Assembly: GCA_903840415.1 (NCBI GenBank)
Contig: CAIMFY010000104.1
Span: 62,001-126,000 of the forward strand
Direction: 5' to 3'
Length of the DNA stretch: 64,000 bases
From: an uncultured Opitutia bacterium
GTDB lineage: Bacteria > Verrucomicrobiota > Verrucomicrobiia > Opitutales > Opitutaceae
This document shows positions 1-64,000 of this stretch, piece after piece; positions within the stretch are counted from its first letter, which is position 1; each line of letters begins with the position of its first letter. Below the pieces are notes generated by a model. The model worked only from the letters and a program-made list of their open reading frames with translations. It did not search any database and had not been told where the DNA came from. Made by a program: the position numbers and the translations under genes.

Positions 1-307
1 CGATGCCACTGCCCCCACTCTTCGTTTGCCATGTGCCAGTGGAGCCAGTGCCATCAGATACAGTGGTCCAGTTGGCCGTCGCGTTTTGGTCCCATGTGCC
101 CCCAGCGGTCGCTGAGCCACTAGATCCGGCTGTGTTCGAGTTGGTGTCCCAATAAACAGTCGTTTGTGCGCGCACTTTTCCAATGCTGAGCACGAGTCCG
201 ACCGCGAGCGCGACGACCGCACAATGGCACAATCGCTGCCCTACAGGTGATCGCTTGAGGGATTGGACGAGGGGTGGTGGGAGTGCGAAATCCTCGATGA
301 TTTTCAT
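1..307 (-). CDS. N-terminus of a secreted beta-strand repeat protein (partial)
   Basis: Reading the minus strand from the ATG at 307 gives 102 open codons that run off the left edge. The first 48 residues look like a long signal peptide: a charged start, then a hydrophobic core (AVVALAVGLVLSIG) and an ARA-like cleavage site (KVRAQ). The mature part is rich in Gly, Thr, Ser and Asn with regularly spaced Trp (VYWDTN, GGTWDQN, ANWTT, GTWQT). This is the style of the autotransporter-associated beta-strand repeat proteins of Verrucomicrobiota, which are large and exported. Only the start is visible, so length and C-terminal sorting signal are unknown. Family assignment is inference from composition and motif style. 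Confidence 0.6.
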   Translation of the reverse strand, partial: MKIIEDFALPPPLVQSLKRSPVGQRLCHCAVVALAVGLVLSIGKVRAQTTVYWDTNSNTAGSSGSATAGGTWDQNATANWTTVSDGTGSTGTWQTKSGGSGI

Positions 308-456
308 GGGAACGGGCATGGACTGAACGCGGGCTGTTTCTGCTCTAACATCGAATCCGACGCAAGGTTTTTGCGTTTCTTGATTTCTGCCGAACGGCCG
401 TCGTTTTTCAGGCGAAAACGCTCCGCACCCGACTCAGGTGGTTCGGCTGGACGTGC

Positions 457-1245
457 TCAATACCCCGAGTCCGCTAGTTGCCCGCGGAGTGCGGCGACCG
501 ACGGAGCGGCTTGAGCGGGCAAATCTGTCCAATCCGCCTCGATCGTGAGGGCAAAATTGTAGCCTGTGCGACGGAGGGCACGAAAGAACGGCCGGAAATT
601 TTCGCCATGCGTGCCGGGCGCGGCACGGTCGCGATTCTCGGCGGTATGCGCATGTCGGATGAGCGCGCCGACCTTTGCGAGATCGTCGGGCGATTCGCCG
701 TTGCGCACCATATGGAAGAAATCGACAAGCAGTTTCACGCCGTTGGTGTTGGCGCGGCGGACGGCTTCGGCGCCTTCGAGGACGGTGTTGACGAGGTTGC
801 ATTCGCCGCGATTGAGCGGCTCGACGAGCAGCGTGACGCCATTTTCCTCTGCGAGCGGACCGCATTGCCGGAGCACGTCGACGTATTGCTCAAACGCCGT
901 CGCCTGCGAAAATCCATCGGGCACCTGACGCGCACCGGCGCTGCCGAAGACGATCAGCGTGGTGCCGAGTTCCTTGGCCCGATGGAACGCCGTGGCCGCG
1001 AACCGATCGAGCCGGGCGTAATCCACGTTCGGGCCGCTGACCTTCAGGTCGGCCGGTAGAAAGCGGTTGGCCGCCGGCAGCGCGAAGCCGCGGCCACGGA
1101 GCGCCGTTGCAGGTGTAACGTAAGCCGCGTCGGGCGTCTCCGGCTGAAACCACTCCTGCACGAATCCCTCGAGAAAATCGACGCCCGGCATCGGCCCGGC
1201 GAGCCGAGCGAGCGTGACGGAGTTGGCGCAGAGTCCGATTTTCAC
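457..1245 (-). CDS. TIM-barrel sugar isomerase, hydroxypyruvate isomerase-like
   Basis: This is a 262-residue protein starting at a GTG (VKIGLCANSV). The open frame continues upstream, but there it is only the shadow of the neighbouring oxidoreductase gene. The sequence has the xylose isomerase-like TIM-barrel pattern: a first strand KIGLCANSV, a central LLVEPLNRGE with a metal-binding Glu, LLVDFFHM, a histidine segment IRHAHTAENRD, and a closing TIEADW. The family isomerises hydroxypyruvate, ketoses or inositol derivatives in the cytoplasm. It lies 20 bp downstream of the Gfo/Idh/MocA gene on the same strand, so the pair probably works on one sugar or polyol. The exact substrate cannot be read from sequence. 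Confidence 0.8.
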   Translation of the reverse strand: MKIGLCANSVTLARLAGPMPGVDFLEGFVQEWFQPETPDAAYVTPATALRGRGFALPAANRFLPADLKVSGPNVDYARLDRFAATAFHRAKELGTTLIVFGSAGARQVPDGFSQATAFEQYVDVLRQCGPLAEENGVTLLVEPLNRGECNLVNTVLEGAEAVRRANTNGVKLLVDFFHMVRNGESPDDLAKVGALIRHAHTAENRDRAAPGTHGENFRPFFRALRRTGYNFALTIEADWTDLPAQAAPSVAALRGQLADSGY

Positions 1246-1265
1246 GTCAGCGAATGGAAAAAATC

Positions 1266-2414
1266 TCAGACAACCGACTTCGAGAGATCGGCGACGGCAG
1301 CGACGGTGGGTTTCGCCTTGGGCTTCGAGGTGGCGATCTTTTTCTGCAACTCGCGTTCGTAGAGCGCACCGTCGAGCGGCAGGGCGACCGTCTCGCCGCT
1401 CCACGCGGAGAGCAGGACGGCGTTGGCGAGTTCGACGGAGTGGATGCCTTCCTCGGCGGGCGAAAGCAGGGGCGCGCCGTCGAGAATCGCGTCGGTGAAA
1501 TTTTTTAGGATACCAATGTGTTGCTCGCCGTGGCCCTCGGCGGGCACGCGGACGATTTCGGTGGCGGGCCGGCCAAACGCCTCGGCCGAGGTGCGGCTGA
1601 ATTCGCCCATCGGGATCGCGTTGCGGGTCCACGTGATCACATCGTCTTCGTAAACGAGGCGGCCGCGCTCGGCGGCGATTTCAAGGCGGTTAGTGCCGGG
1701 CGCCTCACCGGTCGAGGTGATGAAGGTGGCGTGTTTGCCGTCGGCGAATTCGAGGTAAGCGGTGACGTCGTCCTCGACCTCGATGTCGTGATAGCGGCCA
1801 AACGTGCAAAAGCCCTTCACGCGGTCCGGCATGCCGAAAATCCACTGGAAAAGATCGAGGTTATGCGGGCACTGGTTGAGGAGCACGCCGCCGCCTTCGC
1901 CGGCCCAGGTCGCGCGCCAGCCGCCCATGCCATAGTAGGCCTGTGTGCGAAACCAGTTGGTGATCGTCCACTGCACGCGGCGGACGGCGCCGAGTTCGCC
2001 GCCCTGCACGAGCCGGCGAATCGCCTGATAGTAGGGATCGGTGCGCTGGTTGAACATCGCGGCGAAGACCTGCCGAGGGTTCGTGTGCGCCGCGATGAGC
2101 CGCTCGGCGTCGGCGCGATGCACGGAGATCGGTTTCTCGACAAGCACGTGCAAGCCCGCTGTGAGCGCGGCGATGCCGAGTGTGGTGTGCGCGAAGTGCG
2201 GCGTGGCGATCAGGACGGCATCCACGCATTTGGCAGCGAACAACTCCTCGGGCGTGGCAAAACCGCGGAGCTGCGGAAATTTCGCGAGGTTGGCGGCGAC
2301 GCTATCGCACGCGGCGACGAGTTCGCAGCGCGGCACTTTGCCGTCGAGGAGGTTCTTTGCGTGGGCCTGGCCCATGCCGCCGAAACCGATGATGCCGATT
2401 CGAATTTTGTCCAT
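1266..2414 (-). CDS. Gfo/Idh/MocA-family oxidoreductase
   Basis: This is a 382-residue NAD(P)-dependent dehydrogenase. The start is the ATG giving MDKIRIGIIG; the longer open frame upstream adds residues with no family character. An N-terminal Rossmann fold carries GIIGFGGMGQAHAKNLL, and the family motif EKPIS follows at about residue 95. The C-terminal half contains the GGGVLLNQCPHNLDLFQW segment, where the His is the usual catalytic residue, and a beta-sheet domain. These enzymes oxidise or epimerise sugars and inositols in the cytoplasm. The isomerase-like gene follows directly, which suggests a two-gene catabolic unit. Confidence 0.9.
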   Translation of the reverse strand: MDKIRIGIIGFGGMGQAHAKNLLDGKVPRCELVAACDSVAANLAKFPQLRGFATPEELFAAKCVDAVLIATPHFAHTTLGIAALTAGLHVLVEKPISVHRADAERLIAAHTNPRQVFAAMFNQRTDPYYQAIRRLVQGGELGAVRRVQWTITNWFRTQAYYGMGGWRATWAGEGGGVLLNQCPHNLDLFQWIFGMPDRVKGFCTFGRYHDIEVEDDVTAYLEFADGKHATFITSTGEAPGTNRLEIAAERGRLVYEDDVITWTRNAIPMGEFSRTSAEAFGRPATEIVRVPAEGHGEQHIGILKNFTDAILDGAPLLSPAEEGIHSVELANAVLLSAWSGETVALPLDGALYERELQKKIATSKPKAKPTVAAVADLSKSVV

Positions 2415-2605
2415 GAGGGGAGGCGAGGGTGCGCGTAATGTGGAAAATGCGTGCAAAACTTTTCCGAAGAGCGGCGGCACGGCGAGCGGATTGTGGCGCA
2501 AATTTTTATGCGCGCGCCGCGCTCCCGAACCCGTGATTCGCGGTCAAACCGGAAAAAGCTCTTGCCTCAGCCAAGGGCATGTCGCTTTGTGACCCTTCAC
2601 TTGTT

Positions 2606-2682
<77 letters not shown>

Positions 2683-2690
2683 TTCTGACC

Positions 2691-7542
<4,852 letters not shown>

Positions 7543-7551
7543 GCGTGCCGG

Positions 7552-10500
7552 TCAGGCGTGCGGCAGATGGCGCGCGATACCGGCGGCGAGTTCGTCGCGC
7601 GTCAGGGGTTTGAGCAGCACCTCGCGCACCCCGTGTTCGAGCAAAGCCGCCTTTTCGCGCGGCTCGACCAGGCCGGTGATGACGAGCATCGGGACGCTGG
7701 GCGCGAGGAGATGGAGAATCGCGGTCAGTTCGTCGCCGCCCATCTCCGGCATCGAGAGATCGGAGAGCACGAGCGCGAAGTCCGCCGGGTCGGCTTGGAA
7801 TTTCACGATGGCATCCGCGGCACGGTGACACGCGGTCACGCGGTAGCCGAGTGCCTCCAGCGTCAAGCGGATGGTGAGATTGGTCGTCAGGTCGTCGTCC
7901 ACCCAGAGGATGTGCTGGCCGGTGCCGGGTGAGGTGGCGGCGGATACCGGGGCATCGGCGTCGGCCGGCCCGGCGAGCGCGGGGAAGTAGAGCCGAAACG
8001 TGGTGCCGGCACCGGGGGTGCTCTGCACATCGATCGCGCCGCCATGCGTGCCGACGATGCCATGCACGACGGCGAGGCCGAGGCCGGTGCCCTTGCCGAA
8101 TTCCTTCGTGGTGAAAAACGGTTCGAAGATCCGCGGGAGCGCGGCGGGATCGATGCCGGCGCCGTTGTCAGCGACGCTCAGGCAGACGGCCGGCGCTTCC
8201 GCGAGTCGGGGATGTGTGCGGGCGAGGTCGGACGGGACGACGGCGGGCTCGAGGGTGACGAAGATGCGGCCGCCGGCATCGGGCAACGCGTGCCAGGCGT
8301 TGGTGCAGAGGTTCATCACGATTTGGTGAATCTGCGTCGTATCGGCGAGGATGGGCGGGCACGCCGGGTCGAGTTCCGAGTCGAGTTCGACTTTCGCGGG
8401 GAGGGTGGAACGGAGCAGTTGCAGCACCTCGCTGACGACATGGTTGGCGAGCACAGCCGAGCGTTCGCCTTCGTGCTGGCGGCTGAAGGCGAGAATTTGG
8501 CGGACCAGATCCTTGGCGCGGTGACTGGAGTTCAGCACTTGTTGCAACGATTGCTGCACGGGGTGGGTGTCGGGCAGTTCACCCCGGGCGAGTTCGATGA
8601 ACCCGAAGATGCCCGTGAGGATGTTATTGAAATCGTGGGCGATGCCGCCGGCGAGTGTGCCGATCGCCTCCATTTTCTGGGCTTGGCGCAGCTGCGCCTG
8701 CATCTGCTCGCGTTCCAACTCGGCCCGTTTGCGCTCGGTGATGTCGCGGAAAATACCGAGCAACAATGGATGGGTCGGATCGGTTTCGACGAAGCAGTTA
8801 GTCACGTCGAACCAGACTTCGCGTCCGTTCCAGAGCGAAAGATGCCGCTCCAAATGGGTCGGGACTTCGCGGGTGGAAAATCGTTGTTCATGGCGGGCGA
8901 GGATGTGGGGGCCATCCGCCGCGAGATAACAAGTCGTAAGCAACTGGCCCTCCAGCTCGGACCGAGATTTGCCCATCATGCGGCAGAAGGCGTCGTTGAC
9001 CGCGAGAATCCGGCTGGCGCCGTCCGTCAGCCTCATGCCATCGGCGGTGCTTTCCCACACGAGGCGCAACCGCTCCTCCGATTCCCCCAGCGCGGTCCGA
9101 GCCTGAATGCGGGCCAGCGCCCCGGCGCAGTGATCCGCCAGTGTCTGGAGGAGTTCAAGGCCGGCCGAATCGTAGGCCGACCGTTGGTAACTCTGGATGG
9201 AAAAGATGCCGAGGAAACGGCCGGCGCGGTGCAGGGGTGCGAACATTAGCGAGAGTGATCGCTGGTGGACGCCGTAGTGCCGGAAGCCTTCGCACTGATC
9301 GGTTTCGTCGGTGCGCAAGATCAGTTGCGCGCCTTCCTGCATCACGCGGCGAGTGTTCGGCGTCGGTTTCCGCATGGAAGCAGGCAGAGGAATTTCGCGG
9401 CGTTCGCCGTCCACCAGGTCGAAGGAGGCCAAGTCCTCGAAGAGTGCACTTTTCTCGTTCCAGAGGTGGAGCCAGCTGCTGTCCCAGCCGAGCAGTTGGC
9501 GGGCGGCTTCGAGCGTCGCCAACGCCGCGGCGCGGGGCGTGGCCGCTTCGGATAGTTCGCGCCCGAGTTGGGCGAGCACCGAAGCGCGGCGGTTGGCGGT
9601 CGTTAGGGCCTGTTCGGACTGCACGCGCGCGGTCACATCGCGGAAACTCCACACGCGGCCGACGGGCTCGCCGTGAACGACTTGCGGCCGCGAGAGGCGC
9701 TCGAAGACCCGGCCGTCCTTGAACGGGAGTGTGTCGAAACTATCCGCGAGCGGGTCGGCGTAGAGGGCGCGGATTTTTTCGACGAATTTTTCCGGCTCGG
9801 CGAGCTGGCCGAGCACGGCGCCGATCAAGCGGTCATCATCGCCAGTGGCGAGCACATCGTCGGGCAGTCGCCACATCGCGGCGAAAGTGCGATTGAAGGT
9901 CTGGATGCGGCCGGTGACGTTGACGACCAGGATGCCGTCGGCGGTGGATTCGAGCGTGGCGGTCGTGAGTGCGAGGAGGTGTTCGCGGGCGTGCTCGGCC
10001 TCCTTGCGGGCGGTGATGTCCTGCAGGAGGTTGAGGCTATAGGGTTGGCCTTTGATCGTGATGAGCGTGCCGCTAGTGAGTGCGGTGAAAATGCTGCCGT
10101 CCTTGCGGCGAATCTGCGCTTCCATGGCTTCGACGGAGCCGCGCGCGGTCAATTGCTCCAAGAAGCTCCGACGTTCGGCGGGATTTACCCACACGTTGAG
10201 TGCGAGCGTGGTTTGGCCGATGCCCTCTTCGCGGGTGAAACCGAGCGCCGCCTCGGCCGCCGCGTTGGCCTCGATCAAGCGGCCGTCGGGCACCGTAAGA
10301 AGGGTGATGATGACCGGGCTGTGATCGAAGACGCCGCGGAATTTCTCTTCGCTCTCGCGCAGCGCGACGGTGCGGGCTTCGGCGAGCCGGCGCGCATCGT
10401 CGTAGATGCCGGCGTTGCGGAGCACGAGCGCGGCGAGTTGGGCGAAGAGTCGGCCCTTTTGCAGTTCCAACGCGGAGAAGGGTTGCCCCGGCCGATTGCG

Positions 10501-11361
10501 CGACACCATGACAACGCCGAGGCACTGCGTCCCCGCCACGATCGGAAAAACGGCGGCCGCGTGTAGCGGTTTTCCCTCCAAACGCGTGCGCCGGCCGGGG
10601 AGCGTCGAGTAGTCATTGACGGCGACTGGCTCGCGTCCATCAACTGCGCGCCAGCTGAGCGCTGGCTCGTCGCGCCGCAACCGATCGCGGGCGAAAAACC
10701 CATGGCCCGGCGTGTGCGCTGCGCTCACCAAGTCGTCACCCTCAAGCAGTGAAATTTCGGCAATCTGGGCGTCGAGCAATTCCGCCGCGCGGATCGCGAT
10801 CGTGTCGAGCAGCACGGTGTGGTCGTGATGGTTGAGCAGTTCGACGCTGGTCGCCTGAAGCCGGGCGAGAAAACTCGCGTGGAGTTGCAGCGCCTCCTCC
10901 GCCTCCTTGCGGGCCGTGATGTCGGTGTTGATGCCGATGAGCCGGAGCGCACGGCCGTTGGGGGCGCGTTCGACGACGCGGCCGCTGCCCATCATCCAAA
11001 CCCAATGGCCTTTGATGTGGCGCGCCCGAAATTCGATATGCAGCTGGTCGGCTCGCCCGACCAGGCAGTCGCGCATTTTTTTGATCGCATTGGAGCGATC
11101 GTCGGCGCGGAGGCGGGCGAACAACGTGCGCGCCGGCAATTCCTTTGCCACCGCCTGAGCTCCGATCAGCGCGGCCCACCGGTCGTCGATCAACACGCGT
11201 TTCCGCACGACGTCGTAGTCCCACGTGCAGGTGGCGCCGGCTTCGAGGGCGAGCTCGAGGCGCTCTTTCGCGAGGCGCAACTCCGCCTTTTCGTTGGCCA
11301 GTTGGGGGTCGTCGGAGTGGGGCACAATCAAGTGGGATAACCTCGGACACAGTGGACTCAA
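7552..11361 (-). CDS. PAS/GAF hybrid sensor histidine kinase with receiver domain
   Basis: This 1269-residue protein has no clear transmembrane segment, so it probably senses cytoplasmic signals. Domains in order: PAS (about 35-155), GAF (165-325), PAS (345-465), PAS (475-590), GAF (600-760), PAS (765-885), HisKA with the H-box [10 protein letters not shown], HATPase with DNGAGI and [11 protein letters not shown], and a C-terminal receiver (about 1150 to the end) with [13 protein letters not shown]. The phosphate can therefore pass from His to the fused Asp. The start is uncertain: TTG at 11361 is the longest option, and TTG at 11331 (GAGG 9 bases upstream) or GTG at 11325 are equally plausible. 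No DNA-binding partner lies next to it; it ends 9 bases from the convergent TPR gene. Confidence 0.93.
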
Positions 11362-11405
11362 TGGGGATTTTTCTCCGGAGCGCCCGCGGCAGACCCGGCG
11401 ACAAA

Positions 11406-11442
11406 GCGGCCCGGTGCGGAACTTTGTCCGCGGCCGGGCCGC
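11406..11442. other. Strong GC-rich hairpin between cheW and the hybrid kinase
   Basis: The arms GCGGCCCGG and CCGGGCCGC pair perfectly, and an inner GCGGA/TCCGC pair extends the stem, leaving a small loop. It lies downstream of cheW and upstream of the kinase gene, both on the minus strand. It may stop or protect the cheW transcript, but there is no run of T after it, so a standard intrinsic terminator is not shown. Confidence 0.5.
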
Positions 11443-11468
11443 CTGTGCCGGGAAATTTCTGAATCGCG

Positions 11469-11981
11469 TTACACCGCGGCGGCGAGGGCTGACACTGTCT
11501 CGGGGGCGACCACGCGGTCGATGTCGAGCAGCGTCTTCACTTGGCCCTTCACCTTGGCCATGCCGAGGAGATAGCTGGTGTCGATCCGCGCGCCGAAATC
11601 GGGCGTGGGCTCGATTTCGTTGGCGGCGAGCGTGACGACTTCCTCGACGCTATCGACGATCAGCCCCATCTGCACGGTCTGGTCGGCGGAGAGTTTTACC
11701 TGCACCACGACGGTGCACGTACGCTCGGTGAATTCGGCTTTGAGCTCGAACTTCACGCGTAGATCGATGATCGGAATGACCCGGCCGCGAAGATTGATCA
11801 CGCCTTTCACGAAGGACGGCATTTGCGGCACGGGCGTGATTTTCTGGAGGCGAATGATCTCACGGACCTTGAGGACGCCGATGCCATAGGCTTCGTTGTC
11901 GAGGACGACAGTGAGATATTTGCCGGCGAGAGTCGGGGCGGCGGAGGCGGCGGTCGGAGGAGCGGCGGGTGAGGCGGACAT
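11469..11981 (-). CDS. cheW: Chemotaxis coupling protein CheW
   Basis: This 170-residue CheW-domain protein links chemoreceptors to the CheA kinase at the cell membrane. After a short Ala/Pro-rich N-terminus the domain starts at about residue 20 (KYLTVVLDNEAYGIGVLKVREII). It carries the typical VKGVINLRGRVIPIIDLR segment with the conserved Asn-Leu-Arg-Gly and IDLR, and later GLIVDSVEEVV. Length is normal for the family apart from the N-terminal tail. It is transcribed away from cheA, which begins about 200 bp further right on the opposite strand. Confidence 0.95.
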   Translation of the reverse strand: MSASPAAPPTAASAAPTLAGKYLTVVLDNEAYGIGVLKVREIIRLQKITPVPQMPSFVKGVINLRGRVIPIIDLRVKFELKAEFTERTCTVVVQVKLSADQTVQMGLIVDSVEEVVTLAANEIEPTPDFGARIDTSYLLGMAKVKGQVKTLLDIDRVVAPETVSALAAAV

Positions 11982-12123
11982 GGCTGGTAGGCTTGGAATG
12001 AAAAATTTAAGTTGAGAGGCCGTTTCCTATTTCGGCCGCAGATGGCGCGAGTTGAGGACAAAGCGATGGCAGCAGCGCATCCGCGCGATTTGGAGCGGCG
12101 CGGTTTTAATGTAGAGAAGTCCT

Positions 12124-12151
12124 TAAACCTTCCGCGAAACTGTGCCGATAG
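12124..12151 (+). promoter_or_regulatory. Sigma-28 (FliA)-like promoter upstream of cheA
   Basis: TAAA at 12124-12127 and GCCGATAG at 12144-12151 match the flagellar sigma factor consensus (TAAA, then GCCGATAA). The spacing is 16 bases, one more than the E. coli norm of 15. It lies about 36 bp before the cheA ATG. FliA is encoded at 39326-40123 in this window. No experimental support. Confidence 0.6.
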
Positions 12152-12186
12152 TCATTCCCGGGCCCCACAACCACACCCGTCTGTCC

Positions 12187-14313
12187 ATGTCTATTTCACC
12201 TGACCACTTTGTCGCGATTGAGGAAAACGTGAACCGCCTCGCCGCCGAGACGATTCTGGCCCAGCAAGGCCGCGATGACGGCCTCGTGCCCGCCTACAGC
12301 CTCCTCGGCGAACTTCGCGAGCAGTGTTCGCTCGACGCCGCTCTGCGCGAACCGATCTCCGGCCAGCATGCCGCGCTCGAAAGACTCCTCGATACCGCCC
12401 AGCCGTTCGACGCCGCCTCGCTCGCCGCGATCCGCGCCCTCGTCGAGTGGCTGCCCGTGGCGATCGCCAAAACCAAGGCGGCGCAACCGGTGCCACCATT
12501 CGTTTTGGCCGCCTCCGCGCCGTCGGCCGCTGTCGCCGCCGAGTCGAAACCCGCCGAAAAACCGGTGCCAGCCGACGTGATGCTCGACCTGCACTTCGAG
12601 GAAAACCGGGAATTGCTCGGAGAGTTTTACGGCGAGGCCATGGAGCACCTGCAGCAAATCGAAGCGGCGCTCCTCGTGCTCGACCAGCAACCCGACAATC
12701 CCGACGCCCTCGCCTCAATTTTCCGATCGTTCCATACGTTCAAGGGCAACGCCGGTTTCCTCGGCCTCGTGCCGATGCAGTCACTCGCCCACGAAGTCGA
12801 GTCTATCCTCGATCTCGCGCGCAACCACGCGCTCCGGCTCAACGCCGCGATCATCACCGAAATTCTCCGCAGTCGCGATGCACTCTCCGCCCTCACCCAG
12901 CAGATCTCGCTCGCACTCGAAAAAGGTCACCTCCCCGAGAAGATTATTCCCGTCAACCACCTGATCGTGGCGATTAAGAAGCTCGCCGCCAATCCGCACG
13001 CCGGCCGCGCGGCCGCGCCGGTGCCCGAGGCGGTCGCTGAACCCGCAGCCGCGACTCCCGAGGCCGCTGCGACGGAAACGCCTGCACCGGTCCCGGAAAG
13101 CGCCGGAGCCCGGGGTAACGCCACCGAAGCCGCTGCCACCGGCAAGCCCGCCACCGGCAATCAGACGGTGCGCGTGAACACTGAAAAACTCGACTCGCTG
13201 ATGGATTTCGTCGGCGAGCTCGTGATCGTGCAAAGCCAGTTGCTCGAATCCGTGCGCCAGGATGCCAGCCTAAGCTCTTCGCTCCAGCGTAACGTCGGCC
13301 AGCTCGCCCGCATCTCCAAGGAACTGCAGCACACCGCGATGGGCCTGCGCATGATTCCGATCAAAGCGGCGTTTCAAAAAATGGAGCGGCTCGCCCGCGA
13401 TCTCGCGCGGGATTTCGGCAAGAAAGTCCATTTTACCACCAGCGGTGAGGACACCGAACTCGATCGCACCGTCGTCGAGGAAATCGGCGATCCGCTCGTG
13501 CACATGGTCCGCAACGCCCTCGACCACGGCCTCGAGCCGCCCGCGGATCGCATTGCCAAGGGCAAGCCCGAGACCGGCACGCTCCACCTCAAGGCCTACC
13601 ATCAGGGTGGCAACATTGTGGTCGAGCTCGAGGACGACGGCCGCGGCATCGACCCGGATCGGATTTTCAAGAAGGCCGTGGAAAAGGGCGTCATCGCCCC
13701 GAATGCCGTGATGTCCCGCGAAGAGATCCTCGCGCTGATTTTTGCCGCCGGCTTTTCGACGGCGGAGAAAGTCACCGCCGTCTCGGGCCGCGGCGTCGGC
13801 ATGGATGTGGTGAAGCGCAACATCGACAAACTCCGGGGTAAAATCGAAATTTCCTCCGAAGTGGGCCGCGGTTCGAATTTCAAAATCAAGCTGCCGCTGA
13901 CTATGGCGATCATCGACGGTCTCGTGGTGCGCGTCGGCGAAGATCGGTTCATCCTGCCGAGCACGTCGGTGCAGATGGCGTTGCGCCCGGCGCGCGAGCA
14001 CATCTCGACGATTCATGGCCGGGGCGAGGTGCTCGATTTGCGCGGACGGCTCCTGCCGCTGCACCGGCTCCACCGCCGCTTCGGCATTCCGTGCGACGCG
14101 ACGCAGCCGTGGGAGGGCATCGTCGTCATCGTCGAGCACTCCGGTAAAGTGTCCGCTCTGCTCGTTGACGAGATGGTCAGCAAACAGGAAGTCGTGATCA
14201 AGAATCTCGGCGCGTTCATGCAGAATCTCCCAGGTGTCTCCGGCGGCGCGATCCTCGGGGATGGCAATATTGCGCTCATCCTCGATCCGAGCACATTGTT
14301 GCAGGCCGCCTAA
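12187..14313 (+). CDS. cheA: Chemotaxis histidine kinase CheA
   Basis: This 708-residue kinase phosphorylates CheY and CheB in response to receptor state. The start MSISPDHF is chosen because upstream in-frame codons overlap the promoter. Residues 1-131 are a helical, family-atypical N-terminal region ending in an Ala/Pro linker. The HPt domain follows at about 132-240 with the phospho-acceptor His183 in FRSFHTFKGN. A long Ala/Pro linker replaces the P2 CheY-binding domain. Then come the dimerisation domain (LDSLMDFVGELVIVQSQL), the ATPase domain (HMVRNALDHGLE, GRGVGMDVVKRNI) and a C-terminal CheW-like domain. The HDOD gene follows after 13 bp. Confidence 0.97.
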   Translation: MSISPDHFVAIEENVNRLAAETILAQQGRDDGLVPAYSLLGELREQCSLDAALREPISGQHAALERLLDTAQPFDAASLAAIRALVEWLPVAIAKTKAAQPVPPFVLAASAPSAAVAAESKPAEKPVPADVMLDLHFEENRELLGEFYGEAMEHLQQIEAALLVLDQQPDNPDALASIFRSFHTFKGNAGFLGLVPMQSLAHEVESILDLARNHALRLNAAIITEILRSRDALSALTQQISLALEKGHLPEKIIPVNHLIVAIKKLAANPHAGRAAAPVPEAVAEPAAATPEAAATETPAPVPESAGARGNATEAAATGKPATGNQTVRVNTEKLDSLMDFVGELVIVQSQLLESVRQDASLSSSLQRNVGQLARISKELQHTAMGLRMIPIKAAFQKMERLARDLARDFGKKVHFTTSGEDTELDRTVVEEIGDPLVHMVRNALDHGLEPPADRIAKGKPETGTLHLKAYHQGGNIVVELEDDGRGIDPDRIFKKAVEKGVIAPNAVMSREEILALIFAAGFSTAEKVTAVSGRGVGMDVVKRNIDKLRGKIEISSEVGRGSNFKIKLPLTMAIIDGLVVRVGEDRFILPSTSVQMALRPAREHISTIHGRGEVLDLRGRLLPLHRLHRRFGIPCDATQPWEGIVVIVEHSGKVSALLVDEMVSKQEVVIKNLGAFMQNLPGVSGGAILGDGNIALILDPSTLLQAA

Positions 14314-14326
14314 ATTTCCCTCATCC

Positions 14327-15214
14327 GTGCCCGCTGTGAATCCGCCCGCCCGTCCCCCAACCATCGAGGAAGTCTGCGAACGGGCGATGCGTCTGCCGTG
14401 TTCGCCGGCGATGCTGCCCCGGTTGACCGCCGCGCTCATCGCGCCTGACAGCAGTGCCGACGAAATCGCCGGCATCATCCTGCTCGATTCCTCGCTCGCG
14501 GCTGCGACGTTGCGGCTGGCGAATTCCGCTTATTTTGCGAGTGGTGGCGCGGCCGATACCGTGGCTGAGGCCGTGGTGCGGCTCGGGCAGCGCGAACTTT
14601 ACCGCCTGGCGGCGCTCGCCCTGGTAAGCCGCTGGGAAACCGGCACGGGTGGCCGCGGTGAGCCCGGCGATTTTTGCCGCCATGCCCTTTGCACGGCGCT
14701 CGCGGCGGAAGTGCTGGCGGAGACCAGCGAACGCATCGAGCCGGAGACGGCCTATACTGCCGGCCTGGTATGCGATTTGGGTAAACTGGCGCTGGCCCAC
14801 GCGTGCGCCCCATTCTTTCCCGCCCTCCGCGCGCACTGCACCTCCCGCGGCGGCACGTGGACGCAAGCCGAGCAGGAAGTGCTCGGCTACACGCATTCCG
14901 CGGTCGGGGCCCGGCTGCTGCGCGCTTGGAGTTTCCCGGAAATCCTCGTGGCGGCGGCGGAGTTTGGCGAACGTCCGACCGAGGCGCCGACCGCGGCGCT
15001 GGCGCTGCTGGCGCACCTTCACGCGGCGAAATACATCGCGACCTCGTTTGGGCCGGGCGTGTCGGAAGACGGATTCTTGTTCGAGCTCAACACCGCGTTC
15101 CTCCTCGAGTGGGGCTTCACGCCCGAGCTGTTGCAGGAAACGATGGCGGTCGTCCACGACCGCGCGCGGGCCCGTCTCCAGGACAGCCTCACGCATGGGG
15201 TGGTGGCGCTTTAG
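14327..15214 (+). CDS. HDOD-domain signalling protein
   Basis: This is a 295-residue protein with an HDOD domain (about residues 15-215), a non-catalytic relative of HD phosphohydrolases found in regulatory proteins. Typical features are LDSSLAAATLRLANSAYF and the helix with GLVCDLGKLALAH, where the usual His-Asp pair is Cys-Asp. The start is a GTG at 14327 (VPAVNPPARP), with GTG 14336 as an alternative. It lies 13 bp after cheA on the same strand and is probably co-transcribed, so a role in chemotaxis or motility control is likely. Its molecular target is unknown. Confidence 0.85.
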   Translation: MPAVNPPARPPTIEEVCERAMRLPCSPAMLPRLTAALIAPDSSADEIAGIILLDSSLAAATLRLANSAYFASGGAADTVAEAVVRLGQRELYRLAALALVSRWETGTGGRGEPGDFCRHALCTALAAEVLAETSERIEPETAYTAGLVCDLGKLALAHACAPFFPALRAHCTSRGGTWTQAEQEVLGYTHSAVGARLLRAWSFPEILVAAAEFGERPTEAPTAALALLAHLHAAKYIATSFGPGVSEDGFLFELNTAFLLEWGFTPELLQETMAVVHDRARARLQDSLTHGVVAL

Positions 15215-15293
15215 CTCCGGACCAAACGAAGTCGACCGGGCCGCGCCGATCCGATCTCAGATTTGATCGGCTCCAAACGCGCGGAGCAACAAC

Positions 15294-15815
15294 TCACCCG
15301 CCGAGCGACATGCGCTCGATGCCCGACGGGAGCTTGAGCTCGATGTTGCCCGTGCTGATTTCGAGATGCACGGTCCGGTTGACCACGCCGCCGACGGCAC
15401 TGGCCCGAATGCGGTAGCCGTGTTGCGCGAGCCAGTTCTGGGTGGCCACCACGTTGCGCTCGCCAATGCGGAACGCCGTGCTGTCGCAGAGCACACTCGC
15501 GCCGCCCGTGACGAACAACCGCAGATTGGATCGATTCGCCTTCATGCCTTCGAGCGTGCGAAACAGGAGCGGCAGTCCGGTATCGGCAAACATCGCCGGC
15601 TGGCTGGCCGCTTTACTCGGCGAGAGCGTCGAATCTGGCAGCATCATGTGCAGCAGGCCACTCGCTTTCGACGCCGGATCGTAGGCGACGACGGCGACGC
15701 ACGACCCGAGCGCGTAGGTGCTGAGCGTCAGCATCGGGTTGTTCGATGCACCCAAATCTCCGACGCCAACGACGACGCGCTGGACAAACATGGAGCCGAT
15801 GCTGGGTGAGGCCAT
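15294..15815 (-). CDS. cheD: Chemoreceptor glutamine deamidase CheD
   Basis: This 173-residue enzyme deamidates glutamines in chemoreceptors and so tunes adaptation. Catalytic Cys39 lies in ALGSCVAV, His56 in LLHMMLP, and a conserved Thr-Gly-Gly-Ala segment (LFVTGGASV) follows; IGERN is also typical. Length fits the family. It is convergent with the HDOD gene, with 79 bp between their ends. There is a gap of about 160 bp to the upstream minus-strand gene, so it may have its own promoter. No cheC gene is seen in this window. Confidence 0.95.
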   Translation of the reverse strand: MASPSIGSMFVQRVVVGVGDLGASNNPMLTLSTYALGSCVAVVAYDPASKASGLLHMMLPDSTLSPSKAASQPAMFADTGLPLLFRTLEGMKANRSNLRLFVTGGASVLCDSTAFRIGERNVVATQNWLAQHGYRIRASAVGGVVNRTVHLEISTGNIELKLPSGIERMSLGG

Positions 15816-15976
15816 GGGTCAGGCGCCGGGCCCGTCGAAACGGTACGTGGTGAGAGTTGAAGAAAGGAAAATCATGCAGGGACGGCGGAGCCTTGCGGCG
15901 TGAGCCATGGTCCTATGAACGGCAGCGACGGCCCGAACTTGAGCGGTTCCCGTCGTGGCCGGCATCGCGCCTCCGT

Positions 15977-17296
15977 TCAGATGTAGACCAAGAGGCGCTG
16001 GCTGATCGGAGTCGCTTGGTTGTGGCTGCGGATTTTCGCGATGGTGCCGGGGCTGAGCGGCTGGCCTTCGCCGATCAGCAGCAGCCCGTGCGGACTGTAG
16101 ATGCCATTGGCGAGCACCATGCCGGCCTCAAGTTCGTGCAGCAGAATTTCGCGCACTTGCTTCGGCAGCTGCACCAGATTGCTGACTTTCAGGAACAGCC
16201 GGACCGCCTCCGGATCGTAAACGGTGCCGGACTTCGCGAGGAGCGCGTCGACCGCGGCGGCCTTCGTGAGGCCCGACTCCACGAACCCGACGGCGACTGA
16301 GAGGCAGCGGGCGGTCCAGGGGATCGATTCGCCGGCTAGACCATCGGGATAACCGCGGCCGTCGAACCGCTCGTGGTGCGCGCGAATGACTTCACCGACG
16401 TCGGCGCGGCTGTCGACGAGCGCGGCGAGCGTCTGGCCGTAAACCGGATGGTTGTGCAGCATGGCGCGTTCGCGTTCGGTGAGCTGGTCGATCTTGTTGC
16501 CGCGAAACGCCCGGAGCATCTCGCGCGGCATGCCGATGAGCCCGAGATCGCAGAGCCACGCGGCGCTGCGCAACGCATGGCGCTCGGTGTCGGTGAACTG
16601 ATCGGTCCCGGCCATCTGCGTGGCAAATTCCACCAGCGCCTTTGCCTGTCCGCCGAGGATCGGGTCGTAGGTCGTGAGGATGCGGCGGCACAGTTCCAGG
16701 GAATTTTCGTAGCTCGCGGCCAGCTCGCGGTTCGCGGTGTCGAGCCGCTGGCGCTGCAACTCCAGATCGCGGACCTTGGATTCGAGGGAGGAATTGGCCT
16801 CGCGGAGTTGTTTGTTCAGCGTGGCGGTTTCCTGCTGGAGCGCGACGTTGTGCGTGACGAGGTCGTGGCGCTGGACGGCGTTGCGGACGGTGGCGACGAG
16901 TTCCTCGCGCAACCACGGCTTGGCGATGAAGCGGAAGATTTCGCCTTTATTGATCGCGTCGACGATGGTCGGGAGCGCGAGCACCGCTGTCACGAGGATG
17001 CGCGACGAATGCGGGCGGAGCGCGCGGCACTCGATCAGGAAGTCGAGGCCCATCATCTCGGGCATGCGCTGGTCGGAAATGATGACGGCGAAATCGCGCT
17101 CGGCGACAATCGCCAGCGCCTTCAGCGGGCTCAGGCAGCTGACGATGTGAAAACCCTCGCGTTCGAGCGTGTATTTGAGCGCGGTGAGCACCACCGGCTC
17201 GTCGTCGACGATGAGAATCGTCGGAGCGCCGGCATCAGCCGTCGGCATGGAACCGGCGGAGGCGGCGGGAATGACAGTGTCAGAGAGATCGATCAT
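15977..17296 (-). CDS. Response regulator with degenerate HD-GYP domain
   Basis: This 439-residue protein has a receiver domain at about 25-140 (phospho-acceptor Asp75 in IISDQRMPEM, Lys126 in AKPW), a coiled coil at about 150-200 and a C-terminal HD-GYP domain. The ATG at 17296 overlaps the cheB stop as ATGA, so it is coupled to cheB. HD-GYP enzymes degrade cyclic di-GMP, and HHERFDGRGYPDG (307-319) is intact. However the key His-Asp pair is Cys249-Asp250 (LCDLGLIGMP), the Lys after it is Leu, and the earlier ligand His is missing. It is probably a non-catalytic signalling or binding module in the chemotaxis operon. Confidence 0.88.
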   Translation of the reverse strand: MIDLSDTVIPAASAGSMPTADAGAPTILIVDDEPVVLTALKYTLEREGFHIVSCLSPLKALAIVAERDFAVIISDQRMPEMMGLDFLIECRALRPHSSRILVTAVLALPTIVDAINKGEIFRFIAKPWLREELVATVRNAVQRHDLVTHNVALQQETATLNKQLREANSSLESKVRDLELQRQRLDTANRELAASYENSLELCRRILTTYDPILGGQAKALVEFATQMAGTDQFTDTERHALRSAAWLCDLGLIGMPREMLRAFRGNKIDQLTERERAMLHNHPVYGQTLAALVDSRADVGEVIRAHHERFDGRGYPDGLAGESIPWTARCLSVAVGFVESGLTKAAAVDALLAKSGTVYDPEAVRLFLKVSNLVQLPKQVREILLHELEAGMVLANGIYSPHGLLLIGEGQPLSPGTIAKIRSHNQATPISQRLLVYI

Positions 17297-18390
17297 GGGG
17301 TGGAGAGGACAGGCGTGGCGTTGAGGGTCGCCTCGTGTTGGCGAACGATGTAATCGGCGGTCTGGGCCAGCGGCACCTGGCGCTGGGCCGCGCCATTTTC
17401 CCACGCGGCCCGCGGCATGCCGTAGACGACGCTCGTGGCTTCGTCTTGGGCGAAGGTTCTGGCGCCGCGTTCGCGCAGCCGCAACAAACCGTCGGCTCCG
17501 TCGCGACCCATGCCGGTGAAAATCCCGGCGATCGCGTGCGGCGCCGCCCCGCAGTCGGCGGCGGACTTGAAGAGCAGATCGACCGCGGGGCGCTGGTGCC
17601 AGACCGGTGGGCCGACGACGACGCGCATCTGATAGTGCCCCGCGCACCACTGCAGCATCATGTGAAAACCGCCGGGCGCGATCAGCGCGAGACCGGGTGT
17701 GAGCCGGTCGCCATCGACGGCTTCGCGCACCTCGAACGCACAGAGCTGGTTAAGCCGGTCGGCGAAACTTTTCGAGAAGACGGGCGGGATGTGCTGCACG
17801 ATCGCGATGCCGGGCAACCCGTCGGGCAGATGTGTGAGCACTTCGCGCAGCGCCTCGGTGCCACCCGTGGAGGCGCCGAGGAGAATCACGTTGCGGGCCT
17901 GGCCATTCGACACCGGGGCGCGTCGCGCCGGAGGCACCACCCGCGCCACTGACGGCGCGGCCGGCACGGTGCCCGGGGCGCGCCGGATTCGGGCGCCCGT
18001 GGTGGCCTTGATCCGTTCAATCAGTTGCGGACCGAGATCGCCGAAGGAGTAGGGACCGCCGGGTTTCGCGAGCACGTCGAACGCTCCGAGCCGGAGCGCC
18101 TCCATCGCGAAGTCCGAACTGCGTTGAGACAACGAGCTCATGACGATCACGGGCAGCGGCCGCTGCTCCATGAGAATTTTCAAAAACGTGAGCCCATCCA
18201 TCCGCGGCATTTCCAGATCGAGCGTGAGGACGTCGGGATTGAGCTCCTTGATTTTGTCGCGCGCCATATAGGGATCGATGGCGGTGCCGACGACCTCGAT
18301 TTCGGGATCGGCATTCAGGGCATCGGTGACGAGCTTGCGGACGACGGCGGAGTCGTCGACCACGAGGACGCGGATGGGGCGGACAGGCAT
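17293..18390 (-). CDS. cheB: Chemotaxis protein-glutamate methylesterase CheB
   Basis: This 365-residue enzyme removes methyl groups from receptors when phosphorylated by CheA. The N-terminal receiver has VVDDSA and phospho-acceptor Asp58 in LTLDLEMPRMDG. The C-terminal esterase domain has the catalytic triad: Ser174 in GASTGGT, His200 in VQHIPP and Asp297 in GMGRDGADG. Length is standard. It lies 5 bp after cheR and overlaps the following response regulator by 4 bases, so the three form one operon. Confidence 0.97.
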   Translation of the reverse strand: MPVRPIRVLVVDDSAVVRKLVTDALNADPEIEVVGTAIDPYMARDKIKELNPDVLTLDLEMPRMDGLTFLKILMEQRPLPVIVMSSLSQRSSDFAMEALRLGAFDVLAKPGGPYSFGDLGPQLIERIKATTGARIRRAPGTVPAAPSVARVVPPARRAPVSNGQARNVILLGASTGGTEALREVLTHLPDGLPGIAIVQHIPPVFSKSFADRLNQLCAFEVREAVDGDRLTPGLALIAPGGFHMMLQWCAGHYQMRVVVGPPVWHQRPAVDLLFKSAADCGAAPHAIAGIFTGMGRDGADGLLRLRERGARTFAQDEATSVVYGMPRAAWENGAAQRQVPLAQTADYIVRQHEATLNATPVLSTP

Positions 18391-18395
18391 GGCAG

Positions 18396-19217
18396 CTAGG
18401 AGACGGTGGGCTTTTGGTAAATGGCGGGTTGAATGGTGCGCAGGCCATGGCGGATGTGCGTGAGACTTTCCGAGTGGCCGACAAACAGGTAACCGCCGGG
18501 CACGAGCCGGCGCACGAGCCGCGCAATGAGTTCTTCCTGCGTGGGCCGATCAAAATAGATCATGACGTTGCGGCAAAAGATCACCTGAAACGGGTCGCGG
18601 AAGGGTGGCTCGCCCTCTAGGAGGTTGAGGTGGTGGAACGCCACGCGATTTCGTAGGGAGGCTTTCACCCGATAATTGCCAGCCTGCGGACCCACCCCGC
18701 GCTGAAAATAGGTTCGCACCATCGTGGCATCGAGTCGCTTGACCGTCTCCTCGCGGTAAATCGCCGCGGACGCTTTCGCGAGGATGCGGTTGGAGATATC
18801 CGTCCCCTCGATCTGCCAGGGCTGCTGGCCCAGGCACTCGGCCAGCGTGATGGCGATGGAGTAGGCTTCCTCGCCCGACGAGCTGGCCGCGCTCCATACG
18901 CGGAACGCATTCCAATTCTCGGCGCGCGCGCGCGCCGTCAATTCCGGCACCGCCCGCTGGCGCAGAAAATCGAAATGCGCGATCTCGCGGAAGAAGAACG
19001 TGTGGTTGGTCGAGATGGCGTCGATCAGGTGGGCGAGTTCTTCATCGGCGTCGCCCGCTTGGAGGAGCGTGCAATAGTCGCCGAGCGACGCCGCGTTGGT
19101 CGCGCGCAGCCGCTTCCCGACGCGCGCCGAGACGAGCTCGCGTTTGTCGGGGCCGAGATTAATGCGGCTCCGCTCGTAAACGACGCTGCGGATGAACTCG
19201 AACTCGCTGTCTCTCAT
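18396..19217 (-). CDS. cheR: Chemotaxis protein methyltransferase CheR
   Basis: This 273-residue protein methylates glutamates in chemoreceptors using S-adenosylmethionine. It has the N-terminal helical CheR domain, then TNHTFFFRE, the SAM-binding motif VWSAASSSGEEAYSIAI (one Ser where Cys is common), IEGTDIS and the late FCRNVMIYFD motif. It is the first gene of the minus-strand operon cheR-cheB-regulator and is divergent from flgB across a 214-bp control region. Confidence 0.97.
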   Translation of the reverse strand: MRDSEFEFIRSVVYERSRINLGPDKRELVSARVGKRLRATNAASLGDYCTLLQAGDADEELAHLIDAISTNHTFFFREIAHFDFLRQRAVPELTARARAENWNAFRVWSAASSSGEEAYSIAITLAECLGQQPWQIEGTDISNRILAKASAAIYREETVKRLDATMVRTYFQRGVGPQAGNYRVKASLRNRVAFHHLNLLEGEPPFRDPFQVIFCRNVMIYFDRPTQEELIARLVRRLVPGGYLFVGHSESLTHIRHGLRTIQPAIYQKPTVS

Positions 19218-19292
19218 TTAGTTTATCTTGGCTAATTCGACCCAATCGGACCGGACTTGAAGGCCGTCGCGCAAAATCGTTGGCGCACGGTG

Positions 19293-19308
19293 CGGCAAAA
19301 TTTTCCCG
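19293..19308. promoter_or_regulatory. AT-rich palindrome, candidate activator site for the flgB promoter
   Basis: CGGCAAAATTTTCCCG is a palindrome with one mismatch. A close copy lies upstream of flhB (34582-34596), and the following bases (GAATATTTTACG here, GAATTTTTTACG there) are also nearly shared. It ends about 109 bp upstream of the -12 element of the flgB sigma-54-like promoter, the usual place for an enhancer-binding activator. Function is inference. Confidence 0.55.
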
Positions 19309-19401
19309 AATATTTTACGAGTCCACGGTGCGCGAAACGGCGGCGCGTGCGATAAATTCTATTTCGCTGCGAACGATGCGTTTGCACTTGTGCGAAAATC
19401 G

Positions 19402-19418
19402 CTGGCACCAGCTTTGCT
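19402..19418 (+). promoter_or_regulatory. Sigma-54 promoter for the flgB operon
   Basis: CTGGCACCAGCTTTGCT matches the -24/-12 consensus: TGGCAC and TTGC, with GG and GC exactly 10 bases apart. The predicted transcript start is about 19429, only 3 bases before the flgB ATG, and no Shine-Dalgarno sequence lies between, so the message would be almost leaderless. Confidence 0.8.
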
Positions 19419-19431
19419 AATTTGCCACCGC

Positions 19432-19884
19432 ATGATCGACCCAATCTTCCAGACCGACAACTACCAGTTGGCGCGGAAGCTTCTGGACGTTTCGGTGCTG
19501 CGTCAGGAAGCGATCGCGACCAATGTGGCCAACGCTGAGACCGCGGGTTTCCGCCGGCTCGACGTCTCGCCCGACTTCGCGACGCAACTCAAGGCTCGCC
19601 TCGCGGCCGTGGGCGTCGATGGGTCGGGCGACACGTCCAAGAACTGGACGGGCGCCGCTGAACCGAGAAAGGTCGGCGATCTGTCCGAGGCGCTTGATAC
19701 GTTGCATCCGCAACTCGCCGAAGATCAGACCGCGCGCAGCGTGCGCCCCGACGGCAACACTGTCGAAATCGAACGCGAGCTCCTCGCGATGAACCGCAAC
19801 TCCGTCGAGTTCGACTACCTCAGCGAAGTCGTCTCCAGCAACCTCAAGCAGCTCCGGATGGCCATCACAGGCCGCACGGCTTGA
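19432..19884 (+). CDS. flgB: Flagellar basal-body rod protein FlgB
   Basis: This 150-residue proximal rod protein begins MIDPIFQTDNYQLARKLLD. It carries the rod-family N-terminal motif (AIATNVANAETAGFRRLDV) and the C-terminal pairing helix (EIERELLAMNRNSVEFDYLSE begins it). The ATG is set by alignment with FlgB N-termini; a GTG further upstream in frame overlaps the promoter. It opens the first flagellar unit, and flgC follows after 22 bp. Confidence 0.95.
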   Translation: MIDPIFQTDNYQLARKLLDVSVLRQEAIATNVANAETAGFRRLDVSPDFATQLKARLAAVGVDGSGDTSKNWTGAAEPRKVGDLSEALDTLHPQLAEDQTARSVRPDGNTVEIERELLAMNRNSVEFDYLSEVVSSNLKQLRMAITGRTA

Positions 19885-19906
19885 TCGGCGCTAACTTTTT
19901 TCCCGC

Positions 19907-20326
19907 GTGAATCTCATCTCCGGCATCGACATCACGGCAGGCGCCCTCAACGCCCAGCGCACCCGCCTCGACATCGTCGCGCAGAACATCGCCAACGCGC
20001 AGACTACGCGCACGCCGAACGGCGGTCCCTATCAGCGGGAAGTGGTCTCGTTTGAGACCGAGCTCGTCCGCCGGGTCGGCAGCGGCGGCCCGTCCCTCCA
20101 GTCCGTGAAGATCGCATCGATCGCGCCGGACCGCACGCCCGGCCAGCAGGTTTACAACCCGCAGCATCCCGACGCCGGCCCCGATGGCCTCGTCACGATG
20201 CCCAACGTCAACCTCTCCTACGAGATGGTCGACCTCATCACCGCCTCCCGCGCCTACGAGGCCAACCTCACCGTCGTGAAGAACGCCCGCCAAATGGCGA
20301 TGAAAGCCCTTGAAATCGGAAAATAA
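19907..20326 (+). CDS. flgC: Flagellar basal-body rod protein FlgC
   Basis: This 139-residue rod protein starts at a GTG (NLISGIDITAGALNAQRTRL). The rod motif DIVAQNIANAQTTRT and the C-terminal family pattern (YEMVDLITASRAYEANLTVVKNA, split around residue 115) are clear. It assembles with FlgB, FlgF and FlgG in the periplasm. A 120-bp gap with a long inverted repeat separates it from fliE. Confidence 0.95.
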   Translation: MNLISGIDITAGALNAQRTRLDIVAQNIANAQTTRTPNGGPYQREVVSFETELVRRVGSGGPSLQSVKIASIAPDRTPGQQVYNPQHPDAGPDGLVTMPNVNLSYEMVDLITASRAYEANLTVVKNARQMAMKALEIGK

Positions 20327-20337
20327 TTTTAGCGCTC

Positions 20338-20429
20338 GGAGCCGAGCGTTGAGAGCTGAGAGACGAAACAAATAAAACCCAACTATGTTTAACCCGCTTC
20401 GCCACTCTCAACTCTCTACGCTCGGCTCC
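20338..20429. repeat. Long intercistronic inverted repeat between flgC and fliE
   Basis: The left arm (20338-20362) and right arm (20405-20429) are 25 bases each and match at 23 positions when one is reverse-complemented, starting GGAGCCGAGCG and ending GAGAG. The 42-base loop is AT-rich. There is no T-run after the right arm. In the transcript this would be a very stable stem-loop inside the operon. Confidence 0.85.
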
Positions 20430-20446
20430 CACCGTTGCTCCACGCC

Positions 20447-20779
20447 ATGACACCCATCGGCTCCATCAATCCGCTCGCCGCCTCCTCGCTCGGCCGCATC
20501 GATGCGCCGCTCCCGAAGATCGCATTTGCGCCATCCGGTCCGTCAACGGTCGCGCCCCAGGAGGGATTCGGCCAAATGCTCGATGGCCTCGTCGCCACCG
20601 TCGCCGCGAAGCAGGACGCCGCTGCCGCCACGACTCGCAACGTCCTCCTCGGCAACACCGACAACCTCCACCAGAGCGTGATTGCGATGCAGGAAGCCTC
20701 GGTCGCGTTTTCCATGATGGTCGAGGTGCGCAACAAACTCGTCGAGTCCTACCAGGAACTCATGCGCATGCAGGTATGA
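20447..20779 (+). CDS. fliE: Flagellar hook-basal body protein FliE
   Basis: This 110-residue protein joins the MS ring to the rod. The typical C-terminal half is present: FGQMLDGLVATVAAKQ, then NLHQSVIAMQEASVAFSMM and VRNKLVESYQELMRMQV, the conserved FliE ending. The ATG (MTPIGSIN) follows the intercistronic hairpin by 17 bp. The order flgB-flgC-fliE-fliF is the classical one. Confidence 0.95.
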   Translation: MTPIGSINPLAASSLGRIDAPLPKIAFAPSGPSTVAPQEGFGQMLDGLVATVAAKQDAAAATTRNVLLGNTDNLHQSVIAMQEASVAFSMMVEVRNKLVESYQELMRMQV

Positions 20780-20825
20780 GTTCGCTCCCCGACCGTCTTC
20801 TTTCTTTCCCACGTAATTTCGTCTG

Positions 20826-22451
20826 ATGAAAAATTTCGCCTCGTCCCTCGTCGTCCTCTGGAAACAACTCGGACTCAACCAGCGCGTGTCGCTCGTCGTC
20901 GCTGCGCTCGCGGTTGCCGGCGGACTCATCGGAGTCGCGCTCTGGTCGCAACGGCCGGATTACCAGCTCCTCTATGCGCGCATGGGCGACAAAGACGCCG
21001 CCGCGGTCATCAGTTACCTCGAGTCGCAGAACATCCCGCACGAAGTCGGCGCCGGCGGCACGTCCGTCCGCGTGCCCTCCAGCCAAGTTTACAAACTCCG
21101 GATGGATCTCGCGGGCAAGGGCCTGCCGAGCGGCGACGGCGTGGGTTTTGAAATTTTCGACAAGGGTCAGTTCGGCCTCTCCGATTTCGTCCAGCGCACA
21201 AATTACCTGCGCGCCGTGCAGGGCGAACTCGCCCGCACCATCACCCAACTCCAAGGCGTGCGCGCCGCCCGCGTGATGATCGTCCAGCCGGAAAACCGGC
21301 TCCTCCTGACCGATCAAGGTGTGAAGGCCACCGCGTCTGTTTTCGTCGATGTCGGCGGCGGCCGCCTCGAGATCGATCAGGTCAATGCCATCCGCCACCT
21401 CGTCGCCAATGCCGTGCAGGGCCTCGCCCCCGATCAAGTCGCCGTGGTCGACAACCGCGGCCGCACGCTCTCCGAAGAATTGAAGCAGGACCCCACGCTG
21501 GGCTCCGCCTCGTCGCAGATGCGCTACAAGCAGCAGGTCGAGGATTACCTCTCCAAGAAAGTCGAGACGATGCTCGCCTCCGTCATCGGGCCCGGCAACG
21601 CCGTGGTCCGCGTCTCCGCCGAGATCGATACCGAGGCCACCACGGTGAGCGCCGAAAAATGGAATCCCGAGGGTCAGGTCGTCCGCTCGCAGACGCAGAC
21701 CGAAGACGTGATCAATTCCTCGGAAGCGCGAGCGGGCGGCGGCGCAACCGGCGTCAGCGCCAATGTTCCCGGCAATGCCGGCAGCACTACCGAAGCCGCC
21801 CGTCCGATCTCCACTTCGGATCAAAATCGCAAGAATCGCACTACCACCTACGAGATCGACCGCACGACGACCAACACCACCCGCAATCCCGGCACGGTGA
21901 AAAACCTCACCGCGGCAGTGTTCGTTGCGACGCGCATGGTCATGCCGCCCGTCGATCCAGCCGCGGCGAAAGACGCGCCGGCTCCGAAGCCACAACCGCA
22001 GAAACGCTCCGCGCAGGAGATCGACGAGCTTCGCCAAGTCGTCATCAATTCCCTCGGCCTCAAGCCCGCGCCCGGCCAAACGCTCGACTCGCTGGTGTCG
22101 CTGAAGGAAATCGATTTCCAGACCGCCATCCCACTCCCAGGCCAGATCGAAGCCGTCACCGGCGAGACCCGCATCCAATCCTGGCTCGAACTCGCGAGCC
22201 GCTGGGCCGCCGTCGCCGGGGCCGCGATCGTGCTCATCATTTTCCTGCGGCTCTTCTCGCGCCAGAAACCTGAAGCCGTCCCGGTTGAGGTGCTCTCAAT
22301 GACGCCTGACGCCGCCACGCGCGCTCTGCCGAACGCCAGCAACGTTACTCCTGAACTGCTCAACGACCTCATTCGCCAGAAGCCCGCCAACATCGGCGTC
22401 ACGCTGCGTGATTGGGTGTCCGCCGGAACCCAGCCCGCCGGCAAGAATTGA
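20826..22451 (+). CDS. fliF: Flagellar MS-ring protein FliF
   Basis: This 541-residue inner-membrane protein forms the MS ring. The first transmembrane segment is at about 20-40 (VSLVVAALAVAGGLIGVALW). The periplasmic ring-building region follows (RPDYQLLYARM, GFEIFDKGQFGLSDFVQRTN, LARTITQLQGV, ASVFVDVG). The second transmembrane segment is at about 460-480 (WAAVAGAAIVLIIFLRLF). The C-terminal tail with the FliG-binding region ends at residue 541. Length is near the family norm. Confidence 0.97.
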   Translation: MKNFASSLVVLWKQLGLNQRVSLVVAALAVAGGLIGVALWSQRPDYQLLYARMGDKDAAAVISYLESQNIPHEVGAGGTSVRVPSSQVYKLRMDLAGKGLPSGDGVGFEIFDKGQFGLSDFVQRTNYLRAVQGELARTITQLQGVRAARVMIVQPENRLLLTDQGVKATASVFVDVGGGRLEIDQVNAIRHLVANAVQGLAPDQVAVVDNRGRTLSEELKQDPTLGSASSQMRYKQQVEDYLSKKVETMLASVIGPGNAVVRVSAEIDTEATTVSAEKWNPEGQVVRSQTQTEDVINSSEARAGGGATGVSANVPGNAGSTTEAARPISTSDQNRKNRTTTYEIDRTTTNTTRNPGTVKNLTAAVFVATRMVMPPVDPAAAKDAPAPKPQPQKRSAQEIDELRQVVINSLGLKPAPGQTLDSLVSLKEIDFQTAIPLPGQIEAVTGETRIQSWLELASRWAAVAGAAIVLIIFLRLFSRQKPEAVPVEVLSMTPDAATRALPNASNVTPELLNDLIRQKPANIGVTLRDWVSAGTQPAGKN

Positions 22452-22459
22452 CGCCCGCC

Positions 22460-23482
22460 ATGACCGACCTCGATTACGGTAAGCTCACGCGCACGCAGAA
22501 ACTCGCGATTTTCCTGATCATTATCGGGCCCGAGGCCGCGGCCGACGTGCTCCGCCAGTTCGACGACGCCGAGATCGAACTCGTCTGCCGCGAGATGTCG
22601 GTGTTCACCATCGTGCCAAAGGAAGTGCAGAAGCTTTCGCTCGAGGAATTTGCCGGCCTGATCGCCACCGGCACCACCTCTGCGCTCGGTGGGCTCGGCT
22701 ACGCGCAGCGCACCCTCGAAATCGCGAAGGGCGACTACAAGGCCAATACGATCATCGGTCGCGTCGGTCCGGCTGTCGGCACCTCGGTCGAAGTCATCAA
22801 GGAAATTTCCGAGATGGAAGGCCGCCAAATCTTCAATCTCGTGAAGCTCGAGCAGCCGCAGACGATCTCGTTTCTCCTCTCGTATCTCGACAGTGCGAAG
22901 GCCGCCGAAGTCTTCGCGCTCCTCAGCCCCGAACTGCGCGAGGAAGTGATCGAGCGCCTCGGGACGATCGAGAGCACTTCGCTCGAACTCGTGAACAAAA
23001 TCGCGCGCAGCCTCGGCAAGCATTACGATTCGAAGATGCGCCCCGCGTTCCACCACAGTGGCGGCGTCCGCGCCGTGGCCGATTTGATGAACGAACTCGA
23101 CAAGGAGATGAGCAAGAATCTCCTCGCCCGCCTCGAGGAGCGTAACGCCGCCCTCAGCGCCGCCATCCGCAAGAAGCTCTTCAGCTTCGAAGATCTCAAC
23201 CGTCTCCAACCGGCCGATCTCCAGCGCGTGTTGCGCGAAGTCGATTCGTCGAACCTTGCGATCTCGATGAAGTCCGCGAGCGAAGGCCTCCGCCAGAAAT
23301 TCTACGGCAGCATCTCCAAGCGCGCCGCCGAAAGCCTCAAGGAGGAGATCGAGATGCTCGGGCCGGTCCGGCTCAAGGACGTCGAGACCGCGCAGGATGC
23401 CATCATCCAGGTCGTCCGCCGTCTCGAGGAAGAGGGCCAGATCACCCTCGATTCCGACGGCGAGCAAAGCGTCGTCAACTGA
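22460..23482 (+). CDS. fliG: Flagellar motor switch protein FliG
   Basis: This 340-residue rotor protein binds FliF and interacts with MotA to make torque. The start MTDLDYGKLT follows fliF by 8 bp. The N-terminal segment LTRTQKLAIFLIIIGPEAAADVLRQF, read in two parts, is characteristic, as are the EHPQTI-like LEQPQTISFLLSYL of the middle domain and the C-terminal charged torque helix (about 280-330). Length is normal. Confidence 0.97.
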   Translation: MTDLDYGKLTRTQKLAIFLIIIGPEAAADVLRQFDDAEIELVCREMSVFTIVPKEVQKLSLEEFAGLIATGTTSALGGLGYAQRTLEIAKGDYKANTIIGRVGPAVGTSVEVIKEISEMEGRQIFNLVKLEQPQTISFLLSYLDSAKAAEVFALLSPELREEVIERLGTIESTSLELVNKIARSLGKHYDSKMRPAFHHSGGVRAVADLMNELDKEMSKNLLARLEERNAALSAAIRKKLFSFEDLNRLQPADLQRVLREVDSSNLAISMKSASEGLRQKFYGSISKRAAESLKEEIEMLGPVRLKDVETAQDAIIQVVRRLEEEGQITLDSDGEQSVVN

Positions 23483-23484
23483 CC

Positions 23485-24066
23485 ATGGCCTACGCAAAAC
23501 TCATCCCCTTTGATCGGCCGCTCACGGGCGCCGGATTGCCGGGCACGGCCGGTCGGGTCGTCACGCCATCGGAACTCTCGGCGCTCGAAGAGGCCGCCTA
23601 CCGTCGCGGGATCGACGCCACCCGCGCACTCGCCGACCAGCAAATGGTGGAGTTTCGCGCCGACATCGAGCAACTCGGCAATGGCATCTTTCAAAAACTC
23701 ACCGCGCTTGAACCCGCGTTGCTCGGCCAGCTCCGCGATGCGCTGCCGGGTCTCGCGGTCGAGATTTCCCGCCGGCTGCTCGCCGGATACGAGCCTCCCG
23801 CCGACGTGGTGGCGCGGGTGTGCGAAGAAGCGCTCGGCGAACTTTTCCCGGAGCGCGAAAACCTCGAGCTTGTCATCGCCCCGCGCGATGCCGCGCTCCT
23901 CGAAAAACTCAATCCCGCCTGGCTGGCCCGTTACCCCGGTTTGCGCATTCGCGCCGAGGCCGTGCTCAAGCCCGGCGATTGTCAGGTGCGCAGCCGCTTC
24001 GGACTCACCGACGCTCGCCTCCAAACCAAACTTACCGCCCTTGAACGCAACCTCACCCCCGCATGA
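23485..24066 (+). CDS. fliH: Flagellar export regulator FliH
   Basis: This 193-residue protein holds the FliI ATPase in check in the flagellar type III export apparatus. It starts 2 bp after the fliG stop. It has an N-terminal LIPFDRPL segment, a helical middle (VEFRADIEQLGNGIFQ) and the conserved C-terminal domain (LVIAPRDAALLEKLNP, then PGDCQVRSRFGLTDARL, matching the family D-x-x-x-x-x-Q pattern). Its TGA overlaps the start of a 73-codon ORF rather than fliI. Confidence 0.9.
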   Translation: MAYAKLIPFDRPLTGAGLPGTAGRVVTPSELSALEEAAYRRGIDATRALADQQMVEFRADIEQLGNGIFQKLTALEPALLGQLRDALPGLAVEISRRLLAGYEPPADVVARVCEEALGELFPERENLELVIAPRDAALLEKLNPAWLARYPGLRIRAEAVLKPGDCQVRSRFGLTDARLQTKLTALERNLTPA

Positions 24067-24284
24067 ATCACCCTCTCATGGTCAGCTCCTGCCCCAAGCC
24101 CGACACGTGCCGTTTCACTGGCTGCCAAGGCGACTGTCCACCGTCGTTTCCGGCGGCGGCGAGCCCTGGTGCGCGAGTGTTGCCGCCACTCTTCGATCGC
24201 TCGACCGCGTGGCGCCGTTCGTCCGAGTTGGCCTTTAAGCCGCGCGATCCGCTCGCGCACCGCCGTCTGCTCGTCGCCTCATGA
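24063..24284 (+). CDS. Unknown 73-residue Cys-containing protein between fliH and fliI
   Basis: I do not recognise this protein. It starts at an ATG overlapping the fliH stop (ATGA) and its TGA overlaps the fliI ATG in the same way, so it is fitted exactly between two export genes. The N-terminus has four cysteines at 10, 16, 21 and 25 (CPKPDTCRFTGCQGDC), a possible small metal-binding knuckle. The rest is Arg/Pro-rich with no transmembrane segment or signal peptide. Against it: the composition is biased and a GC-rich frame of 73 codons can stay open by chance. The double overlap makes a real, translated gene more likely than not. Confidence 0.55.
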   Translation: MNHPLMVSSCPKPDTCRFTGCQGDCPPSFPAAASPGARVLPPLFDRSTAWRRSSELAFKPRDPLAHRRLLVAS

Positions 24285-25603
24285 CTTCCGCTGTCGCGCC
24301 GCTCGTCGAGGTCCTCCGCACGCAGGTCCGCCACCTGCCGCCGGTGCAGCGCGTCGGCACGGTCACGGGCGTCGCCGGACTCATCATCGAATCGGACGGC
24401 CCCAATGTCGGGCTTGGTGAACTCTGCCTCGTGCGCTCGTCGCGCGACGAGTTTTCCGTGCGCGCCGAAGTCGTCGGCTTCCGCGAACACCGCGTGCTGC
24501 TCATGCCGCTCGGCGATACCGCCGGCCTGCACGTCGGCTGCGAAGTCGCCGCCGCCGATCGTCCGCCGCTGCCGCGCGTCGGCCCGGAGATTCTCGGTCG
24601 GGTGCTCGATGCGCTCGGCAATCCGTTCGACAGTCGCGGCCTCCTCCCGATCGACCGGACGGTCACGCGCCATTCGGGTCCGCCGCATCCGCTGCGCCGC
24701 CAACGGATCAAGGACACGTTCACCACCGGCGTCCGCGCGATCGACACGTTCATTCCCTTTGGTCGCGGCCAGCGGCTCGGCCTTTTTGCCGGCTCGGGCG
24801 TCGGCAAATCCACCCTGATGGGCATGATTGCCCGCGCCTCGGAAGCGGATGTCGTCGTCGTCGCGCTCATCGGTGAGCGCGGCCGCGAAGTCCGCGAGTT
24901 CATCGAAAAAGATCTCGGAACCGAGGGCATGAAGCGCGCCGTCGTCGTCGTCGCGACTTCCGATACGCCCGCGCCGCTGCGGCTGCGCGCCGCGTTTACC
25001 GCCACCTCGATCGCCGAAGCGTGGCGCGATACAGGTAAGAATGTCTTGTTCATGATGGACTCGGTCACGCGCTTCGCAATGGCACAGCGCGAAATCGGCC
25101 TCGCGATCGGTGAGCCGCCGACCACGCGCGGCTACACGCCCTCGGTCTTCGCCATGTTGCCGCGCCTCCTGGAACGCTCCGGCACCGGCACCACCGGCGC
25201 GATCACCGCGCTCTACAACGTGCTCGTCGAGGGCGACGACATGAACGAGCCCGTCGCCGACGCCGTCCGCGGTATCCTCGACGGCCACATCGTGCTCTCG
25301 CGTTCCCTCGCGCATTTCAACCACTACCCGGCGATCGATATTCTCGAGAGCGTGTCGCGCCTCACCCGCGATGTATGCACCCCGGAAGAAGTGGCGCTCG
25401 CCGGCCGCGCCCGCGAGCACATCGCGCTCTACCGCAAAAACGAGGACCTCGTTTCCATCGGCGCCTATCAGAAAGGCTCCAATCCCACGCTCGATCGCGC
25501 CGTCGCGCTGCACGAGCCGCTTCGCAATTTCCTGCGCCAGGGGGTGCATGAGTTCACCCCACGGGCCCAGGCGTTCGGCAACCTTCAACAAATCCTCGCA
25601 TGA
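24281..25603 (+). CDS. fliI: Flagellum-specific ATP synthase FliI
   Basis: This 440-residue F1-beta-like ATPase energises unfolding and entry of substrates into the flagellar export gate. The Walker A motif GSGVGKST is at about 170-177, the Walker B segment is NVLFMMDSVTRFAMAQRE, and the family signature GEPPTTRGYTPSVF is present. Length is normal. The start overlaps orf73 and the stop overlaps fliJ, both as ATGA. Confidence 0.97.
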   Translation: MTSAVAPLVEVLRTQVRHLPPVQRVGTVTGVAGLIIESDGPNVGLGELCLVRSSRDEFSVRAEVVGFREHRVLLMPLGDTAGLHVGCEVAAADRPPLPRVGPEILGRVLDALGNPFDSRGLLPIDRTVTRHSGPPHPLRRQRIKDTFTTGVRAIDTFIPFGRGQRLGLFAGSGVGKSTLMGMIARASEADVVVVALIGERGREVREFIEKDLGTEGMKRAVVVVATSDTPAPLRLRAAFTATSIAEAWRDTGKNVLFMMDSVTRFAMAQREIGLAIGEPPTTRGYTPSVFAMLPRLLERSGTGTTGAITALYNVLVEGDDMNEPVADAVRGILDGHIVLSRSLAHFNHYPAIDILESVSRLTRDVCTPEEVALAGRAREHIALYRKNEDLVSIGAYQKGSNPTLDRAVALHEPLRNFLRQGVHEFTPRAQAFGNLQQILA

Positions 25604-26055
25604 AACGCTTTCGGTTTCCCCTCCGTCCCGTTGCGGTCTTGCGTGCGCATCACGAGCTCCGCGCCCGTGAGGCGTTCGCCGCCGCCGTGCATGTTTACGT
25701 CCAGGCCGAGGCGGAACTCGCCGCCACTCGTGCCCGCGTCGCGCTCTGCGAGGCCGAATTGTATGCGAGCCGACGTGACCGGTTCGATGCGTCGGCTGCC
25801 GCCGAGGCGTTTGCCGCCTATCGCCGCGAATGCACCGCGGAAGCGACCGCCGAGCGCGACGTGATCGCGAAACGCGCTACCATGAACCAGCGCCGCGGCG
25901 ACTATCTCGAGGCGCACCGGAAGCTCGAGGTCGTCAACCGCCTCGAGGAAAAGGCCCGCGACGTGCACCGGCTCGACACGCTCCGGGAAGAACAGATCGA
26001 ACTCGACGACTTCGCCGGCCGCCGCGTCCGCGCCCCGCAATTCTCCCACCCATGA
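25600..26055 (+). CDS. fliJ: Flagellar export chaperone/stalk protein FliJ
   Basis: This 151-residue, almost wholly helical and charged protein begins MKRFRFPLRPVAVLRAHHEL, the typical FliJ opening (F-x-F-x-L-x-x-V-L). FliJ forms the central stalk of the FliI ring and helps export chaperones. Sequence conservation in this family is low, so the call rests on that opening, the coiled-coil character, the length and its place directly after fliI. It overlaps both neighbours by 4 bases. Confidence 0.88.
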   Translation: MKRFRFPLRPVAVLRAHHELRAREAFAAAVHVYVQAEAELAATRARVALCEAELYASRRDRFDASAAAEAFAAYRRECTAEATAERDVIAKRATMNQRRGDYLEAHRKLEVVNRLEEKARDVHRLDTLREEQIELDDFAGRRVRAPQFSHP

Positions 26056-26672
26056 TCGCCAAACTGCAAAACCCGATGATCGCCGCCGCGTTCAGCATGT
26101 TGCTGAGCGTGGCCATCGGCGTCGCCCTCTGTGCCCGCATGATCGTCCCGCTGCTGGAGCAGGCCGTCGCCGTGCATGTTCCGAAGGAAGCCACTGAGCT
26201 CAAACAGAAAGGCTGGGACTTCTGGACGATCGAAATCGAAAACCTCTCCAATGAACTCAAGGATGAGCGCGTCCGCCTCCGCAAGCAGTCAGACCAAATG
26301 GACCAGCGCTCCGCCCGGCTCGCCGCCGAGGAAAAGGAACTGGCGAAAGTTCGCGCCGACATCGACATCCTCCGCAAGGAGATCGCCGACAGAGTGATCG
26401 AGATTTCGACCGACGAGCAGAAAAATATCCGCACGCTGGCGCAGACTTACACAAACCTCACCCCCAAAGCGGCCGTCGCCATCTTCAAAGAGATGGACGA
26501 CACGACCGCCGTGAAAATTCTCTCGCTGATGAAGCCCGACGTCGTCGGCGCGATCTTCGAGCAAATGAGTGGGCTCGCCACCCCCGAAGGTGTGCCCCTC
26601 GCGCGCCGTGCTGCGCTCCTTTCCGAAAAGCTCCGCCTGATGAAATCCAGCAAGCCGCCGAGCCCGTCCTAA
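26052..26672 (+). CDS. MotE-like membrane protein with FliG/MgtE-N-like domain
   Basis: This 206-residue protein has one N-terminal transmembrane segment (about 10-32), a long coiled coil (about 60-125) and a C-terminal MgtE-N/FliG middle-domain-like module (NLTPKAAVAIFKEMDDTTAV, then LSLMKPDVVGAIFEQM). MotE-type proteins follow fliJ in several lineages and help stator or export function at the membrane. Its ATG overlaps the fliJ stop. Symbol withheld because the exact orthology is not certain. Confidence 0.8.
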   Translation: MIAKLQNPMIAAAFSMLLSVAIGVALCARMIVPLLEQAVAVHVPKEATELKQKGWDFWTIEIENLSNELKDERVRLRKQSDQMDQRSARLAAEEKELAKVRADIDILRKEIADRVIEISTDEQKNIRTLAQTYTNLTPKAAVAIFKEMDDTTAVKILSLMKPDVVGAIFEQMSGLATPEGVPLARRAALLSEKLRLMKSSKPPSPS

Positions 26673-26730
26673 ACGATTTTTCCCCGCCCCATGGATTGGC
26701 GCGGTCGCAAGCCACGGAGGGTTTCTTGTC

Positions 26731-28788
26731 ATGCAACTCTCCGTCTCCACCACACCCAGCCCGACCGACGCGAACCTCGCGGCGCGCTTCATCACCCCGA
26801 GCGCGCCCGGATCGGCTGATGCCGCGCGAGCCACGACGGGATTTCCGCCGGCTGGCAGCGCCGCGACTGGCTTCGCGGAGATGTTGTCCGTTGTTGCTGC
26901 GCCTGTGGGCGCGACGGCGACGGCAACGCCGACGCCGACGGACGCGATCTCCGGTGGCCCGTTGGCCGGACCCGCCGCCTCCACGTCGTTGGCGAATTTC
27001 CCAACTTGGCTCGTCGCCGCAAATCCCGGAAACGACCTGGTGCCCGTCGCGATTCCCGCCGTCATGGTCGCTGAAGCATCACCGAACGCGGCGATCGACG
27101 TGCCGACGATTCCGATACCGACCGATTCCTCGGCATCGGCAGAACTTGCCGATGTGGTTGCGCCGGCCGCTGAAAACCTCGTCGCTGGAAGTCGAGGCGG
27201 CATCGTTTTCACTTATTCCGCGACCGGTCCGTCGGGAAAAAATGTTCGCGCCATTCGGCCAGCCACGCCTCGCGCGGCCACCACACCGAAGCGCGATTCA
27301 CTCTCGGAGAATACATCCGCCAGTGTCGCCGTGATGGCGCCGCCGATCGGTGCATCGACTACGTCGGCTCCTGTGGCGGACTCTGAAACGTCCGTTGCTG
27401 CCAATGTGCAGGAAGTCATTCCGCTTCAGTCGGGGAGGGGAGAGCGGGAGATGCCGTCGCTATCCGGAACAGTCGCAACGGTTGCGTCTGTGCCTAGCGA
27501 GGCGGACGAAGGAAACCTCCCTGGTTCTCCGCTGCCTGCGTCGCAACCCAAGAGCGGAAAACCGGTGGCTGCGCGCCGAACGATTGCGCCGGCTGCAGCG
27601 GGAGATGTTTCCCTGACGGCGCGAGTCGCCGAGGTTCCTTCCCGCGCGGATCCGGAGCCGGTGGTGACGGCGACCTCGGAATGGCTCCCGCAGAATTTTT
27701 CTACCGAGCAGGCTTCGCCGTTGCCGGCGTTAGCCCCGCGCCGGATCGCGAGCGTGCCGGTGTCGACCGCGAGCGAGACGGAGGCCGTGCCCGCCGCCGT
27801 CAATTTCAACGGCCCGCCGATGGGGTGGTCAGGACAGACGCCGATGCGTGCGCCGGCGGTTGTGCCGACAGACATCGTGCCAGCCACGGAAGTGGCGGGC
27901 ACTCCCGCTGCCGCAGTGACGGCGGCGGTGGCGCCCGAGTTGGCACCGTTTGTCGAGCAGCCGATGGAGAATGCGCGCGAGTTTTCCGTGCCGGTTGAAT
28001 CGCCGACGATTCAGTTCAATGACTCGATTCCTACGCGGGCGGAAATTTTTGCCGCCATCGACGGCAATGTTTCGCCGGAGAAAAAAATCGCAGCCAGCGC
28101 GCCGGATAAAACATTTCTAAGTGCAGCGAACAAGCGAGTTGCGACGCATGAAGCAAATCTTGGCATCGACGTTGCTAAATTGGAGACCGTCATGCCTGCC
28201 GCCACGTTTTCGAATCGTCCTCCGCTGGTCGTTGCTCCCCTGGAGCGCGCGCTGGATGTGCCGGTGACGACGACGCAGGCACCGCCTGCCAGTTTGCCGA
28301 CCGTGGAGCCCGCCCTCGTGGCACATCGCGCGGTCGATGCCGTGTTGACGGCGGTCGAGCGTTTCAGCGCCGGTGACCGGCACTCGGTGCAGTTACAGTT
28401 TTCGGTCGGTGGTGCGGATCTTTCGGTGCGCGTCGAACTGCGCGGCGAGGCCGTGCGCACGACGTTTCGCACGGATTCGCCGGAACTGCGCAACGCCCTT
28501 GCGCATGAATGGCAGGCGGCTAGCCCCCAGTCCGCCGATCGTTCGGTGCGGCTTACGCCGCCGGAATTCTCGTCAAATCACACGGCGGGTTTCGGGGCGT
28601 TTTCCGGCGATACCGCCTCACACCAGCGCGAGGCCCGCGCCCGCCGCAGCGAGACCGATGAGATTTTTTCGGCGGTCGCGTCCCGCAGCCGTTCCGCGCC
28701 GGCCTTCGTCGCGAGCGTCAGCGATTCTCTCGCCGCCACGGTGCGCACGGTCTCCGGCACGGCGCTCCACCTGTCCACACTCGCCTGA
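26731..28788 (+). CDS. fliK: Flagellar hook-length control protein FliK-like
   Basis: This is a 685-residue Ala/Pro/Thr/Ser-rich protein of low complexity up to about residue 530. A conserved C-terminal domain follows, with the FliK core VQLQFSVGGADLSVRVEL and HEWQAASPQ. FliK is secreted, measures hook length and switches FlhB from hook to filament export through that C-terminal domain. The position between motE and flgD is the usual one. The long disordered region is typical and evolves quickly. Confidence 0.85.
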   Translation: MQLSVSTTPSPTDANLAARFITPSAPGSADAARATTGFPPAGSAATGFAEMLSVVAAPVGATATATPTPTDAISGGPLAGPAASTSLANFPTWLVAANPGNDLVPVAIPAVMVAEASPNAAIDVPTIPIPTDSSASAELADVVAPAAENLVAGSRGGIVFTYSATGPSGKNVRAIRPATPRAATTPKRDSLSENTSASVAVMAPPIGASTTSAPVADSETSVAANVQEVIPLQSGRGEREMPSLSGTVATVASVPSEADEGNLPGSPLPASQPKSGKPVAARRTIAPAAAGDVSLTARVAEVPSRADPEPVVTATSEWLPQNFSTEQASPLPALAPRRIASVPVSTASETEAVPAAVNFNGPPMGWSGQTPMRAPAVVPTDIVPATEVAGTPAAAVTAAVAPELAPFVEQPMENAREFSVPVESPTIQFNDSIPTRAEIFAAIDGNVSPEKKIAASAPDKTFLSAANKRVATHEANLGIDVAKLETVMPAATFSNRPPLVVAPLERALDVPVTTTQAPPASLPTVEPALVAHRAVDAVLTAVERFSAGDRHSVQLQFSVGGADLSVRVELRGEAVRTTFRTDSPELRNALAHEWQAASPQSADRSVRLTPPEFSSNHTAGFGAFSGDTASHQREARARRSETDEIFSAVASRSRSAPAFVASVSDSLAATVRTVSGTALHLSTLA

Positions 28789-28793
28789 AATTT

Positions 28794-29258
28794 ATGTCGA
28801 CCATCTCCGCTGTCACCTCTGCCAACACCCTCCAGGCCCGTGCGACGGGCACGACTGCCACTACGCCCACTGCCACGAAAACGCTGGGCGTCGACGATTT
28901 CATGAAGCTGCTCGCGACCCAGTTTCAGCAGCAGGATCCATTGAAGCCAATGGACGACACGGCTTTCATCGCGCAGACCGCGCAGTTCACCGGCTTGCAG
29001 CAGACCAACACACTCGTGCAGCAAATGACGCAGCTCAACGCCGCCATGACGCGTGTTTCGGCCAATGGCTACGTCGGCTCACAAGTGACGGTCGATGCCG
29101 GCAACGGCCAGACCATCGTCGGCCAGGTGACCGCGGTCGATACCAGCGGAGCCACGCCACAGGTCATCATCAACGGCAAGTCCTACGATGTAGCCAGCGT
29201 CCTCCGCGTCGAGCTCCCACCCGTTTTATCTCCCGCCCCGACCACGCCGTCCCCGTGA
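28794..29258 (+). CDS. flgD: Flagellar hook-capping protein FlgD (short form)
   Basis: This 154-residue protein is the scaffold that guides hook assembly. The conserved N-terminal region is clear: LGVDDFMKLLATQFQQQDPL, then DDTAFIAQTAQFTGLQQ, and VGSQVTVD. After that only a short beta-rich segment remains, so the large C-terminal Tudor/Fn3-like part of enteric FlgD is missing, as in several other phyla. It begins 5 bp after fliK. Confidence 0.93.
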   Translation: MSTISAVTSANTLQARATGTTATTPTATKTLGVDDFMKLLATQFQQQDPLKPMDDTAFIAQTAQFTGLQQTNTLVQQMTQLNAAMTRVSANGYVGSQVTVDAGNGQTIVGQVTAVDTSGATPQVIINGKSYDVASVLRVELPPVLSPAPTTPSP

Positions 29259-29297
29259 TGCGCCGGTCATAATCCTCAACCTAGAAAAAATACCACC

Positions 29298-30173
29298 ATG
29301 TCACTCATCGGCACAATGGACAGCGGCGTCAGCGCGCTGCGCACGTTTCAAAAAGGTCTCGAAATCATTGGCAACAATATCGCCAACGTGAACACCACGG
29401 GCTTCAAGAGCGCGGACGCGAAATACGCCGACAGCTTCAGCAACATCCTGCAGCAGTCGTCTCCCGGCTCATCGACCGGCTCCGACACGCCGACCATCGG
29501 CGTCGGCACGGGCGTGGGTCTTTCCGGCATCGCCACGAATTTCTCGCAAGGCTCGCTCTCGACCACCGGCAGCAACACCGACCTCGGTATCTCGGGTAAC
29601 GGCTACTTCGTGGTCACCAACCCAAGCGACAGCAACAGCTTCGCGACCCGTGCCGGCTCGTTCCGCATGGACTCGCAAGGCTACCTCACCACCCAGGAAG
29701 GCTACCGCGTGCAGGGTCTCACCGGCGGCTCTGCCGGCACGCCGCCCAGCACTGTGGGTAACATCAAGCTCGGCACGCCGCCAACTGGCACCCAACTGCA
29801 GTCCTTCAGTATCGATGGCGCCGGTAAGTTGGTGGAATTCTATTCCAACGGAACTTCAGCCACGACGAATCAGGTGCTGATGCAAAATTTCAACGACCCG
29901 TCCGCCCTCGTCGGCGTTGGCAATGGCCTCTTCAAGGCAATGCTCAACGCGGGCCCCGTCAGCGGCTCGCTGACGCTCAGCGCTGCCAACAACACGCCCG
30001 GTGCCAGCGGCCTCGGGTCCATTCAGGCCGGCACGCTCGAACTCTCGAACGTCGACCTCACGCAGCAATTTGCAAATCTCATCACCACGCAGCGCAGCTT
30101 TCAGGCCGCGTCGCGCCTCATCACCGTGTCCGACACCGTGCTCGAGGACATCGTGGGTCTGAAAACCCGCTAA
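29298..30173 (+). CDS. flgE: Flagellar hook protein FlgE (compact)
   Basis: This 291-residue protein has the hook/rod N-terminus (GTMDSGVSALRTFQKGLEII, GNNIANVNTTGFKSADAKY), the DLGISGNGYFVV motif and the C-terminal pairing helix (ELSNVDLTQQFANLITTQRS and onward). Being directly after flgD it is called the hook subunit. It lacks the large surface domains found in enteric FlgE. A distal rod or FlgF-like identity is possible, but flgF and flgG are found elsewhere in the window. Confidence 0.88.
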   Translation: MSLIGTMDSGVSALRTFQKGLEIIGNNIANVNTTGFKSADAKYADSFSNILQQSSPGSSTGSDTPTIGVGTGVGLSGIATNFSQGSLSTTGSNTDLGISGNGYFVVTNPSDSNSFATRAGSFRMDSQGYLTTQEGYRVQGLTGGSAGTPPSTVGNIKLGTPPTGTQLQSFSIDGAGKLVEFYSNGTSATTNQVLMQNFNDPSALVGVGNGLFKAMLNAGPVSGSLTLSAANNTPGASGLGSIQAGTLELSNVDLTQQFANLITTQRSFQAASRLITVSDTVLEDIVGLKTR

Positions 30174-30184
30174 TCGATTTAAGT

Positions 30185-30255
30185 GAGTTGAGGGCCGGGT
30201 GCGGCGAGCTTCAGCACTCACACCCTCGTCGCCCGCCGGCCCGGCTCCTCGACTC
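30185..30255. repeat. Imperfect intercistronic hairpin between flgE and fliL
   Basis: GAGTTGAGGGCCGGG (30185-30199) pairs with CCCGGCTCCTCGACTC (30240-30255) with one bulge and one mismatch. An inner GCGGCGAG/CTCGTCGC pair gives a second helix. No T-run follows. The arm sequence resembles parts of the flgC-fliE hairpin (GGAGCCG, GAGTTGAG). Confidence 0.6.
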
Positions 30256-30282
30256 TCAATCGTCCGCAACTCCGCCGCCGCC

Positions 30283-30903
30283 ATGTCCGCCACTAAGAAC
30301 GAAGCTCCTCCTCCTGCTGCCAAGCCCGACCCGGCCGCGGCTGCCGCCGCCAAGGGCGACGCCGCCGCGCCCGCCGCCGTGGTTCCGGCCAAGTCCTCCG
30401 CGCTCTCCGCGTGGCTGCCGGTGATCGCGAGCGTGTTGCTCGCACCGGTCGCCACTTGGGCCGCCGTGGAATTTGTCGTGCTGCCGCGCCTCCAGAAAAA
30501 GATCGCCGCCGCGCCCGCCGCCGCCGAAGCCGAAGCAGCGGCCGCTCCGGAAAAAGCCGCCGCACACGGTGGCAAGGAAGGCAAGGAAGGCAAAGAAGGC
30601 GGCGGGAACTACGAGTTTCAAAACGTCGTCGTGAACCTCGCGGGCACGATGGGCACGCGCTACCTCAAGACCACCTTCCTCGTCAGCGCAGCGAAGGATG
30701 TCGACATCAAGGCCGCATTTGAGGCCAAGAAAGCACAGCTCACTGACGTCACACTCAACGTCCTGTCTTCGCTCACGCTCGCCGATCTCGAGGAGCCAGG
30801 TGCGAAAAACGTCATCCGCGAAAAACTCGTCTCCGCCTTCAACCAGGCCCTCGGCAAGAAAGTTGCCGAGCAAGTCTACTTCTCGGACTTCGTGATCCAG
30901 TAA
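30283..30903 (+). CDS. fliL: Flagellar basal-body-associated protein FliL
   Basis: This 206-residue single-pass inner-membrane protein rings the stator and supports torque. The start MSATKNE is preferred, because the longer frame runs through the upstream hairpin. An Ala/Pro-rich cytoplasmic tail is followed by the transmembrane segment WLPVIASVLLAPVATWAAVEFVV (about 45-67), a linker with three copies of Gly-Lys-Glu, and the stomatin-like periplasmic domain (VVNLAGTMGTRYLKTTFLV, then YFSDFVIQ at the end). Confidence 0.93.
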   Translation: MSATKNEAPPPAAKPDPAAAAAAKGDAAAPAAVVPAKSSALSAWLPVIASVLLAPVATWAAVEFVVLPRLQKKIAAAPAAAEAEAAAAPEKAAAHGGKEGKEGKEGGGNYEFQNVVVNLAGTMGTRYLKTTFLVSAAKDVDIKAAFEAKKAQLTDVTLNVLSSLTLADLEEPGAKNVIREKLVSAFNQALGKKVAEQVYFSDFVIQ

Positions 30904-30931
30904 TCCTGGCTCTTTTCCCGCCCTGCGTCCC

Positions 30932-31981
30932 ATGGCCGATCCCACCCAAAAACCCGCGACCGACTTCCTCGATCAAAGTGAGATCGACAAGCTGCTGTCG
31001 CAGACGGCGGAGGCGGCGGCGCCGAAGCCGATGCTCGTCGGCACCGACGGCGCGCTGGCGACCGACGCCAAGATCGAGGCCTACGATTTTCGCAACCCCG
31101 CCTTCCTGTCCGAAGCCGAACTGCGCCGGCTTCGGCTCCTGCACGAGGATTTTATCCGCTACCTCAGCGCGCGCCTCTCGCTTTATCTGCGCATGGAGTT
31201 TGGCCTCAAGATGGCCAAGCTCACCACCGTCTCCTACACGAAGTTCACCGAATCGCTGCCGAGCCCCACGCACCTCACGCTCTTCAAAGTCGATCCGCTC
31301 GCCGGCGTCGGCATTCTGGATCTCAATCCGCGCCTCGCGCTCACGATCGCCGACCGGCTGCTGGGTGGCCGCGGTCACTCAGTCAAAGCCGAGCGTTATC
31401 TCACCGAAATCGAAATCGCCCTCATCGAGGATGTCATCGTCATCGTGCTCGAGGAATGGTGCGCCCAGTGGAAAGCCGAGCAGGAGCTGCACCCTCTGAC
31501 CATCGGCCACGAAAACAATGGCCGTTTTCTGCAAACCTCGCCGAAAGATGCCATCATCCTGGCGATGACGCTCGAATGCAGTTTCGGCGACTGCTCGGAG
31601 CAGATTCAGATTGGCGTCCCCTATTACACCATCGAACCAATGGTGAAAGCGATGCAGGCCCGCCGGCAGAAGGACAACGCCGTCACGACCACCGTGAAGC
31701 ACGCCGAGTGGCAGAAATCCTACGATCGCATCACCATGCCGGTGCGCGCCGAGTGGCAGGCTTTCGAACTCAGCCTGCGCGAAATCACCAGCCTCCGCGT
31801 CGGCGACGTGATCGAGATGCCGCCCTCTCTCTGTAGCGACACTCGTGTGTTGCTGAACGGCACGCCCAAATTCGTCGGCACCATCGGTCTCGATACCGAC
31901 CGGGTTGCCGTCCAACTCACCCGCAAACTCCCCACGGAGGACCTTGCCCATGCCAAATCTGATGGAAGAAAAAACTCTTGA
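30932..31981 (+). CDS. fliM: Flagellar motor switch protein FliM
   Basis: This 349-residue C-ring protein binds phosphorylated CheY and sets rotation direction. The N-terminal CheY-binding motif is LDQSEIDKLL, the middle domain shows RYLSARLSLYLRMEF and GVGILDLNPRLALTIADRLLGG (read in parts), and the C-terminus is the SpoA/FliN-like domain. Length is normal. Its last 32 bases overlap fliN in another frame. Confidence 0.96.
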   Translation: MADPTQKPATDFLDQSEIDKLLSQTAEAAAPKPMLVGTDGALATDAKIEAYDFRNPAFLSEAELRRLRLLHEDFIRYLSARLSLYLRMEFGLKMAKLTTVSYTKFTESLPSPTHLTLFKVDPLAGVGILDLNPRLALTIADRLLGGRGHSVKAERYLTEIEIALIEDVIVIVLEEWCAQWKAEQELHPLTIGHENNGRFLQTSPKDAIILAMTLECSFGDCSEQIQIGVPYYTIEPMVKAMQARRQKDNAVTTTVKHAEWQKSYDRITMPVRAEWQAFELSLREITSLRVGDVIEMPPSLCSDTRVLLNGTPKFVGTIGLDTDRVAVQLTRKLPTEDLAHAKSDGRKNS

Positions 31982-32213
31982 TATCGTCCTCGACGTGAAG
32001 GTCAAAGTGACCGTGCAACTCGGCTCGGTCCAGTTGCCGATGCGCGACGTCCTCGAACTCACTCCCGGCTCCATCGTGCAGCTCACGCAGCACGCCAGCG
32101 ACCCCGTCGGACTCTACGTCAACGACAAGCTCATCGCCTACGGCGAAGTCGTGGTGGTGGAGGATAACTTCGGGATCAAGATTACCGAACTCGTCGGCGC
32201 GGTGAAGCCATGA
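31950..32213 (+). CDS. fliN: Flagellar motor switch protein FliN
   Basis: This 87-residue SpoA-domain protein completes the C ring. The start MPNLMEEK is supported by a good Shine-Dalgarno GGAGGA 8 bases upstream, one of the few strong ones in the region; it lies inside fliM, so the two overlap by 32 bases. Motifs: VKVKVTVQLGSVQLPMRDVL, then GSIVQL, and GEVVVVEDNFGIKITEL at the end, all typical. Confidence 0.95.
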   Translation: MPNLMEEKTLDIVLDVKVKVTVQLGSVQLPMRDVLELTPGSIVQLTQHASDPVGLYVNDKLIAYGEVVVVEDNFGIKITELVGAVKP

Positions 32214-32599
32214 GGCGCGCTCGCGCCATTTTCACGGCGCTCCTTGCAGTGGTGGCGATCACTACCGCGCTGGCCGCTCCGGACGACACCAAGATTTTTG
32301 TTCCTGGCGCATCCACGACGGCGGCCGCCGCCCCGGTCACCGGGCCGAGTCTGGGATCGGTCACGCTGCTGGTCGGCCTCGCGCTTGCCGGCGTCGGCGC
32401 TTGGCTGGTCTGGCGCGCCCGCTCTGGCATCGCCGCTAGTCGCGACACCCGCCAACTCGCGATCCATGAGACGCGCTCACTCGGCAACCGCCAATATCTG
32501 GTGGTCGCTTCTTATGAGGATAAAAAATTCCTGCTCGGAGTCTGCCCCGGCCGCATCGATTTGCTGGCGCCGCTGCACCGCGAGGAACCACGGGCATGA
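32210..32599 (+). CDS. fliO: Flagellar export protein FliO
   Basis: This 129-residue protein has a cleavable-like N-terminal hydrophobic segment, then a second transmembrane helix (about 48-68, VTLLVGLALAGVGAWLVW) and a cytoplasmic domain with LAIHETRSLGNRQYLVVASYE and KKFLLGV, typical for FliO. It helps assemble the FliP ring. It overlaps fliN and fliP by 4 bases each. Confidence 0.9.
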   Translation: MRRARAIFTALLAVVAITTALAAPDDTKIFVPGASTTAAAAPVTGPSLGSVTLLVGLALAGVGAWLVWRARSGIAASRDTRQLAIHETRSLGNRQYLVVASYEDKKFLLGVCPGRIDLLAPLHREEPRA

Positions 32600-33450
32600 T
32601 GCGTCGCTTTTTCACCGTGATGGTCGTGCTCTGGCTGGGCCTGATCGCTCTGCCGGTGTCGGCGCAGACGGCCGCTACGCCTGCTCTCACCGCACCGGCG
32701 ACTGAGGCCGCGGCGTTGACGCCCCTCGCCACCGGCCCCGCCGCGCCCGCCGCCGCTGCGCCAGCGAAAGCCAACGAACCGTTCCGTCTGAACATCGGTC
32801 TCGAAGGCCAGGGTCAGACCGGCGAAGTAAGCGTCGCGATCCAAATCGTGATCGTGATGACACTCCTCTCGGTCGCGCCGTCGATCGTCCTGTTGATGAC
32901 GAGCTTCACGCGCATCGTGATCGTGCTCGGCTTCGTCCGCACGGCGCTCGGCACGCCGAGCGCGCCGTCGAACCAAATTATCGTCGGCCTCTCGCTTTTT
33001 CTCACGTTTTTCCTGATGGGCCCGGTCATCGATCGTGTGAACAACGAGGCGCTCAGTCCCTATCTCGACGGTAAAATCACCTCGGTCGTGGCGCTCGATC
33101 GCGCCTCGCAGCCGCTGAAGCAGTTCATGCTGAAACAAACCCGCACCCGCGATGTGGAATATTTTCTCGAGATCGGCGGCTACGGCCCGACCGCGGTGAA
33201 GGATTTGCCGATGCGCGTCGTGATCCCGGCCTACGTGATCAGCGAACTGCAGACGGCGTTTCAAATGGGTTTTCTGCTCTTTCTGCCGTTCCTCGTGATC
33301 GATTTCCTGGTGTCGTCGGTGCTAATGGCGCTCGGCATGATGATGATGCCGCCGACGACGGTGGCGCTGCCCCTCAAACTGCTCCTTTTCGTGCTCGTGG
33401 ACGGCTGGCATCTCGTCGTCCGTTCGCTGGTGCAGAGCTTCGCCACATGA
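32596..33450 (+). CDS. fliP: Flagellar export gate protein FliP
   Basis: This 284-residue inner-membrane protein starts with a signal peptide (MMRRFFTVMVVLWLGLIALP, cleaved near SAQ). An Ala/Pro-rich spacer follows, then the FliP core: VSVAIQIVIVMTLLSVAPSI, MTSFTRIVIVLGFVRTALG, PSNQIIVGLSLFLTFF and GMMMMPPTTVALPLKLLLF. It forms the export pore with FliQ and FliR. Confidence 0.97.
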   Translation: MMRRFFTVMVVLWLGLIALPVSAQTAATPALTAPATEAAALTPLATGPAAPAAAAPAKANEPFRLNIGLEGQGQTGEVSVAIQIVIVMTLLSVAPSIVLLMTSFTRIVIVLGFVRTALGTPSAPSNQIIVGLSLFLTFFLMGPVIDRVNNEALSPYLDGKITSVVALDRASQPLKQFMLKQTRTRDVEYFLEIGGYGPTAVKDLPMRVVIPAYVISELQTAFQMGFLLFLPFLVIDFLVSSVLMALGMMMMPPTTVALPLKLLLFVLVDGWHLVVRSLVQSFAT

Positions 33451-33716
33451 ACCCCGATCTCGCCATCGATCTTTTCAAATCCACCGTGATGTTTGCGCTC
33501 TACATCGTGGCGCCGTTTCTCGGCGTGACGCTGGTCGTCGGCCTGCTCGCGAGCCTGCTGCAATCGGTCACGAGCATGCAGGAGCAGACCCTCACGTTTA
33601 TCCCCAAGTTGATCGCGCTGGCCGGTCTCTGCCTCGTGCTTACGCCGTGGCTCCTGCGCACGCTCTCGGAGTTCGCGATCACGATCATCACGCGCATGGG
33701 TTCGCTGGGACATTGA
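33447..33716 (+). CDS. fliQ: Flagellar export gate protein FliQ
   Basis: This 89-residue protein has two transmembrane helices with the family motif [20 protein letters not shown] followed by LTFIPKLIA. It overlaps fliP by 4 bases. The length is standard for FliQ. Confidence 0.96.
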
Positions 33717-33721
33717 AAAAC

Positions 33722-33798
33722 AAAGAAGAAATCTAGGAAAAAGAAGAACGAAGAAACTTCCGAACCGCAGGTTTCTTCTTTCTACCATTTCTTCTTTT
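33722..33798. repeat. Purine/pyrimidine inverted repeat between fliQ and fliR
   Basis: The left arm (33722-33757) is nearly all A and G, built on AAAGAAGAAAT and AAGAAGAAC units. The right arm (33771-33798) is nearly all T and C and pairs with it through GAAGAAAC/GTTTCTTC and AAAGAAGAAAT/ATTTCTTCTTT. The arms differ in length by 8 bases, so part of the left arm bulges. It fills almost the whole gap. Confidence 0.75.
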
Positions 33799-33813
33799 CC
33801 GCCTTTGCCCGCC

Positions 33814-34566
33814 ATGTCCCTCGAATATCTCCTCGCGTGGATGATGGTTTTCCTCCGTTCGCTCGGGGTAATTTTGCAATTGCCGGTGCTCGCGGGGCAC
33901 CCGATTCCGATCCCGGTTCGGGTGGGATTTAGCGTTTGTCTGGCGACTTTGCTAGCGGGCTTGGTGCCGACGGCACCACTGCCGCTAACGCTGTGGCCAT
34001 TTATCGGCGCCATCGCCGGTGAAGTGATCCTGGGGCTCGCACTGGGTTTTGTCGCGCGGTTAGTGTTTTCCGCGGTGGAGATGGCTGGCCGTGTGATTTC
34101 GTCGGAGATTGGGCTGTCGGCTTTGCCGGGGATGGGCGCGCCGGAGTTGTCGAGCGAGCCGCTGGCGGCGATGCTCTCGGCGCTGTCGCTGGTGTTGTTT
34201 TTCCTGTTTGGCGGTCATCACGCCGTGCTGACGGCGTTCGCCCGTAGCTTTTTTCTGGCGCCGGCGGGCCATGCGACGCTCGATGCCGCGGCGGGGAGTT
34301 TGCTGATTCGGGCGACGGGTCACGTGATCGAGCTCGGCCTGCGGATCGCAGCGCCGTTTATCGCGATGAATTTTCTGGTGACGCTCGCGTTTGCTTCGCT
34401 GGGCCGGGCGGTGCCGAAGATGAACGTCTTTATTCTGAGCCTGTCGGCGCGCGCCTTGATCGGGTTTGGGCTGCTGGGGACCGGTGGGTCGTTGCTCGCG
34501 CGGTATCTCTACGTTGAGTTTGGCGATGGGCCGATGCGGATGCTGCAATTGCTGCCGTCGCGTTGA
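33814..34566 (+). CDS. fliR: Flagellar export gate protein FliR
   Basis: This 250-residue protein has about six transmembrane helices and completes the FliPQR gate. The start [19 protein letters not shown] and the motif [21 protein letters not shown] are typical, as is the ending with [18 protein letters not shown]. It is the last gene of the first flagellar unit. Confidence 0.95.
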
Positions 34567-34581
34567 GCGTGGTGAGGGTCG

Positions 34582-34596
34582 CGGCAAATTTTGCCG
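34582..34596. promoter_or_regulatory. AT-rich palindrome, candidate activator site for the flhB promoter
   Basis: CGGCAAATTTTGCCG is a palindrome around a central AT run. It and the bases that follow (GAATTTTTTACGGGT) closely match the element upstream of flgB. It ends about 120 bp before the -12 element of the flhB sigma-54-like promoter. Confidence 0.55.
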
Positions 34597-34700
34597 AATT
34601 TTTTACGGGTTTTTTGGGGCGAAAATATTTTTCGACCACACGGGCAAAGCGAAAAGTTTAACTCCTTGTCCGGTGTGAGTTAGCGAATGGATCGAGCGTG

Positions 34701-34717
34701 TTGGCATCGACGTTGCG
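34701..34717 (+). promoter_or_regulatory. Sigma-54-like promoter for the flhB operon
   Basis: TTGGCATCGACGTTGCG has the TTGGCA and TTGC elements with GG and GC 10 bases apart. The expected start is about 34728, 8 bases before the flhB ATG. A purine-rich AGGGGAG at 34721-34727 would then be left out of the message, which is a caveat: either it is not the ribosome site or another promoter also acts. Confidence 0.65.
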
Positions 34718-34735
34718 TTAAGGGGAGAACCGCCA

Positions 34736-35839
34736 ATGGCCGACACTGATCAAGACCAAAAAACCGAACAGCCGACTGAGAAGCGGCTGAACGATGCGCA
34801 CGAGAAGGGGCAGTTTGCGAAGAGCCACGAGATCACGGTGCTGTTTGCGTTTGTGGCGTTTCTCGCGGTGCTCGGTTTCACAGCGCAGTCGGCGTCGCAC
34901 GACATCGCGGAATATTCCGCGAGCATGTTCACGCGGTTTGCGACCACCCCGGTCTCGACCGACACTGTGATGGTGCCGCTCAGCGAGGCGCTGTTTACGA
35001 TGGGTCGCGCACTGGCCCCGATCTTGGCGGGCGTGCTCGGCGCGACAATTCTGGCCGGCGGCGTGCAGACCGGCTTCCGCCTCTCTTCGAATGTGGAGTT
35101 TTTCAAGCTCGACAGCCTCGACATGACCAAGGGCTTCAGCCGGATTTTCTCCAAGGCCGTCTTCGCGAAGGCCGGCATCGATTTGCTCAAGCTCGGCGCG
35201 ATCGGCACGGCGCTGTGGCTTGGCGCGCGGGGCCTGATGTTCGATCCGCTTTTCAGCGCCCCGGTCGAGGCCGCCTATCTTGGCCAGTTCCTCCACCACG
35301 CGACGCTGCTCTTCCTCACGCGACTGGTGCTGGCGCTCGGCATCGTGGCCGCAGTCAGCTACGGCTACGAAAAGTTCAAGACTTCGCGGGAGATGATGAT
35401 GACTCGCCAGGAAGTGAAGGACGAACACCGTCAGGCGCAGGGCGATCAGCACACGAAGTCCGCGATGCGTCGCATGGCCCGCCGCCTGATGCAAAAGCAG
35501 ATGCTCGCGGCGGTGAAGACGGCCGACGTCATCGTCACGAACCCGACCCACTTTGCCGTCGCGCTCAAATACGAACGCGGTCAGGACCGCGCCCCGGTCG
35601 TCCTCGCGAAGGGCGAGAACCGTTTCGCGCAGCGCATCAAGGCGCTCGCCGCCGAGCACGGCGTGCCCACCGTCGAGAACAAGCCGGTTGCGCGCCTGCT
35701 CTTCGCGATGGGAAAGGTCGGCGAGACGATCCCGGCCGAGCTCTACCAAGCAGTCGCGCAGATCCTCGCGGTAGTTTACCGCACGCACCGCTATTATTTC
35801 CATCGCCTGAAGTCGCGCCGGCTGGAGGCCGCATCCTGA
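34736..35839 (+). CDS. flhB: Flagellar export switch protein FlhB
   Basis: This 367-residue inner-membrane protein switches export from hook to filament subunits after self-cleavage. The opening DQKTEQPTEKRLNDAHEKGQ is typical, four transmembrane helices follow, and the autocleavage motif Asn-Pro-Thr-His is intact in VTNPTHFAVALKY. It begins the second flagellar unit and is followed by flhA after 1 bp. Confidence 0.96.
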   Translation: MADTDQDQKTEQPTEKRLNDAHEKGQFAKSHEITVLFAFVAFLAVLGFTAQSASHDIAEYSASMFTRFATTPVSTDTVMVPLSEALFTMGRALAPILAGVLGATILAGGVQTGFRLSSNVEFFKLDSLDMTKGFSRIFSKAVFAKAGIDLLKLGAIGTALWLGARGLMFDPLFSAPVEAAYLGQFLHHATLLFLTRLVLALGIVAAVSYGYEKFKTSREMMMTRQEVKDEHRQAQGDQHTKSAMRRMARRLMQKQMLAAVKTADVIVTNPTHFAVALKYERGQDRAPVVLAKGENRFAQRIKALAAEHGVPTVENKPVARLLFAMGKVGETIPAELYQAVAQILAVVYRTHRYYFHRLKSRRLEAAS

Positions 35840-35840
35840 G

Positions 35841-38030
35841 ATGAGCGCGCCCGCTTCTGCTCCCACGACTGTTGCGATGTTGCTCCGCCGCGCGGATCTG
35901 GCGTTCACGTTTGGCCTGTTCCTGACGGTGTTGCTGCTGATCCTGCCGGTGCCGGCGTTCCTGCTCGACACGTTTCTCGCGCTCAACATCGGCCTGTCGC
36001 TCCTCGTGCTCCTCGCGATCATCTACGTGAAGGATCCACCGGAGTTCTCGGGTTTCCCGACGCTGCTCCTTGCACTCACGCTTTTCCGCCTCGCGCTCAA
36101 CATCAGTTCGACGCGGCAGATTCTCACCAAAGGCTACGCCGGCCACATCATCGATGCGTTTGGCCACTTCGTGATTCAGGGCAACTTCATCGTCGGCGCG
36201 GTGGTGTTTCTGATTCTCGTCATCATCAACTTCGTCGTCATCACCAAGGGCGCGGGTCGCATCGCCGAAGTGAGTGCACGTTTCACGCTCGATGCGCTGC
36301 CCGGCAAACAAATGGCCATCGATGCCGAGCTCAACGCCGGCATCATCGACGAAGTCACCGCCACCGCCCGCCGCGTGAAAGTGCAGAAGGAAGCCGACTT
36401 CTACGGCTCGATGGACGGCGCGTCGAAGTTTGTCCGCGGCGATGCGATTGCCGGCATCATCATCACGCTGATCAACGTCGTCGGCGGCTTCGCCATCGGC
36501 GCCTTCCAGATGGGCATGTCGATGAGCGAGGCGCTCCAAAAATTCACGCTCCTCTCGATCGGTGACGGCCTCGTTTCGCAAATCCCGGCGCTCATTCTCT
36601 CCGTCGGTGCCGGTATTCTGGTTACGCGTGCCTCGGAAAATTCCAACCTCGGCACGCAGCTCGCAACCCAGTTATTCCGCTATCCCCGCGCTCTCCGGAT
36701 CGCCTCTGGCATGCTCGCGTGTTTCGGGCTGATGCCCGGCATGCCACTGCTGCCCTTCTTCGGCCTCGCCGGAATCGCCGCCTACCTCGGAAAAATTTTG
36801 CAGGAACAGGAAACCCGCACCGGCCACGCCCACGGCACCGAAGCCGCCGCCGCCGCCTCCAAGATCAACGGCACCCCGAAAAACGCCGCGAAGCCCGCCG
36901 CCGGTGATGCCGCCGCGCCTGCTGCGGCCAGCGCGCCCGGCAGCCCCGAAGACGTCCGCAAACTCATCGAGATCGACATCTTCGCGATCGAGATTGGTTA
37001 CGGACTCCTTTCGATCGCCGATGCGAAGACCGGCGGCGAATTGCTCGCCCGCGTCACCGGTGTGCGCAAGTCCCTCGCCCGAGAAAAAGGCATCGTCGTC
37101 CCGCCAATTTCCGTCCGCGACAATCTCGAACTCGAGCCCAACGACTACCGTTTTCTCCTCCGCGGCAAGGTCGTCGCCCGTGGTCAGCTCATGCCCGGCC
37201 GCTGGCTCGCGATGAACGTCGCTGGGAGCAAGGTCCATCTCAAGGGCGTCCCCACGCGCGAGCCGGTCTTCAATCTCGAGGCCACGTGGATCGATGCCGT
37301 CGAAAAGAAGAATGCCGAACTCAACGGCTTCACGGTCGTGGATCAGGCTTCGGTTCTCATCACTCACTTGTCCGAGACGCTCAAGGTCAACGCGCACCAC
37401 CTCATCGGCCGCCAGGAAGTGCAGTCGCTCATCGATCACCTGAAGCTCACGCAGCCGGCGCTCGTGGCCGAACTCTTGCCGGATCTCGTCACGCTCGGCA
37501 TTATTCAGCGCGTTTTTCAGAATCTCCTCCGCGAGAACGTCGCGATCACGAATCAGCCGCTCATCCTCGAAGGCATCGCGGATTTCGCGTCCCTCTCGAA
37601 AAATCCCGACGACCTAAGCGAACTCGTCCGCCGTCGGCTCGGGCTCTACTTCGTGCCGGAGTTCGAGTGCCGCCCTCGCGTCATCCGCGCCATCACTCTC
37701 GATCCGCGGTTGGAACAATGGCTCGCCTCGAAGGTGCACCGCTCGCCCACTGAAGTCGGCCTCGCCCTCGATCCAGGCACGACGCGTCACCTGCTCGAAG
37801 AGATCAACCGTCGCACGAGCGAGCTAACGCTGGCGGGTCATCCGACGGTCATGGTCGTCTCGACCGAAATCCGTCTGCCCCTGAAGCGCTTCTTCGAATC
37901 GTCGTTTCCGCGCCTCACCGTCCTCGCGTTTCAAGAGTTGCCCGCCGCCACCGACATTGAAAACGCCGGCATCGTCACCGCCCCCGCGCACCTCGTTCGC
38001 ACCGACGTTCCGCTCAAGGCCGCCGCCTAA
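35841..38030 (+). CDS. flhA: Flagellar export gate protein FlhA
   Basis: This 729-residue protein forms the nonameric ring that docks export substrates. The N-terminal half has about eight transmembrane helices with the FHIPEP-type signature (KGAGRIAEVSARFTLDALPG, KQMAIDAELNAG). An Ala-rich linker of about 40 residues follows at about 325-370, then the cytoplasmic domain (EIGYGLLSIAD, LRGKVVARGQL). Length is slightly above the norm because of the linker. Confidence 0.97.
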   Translation: MSAPASAPTTVAMLLRRADLAFTFGLFLTVLLLILPVPAFLLDTFLALNIGLSLLVLLAIIYVKDPPEFSGFPTLLLALTLFRLALNISSTRQILTKGYAGHIIDAFGHFVIQGNFIVGAVVFLILVIINFVVITKGAGRIAEVSARFTLDALPGKQMAIDAELNAGIIDEVTATARRVKVQKEADFYGSMDGASKFVRGDAIAGIIITLINVVGGFAIGAFQMGMSMSEALQKFTLLSIGDGLVSQIPALILSVGAGILVTRASENSNLGTQLATQLFRYPRALRIASGMLACFGLMPGMPLLPFFGLAGIAAYLGKILQEQETRTGHAHGTEAAAAASKINGTPKNAAKPAAGDAAAPAAASAPGSPEDVRKLIEIDIFAIEIGYGLLSIADAKTGGELLARVTGVRKSLAREKGIVVPPISVRDNLELEPNDYRFLLRGKVVARGQLMPGRWLAMNVAGSKVHLKGVPTREPVFNLEATWIDAVEKKNAELNGFTVVDQASVLITHLSETLKVNAHHLIGRQEVQSLIDHLKLTQPALVAELLPDLVTLGIIQRVFQNLLRENVAITNQPLILEGIADFASLSKNPDDLSELVRRRLGLYFVPEFECRPRVIRAITLDPRLEQWLASKVHRSPTEVGLALDPGTTRHLLEEINRRTSELTLAGHPTVMVVSTEIRLPLKRFFESSFPRLTVLAFQELPAATDIENAGIVTAPAHLVRTDVPLKAAA

Positions 38031-38036
38031 CCCGCC

Positions 38037-39092
38037 ATGTCGACTTCGCCCAAATCGTTCGCGCCCGGCACCTACAAATTCACGGTGCAATCTGCCGAGC
38101 AGGCCGTCGCCCTCATCCGCGAAAAACTCGGCGCCACCGCCCGCGTCATCTCCGTCCGCTCGGTCGAGGCGACCGGTCTGAAAAAATTCTTCACCGCCCC
38201 GCGTCTCGAAGTCGTCGCGCAAGTTGATCCGGCGCCCGTCGCGGAAACCACGCTGACGACGATCGGACGCGAGCCCGCGCTCTCGGCCAACGAGTCGTCG
38301 CCTTCAAAAAATCGTCTCACCCAACTGCCGCCCTCAATCGGGCTGACCGGATTGCTCCGCCGCTCCGGCATCACCGAGACCGCACTCGATCGGCTGCAAG
38401 CCGGCGCCAACTGGCCCGAACTCAGCGCGCTGCCGCTGCACCGCGCGCTCGCCGAAACATCGCGCCTGCTGCGCACGCAGGCCGAGACACGCGCGCCCCG
38501 TCCGCCGTTGTCACGCGCTGCGTTTCTCGGCGCGCCCGGCGTCGGTCGCACGACGGCGCTCTGCAAATGGCTTTCCGTCGAAGTGTTTCGCCGTAGCCGC
38601 GCCGGCCACGTTGTCAGCGTCGAATTTGACCGGCCTAATCCGCTTGGGCCGCTGCCGGTATTTTCAGAAGCGCTCGGCGTGCCGCTCGCTCATTTTCCGT
38701 GTGAGACTCAGCCCGCCGTGCCGGGTGGATTCGTCTATTTCGATTTGCCCGGCATTTCGGTCCGTCGCCCCGCCGATAACGCCGCCCTCGCGGAGTGGCT
38801 CGACCGCGAAGGCGTCCAGGAACGCGTGCTCGTGCTCAACGCCGCCTACGACCGCGCTTCGCTGCGCGAAGCCTACGCCGCGGGCCGCGACCTCGGCGCC
38901 ACACGCCTCGTCTTCACGCATCTCGATGAAGTCCCGCAGTGGGGCAAGCTCTGGGACTACCTCTTCGACGAGTCCCTCGAACCGCTCTTCCTCTCCACCG
39001 GCCCGTCGCTCACCGGTGACTGCGAGGACGACGTCCCCGGCGCGATCGTGCGTCGCACGCTGCCCGACGACAGCACCCCTTCCACGCCATGA
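38037..39092 (+). CDS. flhF: FlhF-like SRP-type GTPase with altered P-loop
   Basis: This 351-residue protein lies where flhF normally lies. The N-terminus is FlhF-like (KFTVQSAEQAVALIREKLGA, ARVISVRSVE). The GTPase part has diverged: the P-loop is GAPGVGRTT (165-173) with Arg171 where the nucleotide-binding Lys should be, DTAGR is replaced by DLPGI, and TKLDE reads THLDE. FlhF sets the place and number of flagella by GTP-dependent dimerisation, so this version may bind nucleotide weakly or not at all. No flhG follows it. The function assigned here comes from position and the N-terminal match. Confidence 0.78.
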   Translation: MSTSPKSFAPGTYKFTVQSAEQAVALIREKLGATARVISVRSVEATGLKKFFTAPRLEVVAQVDPAPVAETTLTTIGREPALSANESSPSKNRLTQLPPSIGLTGLLRRSGITETALDRLQAGANWPELSALPLHRALAETSRLLRTQAETRAPRPPLSRAAFLGAPGVGRTTALCKWLSVEVFRRSRAGHVVSVEFDRPNPLGPLPVFSEALGVPLAHFPCETQPAVPGGFVYFDLPGISVRRPADNAALAEWLDREGVQERVLVLNAAYDRASLREAYAAGRDLGATRLVFTHLDEVPQWGKLWDYLFDESLEPLFLSTGPSLTGDCEDDVPGAIVRRTLPDDSTPSTP

Positions 39093-39313
39093 AATTCGTT
39101 TTTCTCGCCGGTGGCTTCACCGGACTTCTCATCACCAGCAGCGCCAGCTACTGGGCCGGCCACCAAGCCGATCGCATCCTGCTCGACGGCGCCGTCGGCT
39201 GCCTCGCGAGTGCGCTCCTCTTTCGCTGGTTCTGGACCGTGCTCGTGCGCGGCATCCGCGAAACCATTTTGCAACGTCACGCCGCCGCCACCGCGTCGGC
39301 CAAGCATAAGTAA
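39089..39313 (+). CDS. Small two-helix membrane protein after flhF
   Basis: I do not recognise this 74-residue protein. It overlaps the flhF stop (ATGA) and ends 12 bp before fliA, so it belongs to the operon. Two hydrophobic segments (about 4-24 and 33-52, AVGCLASALLFRWFWTVLV) and a basic tail suggest a small inner-membrane protein. It occupies the position where flhG usually stands but has no ATPase motif. Confidence 0.7.
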   Translation: MKFVFLAGGFTGLLITSSASYWAGHQADRILLDGAVGCLASALLFRWFWTVLVRGIRETILQRHAAATASAKHK

Positions 39314-39325
39314 CAGTTCGCTTCC

Positions 39326-40123
39326 ATGAATACCGCCACCGCCCCCCTCCCCAGCAGCAAGGAAGCTACGCCCGCCACAGCCTGGCGCGCGTATCAGGGA
39401 GTCTCGCCCAGTGCCGTCGATGAAAAGGATTTGATCGAACGGTATCTGCCCCTCGTCCGCAACGTCGTCGATCGCATCAAGCTCAACGTGCCCGCGCACG
39501 TCGACGCCGACGATCTCTACAGCGTCGGCATCACCGGCCTCATCGCTGCAGTCCGCAAGTTTGACCCCGAACAGGGGGCCACGTTTGCCAGCTATGCCGC
39601 GCTCCGCATCCGCGGCGCCATCCTCGACGAACTCCGCCGCATGGATTGGTGCCCGCGCCGTGCCCGCGCCCGATCGCGCAAACTCAAGAACGCGATCAAC
39701 GACGTCGAGCAGAAGCACGGCCGCGCCGCGACCGACGCCGAAGTCTGCACCACTCTCGGCCTCGACAAGAAGGAATACGAGAAGTGGGTCGAGGAGGCGA
39801 AGCCCGTCACCTTCATCGCCATCGACCAGCACGCCGACAATGAGGATGGCAGCGGGGCGTCGTTGCACGAACTCCTGGCTGACGAAGCCGACGTCACCGG
39901 CCGCGACAACCTAGAAAAGGCGGAGCTTCTGCAACTTCTCTCTAAACGAATCGCGGAATTGCCCGATATACCAAAGAAGATTCTCGCCATGTATTATTTC
40001 GAAAACATGCGCCTGGCCGAAATCGCTCAGGTTTTCGGTCTGACGGAATCCCGTATATGCCAAATCCACGCCCAGACCATTCTCGGCCTGCGCGCCTTTC
40101 TCCAACGCGTGCGCGACCGCTGA
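39326..40123 (+). CDS. fliA: Flagellar sigma factor FliA (sigma-28)
   Basis: This 265-residue sigma-70-family factor directs late flagellar and chemotaxis promoters. Region 2 has LIERYLPLVRNVVDRIKLNV, DDLYSVGITGLIAAVRKF and FASYAALRIRGAILDELR followed by MDW; region 3 and region 4 end with YYFENMRLAEIAQVFGLTES and RICQIHAQ. It matches FliA rather than the housekeeping factor in length and in the region 2 signature. No flgM is seen in the window. Confidence 0.95.
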   Translation: MNTATAPLPSSKEATPATAWRAYQGVSPSAVDEKDLIERYLPLVRNVVDRIKLNVPAHVDADDLYSVGITGLIAAVRKFDPEQGATFASYAALRIRGAILDELRRMDWCPRRARARSRKLKNAINDVEQKHGRAATDAEVCTTLGLDKKEYEKWVEEAKPVTFIAIDQHADNEDGSGASLHELLADEADVTGRDNLEKAELLQLLSKRIAELPDIPKKILAMYYFENMRLAEIAQVFGLTESRICQIHAQTILGLRAFLQRVRDR

Positions 40124-40154
40124 CGCCCCCTCGGGAGGCGCCGGAGATTTCCTC

Positions 40155-41015
40155 ATGCTGATTCTAGTCGGAGCATTCATCGTTATCGCAGCGACCCTCG
40201 GCGGCTTCATGATGGAGGGCGGCAATCCCTTGGTTTTGATCCAAGTCGCGGAGTTCGTGGTCATCCTCGGCGTCGCCCTCGGCGTGCTCGTCATCGCGAG
40301 TCCGAGTCACGTGCTGAAGCACGTCATCCACAAGGTGAAGGACTGCGTCACCGGCAAGTCCCCCGGCGAGAAGGATTTCACCGATCTGCTCAAGCTGCTC
40401 TACGAAATCTTCATGGTCGGCCGTCGCAACGGCCTAATCGCCCTCGAGGAACATGTGATGGACCCGAAGAAGAGTGCGATTTTTCAGAAATATCCTTCGG
40501 TGATGAACCATCACGAACGGCTCGAGTTCATCTGCAACGGCCTCAAGCCCGTCATCGACGGCAAGATCAAGCCCGACCAGCTCGAGGCGCTGATGGTTGC
40601 CGAACTCGAGGCCAAGGTCATCGAGAACGAGCACCCGGTCCACATCCTCCATCTCGTCGGTGATTCGCTGCCCGGCATCGGCATCGTTGCCGCGGTGCTT
40701 GGCATCATCAACACCATGGCCGCCATTTCGGAAGGCCCGGAGAAGGTCGGCGAAAAAGTCGCCGCCGCGCTCGTCGGCACGCTGCTCGGTATTTTCGTGG
40801 CCTACGGCTTCGTCAACCCGCTCGCCAATCGCGTGCAGTTCAACAACCAGTCCGACGCCCAGTTTCTGAAGTGCATCATGCAAGCGATCGCCGGTTTCGC
40901 GAAGGGCCTCGCGCCCCTCACGGCCGTGGAAGTCGCCCGCCGTTCACTCGACAGCTCCGTCCAACCCGCCGGTGCCGAACTCGAGATCGCCCTCAAGGCC
41001 CTCGGCGCCAAATAA
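40155..41015 (+). CDS. motA: Flagellar stator protein MotA
   Basis: This 286-residue inner-membrane protein is the torque-generating half of the stator. It has four transmembrane segments and the family segments LVLIQVAEFVVILGVALGVL, GRRNGLIALEEHVMDPKKS and GIGIVAAVLGIINTMAAI. Charged residues of the cytoplasmic loop for contact with FliG are present. A good ribosome site is not evident. motB follows after 18 bp. Confidence 0.96.
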   Translation: MLILVGAFIVIAATLGGFMMEGGNPLVLIQVAEFVVILGVALGVLVIASPSHVLKHVIHKVKDCVTGKSPGEKDFTDLLKLLYEIFMVGRRNGLIALEEHVMDPKKSAIFQKYPSVMNHHERLEFICNGLKPVIDGKIKPDQLEALMVAELEAKVIENEHPVHILHLVGDSLPGIGIVAAVLGIINTMAAISEGPEKVGEKVAAALVGTLLGIFVAYGFVNPLANRVQFNNQSDAQFLKCIMQAIAGFAKGLAPLTAVEVARRSLDSSVQPAGAELEIALKALGAK

Positions 41016-41033
41016 CCCACGGAGGATATCCTA

Positions 41034-41825
41034 ATGGCAGGTGGTGCATGGAAGGTAGCTTACGCGGACTTCGTCACTGCGATGATGGCGCTGTTCATGG
41101 TGCTCTGGATCTCCGCGCAGGATCAGAAAATCCTGATCGCCACCTCGAAATATTTTCAAAATCCCTTCCGTTCGCCGATCGACGCTTCCTCCGGCGTCAT
41201 GCCGTTCAACAGCAACAAGACCTCCCAAAGTGAGGGCAAGGATCAAGGTGATGAAAAGGAGCAAAACCGCGACAAGCAGATTCAGATGACGTTTCTCAAC
41301 TCCGTCGCCGCCGACTTCTACCGACTGATGAACCTCGACAAGGACTTGGAGAGCAAACCCATCGAAGTAGCCGTCACGACCGACGGCCTTCGCGTCACAC
41401 TCTTCGATCGCGCCACGCAGCCGCTCTTCGTCAACGACTCCGCCGAATTCACGGAGTGGGGGAAGTTCATCATGCAGAATCTCGCCTGGACGATCGACCG
41501 CCATCGTTTCCACGTCGCCATTGAAGGTCACACTCGCGCTAAAATTATCTTCAAGAGCGACGATTACACTAGCTGGGAACTCTCTGCCGACCGCGCCAAC
41601 TCCGCCCGGCGCAGCCTAGTCCATTTCGCGGTGGAGCCCGACCTCATCGTGCGCGTGACCGGCTACGCCGACACCCGGCCGCTGAAGGGCGAGAAACCCG
41701 AATCTGAGGCCAACCAGCGCGTCAACATCAGCCTCACGCTCGACGCGAAGCCGCGGTTCAAGGACAGCAAGCTCGTCGACAAACCCGTGCCTGTGTCCGC
41801 CAAGGAACCGATCCCCACTTCATGA
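41034..41825 (+). CDS. motB: Flagellar stator protein MotB
   Basis: This 263-residue protein anchors the stator to peptidoglycan. The single transmembrane helix contains the proton- or ion-carrying Asp12 (YADFVTAMMALFMVLWI). The C-terminal OmpA-like domain has VAIEGHTRAK, WELSADRANSARRSL and VTGYADTRPL. A GGAGGA-like site lies 7 bases upstream of the ATG. Its stop overlaps the next small gene. Confidence 0.95.
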   Translation: MAGGAWKVAYADFVTAMMALFMVLWISAQDQKILIATSKYFQNPFRSPIDASSGVMPFNSNKTSQSEGKDQGDEKEQNRDKQIQMTFLNSVAADFYRLMNLDKDLESKPIEVAVTTDGLRVTLFDRATQPLFVNDSAEFTEWGKFIMQNLAWTIDRHRFHVAIEGHTRAKIIFKSDDYTSWELSADRANSARRSLVHFAVEPDLIVRVTGYADTRPLKGEKPESEANQRVNISLTLDAKPRFKDSKLVDKPVPVSAKEPIPTS

Positions 41826-42070
41826 ACTCTTTTCTGCAGGGAAAAAAGATTTTGGCGGCCGCGCCACTGACGCGCCCCACTTCTACCGCGCTGCCGCATG
41901 CTCCGTCGGCCCGGCCGTCGCAGCACTCGGGGTCGGCCCATGCCGCCGGCGGCGCCAGTGCCGCCCATGTCGAAGTCGTAAAGGAAGGCGACAAAGTGGT
42001 GCGACTAGTCGTGACTTGCGTGTGCGGCGAACACATCGAGATCGAGTGCCTCTATCCGGCGGGAAGTTGA
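41822..42070 (+). CDS. Unknown 82-residue protein after motB
   Basis: I do not recognise this protein. It overlaps the motB stop (ATGA) and closes the second flagellar unit. Residues 1-50 are Ala/Pro/Ser-rich and probably disordered. Residues 50-80 form a small beta-like module with three cysteines (VTCVCGEHIEIECLYPAG), which could bind metal or be a flexible adaptor. There is no signal peptide. The tight coupling suggests a role with the stator or regulation of it. Confidence 0.72.
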   Translation: MNSFLQGKKILAAAPLTRPTSTALPHAPSARPSQHSGSAHAAGGASAAHVEVVKEGDKVVRLVVTCVCGEHIEIECLYPAGS

Positions 42071-42188
42071 GGCAACCCTGGTCGTCGACCGGCGTTTTGA
42101 GGGGCGACGGATGCTCGTTTCCCGCTCAGGAGCGGCGTTCCTTGCCGGCAATTCCTGCCGTTCTATTTTCGGTCCCGTGGCGGGCTGG

Positions 42189-42202
42189 CGGAAATATTTT
42201 CC
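42189..42202. promoter_or_regulatory. AT-rich palindrome, candidate activator site for the flgF promoter
   Basis: CGGAAATATTTTCC contains the palindrome GGAAA/TTTCC and resembles the elements upstream of flgB and flhB in shape, though less closely in sequence. It ends about 78 bp before the -12 position of the flgF sigma-54-like element. Confidence 0.4.
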
Positions 42203-42264
42203 AAGCGTATTTCCGATAATTTTAATCGTCAGTTGTCTAGTGACTTGCGTTGGACTTACGGAGC

Positions 42265-42281
42265 TAGGCACGACGCTGGCT
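42265..42281 (+). promoter_or_regulatory. Weaker sigma-54-like promoter for the flgF operon
   Basis: TAGGCACGACGCTGGCT keeps GG and GC 10 bases apart and the GGCACG core, but the -12 part is TGGC instead of TTGC. The expected start would be about 42292, 5 bases before the flgF ATG, again without a Shine-Dalgarno site. Confidence 0.45.
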
Positions 42282-42296
42282 TTATGGCAGCCGACC

Positions 42297-43049
42297 ATGA
42301 ACGTCGGTCTCTATCAAAGTGCCGCTGCCCTCACCGCCTTGGAGCGGTGGCAGGACTTGGTGTCGCAAAATATCACCTCCAGTCAGCAGACTGGCTATCG
42401 CAAGCGCACGATTAGTTTTTCGACGCAGGCCGCGGGCGAGTTGCAGGCCGATCCGAAGGCGCGCATCGGCAGCGAAGGTTCGACGCCGTCGCTCTTTCCG
42501 ACGGCGATCTCGGGCATCAATTACATGACGGGTGAAATGCAGCCGACACGGGGCGAGTTCGACGTCGCGATCCAAGGCGAAGGTTTTTTTGAACTGCAGC
42601 GCCCGGACGGTTCGAAAGTTTACACTCGCAGCGGCGAATTCCGGATGCGCGAGGACCGCACCCTCGTCTCGTCGACCGGTGACGAAGTGCTGAGCACTTC
42701 GGGTGCGCCGATCACATTGCTGCCGAATGGCGGATCGGTCACGATCAATCAAGATGGCTCAATTGCCCAGGGCGCGACCAATGTCGGCAAACTGGGCGTG
42801 ATGAAATTTGCCGACAACTCGCGGCTCGTGCCGCTCAGCGGTGGATTTTTCGTGCCGGCGCCCGGCTCGCCTCCACCGGAGTCGGTCGATCAACCCGTGC
42901 TGCTCCAAGGTTACCTTGAGGGCAGCAACGCCACGCCGCTGCGTGAAATGGTCGATCTAGTGCTTATTTCCCGCGCCTACGAGGCCAACCAAAAGATCAT
43001 TACCACCGTTGATCAGCAGATGCAGAAGACGTTCGACGCTCTTGGCTGA
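42297..43049 (+). CDS. flgF: Flagellar basal-body rod protein FlgF
   Basis: This 250-residue rod protein starts MNVGLYQSAAALTALERWQD; upstream in-frame codons cover the control region. It has the rod N-terminal motif (DLVSQNITSSQQTGYRKRT), the EFDVAIQGEGFFELQ motif and the C-terminal helix (LREMVDLVLISRAYEANQK). Being directly before flgG and of this length, it is called flgF. It opens the third flagellar unit. Confidence 0.88.
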   Translation: MNVGLYQSAAALTALERWQDLVSQNITSSQQTGYRKRTISFSTQAAGELQADPKARIGSEGSTPSLFPTAISGINYMTGEMQPTRGEFDVAIQGEGFFELQRPDGSKVYTRSGEFRMREDRTLVSSTGDEVLSTSGAPITLLPNGGSVTINQDGSIAQGATNVGKLGVMKFADNSRLVPLSGGFFVPAPGSPPPESVDQPVLLQGYLEGSNATPLREMVDLVLISRAYEANQKIITTVDQQMQKTFDALG

Positions 43050-43106
43050 ACGCCCTTTGCCCATGACTTCCCCAGACAGACAACCGCAATCACGACTGCA
43101 TGGCCG

Positions 43107-43124
43107 AGCCCGCTATGGGGGCGG
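43107..43124. other. Small hairpin between flgF and flgG
   Basis: GCCCGC and GCGGGC form a 6-bp stem around a short loop, in the 123-bp gap before flgG. No T-run follows. Role unknown. Confidence 0.35.
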
Positions 43125-43172
43125 GCCGGCCCCTGCAGCCGGAATGCCTGCCGCCTTTAACCCCTCCGCCGC

Positions 43173-43958
43173 ATGAATCTCTCGCTCTACTCCGCCGCCA
43201 CCGGCATGGAGGCGCAGCAGCTCAACCTGAACACGATCGCGAACAACCTCGCGAACGTGAACACCCCCGGCTTTAAGCGCAGCAAGATCGAGTTTCAGGA
43301 TTTGCTTTACCAGAAACCCACGCGCGCCTCGGGCACGGATTCCGGCGGTGGCAATCTCGTGCCGACTGGCGTTGAGGTTGGCAACGGCTCCCGCGTTGCG
43401 GCCACATCGAAAGTTTTCACGCAGGGCCAGCTCACCGCGACCGGGGAAAAACTCGACGTCGCGATTCAGGGAGATGGTTTTTTTGAGGTGCAGCGCCCCG
43501 ACGGCACGATCGGTTTTACGCGGGATGGGTCGTTCAAGCTCAATGCCCAGGGCCAGGTCGTCACGGTCGACGGTCTGCCAGTGTTGAGCGGTTTTCAGCC
43601 CATTCCGCCCGGTGCCAATTCGGTCAGCATCGCTGAAAACGGGCAGGTGACTGTGCAGACCGCGACCGGCAGCCAGAGCTTTCGGCTCACGCTGGCGCGA
43701 TTTGCCAATCCCTCTGGCCTGCAAAGTCTCGGGGGCAACCTCTACGCCGAGACCGCGGCCAGTGGCACCCCCGAAGTCGGCCAGCCCAGTGAGCAGGGTT
43801 TCGGTAGCACCGTGCAGGGTTATATCGAGTCCTCCAACGTCAATATCGTCGAGGAAATGGTAAACCTCATCACCGCGCAGCGCGCCTACGAGATCAACTC
43901 CAAGTCCATCCAGACCTCGGACGAGATGCTCCAAAACGTCGCGCAGATGAAACGCTGA
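43173..43958 (+). CDS. flgG: Flagellar distal rod protein FlgG
   Basis: This 261-residue protein forms the distal rod. The N-terminus MNLSLYSAATGMEAQQLNLN and TIANNLANVNTPGFKRSKIE are diagnostic, followed by FQDLLYQ, KLDVAIQGDGFFEVQ and the C-terminal VEEMVNLITAQRAYEINSK. Length is exactly as in other bacteria. The flgA gene follows after 1 bp. Confidence 0.96.
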   Translation: MNLSLYSAATGMEAQQLNLNTIANNLANVNTPGFKRSKIEFQDLLYQKPTRASGTDSGGGNLVPTGVEVGNGSRVAATSKVFTQGQLTATGEKLDVAIQGDGFFEVQRPDGTIGFTRDGSFKLNAQGQVVTVDGLPVLSGFQPIPPGANSVSIAENGQVTVQTATGSQSFRLTLARFANPSGLQSLGGNLYAETAASGTPEVGQPSEQGFGSTVQGYIESSNVNIVEEMVNLITAQRAYEINSKSIQTSDEMLQNVAQMKR

Positions 43959-43959
43959 C

Positions 43960-44685
43960 ATGAGCCGCGCGAATCTCATCTGCCGCGTCTGCTTCATCAC
44001 TTTCCTGCTGGTGGCCGCGTGGAAACTTCGGGCCGACGACGGCCCCGCAGCGGCGACGCCGCTCACCCGCGAGGCGCTCCTCTCCACGCTGTCGCGCGAT
44101 CTCACGGCGCACTTCAATCTCGAAGGCGACCTTCAAATCGAACTCGTCCGCGAATGGGTGCCGCCGGCGCGCGTCGCCTCTTCGTGGCAGGTCAGCGTGC
44201 TGGACTATCCCACGGTGCCTTCCTCCTCGATGCTCCTGCGCTGCCGCGTCTCCGCTGGAACTGCGTTCGTCGGCGAGCAAACCTTTGTCCTCCGCGCCTC
44301 GCTCTGGCGCGACGCCTGGGTCACACGCCAGCCACTGACGGCCGGTGCCGCGTTCGATCCGGCCATGCTCGATGCCCGCCGCGTCGATTTGCTGCGGGAG
44401 CGCGATGTGCTCCCCGCCGCCGTCGGCGATCGCTCTTTTATCTTTGCGCGGGCCGTGCCGGTGGGCCGCTTGCTCACGTGGCATGACATCGCGCGCCGCC
44501 CGCTCGTGAAGAAGGGCGAACTAGTCGAGGTGTCAGCTGTGGATGGCCTACTCCTCGTCACCATGAAGGCCCTCGCGATGGAAAATGGCGCGCAGGGCGA
44601 CACCGTTACCGTCCGCAACCCCGAGTCACAGAAGAATTTCGCCGCCGTCGTCGTCGATGAAAACCATGTCAAAGTCCGCTTCTAA
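43960..44685 (+). CDS. flgA: P-ring assembly chaperone FlgA
   Basis: This 241-residue periplasmic protein has an N-terminal hydrophobic signal segment (CFITFLLVAAWKL, cleaved near LRA). The C-terminal SAF-type domain contains LTWHDIARRPLVKKGELVEV and NGAQGDTVTVRNPESQKNF, as in FlgA. It chaperones FlgI into the P ring. It overlaps the start of flgH in another frame. Confidence 0.92.
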   Translation: MSRANLICRVCFITFLLVAAWKLRADDGPAAATPLTREALLSTLSRDLTAHFNLEGDLQIELVREWVPPARVASSWQVSVLDYPTVPSSSMLLRCRVSAGTAFVGEQTFVLRASLWRDAWVTRQPLTAGAAFDPAMLDARRVDLLRERDVLPAAVGDRSFIFARAVPVGRLLTWHDIARRPLVKKGELVEVSAVDGLLLVTMKALAMENGAQGDTVTVRNPESQKNFAAVVVDENHVKVRF

Positions 44686-45289
44686 GCTCGCGCTCGCCGC
44701 CGCTCTGTTCGTGGTCGCCGCCCGCGCTGATTCGCTCTGGCCCGCGGCCGGTGCTGGCGCGCAAGCTGGCATGGTCGCAGACCGCAAGGCCGCCGGCAAA
44801 GGCGACATCCTCACAATTGTGATCGATGAGTCCGCCGCCGCCACGAGTTCACAGAGCAAGAAATCTTCGCGCGACTCCAGTATCGCCGACGCCGTCTCCC
44901 AGTTCATCTTCAATCCCGCCACCAGCGGACTTGGCACGCACGCCGGCGGCCTGCCTGGGACCAGCATCACCGGCAAAGCCAGCTACACCGGCGGCGGCGA
45001 CGTCAGCAACACCCAGAGCCTCGTTGCGCGCGCCGCGGTGCTCGTTACCGATGTTCTCCCCAACGGCAACCTTGTCCTTGAGGGCGTGCGCGTCGTCACC
45101 TTTTCCGGCGAAACGCAATACGTCGTCCTCCACGGCCTCGTGCGCCCGGACGACATCGCCTACGGCAACACTGTCCAATCGAGCAACATCGCCGACGCCC
45201 GCGTCGAATTCCTCAGTGAGGGTTCACTCACTGATGCCCAAAAGCGCGGTTGGCTGGCGAAGGTATACGAAACGCTGCGCCCCATCTGA
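44666..45289 (+). CDS. flgH: Flagellar L-ring protein FlgH without a lipobox
   Basis: This is a 207-residue outer-membrane ring protein; the ATG at 44657 would add three residues. The signal peptide ends near ARADS. There is no cysteine anywhere, so it cannot be a lipoprotein as in enteric bacteria. The conserved core is present: GDILTIVIDESAAATSSQSK, ASYTGGGDVS, LPNGNLVLEGVRVV, GLVRPDDI and SNIADARVEFLSEG. The L ring implies an outer membrane. Confidence 0.93.
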   Translation: MSKSASKLALAAALFVVAARADSLWPAAGAGAQAGMVADRKAAGKGDILTIVIDESAAATSSQSKKSSRDSSIADAVSQFIFNPATSGLGTHAGGLPGTSITGKASYTGGGDVSNTQSLVARAAVLVTDVLPNGNLVLEGVRVVTFSGETQYVVLHGLVRPDDIAYGNTVQSSNIADARVEFLSEGSLTDAQKRGWLAKVYETLRPI

Positions 45290-45301
45290 GGGTTTCCTGA
45301 C

Positions 45302-46402
45302 ATGACACGGATGTTAAAATATTTTCTGACCGCCGCGCTCCTTGCGCCGCTCGCGCTCTCCGCCTCGCGCGTGAAAGATCTCACGCTCGTCGAGGGTGGC
45401 CGCGACAACCAACTCGTCGGTTACGGTATCGTGGTCGGTCTGGCCGGCGACGGCGACAGCAACGCCGCCGCCACGTTGCGCAGCGTCGCCAACATTCTCC
45501 AACGTTACGGTCTCCAGCTCAACCCTACCGACATCAAGGCGAAGAACGCCGCCGCCGTGATGATCACTTCGGACCTCGGCGCCTTCCTCAAGCCCGGCGC
45601 GCGGATCGACGTCAATGTCGCCTCGATGGGTGACGCGAAGTCGCTGCAGGGTGGGGTGCTCCTCCAGACTCCGCTCCTCGGTGCCGACGGCCGCGTCTAC
45701 GCCGTCGCGCAGGGTCCCGTGGCTATCGGCGGATTTCTCGGCGGCACCGGCGGCGCGGGTGGTGCGACCGTGCAAAAAAATCATCCCACCGTCGGCAACA
45801 TTTCCAGCGGCGCGATCGTGGAGCGCGAGATTCCGGCGACATTCGTGCACGACAACACCCTCCGCCTTCTCCTGCACAATCCCGACTACACTTCCGCCTC
45901 GCGCCTCGCCGACGCGATCAACCTCCGCTGGGTCGGCAGTGCGCTGCCCGTCGATGCGGCCACGGTGACCGTGACGCTCCCCGCCGACTACCGCGGCCGC
46001 GACGTCGCGTTCATCGCCGACCTCGGCCAGATTGAGTCCGTGCCCGACACGCTGGCACGCATCGTCATCAACGAGCGCACCGGCACCATCGTTGCGACCT
46101 CGACCGTCCGCCTCTCGCAAGTCGCCATCGCCCACGGCTCGCTCACGATCACGGTCACCAACCAGCAAGGCGTCAGCCAGCCGAACTCCTTCAACAATTC
46201 CGGACAGACGACGCAGGTGTCGAGCACCCAGACCGCGGTCAACGAGGGCAAGGGCAGCTTCATCATCTTCTCGGAGCAGCCGACGATCGAGCGCCTCGCC
46301 GCTGCGCTCAACGCCCTCGGCGTCTCCACGCGCGAGATGATGGCGATCTTTCAGACCCTCAAGCGCAGCGGCGCACTCCAAGCCGAGCTCGTGATCAACT
46401 GA
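45302..46402 (+). CDS. flgI: Flagellar P-ring protein FlgI
   Basis: This 366-residue periplasmic ring protein has a signal peptide (FLTAALLAPLALSAS) and the FlgI core: VKDLTLVEGGRDNQLVGYGI, VVGLAGDGD, NVASMGDAKSLQGGVLLQTP, RIVINERTGTIV and the final GALQAELVIN. Length is standard. flgJ follows after 3 bp. Confidence 0.97.
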   Translation: MTRMLKYFLTAALLAPLALSASRVKDLTLVEGGRDNQLVGYGIVVGLAGDGDSNAAATLRSVANILQRYGLQLNPTDIKAKNAAAVMITSDLGAFLKPGARIDVNVASMGDAKSLQGGVLLQTPLLGADGRVYAVAQGPVAIGGFLGGTGGAGGATVQKNHPTVGNISSGAIVEREIPATFVHDNTLRLLLHNPDYTSASRLADAINLRWVGSALPVDAATVTVTLPADYRGRDVAFIADLGQIESVPDTLARIVINERTGTIVATSTVRLSQVAIAHGSLTITVTNQQGVSQPNSFNNSGQTTQVSSTQTAVNEGKGSFIIFSEQPTIERLAAALNALGVSTREMMAIFQTLKRSGALQAELVIN

Positions 46403-46405
46403 GCC

Positions 46406-46792
46406 ATGAACATCGCCGCACTCGCCAGTCCTGCCGCCCCCGCGAAATCGATCGCACTCTCGAACATCGAGCACGCCCGCGCCGCCCGGCTCACCGGCGG
46501 CGGCCTGCGCATGGCCTCGCCCGCCGAGCAGCGCGCGGCCGTCGGAGCGCAATTCGAGGCCATCTTCGTTCGCCAGATGCTCGGCAAGACGATGTCGTCC
46601 ATGATGGGCTCGGGCGACAGCACCGCCGGCAGTGTTTACGGCGATCTCATCACCGACACGCTCGCGAAATCCCTCACCGCCGGCTCGGGCCTCGGCCTTG
46701 GCCGCATGATCGAACAGCAACTTACGCCGCGCGGCCTGCCCGCCGCAGCGGCCGACGCTCCCGCCGCCGCCCCAACCCGGGCGCCCTCATGA
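46406..46792 (+). CDS. flgJ: FlgJ-like rod-binding protein (no muramidase domain)
   Basis: This 128-residue protein matches only the N-terminal rod-scaffolding half of FlgJ (AVGAQFEAIFVRQMLGKTMS, then GSVYGDLITDTLAKSL). The C-terminal peptidoglycan hydrolase domain is absent, as in many non-enteric lineages, so another enzyme must open the cell wall. It overlaps flgN by 4 bases. Confidence 0.88.
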   Translation: MNIAALASPAAPAKSIALSNIEHARAARLTGGGLRMASPAEQRAAVGAQFEAIFVRQMLGKTMSSMMGSGDSTAGSVYGDLITDTLAKSLTAGSGLGLGRMIEQQLTPRGLPAAAADAPAAAPTRAPS

Positions 46793-47286
46793 AAACCCAC
46801 TGGGAATTTATCGCCGAATGCCTCCGGCACGAACTCGCCGACTATGGCGGCCTCCTGCACCTCTTCGAGGCGCAGCAACGCGCTCTCTTCGATCGCAACC
46901 CCGATGCCGTCCTCGGCTACGCCTCCGAAATCGATCGCCAAGCCGGCGCCCTCTCCGATTGCCGCACGCGCCGCGAGGAGGTCGTCGCCGCGTTTGCCGT
47001 CGCCAACGATCGCCCCGCCACCTCCACCCTCCGCGCGCTATTGCCGTTGATCGAGAACGAGGCCCGCCCGCTGCTCGAAGCGTTGATCAACGAAGTCAAT
47101 GCGCTCCTCCACCGCGTCCGCCGCATGAGCCGCCACAACCACATGCTCCTGTCGCGGGCAGTTGAGGTGCACCAAGAAACACTTTCGCAGCTCCGCCCTC
47201 ACGCGTTTATGAAAACTTATTCGCCGGCGGGTCGCCTTTCCGTCGCGGCAACGCGCCCGCCCGCCACCTTGCGCGCCGCGGGATAA
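46789..47286 (+). CDS. flgN: FlgN-like export chaperone
   Basis: This 165-residue, largely helical protein stands directly before flgK, the position of FlgN, the chaperone for FlgK and FlgL. A long amphipathic helical region covers about residues 5-125 (FIAECLRHELADYGGLLHLF, then LLPLIENEARPLLEALINEV). Sequence identity in the family is low, so the call leans on position, size and helicity. Confidence 0.75.
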   Translation: MKTHWEFIAECLRHELADYGGLLHLFEAQQRALFDRNPDAVLGYASEIDRQAGALSDCRTRREEVVAAFAVANDRPATSTLRALLPLIENEARPLLEALINEVNALLHRVRRMSRHNHMLLSRAVEVHQETLSQLRPHAFMKTYSPAGRLSVAATRPPATLRAAG

Positions 47287-47320
47287 TCAGCCTTTCGATC
47301 CAGCCCCTCTTCTCCCCTCC

Positions 47321-48733
47321 ATGTCCGGCCTCTTCGCCAGCCTTAACGCTTCCGTCAGCGCCCTCTCCGCCCAGAGTCGCGCCGTCGAGATCACGGGTAA
47401 AAATTTGGCGAACGTGAACAACTCCAAATATGCGCGCCAGCAAGTCATCCTCGGCGATCTCGGCACTGTGCAGACCGCCGAAGGCCCCGAGAGCATGGGC
47501 CTCACGGTGCTTGGCGTGGAACAGATGCGCGATTCGCTCCTCGATCAACAGGTGATGCGTGAGTCGGCGCTTTCCTCCGGCTATCAGGCAGAGCAGTCGG
47601 CCTATCAGCGCGCTCAAGCCGGTCTCGGCCAGAGTATAGCTAGCACCAGCGCCGCTGGCACCGCGAGCAGCACCAACTCGAACGGCATCGGTGCCGCCCT
47701 CGACGACTTTTTCAACTCGTTCCAAAGCTTTGCCTCCAATCCGACCGATACCGGCCAGCGCCAGAGCCTCCTTCAAAGCACCTCGATCCTTACCGATCGA
47801 CTGCAACTCACCGACCAGCGCCTCGCACAGGTGCAGAGCGATTTGGGAACGCAGGTCAGCACCGACGTCACGACGGTCAACGGCCTCCTCCAGACCGTCG
47901 CCGACCTCAACGGTCAGATTGGTCGTTTCGAAATTACCCAGCCCGGCTCCGCCGTCGATCTTCGCGACCAGCGCCAGGCCATCCTTGAGCAACTCGCCAC
48001 CAAGCTTCCGATCGAAGTGCGCAATGCCAATGCCGCCCAGATTCAAGTGGTCGCGAAGGACAGTTCCGGTGCGGATGTTGTGCTCGTCGATCTCGCCACG
48101 GTGAAAGGCACCGTCGCTTTCGACGGCACCCAAATCACCGCCGGCACCTCCGCCACGCCTCTCGCTCTAACTAGCGGCTCGATGCAAGGCGCCCTCAATG
48201 CCCGCGACGGCGGCGTGAAAAATCTGCGCGACAATCTTGATGCTCTCGCCAGCCAACTCGTCACCAGCGTCAACGCGGCCTACAATCCCACCGGCACCAC
48301 TGGTGATTTCTTCAACGCGGCTGGCACCACTGCCGGCACCATCGCACTCACGAGTGGTGTCACCGCCGCCAATCTCAAGGCTAGCACCGGCGGCACCGCC
48401 GGCGACAACACCGTCGCCCTCGCGATCGCGCAACTCGCGAACCAGAAATTTTCCACCGCCAGCGGTGATGCGATCGACGGCACGTTCAGCGGTTTCTACG
48501 CCACCACGGTCAGCGACCTCGGACAGTCGCTTTCCGGTGCCAACAGCCGCGTCGACGACCAAAGTCAGATCGAGCAGATTGTCCGCACCCAACGCGACGG
48601 CGTGAGCGGCGTTTCCCTCGATGAGGAGATGGCCAACCTCATGAAATACCAGCGCGCGTTCCAAGCCTCGTCGCGCGTCTTCTCCACCATCGACACGTTG
48701 CTCGACAACGTCGTCAACACCCTCGGCAAATAA
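47321..48733 (+). CDS. flgK: Hook-filament junction protein FlgK
   Basis: This 470-residue protein caps the hook. The N-terminus has LFASLNASVSALSAQSRAVE and ITGKNLANVNNSKYARQQV, and the C-terminus ends with GVSLDEEMANLMKYQRAFQA and STIDTLLDNVVNTLGK, both diagnostic. flgL follows after 5 bp. Confidence 0.96.
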   Translation: MSGLFASLNASVSALSAQSRAVEITGKNLANVNNSKYARQQVILGDLGTVQTAEGPESMGLTVLGVEQMRDSLLDQQVMRESALSSGYQAEQSAYQRAQAGLGQSIASTSAAGTASSTNSNGIGAALDDFFNSFQSFASNPTDTGQRQSLLQSTSILTDRLQLTDQRLAQVQSDLGTQVSTDVTTVNGLLQTVADLNGQIGRFEITQPGSAVDLRDQRQAILEQLATKLPIEVRNANAAQIQVVAKDSSGADVVLVDLATVKGTVAFDGTQITAGTSATPLALTSGSMQGALNARDGGVKNLRDNLDALASQLVTSVNAAYNPTGTTGDFFNAAGTTAGTIALTSGVTAANLKASTGGTAGDNTVALAIAQLANQKFSTASGDAIDGTFSGFYATTVSDLGQSLSGANSRVDDQSQIEQIVRTQRDGVSGVSLDEEMANLMKYQRAFQASSRVFSTIDTLLDNVVNTLGK

Positions 48734-48738
48734 TCCCC

Positions 48739-49635
48739 ATGCGCGTCTCCAGCAACACGGTTTCCGACGGCATCGTCCGCCAAATCCAGCAACTCAGCAG
48801 CCAGCAGGCGAAGTTGCAGACGCAGGTTGGCACTGGTCTGCGTATCAGCCAGCCTGAAGACGATCCCGCCGCCGTCGGCCGCGTGCTCAACCTCCAAAGC
48901 GAGCGCCGGCAGCTCACGCAGTTCGGCAACAACGCGACGCGCGCCCTCGAACTTTCCCAAGCCTCCGCCTCCGGTCTGCAAGGCATCAAGAAAATCTCCG
49001 ACCGTGCCGGTGAACTCGCCACCCTTGGCACGGGCGCGATCGGGGCCAGTGCGATGGCGGGTTACGGCGCCGAAGCCGGCCAGCTCGTCGAGCAGGCCCT
49101 CCAATCCGCCAACACCCGCTTTAACGGCGACTACATTTACGCCGGCAGCAAACTCGACTCGCCCCCCTTCGTCGCCACGCGCGACGCCAACGGCCAGATC
49201 ACTTCTGTCACCTACGCGGGCGACGCTACGCAGACCTCGATCCCGGTTTCCGAGGCGTCGAACGTCACTCCCGGCACGGATGGCGCCACGAACAGCGGTA
49301 TCGCCGATTTTATCAACCACCTCATCACTCTCCGCGACTCCCTCAACTCCGGTAGCACCACTGGCGTTACTGCCGTTCAGCCTGCTCTCACCACGAGCGA
49401 AGACATGCTCGTCTCCACCATCGCCGACAACGGCGGCGTGCAGACCCGCATCGAGGCCAGCCAATCCCAGCAAACCGACCGCACCACCAGCCTCGATACC
49501 CTCATCTCCAGCGAGACCGATGCCGACCTCCCCAGCACGATCGTCAAGCTCACCCAGACTCAGACGGCCTATCAGGCGGCCCTCCAGTCCGCCGCGAACA
49601 TCATGAAACTTTCCCTCATGGATTACCTCAAGTAA
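48739..49635 (+). CDS. flgL: Hook-filament junction protein FlgL
   Basis: This 298-residue flagellin-like protein joins FlgK to the filament. The N-terminus is MRVSSNTVSDGIVRQIQQLS with GTGLRISQPEDDPAAVGRVL, and the C-terminus has IVKLTQTQTAYQAALQSAAN. Both ends form the paired helices of the family. The spacing to fliW is 56 bp. Confidence 0.95.
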   Translation: MRVSSNTVSDGIVRQIQQLSSQQAKLQTQVGTGLRISQPEDDPAAVGRVLNLQSERRQLTQFGNNATRALELSQASASGLQGIKKISDRAGELATLGTGAIGASAMAGYGAEAGQLVEQALQSANTRFNGDYIYAGSKLDSPPFVATRDANGQITSVTYAGDATQTSIPVSEASNVTPGTDGATNSGIADFINHLITLRDSLNSGSTTGVTAVQPALTTSEDMLVSTIADNGGVQTRIEASQSQQTDRTTSLDTLISSETDADLPSTIVKLTQTQTAYQAALQSAANIMKLSLMDYLK

Positions 49636-49691
49636 TCCGCGCCCAGCGTTTTCAGAAATCTAAAAATCCACCATCCAACAACGATCATCCC

Positions 49692-50159
49692 ATGAAGGTC
49701 CTGCCCGAACTTTACCCCACCGATTTCGACACCCCGCCAGCGAACGAGATTCTCCTCCCCCGCGGCATCATCGGCTTTGGCGCCTACACGCGCGCCGAGT
49801 TGCTCTACCTCCCCGACCACCTCCCGTTTCTCTGGATGAAACTTCATGGTGCGACTGACCACATCCACTTCATCGTCATCGAACCCGGCGGGATCGTGCC
49901 TGGCTACGAACCGGAGTTGTTTAACGAAGACGCTGACGGCCTCGATCTGCGCTCGCCCGCCGAGGCGATGATCCTCAACGTCGTCACTCTCCAGCGCCAA
50001 AACCCCGTCGAAGCCACCGCCAATCTCATCGGCCCCATCGTCGTCAACCGCCGCACCCGCCTCGGGCGCCAGCTCGTCATCTCCAACTATTCGCGCTACA
50101 GCGCGCACCACCCTCTCGTCGAAAATCCGCAGGCCCCCGTCGCCCTGCGCATCGCCTGA
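49692..50159 (+). CDS. fliW: Flagellar assembly factor FliW
   Basis: This 155-residue protein binds CsrA and flagellin in the partner-switching loop known from Bacillus. The family segments [37 protein letters not shown] and [20 protein letters not shown] are clear. It stands 10 bp before csrA, which is followed by fliC, so all three parts of the loop are adjacent. Confidence 0.95.
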
Positions 50160-50169
50160 GCTCCCCGCC

Positions 50170-50448
50170 ATGCTTGTCCTCTCCCGCAAAGTCAACGAGT
50201 CGATCGTCATCGGCGATTCGATCGAGATTCGCATCACGCGCATCGAAGGCGATGTCGTGAAGATCGGCATCGAGGCGCCGCGCGACATCGCGATCTTCCG
50301 CAAGGAAGTCCTCGCCGCCATCGCCGCCAGCAATCAGGCCGCCGCGGTTCGCCAGCCCAAACCCGGCGCCCTTCCAGTTCTGCCTAAGCCGCCCTCCGTC
50401 CCCTCTCTCAATCCCCAACTCTCCTCTCTTAACACCCTGCGTCCATGA
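50170..50448 (+). CDS. csrA: Carbon storage regulator CsrA with C-terminal extension
   Basis: This 92-residue RNA-binding protein has the normal core ([33 protein letters not shown]) and then a Pro/Leu/Ser-rich tail of about 35 residues that most CsrA proteins lack. The tail is encoded by the pyrimidine-rich segment just before fliC. The stop overlaps the fliC ATG (ATGA). CsrA normally represses flagellin translation and is released by FliW. Confidence 0.95.
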
Positions 50449-51323
50449 GCGTCATCAACACCAACGTCCAAGCCATCGCCGCCGCGCGCAATCTCAACCG
50501 CAGCCAAGAACTGCTCGGCCGCTCCCTCAACCGGCTCTCCTCCGGCTCGAAGATCGTTAATGCGGCCGACGACTCCGGTGGCCTCGCGGTCTCCGGCAAA
50601 CTCGACGCGCAGAGCCTCCGCGTGAATGCTGCCAAGACCAACGTCCAAAACGGTATTTCCTACATCCAGAGCGCCGACGGCTTTATGGGTGGCATGTCGA
50701 ACATCCTTTCGCGGATGAGCGAGCTCGGCATCCTGTCGCAGGACGTCACCAAAAACTCCAGCGACCGCGCCCTCTATGAACAGGAGTTCTCCGCCTTGCA
50801 GGACCAGTTGCGCTCCACCATCGGCGGCACGACTGCCGAAATCGGCGGCACCGCCGACATCACCACACCACTTGGCTCTTTTAACGGTCTCACGCTATTC
50901 GGGTCTAATCCCGCTGGCCTCTCGTTCTCAATTGGTTCCTCGGTCGGGCAGACCATGACGATCGGCGAGTCTAATCTTCGCACTGGACCGATGCAGAGCC
51001 TCATCTCTCAAGACAGCTCGGGCACTTACAATCTGACGGCCTCCGACCCCGCTGCCACCGCCACCCTCCAGCAGGCGATCCAGCAGATCGCCGCTCAACG
51101 CGCCTCGCTCGGTGGCGCGCAATCCCGCCTCGAACTCGCCGGCACGACCCTGCAAGTCGAGTCGCAGAATCTTACCTCCACCATCTCCAGCATTCGCGAT
51201 GTCGATGTGGCGAGCGAGTCTACCCAACTTGCGAAATACAACATCCTCGTCCAATCCGGCACCGCGATGCTCGCCCAGGCGAACCAGATGCCGCAAAGCG
51301 TGCTGAAGCTGCTGCAGGGCTGA
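50445..51323 (+). CDS. fliC: Flagellin FliC (compact)
   Basis: This 292-residue filament subunit keeps the D0/D1 ends: [40 protein letters not shown] and, at the C-terminus, [20 protein letters not shown] ending in VLKLLQG. The variable central part is short (about 120 residues), so surface domains D2/D3 are largely missing. The start overlaps csrA, and the 78 bases before it contain no GG dinucleotide, so no Shine-Dalgarno site is possible there. Confidence 0.97.
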
Positions 51324-51362
51324 GATTGTTGGCGCAGGCCGTTCGAAACGGAATCGGAATTG

Positions 51363-51391
51363 TGGTAACGAAATCGGCGATTTCGTTACCA
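51363..51391. terminator. Palindromic hairpin after fliC
   Basis: TGGTAACGAAAT and ATTTCGTTACCA form a perfect 12-bp stem with a 5-base loop, 40 bp after the fliC stop and 36 bp before the end of the convergent response regulator gene. It could end both transcripts. There is only a weak T content after it, so it is called a likely rather than proven terminator. Confidence 0.6.
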
Positions 51392-51426
51392 GCTACTTAA
51401 TCGGCGCCCGGCCTGCGGACGGCCGC

Positions 51427-51852
51427 TCAGCCGGATTTTTTTGTCTTGGCTTGCAGTTGGTGCCGGGCTGCGGCCGTCGCGATCGCGTAGTCGACGGCGC
51501 GTTCCAAAGAGTCGGGCTTGAGGTCGCGTTTGATGATAAAATCCGCTGCGCCGCTCTCCATCGCGGCGAGATCGGTTTCTTCGCAGGTGTCGCCGGTGAG
51601 CAGGATGACCGGAGTGGGGCAGTGCTGCGCCTTCGCCTCTCGGAGGAGCTCGAGTCCGTCACCGGCGCCAAGGCGGTAGTCAAGCAGGCAGAGCGCAAAC
51701 GCGCCGGTCAACAGGCGCTGCAGCCCGCCAGCATAGTCGGCGGCGTGTTCGAGCGCAAAGGGCTCGCCGCGAAATTTTTCCACGAGCATGCCGATGAGCT
51801 GGGCCACGAGCGGATCGTCGTCAATCAAGAGGATTTTTTTGGAAGGAGTCAC
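51427..51852 (-). CDS. Single-domain response regulator
   Basis: This 141-residue receiver protein starts at a GTG (TPSKKILLIDDDPLVAQLIG). The acidic pocket is DDD, the phospho-acceptor lies in CLLDYRLGAGDG and the Thr and Lys positions are VILLTGD and FIIKRDL. There is no output domain, so it acts by protein contact or phosphotransfer. The longer frame to 51981 lacks family character. It is convergent with fliC. It is not a clear CheY, since the spacing and sequence around the Asp differ. Confidence 0.88.
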   Translation of the reverse strand: MTPSKKILLIDDDPLVAQLIGMLVEKFRGEPFALEHAADYAGGLQRLLTGAFALCLLDYRLGAGDGLELLREAKAQHCPTPVILLTGDTCEETDLAAMESGAADFIIKRDLKPDSLERAVDYAIATAAARHQLQAKTKKSG

Positions 51853-52069
51853 GTTGGCGCTGGAGTCGGACGGCGGTGAGACCGTCGAAATTGCTTCGGC
51901 AGGGATGTAGCGCGCTGGGTAAGCTGGCGCAAGTCCGCGCTGTAAATCGCGCGACTGGAGCTGTATGAAAATCGCGTGCATCCCTTGTATGCAGCGGGAG
52001 TTGTGCAGACTAGGGTGCGGAAACTTGAATGCGCGACGCGCGTCGGCATCGTCACGGCGTTCTTTGGAT
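51853..52069. other. Intergenic stretch before the riboswitch
   Basis: These bases are the first part of a 490-bp gap without a gene. I see no open frame with family character, no repeat and no clear promoter; the promoters for the regulator (minus) and the permease (plus) must lie here. Confidence 0.5.
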
Positions 52070-52222
52070 TCGCACGCCTAAGCCTCCGCGCCTTCCTGCG
52101 CGGCGGCACGGGGGAACCAATTTCCGCGGAAAAAAGTTTTCGCGGATGGGGCGCACGGCCGCGGGTAACCGCGGCTCAGGTCACTTCCTAGGACCGAGCC
52201 CGTCAGCTAACCTCGTCGGCAT
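52070..52222 (+). ncRNA. c-di-AMP (ydaO-yuaA type) riboswitch
   Basis: The signature segments of this class appear in order: GGGGGAACCAA at 52110-52120, TGGGGCGCA at about 52147-52155, and GTCAGCTAACCTCGTCGGC at 52202-52220, which matches the highly conserved 3-prime core almost base for base. The intervening hairpins vary as expected. It stands about 120 bp upstream of a KimA (YdaO)-like potassium permease gene, the classical partner. c-di-AMP binding normally turns expression off. Ends are approximate. Downstream, GCGGCCGC/GCGGTCGC near 52240-52260 can form a further hairpin for the expression platform. Confidence 0.88.
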
Positions 52223-52342
52223 TGGGAAGGGTGGTCCAATGCGCGGCCGCTCGGGCGGTCGCGAAATGGTCGCTCCCACGCAACCGCCTCGCTGCGCGCG
52301 GCACATCATGTGCTTATGCGCTATTTTAATTGTCCGCTTCGC

Positions 52343-54301
52343 ATGTCCCTCAAAACGCTGCTTTTCGGTCGCGCCCGCTCGCTCACCGAACAAAATCTCT
52401 TTCATAAAATCTCGCTCATCGCTGTCTTCGCGTGGGTGGGGCTCGGCGCGGACGGGCTTTCCTCATCATGCTACGGCCCGGAAGAGACGTTCAAGGCGCT
52501 CGGCGGCAACGTCCACCTCTCGCTCTTCGTGGCGTTGGCCTCGGTCGTCACCATCGTCGCGATCTGCGCGAGCTATTCGCAGATCATCGCGCTCTTTCCG
52601 ACCGGCGGCGGTGGCTACCTCGTCGCCAGCAAGCTGCTCTCGCCGGCTGCGGGCGTCGTCTCCGGCAGCGCGCTCCTGATCGACTACGTGCTGACCATCA
52701 CTATTTCGGTCGCGAGCGGCGCGGACGCGCTGTTCAGTCTGCTGCCACCACACTGGCAAATCTGGAAACTCACGTTTTCCATCGTCGGCGTCATCGGTCT
52801 CACGGTGATCAATCTCCGAGGCGTGAAGGAGTCCGTGCTGCTCTGGGTGCCGATCTTTTTTCTGTTCGTGGGCACGCACGCGTTTGCGATTCTCTACGCG
52901 GTTATCTCCCACGGCAGCGGGCTCGCCGGCGTCGCCACGGCGACGGTGCATGAAGTCCACGCGGTGTCGTCGCAGTTCGGCGTCTTTGCGCTGCTCGCTT
53001 TGCTGCTCAAGGCCTACAGCATGGGCGCCGGCACCTACACCGGCATCGAAGCTGTGAGCAACGGCCTGCCGATCCTGCGTGAACCGCGCGTGCAGACCGG
53101 CCGGCGCACGATGCTCTACATGGGCGCCTCGCTGGCGATCACTGTCGCCGGGCTGCTGCTCGCCTATCTGCTCTACGCGGTCGAGCCGGCGGAGGGCAAA
53201 ACCCTCAACGCCGTCCTCTGCGAAAAAATCGTCGCCGGCTGGTCACACTCGACGGGCGCCGTGTTTCTCTTCGCGTTTCTCGGCTCAGAGGCGGTGCTGC
53301 TGCTCATCGCGGCCGAGACCGGTTTTCTCGACGGTCCGCGCGTGCTGTCGAACATGGCGCTCGATCGCTGGGTGCCCACGAGGTTCGCGAATCTCTCCGA
53401 TCGTTTCATCACGCAGAACGGCATCCTGCTGATGGGCGTCTCGGCGCTCGTGATGATGGTGGCCACGCGCGGCTCCGTCGATACGCTCGTCGTGCTCTAT
53501 TCGATCAACGTGTTCATCACGTTCACCCTCTCGCAACTCGGCATGGTCGTGCATTGGTGGCGCCAGCGCGCCACTGAACCGAAGTGGCTCCGCAAGCTGG
53601 CGATTAACGGCTTCGGCCTCGCGCTTACCACCTTCATTCTCATTTCGCTCACGGCCGTGAAATTCTTCGAGGGTGGCTGGGTGACGCTGCTCGTCACGGG
53701 CCTGCTCGTAGTCGCGGCGTTCGCCATCAAGCGCCACTACACCGGCGTGACGGAGCAACTCCGCCGACTCGATGCCATCGTCGAGGCCGCCGAAATCAAT
53801 GTCACCGCGCATACGGCTGTGCCGGTCTCCGCCGATCCCAAGGCGCGCACCGCTGTGGTCCTGGTCAACGGCTACAACGGCCTCGGGCTTCACACTTGCC
53901 TCCACGTGCCACGGATGTTCGGCGACACGTTTCGCAATTTCGTGTTCATCGCCGTCGGCCCCGTAGATGCCGGCAATTTCAAGGGCGCCGCCGACATCGA
54001 GGCGCTCCGCACGCACACCGCCGATCAGGCCGAACGCTACGCCGCTTGGGCGCGTTCGCACGGTCACGGCGCGGCGACGTTTACCGCCATCGGTCACGAT
54101 GTGATGGGCGAAGTCATGCGCCTTTCGGCGGAGGCCAAGGCGCAATTTCCGAAATCGGTGTTCTTTGCCGGACAACTGGCGTTTGCACAGGAGACGCGGG
54201 TCACTCGCCTTCTGCACAACTCAACCGCGTTCACGCTCCAGCGTCGCTTCTTCGTCGCCAATCTGCCGTTCGTCGTCTTGCCGATTCGCGTCGATAACTG
54301 A
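52343..54301 (+). CDS. KimA-like potassium importer (APC superfamily)
   Basis: This is a 652-residue protein; ATGs at 52310 and 52316 are possible earlier starts. It has about twelve transmembrane helices with GLGADGLSSSCYGPEETFKA, FPTGGGGYLVASKLL and GTYTGIEAVSNGLPIL, patterns of the KimA/YdaO group of APC permeases. The C-terminal 150 residues form a soluble domain with a USP-like strand TAVVLVNGYNG, where c-di-AMP inhibits KimA in Bacillus. The c-di-AMP riboswitch upstream strongly supports potassium transport. Generic annotation would say amino acid permease. Confidence 0.85.
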   Translation: MSLKTLLFGRARSLTEQNLFHKISLIAVFAWVGLGADGLSSSCYGPEETFKALGGNVHLSLFVALASVVTIVAICASYSQIIALFPTGGGGYLVASKLLSPAAGVVSGSALLIDYVLTITISVASGADALFSLLPPHWQIWKLTFSIVGVIGLTVINLRGVKESVLLWVPIFFLFVGTHAFAILYAVISHGSGLAGVATATVHEVHAVSSQFGVFALLALLLKAYSMGAGTYTGIEAVSNGLPILREPRVQTGRRTMLYMGASLAITVAGLLLAYLLYAVEPAEGKTLNAVLCEKIVAGWSHSTGAVFLFAFLGSEAVLLLIAAETGFLDGPRVLSNMALDRWVPTRFANLSDRFITQNGILLMGVSALVMMVATRGSVDTLVVLYSINVFITFTLSQLGMVVHWWRQRATEPKWLRKLAINGFGLALTTFILISLTAVKFFEGGWVTLLVTGLLVVAAFAIKRHYTGVTEQLRRLDAIVEAAEINVTAHTAVPVSADPKARTAVVLVNGYNGLGLHTCLHVPRMFGDTFRNFVFIAVGPVDAGNFKGAADIEALRTHTADQAERYAAWARSHGHGAATFTAIGHDVMGEVMRLSAEAKAQFPKSVFFAGQLAFAQETRVTRLLHNSTAFTLQRRFFVANLPFVVLPIRVDN

Positions 54302-54321
54302 GTCGTGGCTCACCCCTGCGA

Positions 54322-56103
54322 TCAATGGCGGGCGCGCAGGAATATCATCGCAATAAAAAACAGCACGATTTGCACGGCGACGATGACGCCGATAATGATC
54401 CAGATCTGTCCGGGCCGGCGGGAAATCTGCGGGGCGCGCAGGTGTTGGAAGCGGTTGGCGATGACGACGGTCTCGTAGTCGTCGAGTTCGCGCTTCATCT
54501 CGGCCGCTCGCTGATAGCGGTGGTCGGGATCACGATCGAGGGCGTGGAGGATGATTTCCTCCATGACTGGCGTGAGATTGGGATTCAGCTTGCGCGGGGC
54601 GACCGGATCGCCGGTGACGCGGGCGTTCATCACGACGTAGGGGCTCTCGCCCTCGAACGGCGTGGCGCCGGTGGTCATCTCGTAGAGCATCGCGCCGAGG
54701 CTGTAGATGTCGGTGCGGTTGTCGCCGCGTTTGCCCTTTACTTGCTCCGGCGCCATATAGTCGGGCGTGCCCATGGTGGGCGAGAAACCTACGAAAGTGA
54801 GGCGCCGCGCCTGTTTCACGCCGGCGATGCCGAAATCGAACACCCGCAGACTGCCATCGCGGCAGATCATAATGTTTTGCGGTTTTAGATCGCGGTGGAC
54901 GATGCCGTTGGCGTGTAGGTATTCGAGGGCATCGCAAATGCGGCTCGCAATCTTGGCGGCCTCCGGCTCGGGCAGCGGCTTCTGGCGGGCGAGGGTCTTC
55001 ACGAGCGTTTCGCCGTCGAGAAACTCCATCACGAGGTAGGGCCGGCTCTTGGGCGTCTCGACTTTGATTACTTTGAGAATCGAGGGATGGTTGAGCTGCG
55101 TGCCAATTTCCTCTTCGCGTTTGAAACGCTCGAAACCGGCGACGTCGCTCTCGAGTGCCATGAGCGGCACTTTGATGGCGACACTCTCGTTGGTCTGGCG
55201 ATCGCGGGCCTTGAAAATCGAGGCCATATTGCTGCGCGCAACGAGGTCAGTGAGCTCGAAGCGTTGGTCGAGCAGCTGGCCGGGTGCGAGTTCGCCGAGC
55301 CCGGCGACGGGCCCAGTCTTCGATCGGGAGCCGAGAGAAGCGGATTGCACCACCTTCTCCCAGTCATGCACGGAGATAAGCTGCAAGGAAATGTTGTCGT
55401 CCGCCCCGCGTTTTTCGGCGAGGGCGAGCAGTTCCTTGCACGCATCGTAGGGGTGGTGGCGGCAAACGATCTGGCAAAGCTCCTCGTCGAGCACGAAGGC
55501 GTGCAGTCCGTCGGTGCAGTGCAGGATGAAGTCGCCGTGCTGGAGAAGTTGAGTGGCGAAGTCGGGCTGGCAAAACGGTTCGAGCCCGACGCAACGCGTG
55601 AGCCGGCTGCGCTCGGGGCTGGCCATCGCCTGGCGTTCGAGCATCAGGCCGAGCTTCACGGGCAACGTGGTGGCGCTGTGATCCTGCGTTAGTCGGTGGA
55701 TAGTCTTGTTGCGGATGTGGTACGCGCGGCTGTCGCCGACATGCGCCACGCTCACGGAATGGGCACGAAAGATCGAGGTGACGAGGGTCGTCGCCATGGA
55801 ACCCTTGCCGTCGGCTTGGCTGGTGCTGTGAACCTTGGCGCCCGCGGCAGAGAACATCCGGAGGAGCGTCGCATACGGCGCGATTTCCGGGGACTCAGTT
55901 TTGAAGAGTTGAAGGGCCTCGTCGATCGCGAGCCGGCTGGCGACTTCGCCGCGACCATAGCCGCCGACACCATCGGCCAGCAAGGCGACGCTGCCGAGTT
56001 TATCGCGTTCGAGCGGGTCCTTCGGCTCCCAAAAATCGAGGGCGTCTTCGTTGTTCTCCCGCACCGGACCGGCGGTGGTCAGCCGTGCATAGCGGAGTCG
56101 CAT
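54322..56103 (-). CDS. PP2C phosphatase / Ser-Thr protein kinase fusion
   Basis: This 593-residue protein joins two opposing activities. The N-terminal PP2C domain (1-240) has VRENNEDALDF, LLADGVGGYGRGEVAS, AHVGDSRAYHI, HCTDGLHAF and GADDNIS. The kinase domain (about 275-540) has the catalytic Lys in VAIKVPL, HRDLKPQN, FDFGIAG and YMAPEQ. The glycine-rich loop is altered (LVARSNMASIFKA). A transmembrane helix at about 565-588 (IWIIIGVIVAVQIVLFFIAM) anchors it to the membrane by its C-terminus. It is convergent with the permease gene. Targets are unknown. Confidence 0.93.
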   Translation of the reverse strand: MRLRYARLTTAGPVRENNEDALDFWEPKDPLERDKLGSVALLADGVGGYGRGEVASRLAIDEALQLFKTESPEIAPYATLLRMFSAAGAKVHSTSQADGKGSMATTLVTSIFRAHSVSVAHVGDSRAYHIRNKTIHRLTQDHSATTLPVKLGLMLERQAMASPERSRLTRCVGLEPFCQPDFATQLLQHGDFILHCTDGLHAFVLDEELCQIVCRHHPYDACKELLALAEKRGADDNISLQLISVHDWEKVVQSASLGSRSKTGPVAGLGELAPGQLLDQRFELTDLVARSNMASIFKARDRQTNESVAIKVPLMALESDVAGFERFKREEEIGTQLNHPSILKVIKVETPKSRPYLVMEFLDGETLVKTLARQKPLPEPEAAKIASRICDALEYLHANGIVHRDLKPQNIMICRDGSLRVFDFGIAGVKQARRLTFVGFSPTMGTPDYMAPEQVKGKRGDNRTDIYSLGAMLYEMTTGATPFEGESPYVVMNARVTGDPVAPRKLNPNLTPVMEEIILHALDRDPDHRYQRAAEMKRELDDYETVVIANRFQHLRAPQISRRPGQIWIIIGVIVAVQIVLFFIAMIFLRARH

Positions 56104-56182
56104 GGGGTATCAGAAAAGAGGGCTCCGCTGCGCGCGGGGCGGCAGCGGAGCAGGGAATTGCGTTACACTGGGCAAAGTGATC

Positions 56183-58093
56183 TCATGACAGCGCCGGTTT
56201 TTCGACGTAGACGGATTTGCCGCGGACCTTGCTGGCGCTGTTGAAATAATAAAGGCCATAGACGCCCCACACGAGCGCGACCCCAAGAGCGATAAAGGGC
56301 TCTTTCCAGCTCATGCCCGCGACGGTGAACGGCCCGATGAGATAGAAGAGCATGCACGCGAGATTGGCGAGCAACCCGAACACCGGCACGACCATGTGCT
56401 TGAAGCCACTGAAGCTGTGGTGCTCGCGGAACGCCACGATCGCGATCGCGCAGGTGGCCATGTAGAGCAGGAACGTGCCAAAGTTGCTGATGAGCGTGAC
56501 CACCACGAGGGTGTTGGGCAGCTTGGCGTAGGTCTCTGGGGAGAAGATGCCGAAGCTATACCAGATGTTGTGGTATTTTGCATCGAGCGCCGTCGGTGTC
56601 GTGCCGCCGAGATAAATCAACACCGTGATGATGCCGATGATCGCGGAGAAGATGGCGAGCGCCCAAATCGCGCGATGCGGCGAGAGCGTCTTGCCATGCA
56701 GCAGGCCGAAGTGGGAAGGGACTTCTTCGTCTCTACCCATCGCATAGGTCACCCGCGCACCGGTGCTGAGACAGGAAAGCGTCGTGCCGATCAGCGCCAG
56801 GAAAACCGTGAACGCCTGCACCAGCATGAAGGCGCGGCCGGCGGAGTAGCTGCCAAAAAGCCACGTGCCGGTGATCACCATCATGTCGCCAAGCGGTGCG
56901 CCCGAGGCGCCCGCCGCTGGGATGGTGTAGCCATTGTGCAGGAGGTAATTTGCCGCGAAGTATTCGAACAGGTAGCAAAGGCCGCCTTGAATCGCGAGCG
57001 ACAGAAGCACAGCGCGCGGAATGTCGCGCTTCGCGTTTTTCGCCTCTTCGCCCATCGCGGTGACGGACTCGAATCCGACGAGAATCAGAATCGCGATGCA
57101 GGCCTGGATGAACATGAAGTTGAATCCATGCACGCCGACGACGGACTTCGCCGTTGGGTGAAAGTTGAAGGTCGTCACACCCTTGTCATCAGTCGTATAG
57201 GCTTCCTTGATGTCGTAGCTGACGGTGAAAGGCTCGGCGAGTTTCAGGTCCGTCACGGGTTTGCCGTCTTTGTCGGCGCCCACCGGATTGCCGTCCTTAT
57301 CCTGCGAATCCTGCATCTGGTAGATGGGTTTCTTGTCCTTGTCGAAAGTCGCCTTGCCGTCGGCATCGAGCACGGGGGCCGGATTGCCCTTGTCGTCTTT
57401 CACGACCTCTTGCGCGACCTGATAGTTTACGGCGATTCCGTTCGAGAGGTGGTAACCGACGTCACCTTGCTTGTGTTGCAAGCGGTAGGAGATGGCGATG
57501 ATCGAGAAAATGATCAGCGCTGTGATCTGGATGATGTTAATCGCGAGGTTGACCGTCGTGGTCCCGGTCACGCCGCGAAAGGCGATGTAGGCGACACCAA
57601 ACGCAAACACGACGCAGAACAGAATCATGAACAGCGGGCTGTTGTAGGCGCTACTGAACGTGTCCGGAAAAAATTGATTCAACAGATAGCCGCCGAGCAG
57701 GGCCGTCACGCCCACCATGCAACCCGGATAAACCCAGTAATAGAGATGGCTCGCCCAGCCCGTGAAAAATTTCGCGATGCGGGCAAACTTGTAGGCATGG
57801 GTCTTCGAGAGGAACGCCTGTTCCGCGTAAAGATACGACGAACCCGCGCCGGGGTAGAGTTTCGACAACTCCGCGTAGCTGATCGCTGTGGCGAAGCACA
57901 GCAGCAGCGCGGCGACGATACCGATCCACATCGCACTGCCGGCCATCGGCGCGCCGTAGAGCGACTGGATTTGAAACGTGAGCCAGAGGAAGGCGCCTGG
58001 GGCGATCAGGGCCATGGCATTGCTCGTGAGACCAGTGAGGCCAAGGGTAGGCTTCGCGGATGGGCTGGAGGCGACAGGAGGTGATTGCGACAT
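56183..58093 (-). CDS. APC-family amino acid permease with Asp-rich loop
   Basis: This 636-residue protein has about twelve to thirteen transmembrane helices. The N-terminal GLTGLTSNAMALIAPGAFL and the YAELSKLYPGAGSSYLYAEQ segment are typical of APC permeases, as is GFESVTAMGEEAKNAKRDIP. Between helices there is an unusual loop of about 120 residues; at about 231-281 it holds repeated DADGK, DKDKKP, DKDGNP and DKDGKP units. It is divergent from the P-II gene, with a sigma-54-like promoter on each side of the shared gap, so it is probably induced under nitrogen limitation. Substrate is unknown; an amino acid is most likely. Confidence 0.88.
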   Translation of the reverse strand: MSQSPPVASSPSAKPTLGLTGLTSNAMALIAPGAFLWLTFQIQSLYGAPMAGSAMWIGIVAALLLCFATAISYAELSKLYPGAGSSYLYAEQAFLSKTHAYKFARIAKFFTGWASHLYYWVYPGCMVGVTALLGGYLLNQFFPDTFSSAYNSPLFMILFCVVFAFGVAYIAFRGVTGTTTVNLAINIIQITALIIFSIIAISYRLQHKQGDVGYHLSNGIAVNYQVAQEVVKDDKGNPAPVLDADGKATFDKDKKPIYQMQDSQDKDGNPVGADKDGKPVTDLKLAEPFTVSYDIKEAYTTDDKGVTTFNFHPTAKSVVGVHGFNFMFIQACIAILILVGFESVTAMGEEAKNAKRDIPRAVLLSLAIQGGLCYLFEYFAANYLLHNGYTIPAAGASGAPLGDMMVITGTWLFGSYSAGRAFMLVQAFTVFLALIGTTLSCLSTGARVTYAMGRDEEVPSHFGLLHGKTLSPHRAIWALAIFSAIIGIITVLIYLGGTTPTALDAKYHNIWYSFGIFSPETYAKLPNTLVVVTLISNFGTFLLYMATCAIAIVAFREHHSFSGFKHMVVPVFGLLANLACMLFYLIGPFTVAGMSWKEPFIALGVALVWGVYGLYYFNSASKVRGKSVYVEKPALS

Positions 58094-58248
58094 GTCTTTA
58101 GTTGGTTTAGGTTCGAACGAAAAGGTGGTGGCAGGCTGATGGATGCAGACTGAAGAGTGCTGCCGCCCTTGCTGGTCGCTGCTCTTCGGGCGCCGAGGAA
58201 GACCGGCGGCTGAAAATGAAAAACTCAGGCATCATGGGACTCACCGAT

Positions 58249-58265
58249 AGCAACTCGGATGCCAT
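58249..58265 (-). promoter_or_regulatory. Sigma-54 promoter for the APC permease gene
   Basis: On the minus strand ATGGCATCCGAGTTGCT fits the -24/-12 consensus with GG and GC 10 bases apart and a perfect TTGC. The expected start is about 58238, giving a leader of roughly 145 bases. The rest of the 379-bp gap (58094-58472) shows only a weak hairpin (GAAGAG at 58154 with CTCTTC at 58184) and no gene. Confidence 0.7.
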
Positions 58266-58301
58266 GCGCGTGAACTAAACCGTCATTCGTCGATCCGATG
58301 A

Positions 58302-58811
<510 letters not shown>

Positions 58812-58830
58812 ATAATGCGGCCGGGCTTCA

Positions 58831-58868
58831 ACGCCGGCGGCGCTTCGTGCGCCGCCGGCGTTTTTTTT
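58831..58868 (+). terminator. Intrinsic terminator after the P-II gene
   Basis: A 13-bp perfect GC-rich stem (ACGCCGGCGGCGC with GCGCCGCCGGCGT) around TTCGT is followed by a run of eight or nine T. It ends the P-II transcript 20 bp after the stop codon. Confidence 0.95.
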
Positions 58869-58937
58869 GTGGCGGGCGTTCGCACCTTGCGCCCCGATGG
58901 GCGACGTTGAGCGGTGCGTCTCACGCTTTTTCACTCC

Positions 58938-60235
58938 ATGATTTCACTGCCGATCCTCGCCCAGCACGACGCCCCGCTCGGGTTGGTGGCGCCCTTTGGA
59001 TTGCTGCTGCTCCTCATCGCGACGATGCCGCTGGCGCCGGCCGCGGTGAACCATTGGTGGAAAAAAACTATCACCTTGCTTCGCTCGCCCTCGCGGCGAC
59101 GGTCGCGGCGTGGTATCTCGGGAAAGTCGCGGGCGGCGGTGGCGAACTCCTGCACACGCTCGGCGAGTATTGTTCCTTCATCGCGCTCGTCGGCTCGCTC
59201 TTTGTCGTCGCGGGTGGGATTCACCTAAGAGTAAAGGGTGAGGCGACGCCGCTTGCCAACATTGTCTTCCTCGCGATCGGGGCTGTCGTCGCGAATCTCA
59301 TCGGCACGACGGGTGCGTCCATGGTGCTGATCCGGCCGTGGATTCGGATGAACAAAATCCGGATGAGCGCCTATCATGTCGTTTTTTTCATCTTCATCGT
59401 CTCGAATGTCGGCGGCGCCCTCACGCCCATCGGCGATCCGCCGCTGTTCCTCGGTTATCTGCGCGGCGTGCCATTTTTCTGGCTGCTCGATCACGTGGTC
59501 GAGCAATGGCTTTTCACGGTGGGCGCGCTACTCGCCGTGTTTTATGCGTTCGACCGCTGGAGCTACCGGCTCATGCCGGGAAAGATCCGGAGCGAGGTCG
59601 AGACGCATCGGGAGAGCTGGCGGTTCGATGGCGGGGTCAATGTCCTCTTTCTCTTCGCGATCATCGGGGCGGTGTTTCTGCCGGAGAAATTTTTCCTGCG
59701 CGAGGCCGTGATGATTGCTGCCGCCGTGGGAAGCTGGTTCGCCACGGCGAAGGTGGTGCATGAGGAAAACCACTTCAGCTTTGGGCCCATCAAGGAGGTG
59801 GCGTGGCTGTTTCTCGGTATTTTCGTTACGATGATGCCGGCGCTCGACTACCTCGCGCTGCACGGCCGCGAGTTCGGCTTCACCCGGTCGCTGCAGTATT
59901 ACTTCGCGAGCGGCGCGCTGTCGTCGGTGTTGGACAACGCGCCGACCTACGTGAACTTCCTCCAACTCGCGCAGGCGACGGCGGCGGCGCCGGGCGCGGC
60001 GCCGGTGAGTGTGGCGAGCGTGCTCGCCTCGCATCCGCTTTTCATCATTGGCGTGAGCCTCGGCTCGGTGTTCTTCGGCGCGATGACCTACATCGGCAAC
60101 GGGCCGAATTTCATGGTGAAGGCGATCGCGCACGATGCCGGTGTGCATTGCCCGTCGTTTTTCGGCTACATTCTCAAGTTCAGCCTGCCCGTGCTCCTGC
60201 CGATTCTCGGGTTGAGCGGGTGGCTGTTTCTGTAG
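58938..60235 (+). CDS. NhaD-type Na+/H+ antiporter, apparently frameshifted
   Basis: Two frames together make one antiporter of about 432 residues. The first frame starts at ATG 58938 (MISLPILAQH, then LGLVAPFGLLLLLIATMPLA) and reads to HWWKK at the A7 run 59061-59067. The family then continues in the next frame as EKNYHLASLALAATVAAWYLG. One extra base near 59060 would restore the HWWEKNY motif. The rest is complete: GTTGASMVLIRPWI, NVGGALTPIGDPPLFLGYL, GALSSVLDNAPTYVNFLQ and TYIGNGPNFMVKAIA. Either a sequencing or assembly error in the homopolymer, a recent mutation, or slippage on A7. The second frame alone is open from 58847. Confidence 0.8.
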
Positions 60236-60256
60236 ACTATCGTCGCCGCCGTCCGG

Positions 60257-63200
60257 TTACGTCTTGGCTGGATGCAGTGCGCGGTGGACGGTGTGGGTGA
60301 GTTCCTCGGTTGTGAACGGTTTGGCCAGCAGTTCGATCTGACCGAGCTCTTCGAGTGTGGCCGGAGAGATTTTTGAAAAGTAGCCCGACATGATCACCAC
60401 GGGTAGCGTGGGATGAAGCCGGCGGAGCGTGGCGACAAGTTCCGTGCCCTGCATGCCGGGCATCGTCTGGTCGGTGAGGAGCAGCGCGCAGGACTGCGGG
60501 TGCCCGGCGAGTTCGGAGAGGCAGAGCTCGGCCGAGGTAAAGAAGATGGCCTGGTAACCTTGGTTTTCGAGGACGAGTTTCGTGCAGTTGCCGACAATCT
60601 CTTCGTCGTCGACGATGCAAACGAGTTCGCCTGTTCCACCCGGGGCGCGAGTCAGCACGCCATCGTCGGCGAGGTCCGCGGTGACGGCGGCCGGCAGATA
60701 GAGCGTGAAGGTCGTGCCCACCCCCGGTGTGCTGTCCACGGTGATGGAGCCGTGATGCGAGCGGATGATGCCGTGCACGACCGCGAGGCCAAGGCCGGTG
60801 CCTTCGCGAGTGTTTTTTGTCGTGAAAAAAGGATCGAAGATGCGGCGGCGCGTGGCTTCGTCCATGCCATGTCCGGTGTCGGTGACAGTGAGGCAGACAT
60901 AGGCTCCGGGTGCCAGGCCGGCGAGCGGCGAGTCGGGTTCTGGGTCGATGGGCGCAGGGGTGACGGCGATGGTGAGCGTGCCACCGTGGTCTCGCATGGC
61001 GTGCGCGGCGTTGGAGCCGAGGTTGAGCAGGACTTGGTTGAGCTGGGTCGCATCGCCCAGCACGTGGCAGCCGTCGGGCACGGGGCGCAGTTCAATCGCG
61101 ATGGTGGCGGGGAGAGTGGCGCGCAGGAAACGGCGCGCCTCGTCGAGGACAATCGTGAGATCGAGCGGGCTGTGTTCCATGCCGGTCGACTGCCGGCCAA
61201 AGGTGAGGATCTGCTCGACGAGTTCGCGGGCGCGGAGGCTGGCGTGGCGCGCTTCGGCGAGGGCGGCGCGCGCGGGGTTGTCCTCGGGCAGGCAGTCAGC
61301 GGCGAGTTCGTGGTAGCCGATGATGCCGGTGAGGAGATTGTTGAAATCGTGCGCGATGCCGCCGGCGAGTGTGCCGAGGGTTTCCATCTTCTGGGCTTGG
61401 AAAAGCTGGTGTTCGAGCCCGCGGCGGGTGCCCTCGCTTTCATGCTGGAGCGTGATGTCCTGCATCGCGCCGTGGAGACGGACGATCTGGCCGTGGTCCA
61501 GTTCGGCCTGACCGAGCACGCGCACCCAGAGCGACCGGCCACGGGCCGTGGTGAGCGGCAGTTCGAGATCAATGGGCGAGCCGTGCAGCCGCGCCTCTTC
61601 GAGGGCCGCGCGCAACAGGTCCTGCTCGGCCGGGGCGTAGAATGAGAGCGCGTGGTCCACGGTCGGCAGGAACGTGGCGTCGACTTCGTGGATGCGGCGC
61701 AGGCCGTCGGACCAAGTGAACTGTGAGGTCACGGGATCGAATTCCCAGCCGCCGATGAGGGCGAGGCGGCTGACTTGATCGGAGAGTTCCTCGGCGCTCC
61801 GCAGCCGGTTCTCGAGGAGGCGGCGCGCTGTGACGTCGCTGTGGGTGCCGGCCATGCGCAGGGGCCGACCGTCGGGCGCGCGGCGAACGACCTTGCCGCG
61901 ATCAAGGATCCATTTCCATTCGCCGTTTTTCGCACGCATCCGCAGTTCGTGTTGATAGGACGGCGTGCGTTGCTCGAAATGTGCTTGTTGGACGCGGTCG
62001 TTGGCGGCGAGATCGTCGGGGTGAACGAGGTGTTTCCAGCCTTCGAGGGTGTGGGCGATCTCACCGGGCTCGTAGCCGAGCATAAGTGCCCAGCGTGAAT
62101 CGTGGAAAAGCACGCCGGTCTCGAGATTCCAATCCCACACGGCGTCATTCGAGCCTTCGATGGCGAGTTGGAGGCGCTGTTCGGCGAGCGCGAGGGCTTC
62201 GTCCATTTTTTTCTCGGCGGTGATGTCGCGGTTGAGGCCGACAAAGCGGACGGCCCGGCCCTCGGCGTCGCGCTGCAAATACGCATGTGCCTCGATGTGG
62301 CGCACCGTGCCGTCGGGTCGCACGATGCGAAACTCGGTGTCATAGGCCGGCTGCTCGCCAGCGAGCACTCGCTGCGAAAGATCGTGCAGTCCCGCGAAAT
62401 CCTCGGAATGCACGCAAGTGCGCCAGAAGTCGCGGGAGCCGTCAAAGGTGTCGCGGTGGATTTCGTAAATCTCGAACATGCGATCGTCCCACGTGAGGCG
62501 GTTGGTCGCGACGTCGAGTTCCCACACGCCGAACCGCGAGGACCGCAGGGCGAGGCGGAGGCGTTCGTTCAGAGCCTCAGTGCGGCCGATTGCTTCGCGT
62601 TCGGCGGTGACATCGCGCTCGGTGCCGGTGAGGCGCAGGAGGCGGCCGGCGGGATCGCGTTGCACGATGGCACGGGACTGGAGGTAACGGAGTTCGCCGT
62701 CGTTGGCGCGGAAGATGCGGTAGTCGAGTTCGAAAGCGTTGTCCCCGGCAATGACAGCGTCTAACTGGGCGCGGGCGCGGGCGCGATCTTCGGGGTGGAT
62801 GGATCCGATCCACTGTTCGACGGTGCCCGTGAATTGCTCGCGGGTGAGGCCTTGGATTTCGAGGGTGCGGTCGTCCCAGTTGCTCTGGTGGGCGGCGACG
62901 TCCCACTCCCACACTCCGAGGGCCGCGGAGCGGGTGGCGAGGCGGAGCCGGTCGTTGAGTTCGTGGAGGCGGGCGGTGACGACACGCTGCGCGGTGACGT
63001 CGGTCTGGATACCGATGAAGTTGATGAGCTGACCGGCGGCATCGCGCACAGGTTGGATTTCGAGCGTCTGCCAGAACGGCCGGCGGTCCTTGGTGTAGTT
63101 CAGCAGTTCGACGTGGCAGGCCTGGCCGCGGACGCGGGCCTCGTGAATGAGGGCGGTGGTGGCGAGATCGGTGTCGGGGCCTTGCAGGAATTCGCCGGGT

Positions 63201-64000
63201 TTCCGACCTTGAATTTCAGCGAGCGCGTAGCCGGTGAGGCGTTCGAACGCGGCGTTGACCCATTGCACACAGCCCGCGGCATCGGTAATCGTGACGCTGT
63301 TGGTGGTGTAGTGCGCGACGAGAGCGAGGCGGGCGTTGGCATCGGCGGCGGCGCGGAGATTGAGGTTGGCTTCGTGCAACTCGCGAGTGCGAATGCCGAC
63401 GATCTCCTGAAGTTGGGCGGCCTGCTCCTGCAGGCGGGCAGTGAATAGCATGCGCGTCTGCTCAACCTGCTCGTGATCGTCGTGGAGGTGGAGGACGAGG
63501 CCGTTGGAGAATTGGGTGAGGGCGAGGGCGCTGAGAATCCAGCCGGCCGAAAAAATTACGAGTCCGTCCACCCGCTCAAGGAGCCCGTGATCCACGAGAA
63601 AGAGGCTCGTGAGGCCAAGGACGAGTGGCACGACGGCCACACCGAAAAATAGGCGGCGCGTCAGCATCCCAACGGGTTCAGACGAGAAGATCAGGCGGGC
63701 AATACGTTCGTTGGGGCGTGCGAATAGTAGGCCGACACCCAGCAGGACGAACGCGGCCGCCGCATGCGTGCCGAGACGCAGGGGTATCGCCGAAACCATG
63801 GTGGCCCGCAGGACGCACGCGACCAGCGCGGACAGCGCAAAGGCGATGAGCGCGTTGGTCAGCCAGAGAGACACGCGGGTGCGGATGCGCGATGACTGCG
63901 ACGGCAAAGGGATGAGTGCGAACGAGCACAGGAGCAGGGCCACGGCGGTGTCGGTGGTCATCCGGCTGGAGACTGCGCCCGGTACGGTGGCGGACCATAG
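60257..64000 (-). CDS. Membrane multi-PAS hybrid histidine kinase (probably cut at right edge)
   Basis: At least 1234 residues are visible from the ATG at 63961, and the frame stays open to the window end. The segment [20 protein letters not shown] looks like an internal part of the known GRMSPNTALALLL-type membrane domain, so the true start is probably beyond 64000. About five transmembrane helices are followed by a coiled coil (about 165-205), five PAS domains (about 210-860), HisKA with [14 protein letters not shown], HATPase with DTGHGMD and [11 protein letters not shown], and a receiver with [12 protein letters not shown]. It ends 21 bp from the antiporter gene, convergent. Confidence 0.92.

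Follow-up and report, generated by a model that had tools for sequence, protein, structure and literature searches.

The window analysed here, a stretch of 64,000 nucleotides from the genome of an uncultured Opitutaceae bacterium, carries a c-di-AMP riboswitch aptamer in the 5′ leader of kimA, and this element probably controls the production of KimA in that bacterium. The reading builds on the aptamer, its target gene, a cyclase gene and a phosphodiesterase domain observed directly in this genome, together with the gene order of relatives and a complementarity between two leader segments (strands B and C) in part of them. We infer ligand binding, an OFF direction, the ligand-favoured state and a physiological role as follows. 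With ample potassium, c-di-AMP from the one cyclase detected in the genome would bind the aptamer and reduce the amount of KimA made; under potassium shortage, the c-di-AMP level would drop and KimA would be produced. In relatives, strand B may pair either with the 3′ tail of the aptamer (strand A) or with the ribosome-binding region (strand C).

The identity of the aptamer was established with covariance models (cmscan, Rfam 15), a check that had been named in an earlier, sequence-only reading of this DNA, which assigned the element to the ydaO class from two conserved segments. Both segments are present, and the class assignment was confirmed by a match well over the gathering score:

52065 to 52236, + strand: c-di-AMP riboswitch aptamer, RF00379 (c-di-AMP, ydaO/yuaA leader), full-model match of 63.6 bits against a cut-off of 38.
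52110 to 52118, + strand: conserved aptamer segment GGGGGAACC, aligned to the consensus.
52202 to 52220, + strand: conserved core GTCAGCTAACCTCGTCGGC, aligned to the consensus; the core of RNA 52065–52236 is also cited as GTCAGCTAACC.
52184 to 52188, + strand: CUUCC, proposed by sequence complementarity as the partner of GGAAG at 52225–52229.

We take the CUUCC/GGAAG pairing to be the putative 3′ pseudoknot of this riboswitch class. The span proposed earlier for the element, 52070–52343, takes in the aptamer plus the leader, but the model match itself stops at 52236. A chance or false match to the covariance model can be set aside with near certainty, given that it covers model positions 1–134 of 134 at 25 bits above the cut-off (E 2.1e-12 in the 64 kb window) and that the same element precedes potassium-transport genes in dozens of relatives. 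Apart from one tRNA, it is the only Rfam match in the window, and a scan of the whole genome returned no second RF00379 match at E <= 0.001. By score, it ranks fourth among the 60 matches of the family search, the best of which reaches 67.9 bits.

The 3′ end of the aptamer precedes, on the same strand, the ATG of a KimA homologue, which places it in the 5′ leader of a transport gene:

52343 to 54301, + strand: gene for a KimA-like K+/H+ symporter, with a likely ATG start at 52343 and an alternative in-frame GTG at 52310.
53837 to 54298, + strand: C-terminal cytosolic USP/PPAT-like domain, residues 499–652 (AlphaFold2 and structure comparison with VIA-align).

The earlier description of this gene as a KimA-like permease with a USP-like C-terminal domain was borne out on both counts. 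The open reading frame 52310–54301 matches the KimA structure 6s3k (phmmer E 1.8e-66) over query residues 36–499, which covers the membrane domain, and it encodes the one KimA of this genome; Pfam assigned it AA_permease_2 only, and NCBIfam returned no match for it. The K+ ligands of B. subtilis KimA, given as D36, Y43, T230, and Y377 in PMC10284832, are all four kept at the aligned residues (phmmer alignment, hand-counted), and these positions are invariant across 8 homologues. For the C-terminal domain we relied on the AlphaFold2 model from residue 491 onwards, where ten-residue blocks have pLDDT values of 52–87, mostly >65, and left out of use the poorly predicted membrane part (whole-protein mean pLDDT 45.1). 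The predicted domain matches USP proteins with Z up to 11.7 and, for residues 499–651, c-di-AMP-bound KimA 8b71 with Z 10.9 and an rmsd of 3.0 over 129 residues, a score with which USP proteins tie. PPAT structures also matched, further down the same ranking; the cytosolic domain of KimA is termed PPAT-like in PMC10284832.

It had also been proposed that c-di-AMP controls potassium uptake twice, at the RNA and at the protein level. The protein half of this proposal stands in part: the K+ ligands and the KimA/USP fold are kept, but of the c-di-AMP pocket residues compared (R337, H579, N580, Q581, and S582, hand-counted), two out of the five match those of B. subtilis KimA. The conserved pair is H579 and N580; S stands in place of Q581 and, conservatively, T in place of S582, and the position of R337 holds a T followed by an R. 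According to PMC10284832, R337 aids high-affinity binding of c-di-AMP and is not essential, and KupB, a protein without R337, is still inhibited. Control of the window KimA by c-di-AMP at the protein level is thus plausible but partly backed, as judged from the alignment and the predicted fold. Elsewhere in this neighbourhood, a gene for a fusion of a PP2C phosphatase and a serine/threonine kinase (54322–56103, − strand) faces the KimA gene, and a P-II protein gene (58302–58811) lies between an AA_permease_2 gene (56183–58093, − strand) and a CitMHS_2 transporter gene (58847–60235).

The genome itself is 4.9 Mb in size, 98% complete, and Opitutaceae-like, in agreement with the probable verrucomicrobial origin put forward from the letters alone. 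A search for a c-di-AMP cyclase had been suggested along with that reading, and one DAC-domain gene over the cut-off was found, so that a source of the ligand is encoded:

Locus L002 (G000:C74), 565 to 1905, + strand: diadenylate cyclase, a PTS_EIIA_2–DacZ_P–DAC fusion (domain search).

Its product has 447 residues, and the architecture suggests a possible input from the phosphotransferase system to c-di-AMP. In a protein search of 240 genomes of the phylum, 40 gave a match that takes in both ends of this cyclase, and 37 of these belong to the same family or order. The genome also encodes one PF07698 domain, presumably the membrane domain of a PgpH-type phosphodiesterase.

Across relatives, the element recurs mainly before genes of potassium transport. 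Searches with RF00379 gave matches in 10 of 57 relatives, 24 of 387 genomes of the phylum (23 over the cut-off), and 59 of 250 genomes of the family. These samples overlap; pooled, they amount to 78 loci from 77 genomes, and a pair of the loci (L031 and L090) score below the cut-off. The first downstream gene, named with reference proteins identified by Pfam, encodes KimA in 34 loci, an SPFH-like protein in 26, a TrkH-family protein in 8, and Kup in 5, with single cases of a Na+/H+-exchanger-family (Kef-like) protein, KdpA, a citrate synthase, and a beta-barrel porin (BBP2); at one further locus the contig ends before a first gene could be assigned. KimA, Kup, the Kef-like protein or KdpA thus come first in 41 of 78 loci, and TrkH-family proteins in 8 more. 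The citrate-synthase gene (PF00285) and the beta-barrel-porin gene (PF07642) follow the riboswitch at L013 and L021, respectively. Starting instead from KimA, a motif search of named genomes found the element in 27 of the best 80 of 570 KimA loci; Rfam confirmed all 13 motif-positive loci tested and none of three motif-negative ones, of which one has just 183 nt before KimA.

We then considered how such an aptamer may act on its target, for which the following leader segments are relevant:

52229 to 52236, + strand: strand A, GGGUGGUC, with 8 of 8 positions pairable with strand B when G-U is counted.
52268 to 52276, + strand: strand B, GGUCGCUCC, whose counterpart in part of the relatives complements the ribosome-binding region.
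52219 to 52242, + strand: alternative hairpin GCAUUGG...CCAAUGC, which shares bases with strand A and with the aptamer's 3′ edge (minimum-energy fold, weak).

In part of the relatives, strand B lies about 35 nt past strand A and is complementary to the bases immediately ahead of the start codon. Two types of this pairing were seen, type I joining GGUCUCCC or GGUCGCUCC with GGAGAC or GGAGUC, and type II joining GGUUGYC with GRCAACC, the latter including a double change from U-A to C-G between GGUUGUC/GACAACC and GGUUGCC/GGCAACC loci. Over the 20 nt before the start, the longest Watson-Crick run between B and C averages 4.52 against 3.86 for permuted partners (reached in 0 of 20,000 permutations) in 62 of the 78 loci, as measured in a motif-guided design with 16 loci left out, strands and some starts picked after viewing, and kinship partly controlled. 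Shifted windows gave mean runs of 2.8 to 3.7, and a median p of 0.001 was obtained when each of the 27 genera contributed a single locus. By locus, the run is at least 5 in 23 of the 62, is 4, as a plain anti-Shine-Dalgarno CUCC alone would give, in 24, and is at most 3 in 15; by eye, the complement is missing in several loci outside Opitutaceae. This complementarity suggests that output is probably translational in at least part of the relatives. The review PMC10907184 names ydaO among the classes whose aptamer–ligand complex can occlude the ribosome site, so translational action would not be new to the class.

Two other designs were tried and rejected. The A:B helix was dropped as a covarying pair, its complementarity being conserved without covariation (on average 7.45 of 8 pairs in 60 loci, with permuted partners slightly better at 7.51). 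When these GC-rich leaders were searched for B and C on energy grounds, without guidance, no clear signal emerged; the motif-guided design used later is the weaker of the two. We also observed the motif [G/A]GGAA[C/T]AC[C/T] 3′ of strand B in 26 of the 78 loci (e.g., L022, L010, and L018), where by eye it complements strand A.

Several riboswitch loci follow the SPFH/flotillin-like gene noted above with potassium-transport genes. Among the 26 loci with SPFH first, 8 continue into KimA and/or KdpA/B, with KimA in G001, G451, G015, and G492 and Kdp in G443, G489, G589, and G602:

L054 (G001:C98:8000-14500), L135, L095, L092, L083, L096, L103, L105, and L106: SPFH/Band_7 gene between riboswitch and KimA/Kdp.

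A reference-protein search found no K+ transporter within the approximately 1.4 to 9.6 kb available beyond SPFH at L010, L018, L027, L028, L030, L038, L043, L044, L048, L053, and L079, nor in the less than 1 kb available at L017, L050, L052, L070, L073, L077, and L088. Both SPFH-like proteins run against Pfam carry Band_7 (PF01145). When SPFH homologues were fetched regardless of any riboswitch, none of 20 loci (L115–L134) had an adjacent K+ transporter among reference proteins in flanks of about 1.5 kb, which counts against a strict SPFH–transporter link; of these, L115, L116, and L124 do have the riboswitch, and the remainder are mostly distant homologues. A literature search, with subscription journals mostly outside its coverage, returned no link of SPFH or stomatin to c-di-AMP or its riboswitch.

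One of the SPFH-first loci, that of G001, belongs to the same genus as the window and reads, in order, divergent response regulator, riboswitch, SPFH, KimA, KdpA, and KdpB; contig CAITWF010000098.1 of an uncultured Opitutae MAG shows the same gene order. The window shares the first of these genes:

51427 to 51981, − strand: divergent response-regulator gene (Pfam PF00072), marking the orthologous locus in G001.

Its product and the counterpart in G001 share 74% identity across 141 aligned columns, and the two loci are therefore taken as orthologous. A protein search of the window's genome returned no SPFH match, the same query finding homologues elsewhere.

Traces of a lost SPFH gene before KimA were looked for as well, and are not claimed. 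Of five KimA loci with a short leader ORF, L040 and L047 begin like SPFH genes; compared with 100 shuffles, the alignment of L047 scored 44 against a maximum of 42 and that of L040 scored 43 against 55. The scores of L008, L034, and L071 did not exceed the shuffle maximum. At KimA loci L001, L009, L022, L024, L033, L034, L041, L042, L051, L063, L068, L071, and L076, SPFH matches falling on the aptamer proved to be an artefact of a reference that opened with aptamer-translated codons. The SPFH search results given above stem from a reference trimmed of these codons.

In the window itself, the RNA half of the double control proposed earlier stands as far as the aptamer in the leader is concerned, but the leader has neither an intrinsic terminator (none in 51900–52500) nor a complement of the ribosome-binding region: strand B and the 20 nt preceding the start have a longest Watson-Crick run of 2, a value that ties for the lowest among the 62 loci. 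No Shine-Dalgarno sequence was seen by eye before the ATG at 52343. Compared with shuffles, the stretch 52200–52370 shows no gain in folding (z 0.20) and the leader 52062–52360 hardly any (z −1.88). An inverted repeat, GCACATcATGTGC, lies at 52301–52313, directly upstream of the KimA start. As strand C is missing, the output in the window would be another mechanism, for example a Rho-dependent one or one acting via the start region, or would be weakened.

Two alternatives bear on this step. One, which we consider possible though somewhat doubtful, is transcriptional control that dispenses with an intrinsic terminator, in which c-di-AMP, once bound, would lay open a stretch of the GC-rich leader for Rho-dependent pausing or termination. 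The window is compatible with this, and terminator-like hairpins with a T-rich stretch occur in 4 of 5 scanned KimA riboswitch loci of Omnitrophota/Nitrospirae (L156, L168, L182, L188, and L199; at L188 the script missed the terminator, and a run of T follows the hairpin by eye), pointing to termination as the output elsewhere; against it, some of the relatives show B:C complementarity, which favours translation. A simple scan found terminator-like sites in 6 of the 78 loci, and most of the five Omnitrophota/Nitrospirae loci show, by eye, an SD-like sequence. The other alternative is that the switch is a relict, its aptamer still binding c-di-AMP but its output lost when the interval between aptamer and KimA changed (SPFH and strand C being absent), so that KimA would no longer be under RNA control. 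Besides the missing strand C and terminator, this would fit G001, where SPFH persists with an SD-like CGGAGUC ahead of it, and whose leader aligns with that of the window up to about 52299 and not further. The high rank of the window aptamer argues against such decay, however, as does G022, whose KimA is 88% identical and which, by eye, also has no strand C, yet retains a 57.4-bit aptamer, as if under selection. We therefore regard a relict as unlikely and retain control of KimA production by the riboswitch as the preferred reading.

Tentatively, SPFH may join the c-di-AMP/potassium regulon as a new member, organising or tuning K+ transporters within a riboswitch–SPFH–KimA–Kdp island of Opitutaceae and related Verrucomicrobiota. 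The switch would act on translation by way of a strand covarying with the ribosome-binding region, and the window would then be a reduced version of this island without SPFH and the pairing. This proposal is testable: an unstudied SPFH gene recurs, flanked by the riboswitch on one side and genes for K+ transporters on the other.

The riboswitch class, its target gene, and the two-level control of KimA are already known, and the window element is an ordinary member of its class that carries this known way of controlling potassium uptake into an uncultured lineage of Opitutaceae. KimA of B. subtilis is reportedly controlled by c-di-AMP at the level of both expression and activity, in work by Gundlach from 2019. 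As in the window, the ydaO (kimA) riboswitch of Bacillus subtilis places an RF00379 aptamer before a KimA gene. The kdpFABC riboswitch of Bacillus thuringiensis (PMC6488665, whose introduction counts Verrucomicrobia among the predicted carriers of the c-di-AMP riboswitch) likewise stands over a potassium-uptake operon, whereas Opitutaceae can place an SPFH gene between the riboswitch and Kdp or KimA. For the ligand source, a figure legend of PMC6741144 lists proteins of Lacunisphaera, Puniceicoccaceae, Coraliomargarita, Verrucomicrobia, and Opitutae as DacD, a class to which the PTS_EIIA_2–DacZ_P–DAC cyclase of the window's genome may belong. Compared with B. subtilis KimA bound to c-di-AMP (8b70 and 8b71; PMC10284832), the window protein is alike in family, in the four K+ ligands, in the cytosolic fold, and in H579 and N580 of the pocket, and differs at Q581, S582, and R337. 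Finally, the Firmicutes cases considered here, including those of Bacillus, end in transcription termination, whereas no terminator was found in the window and the switches of part of its relatives seem to be translational.
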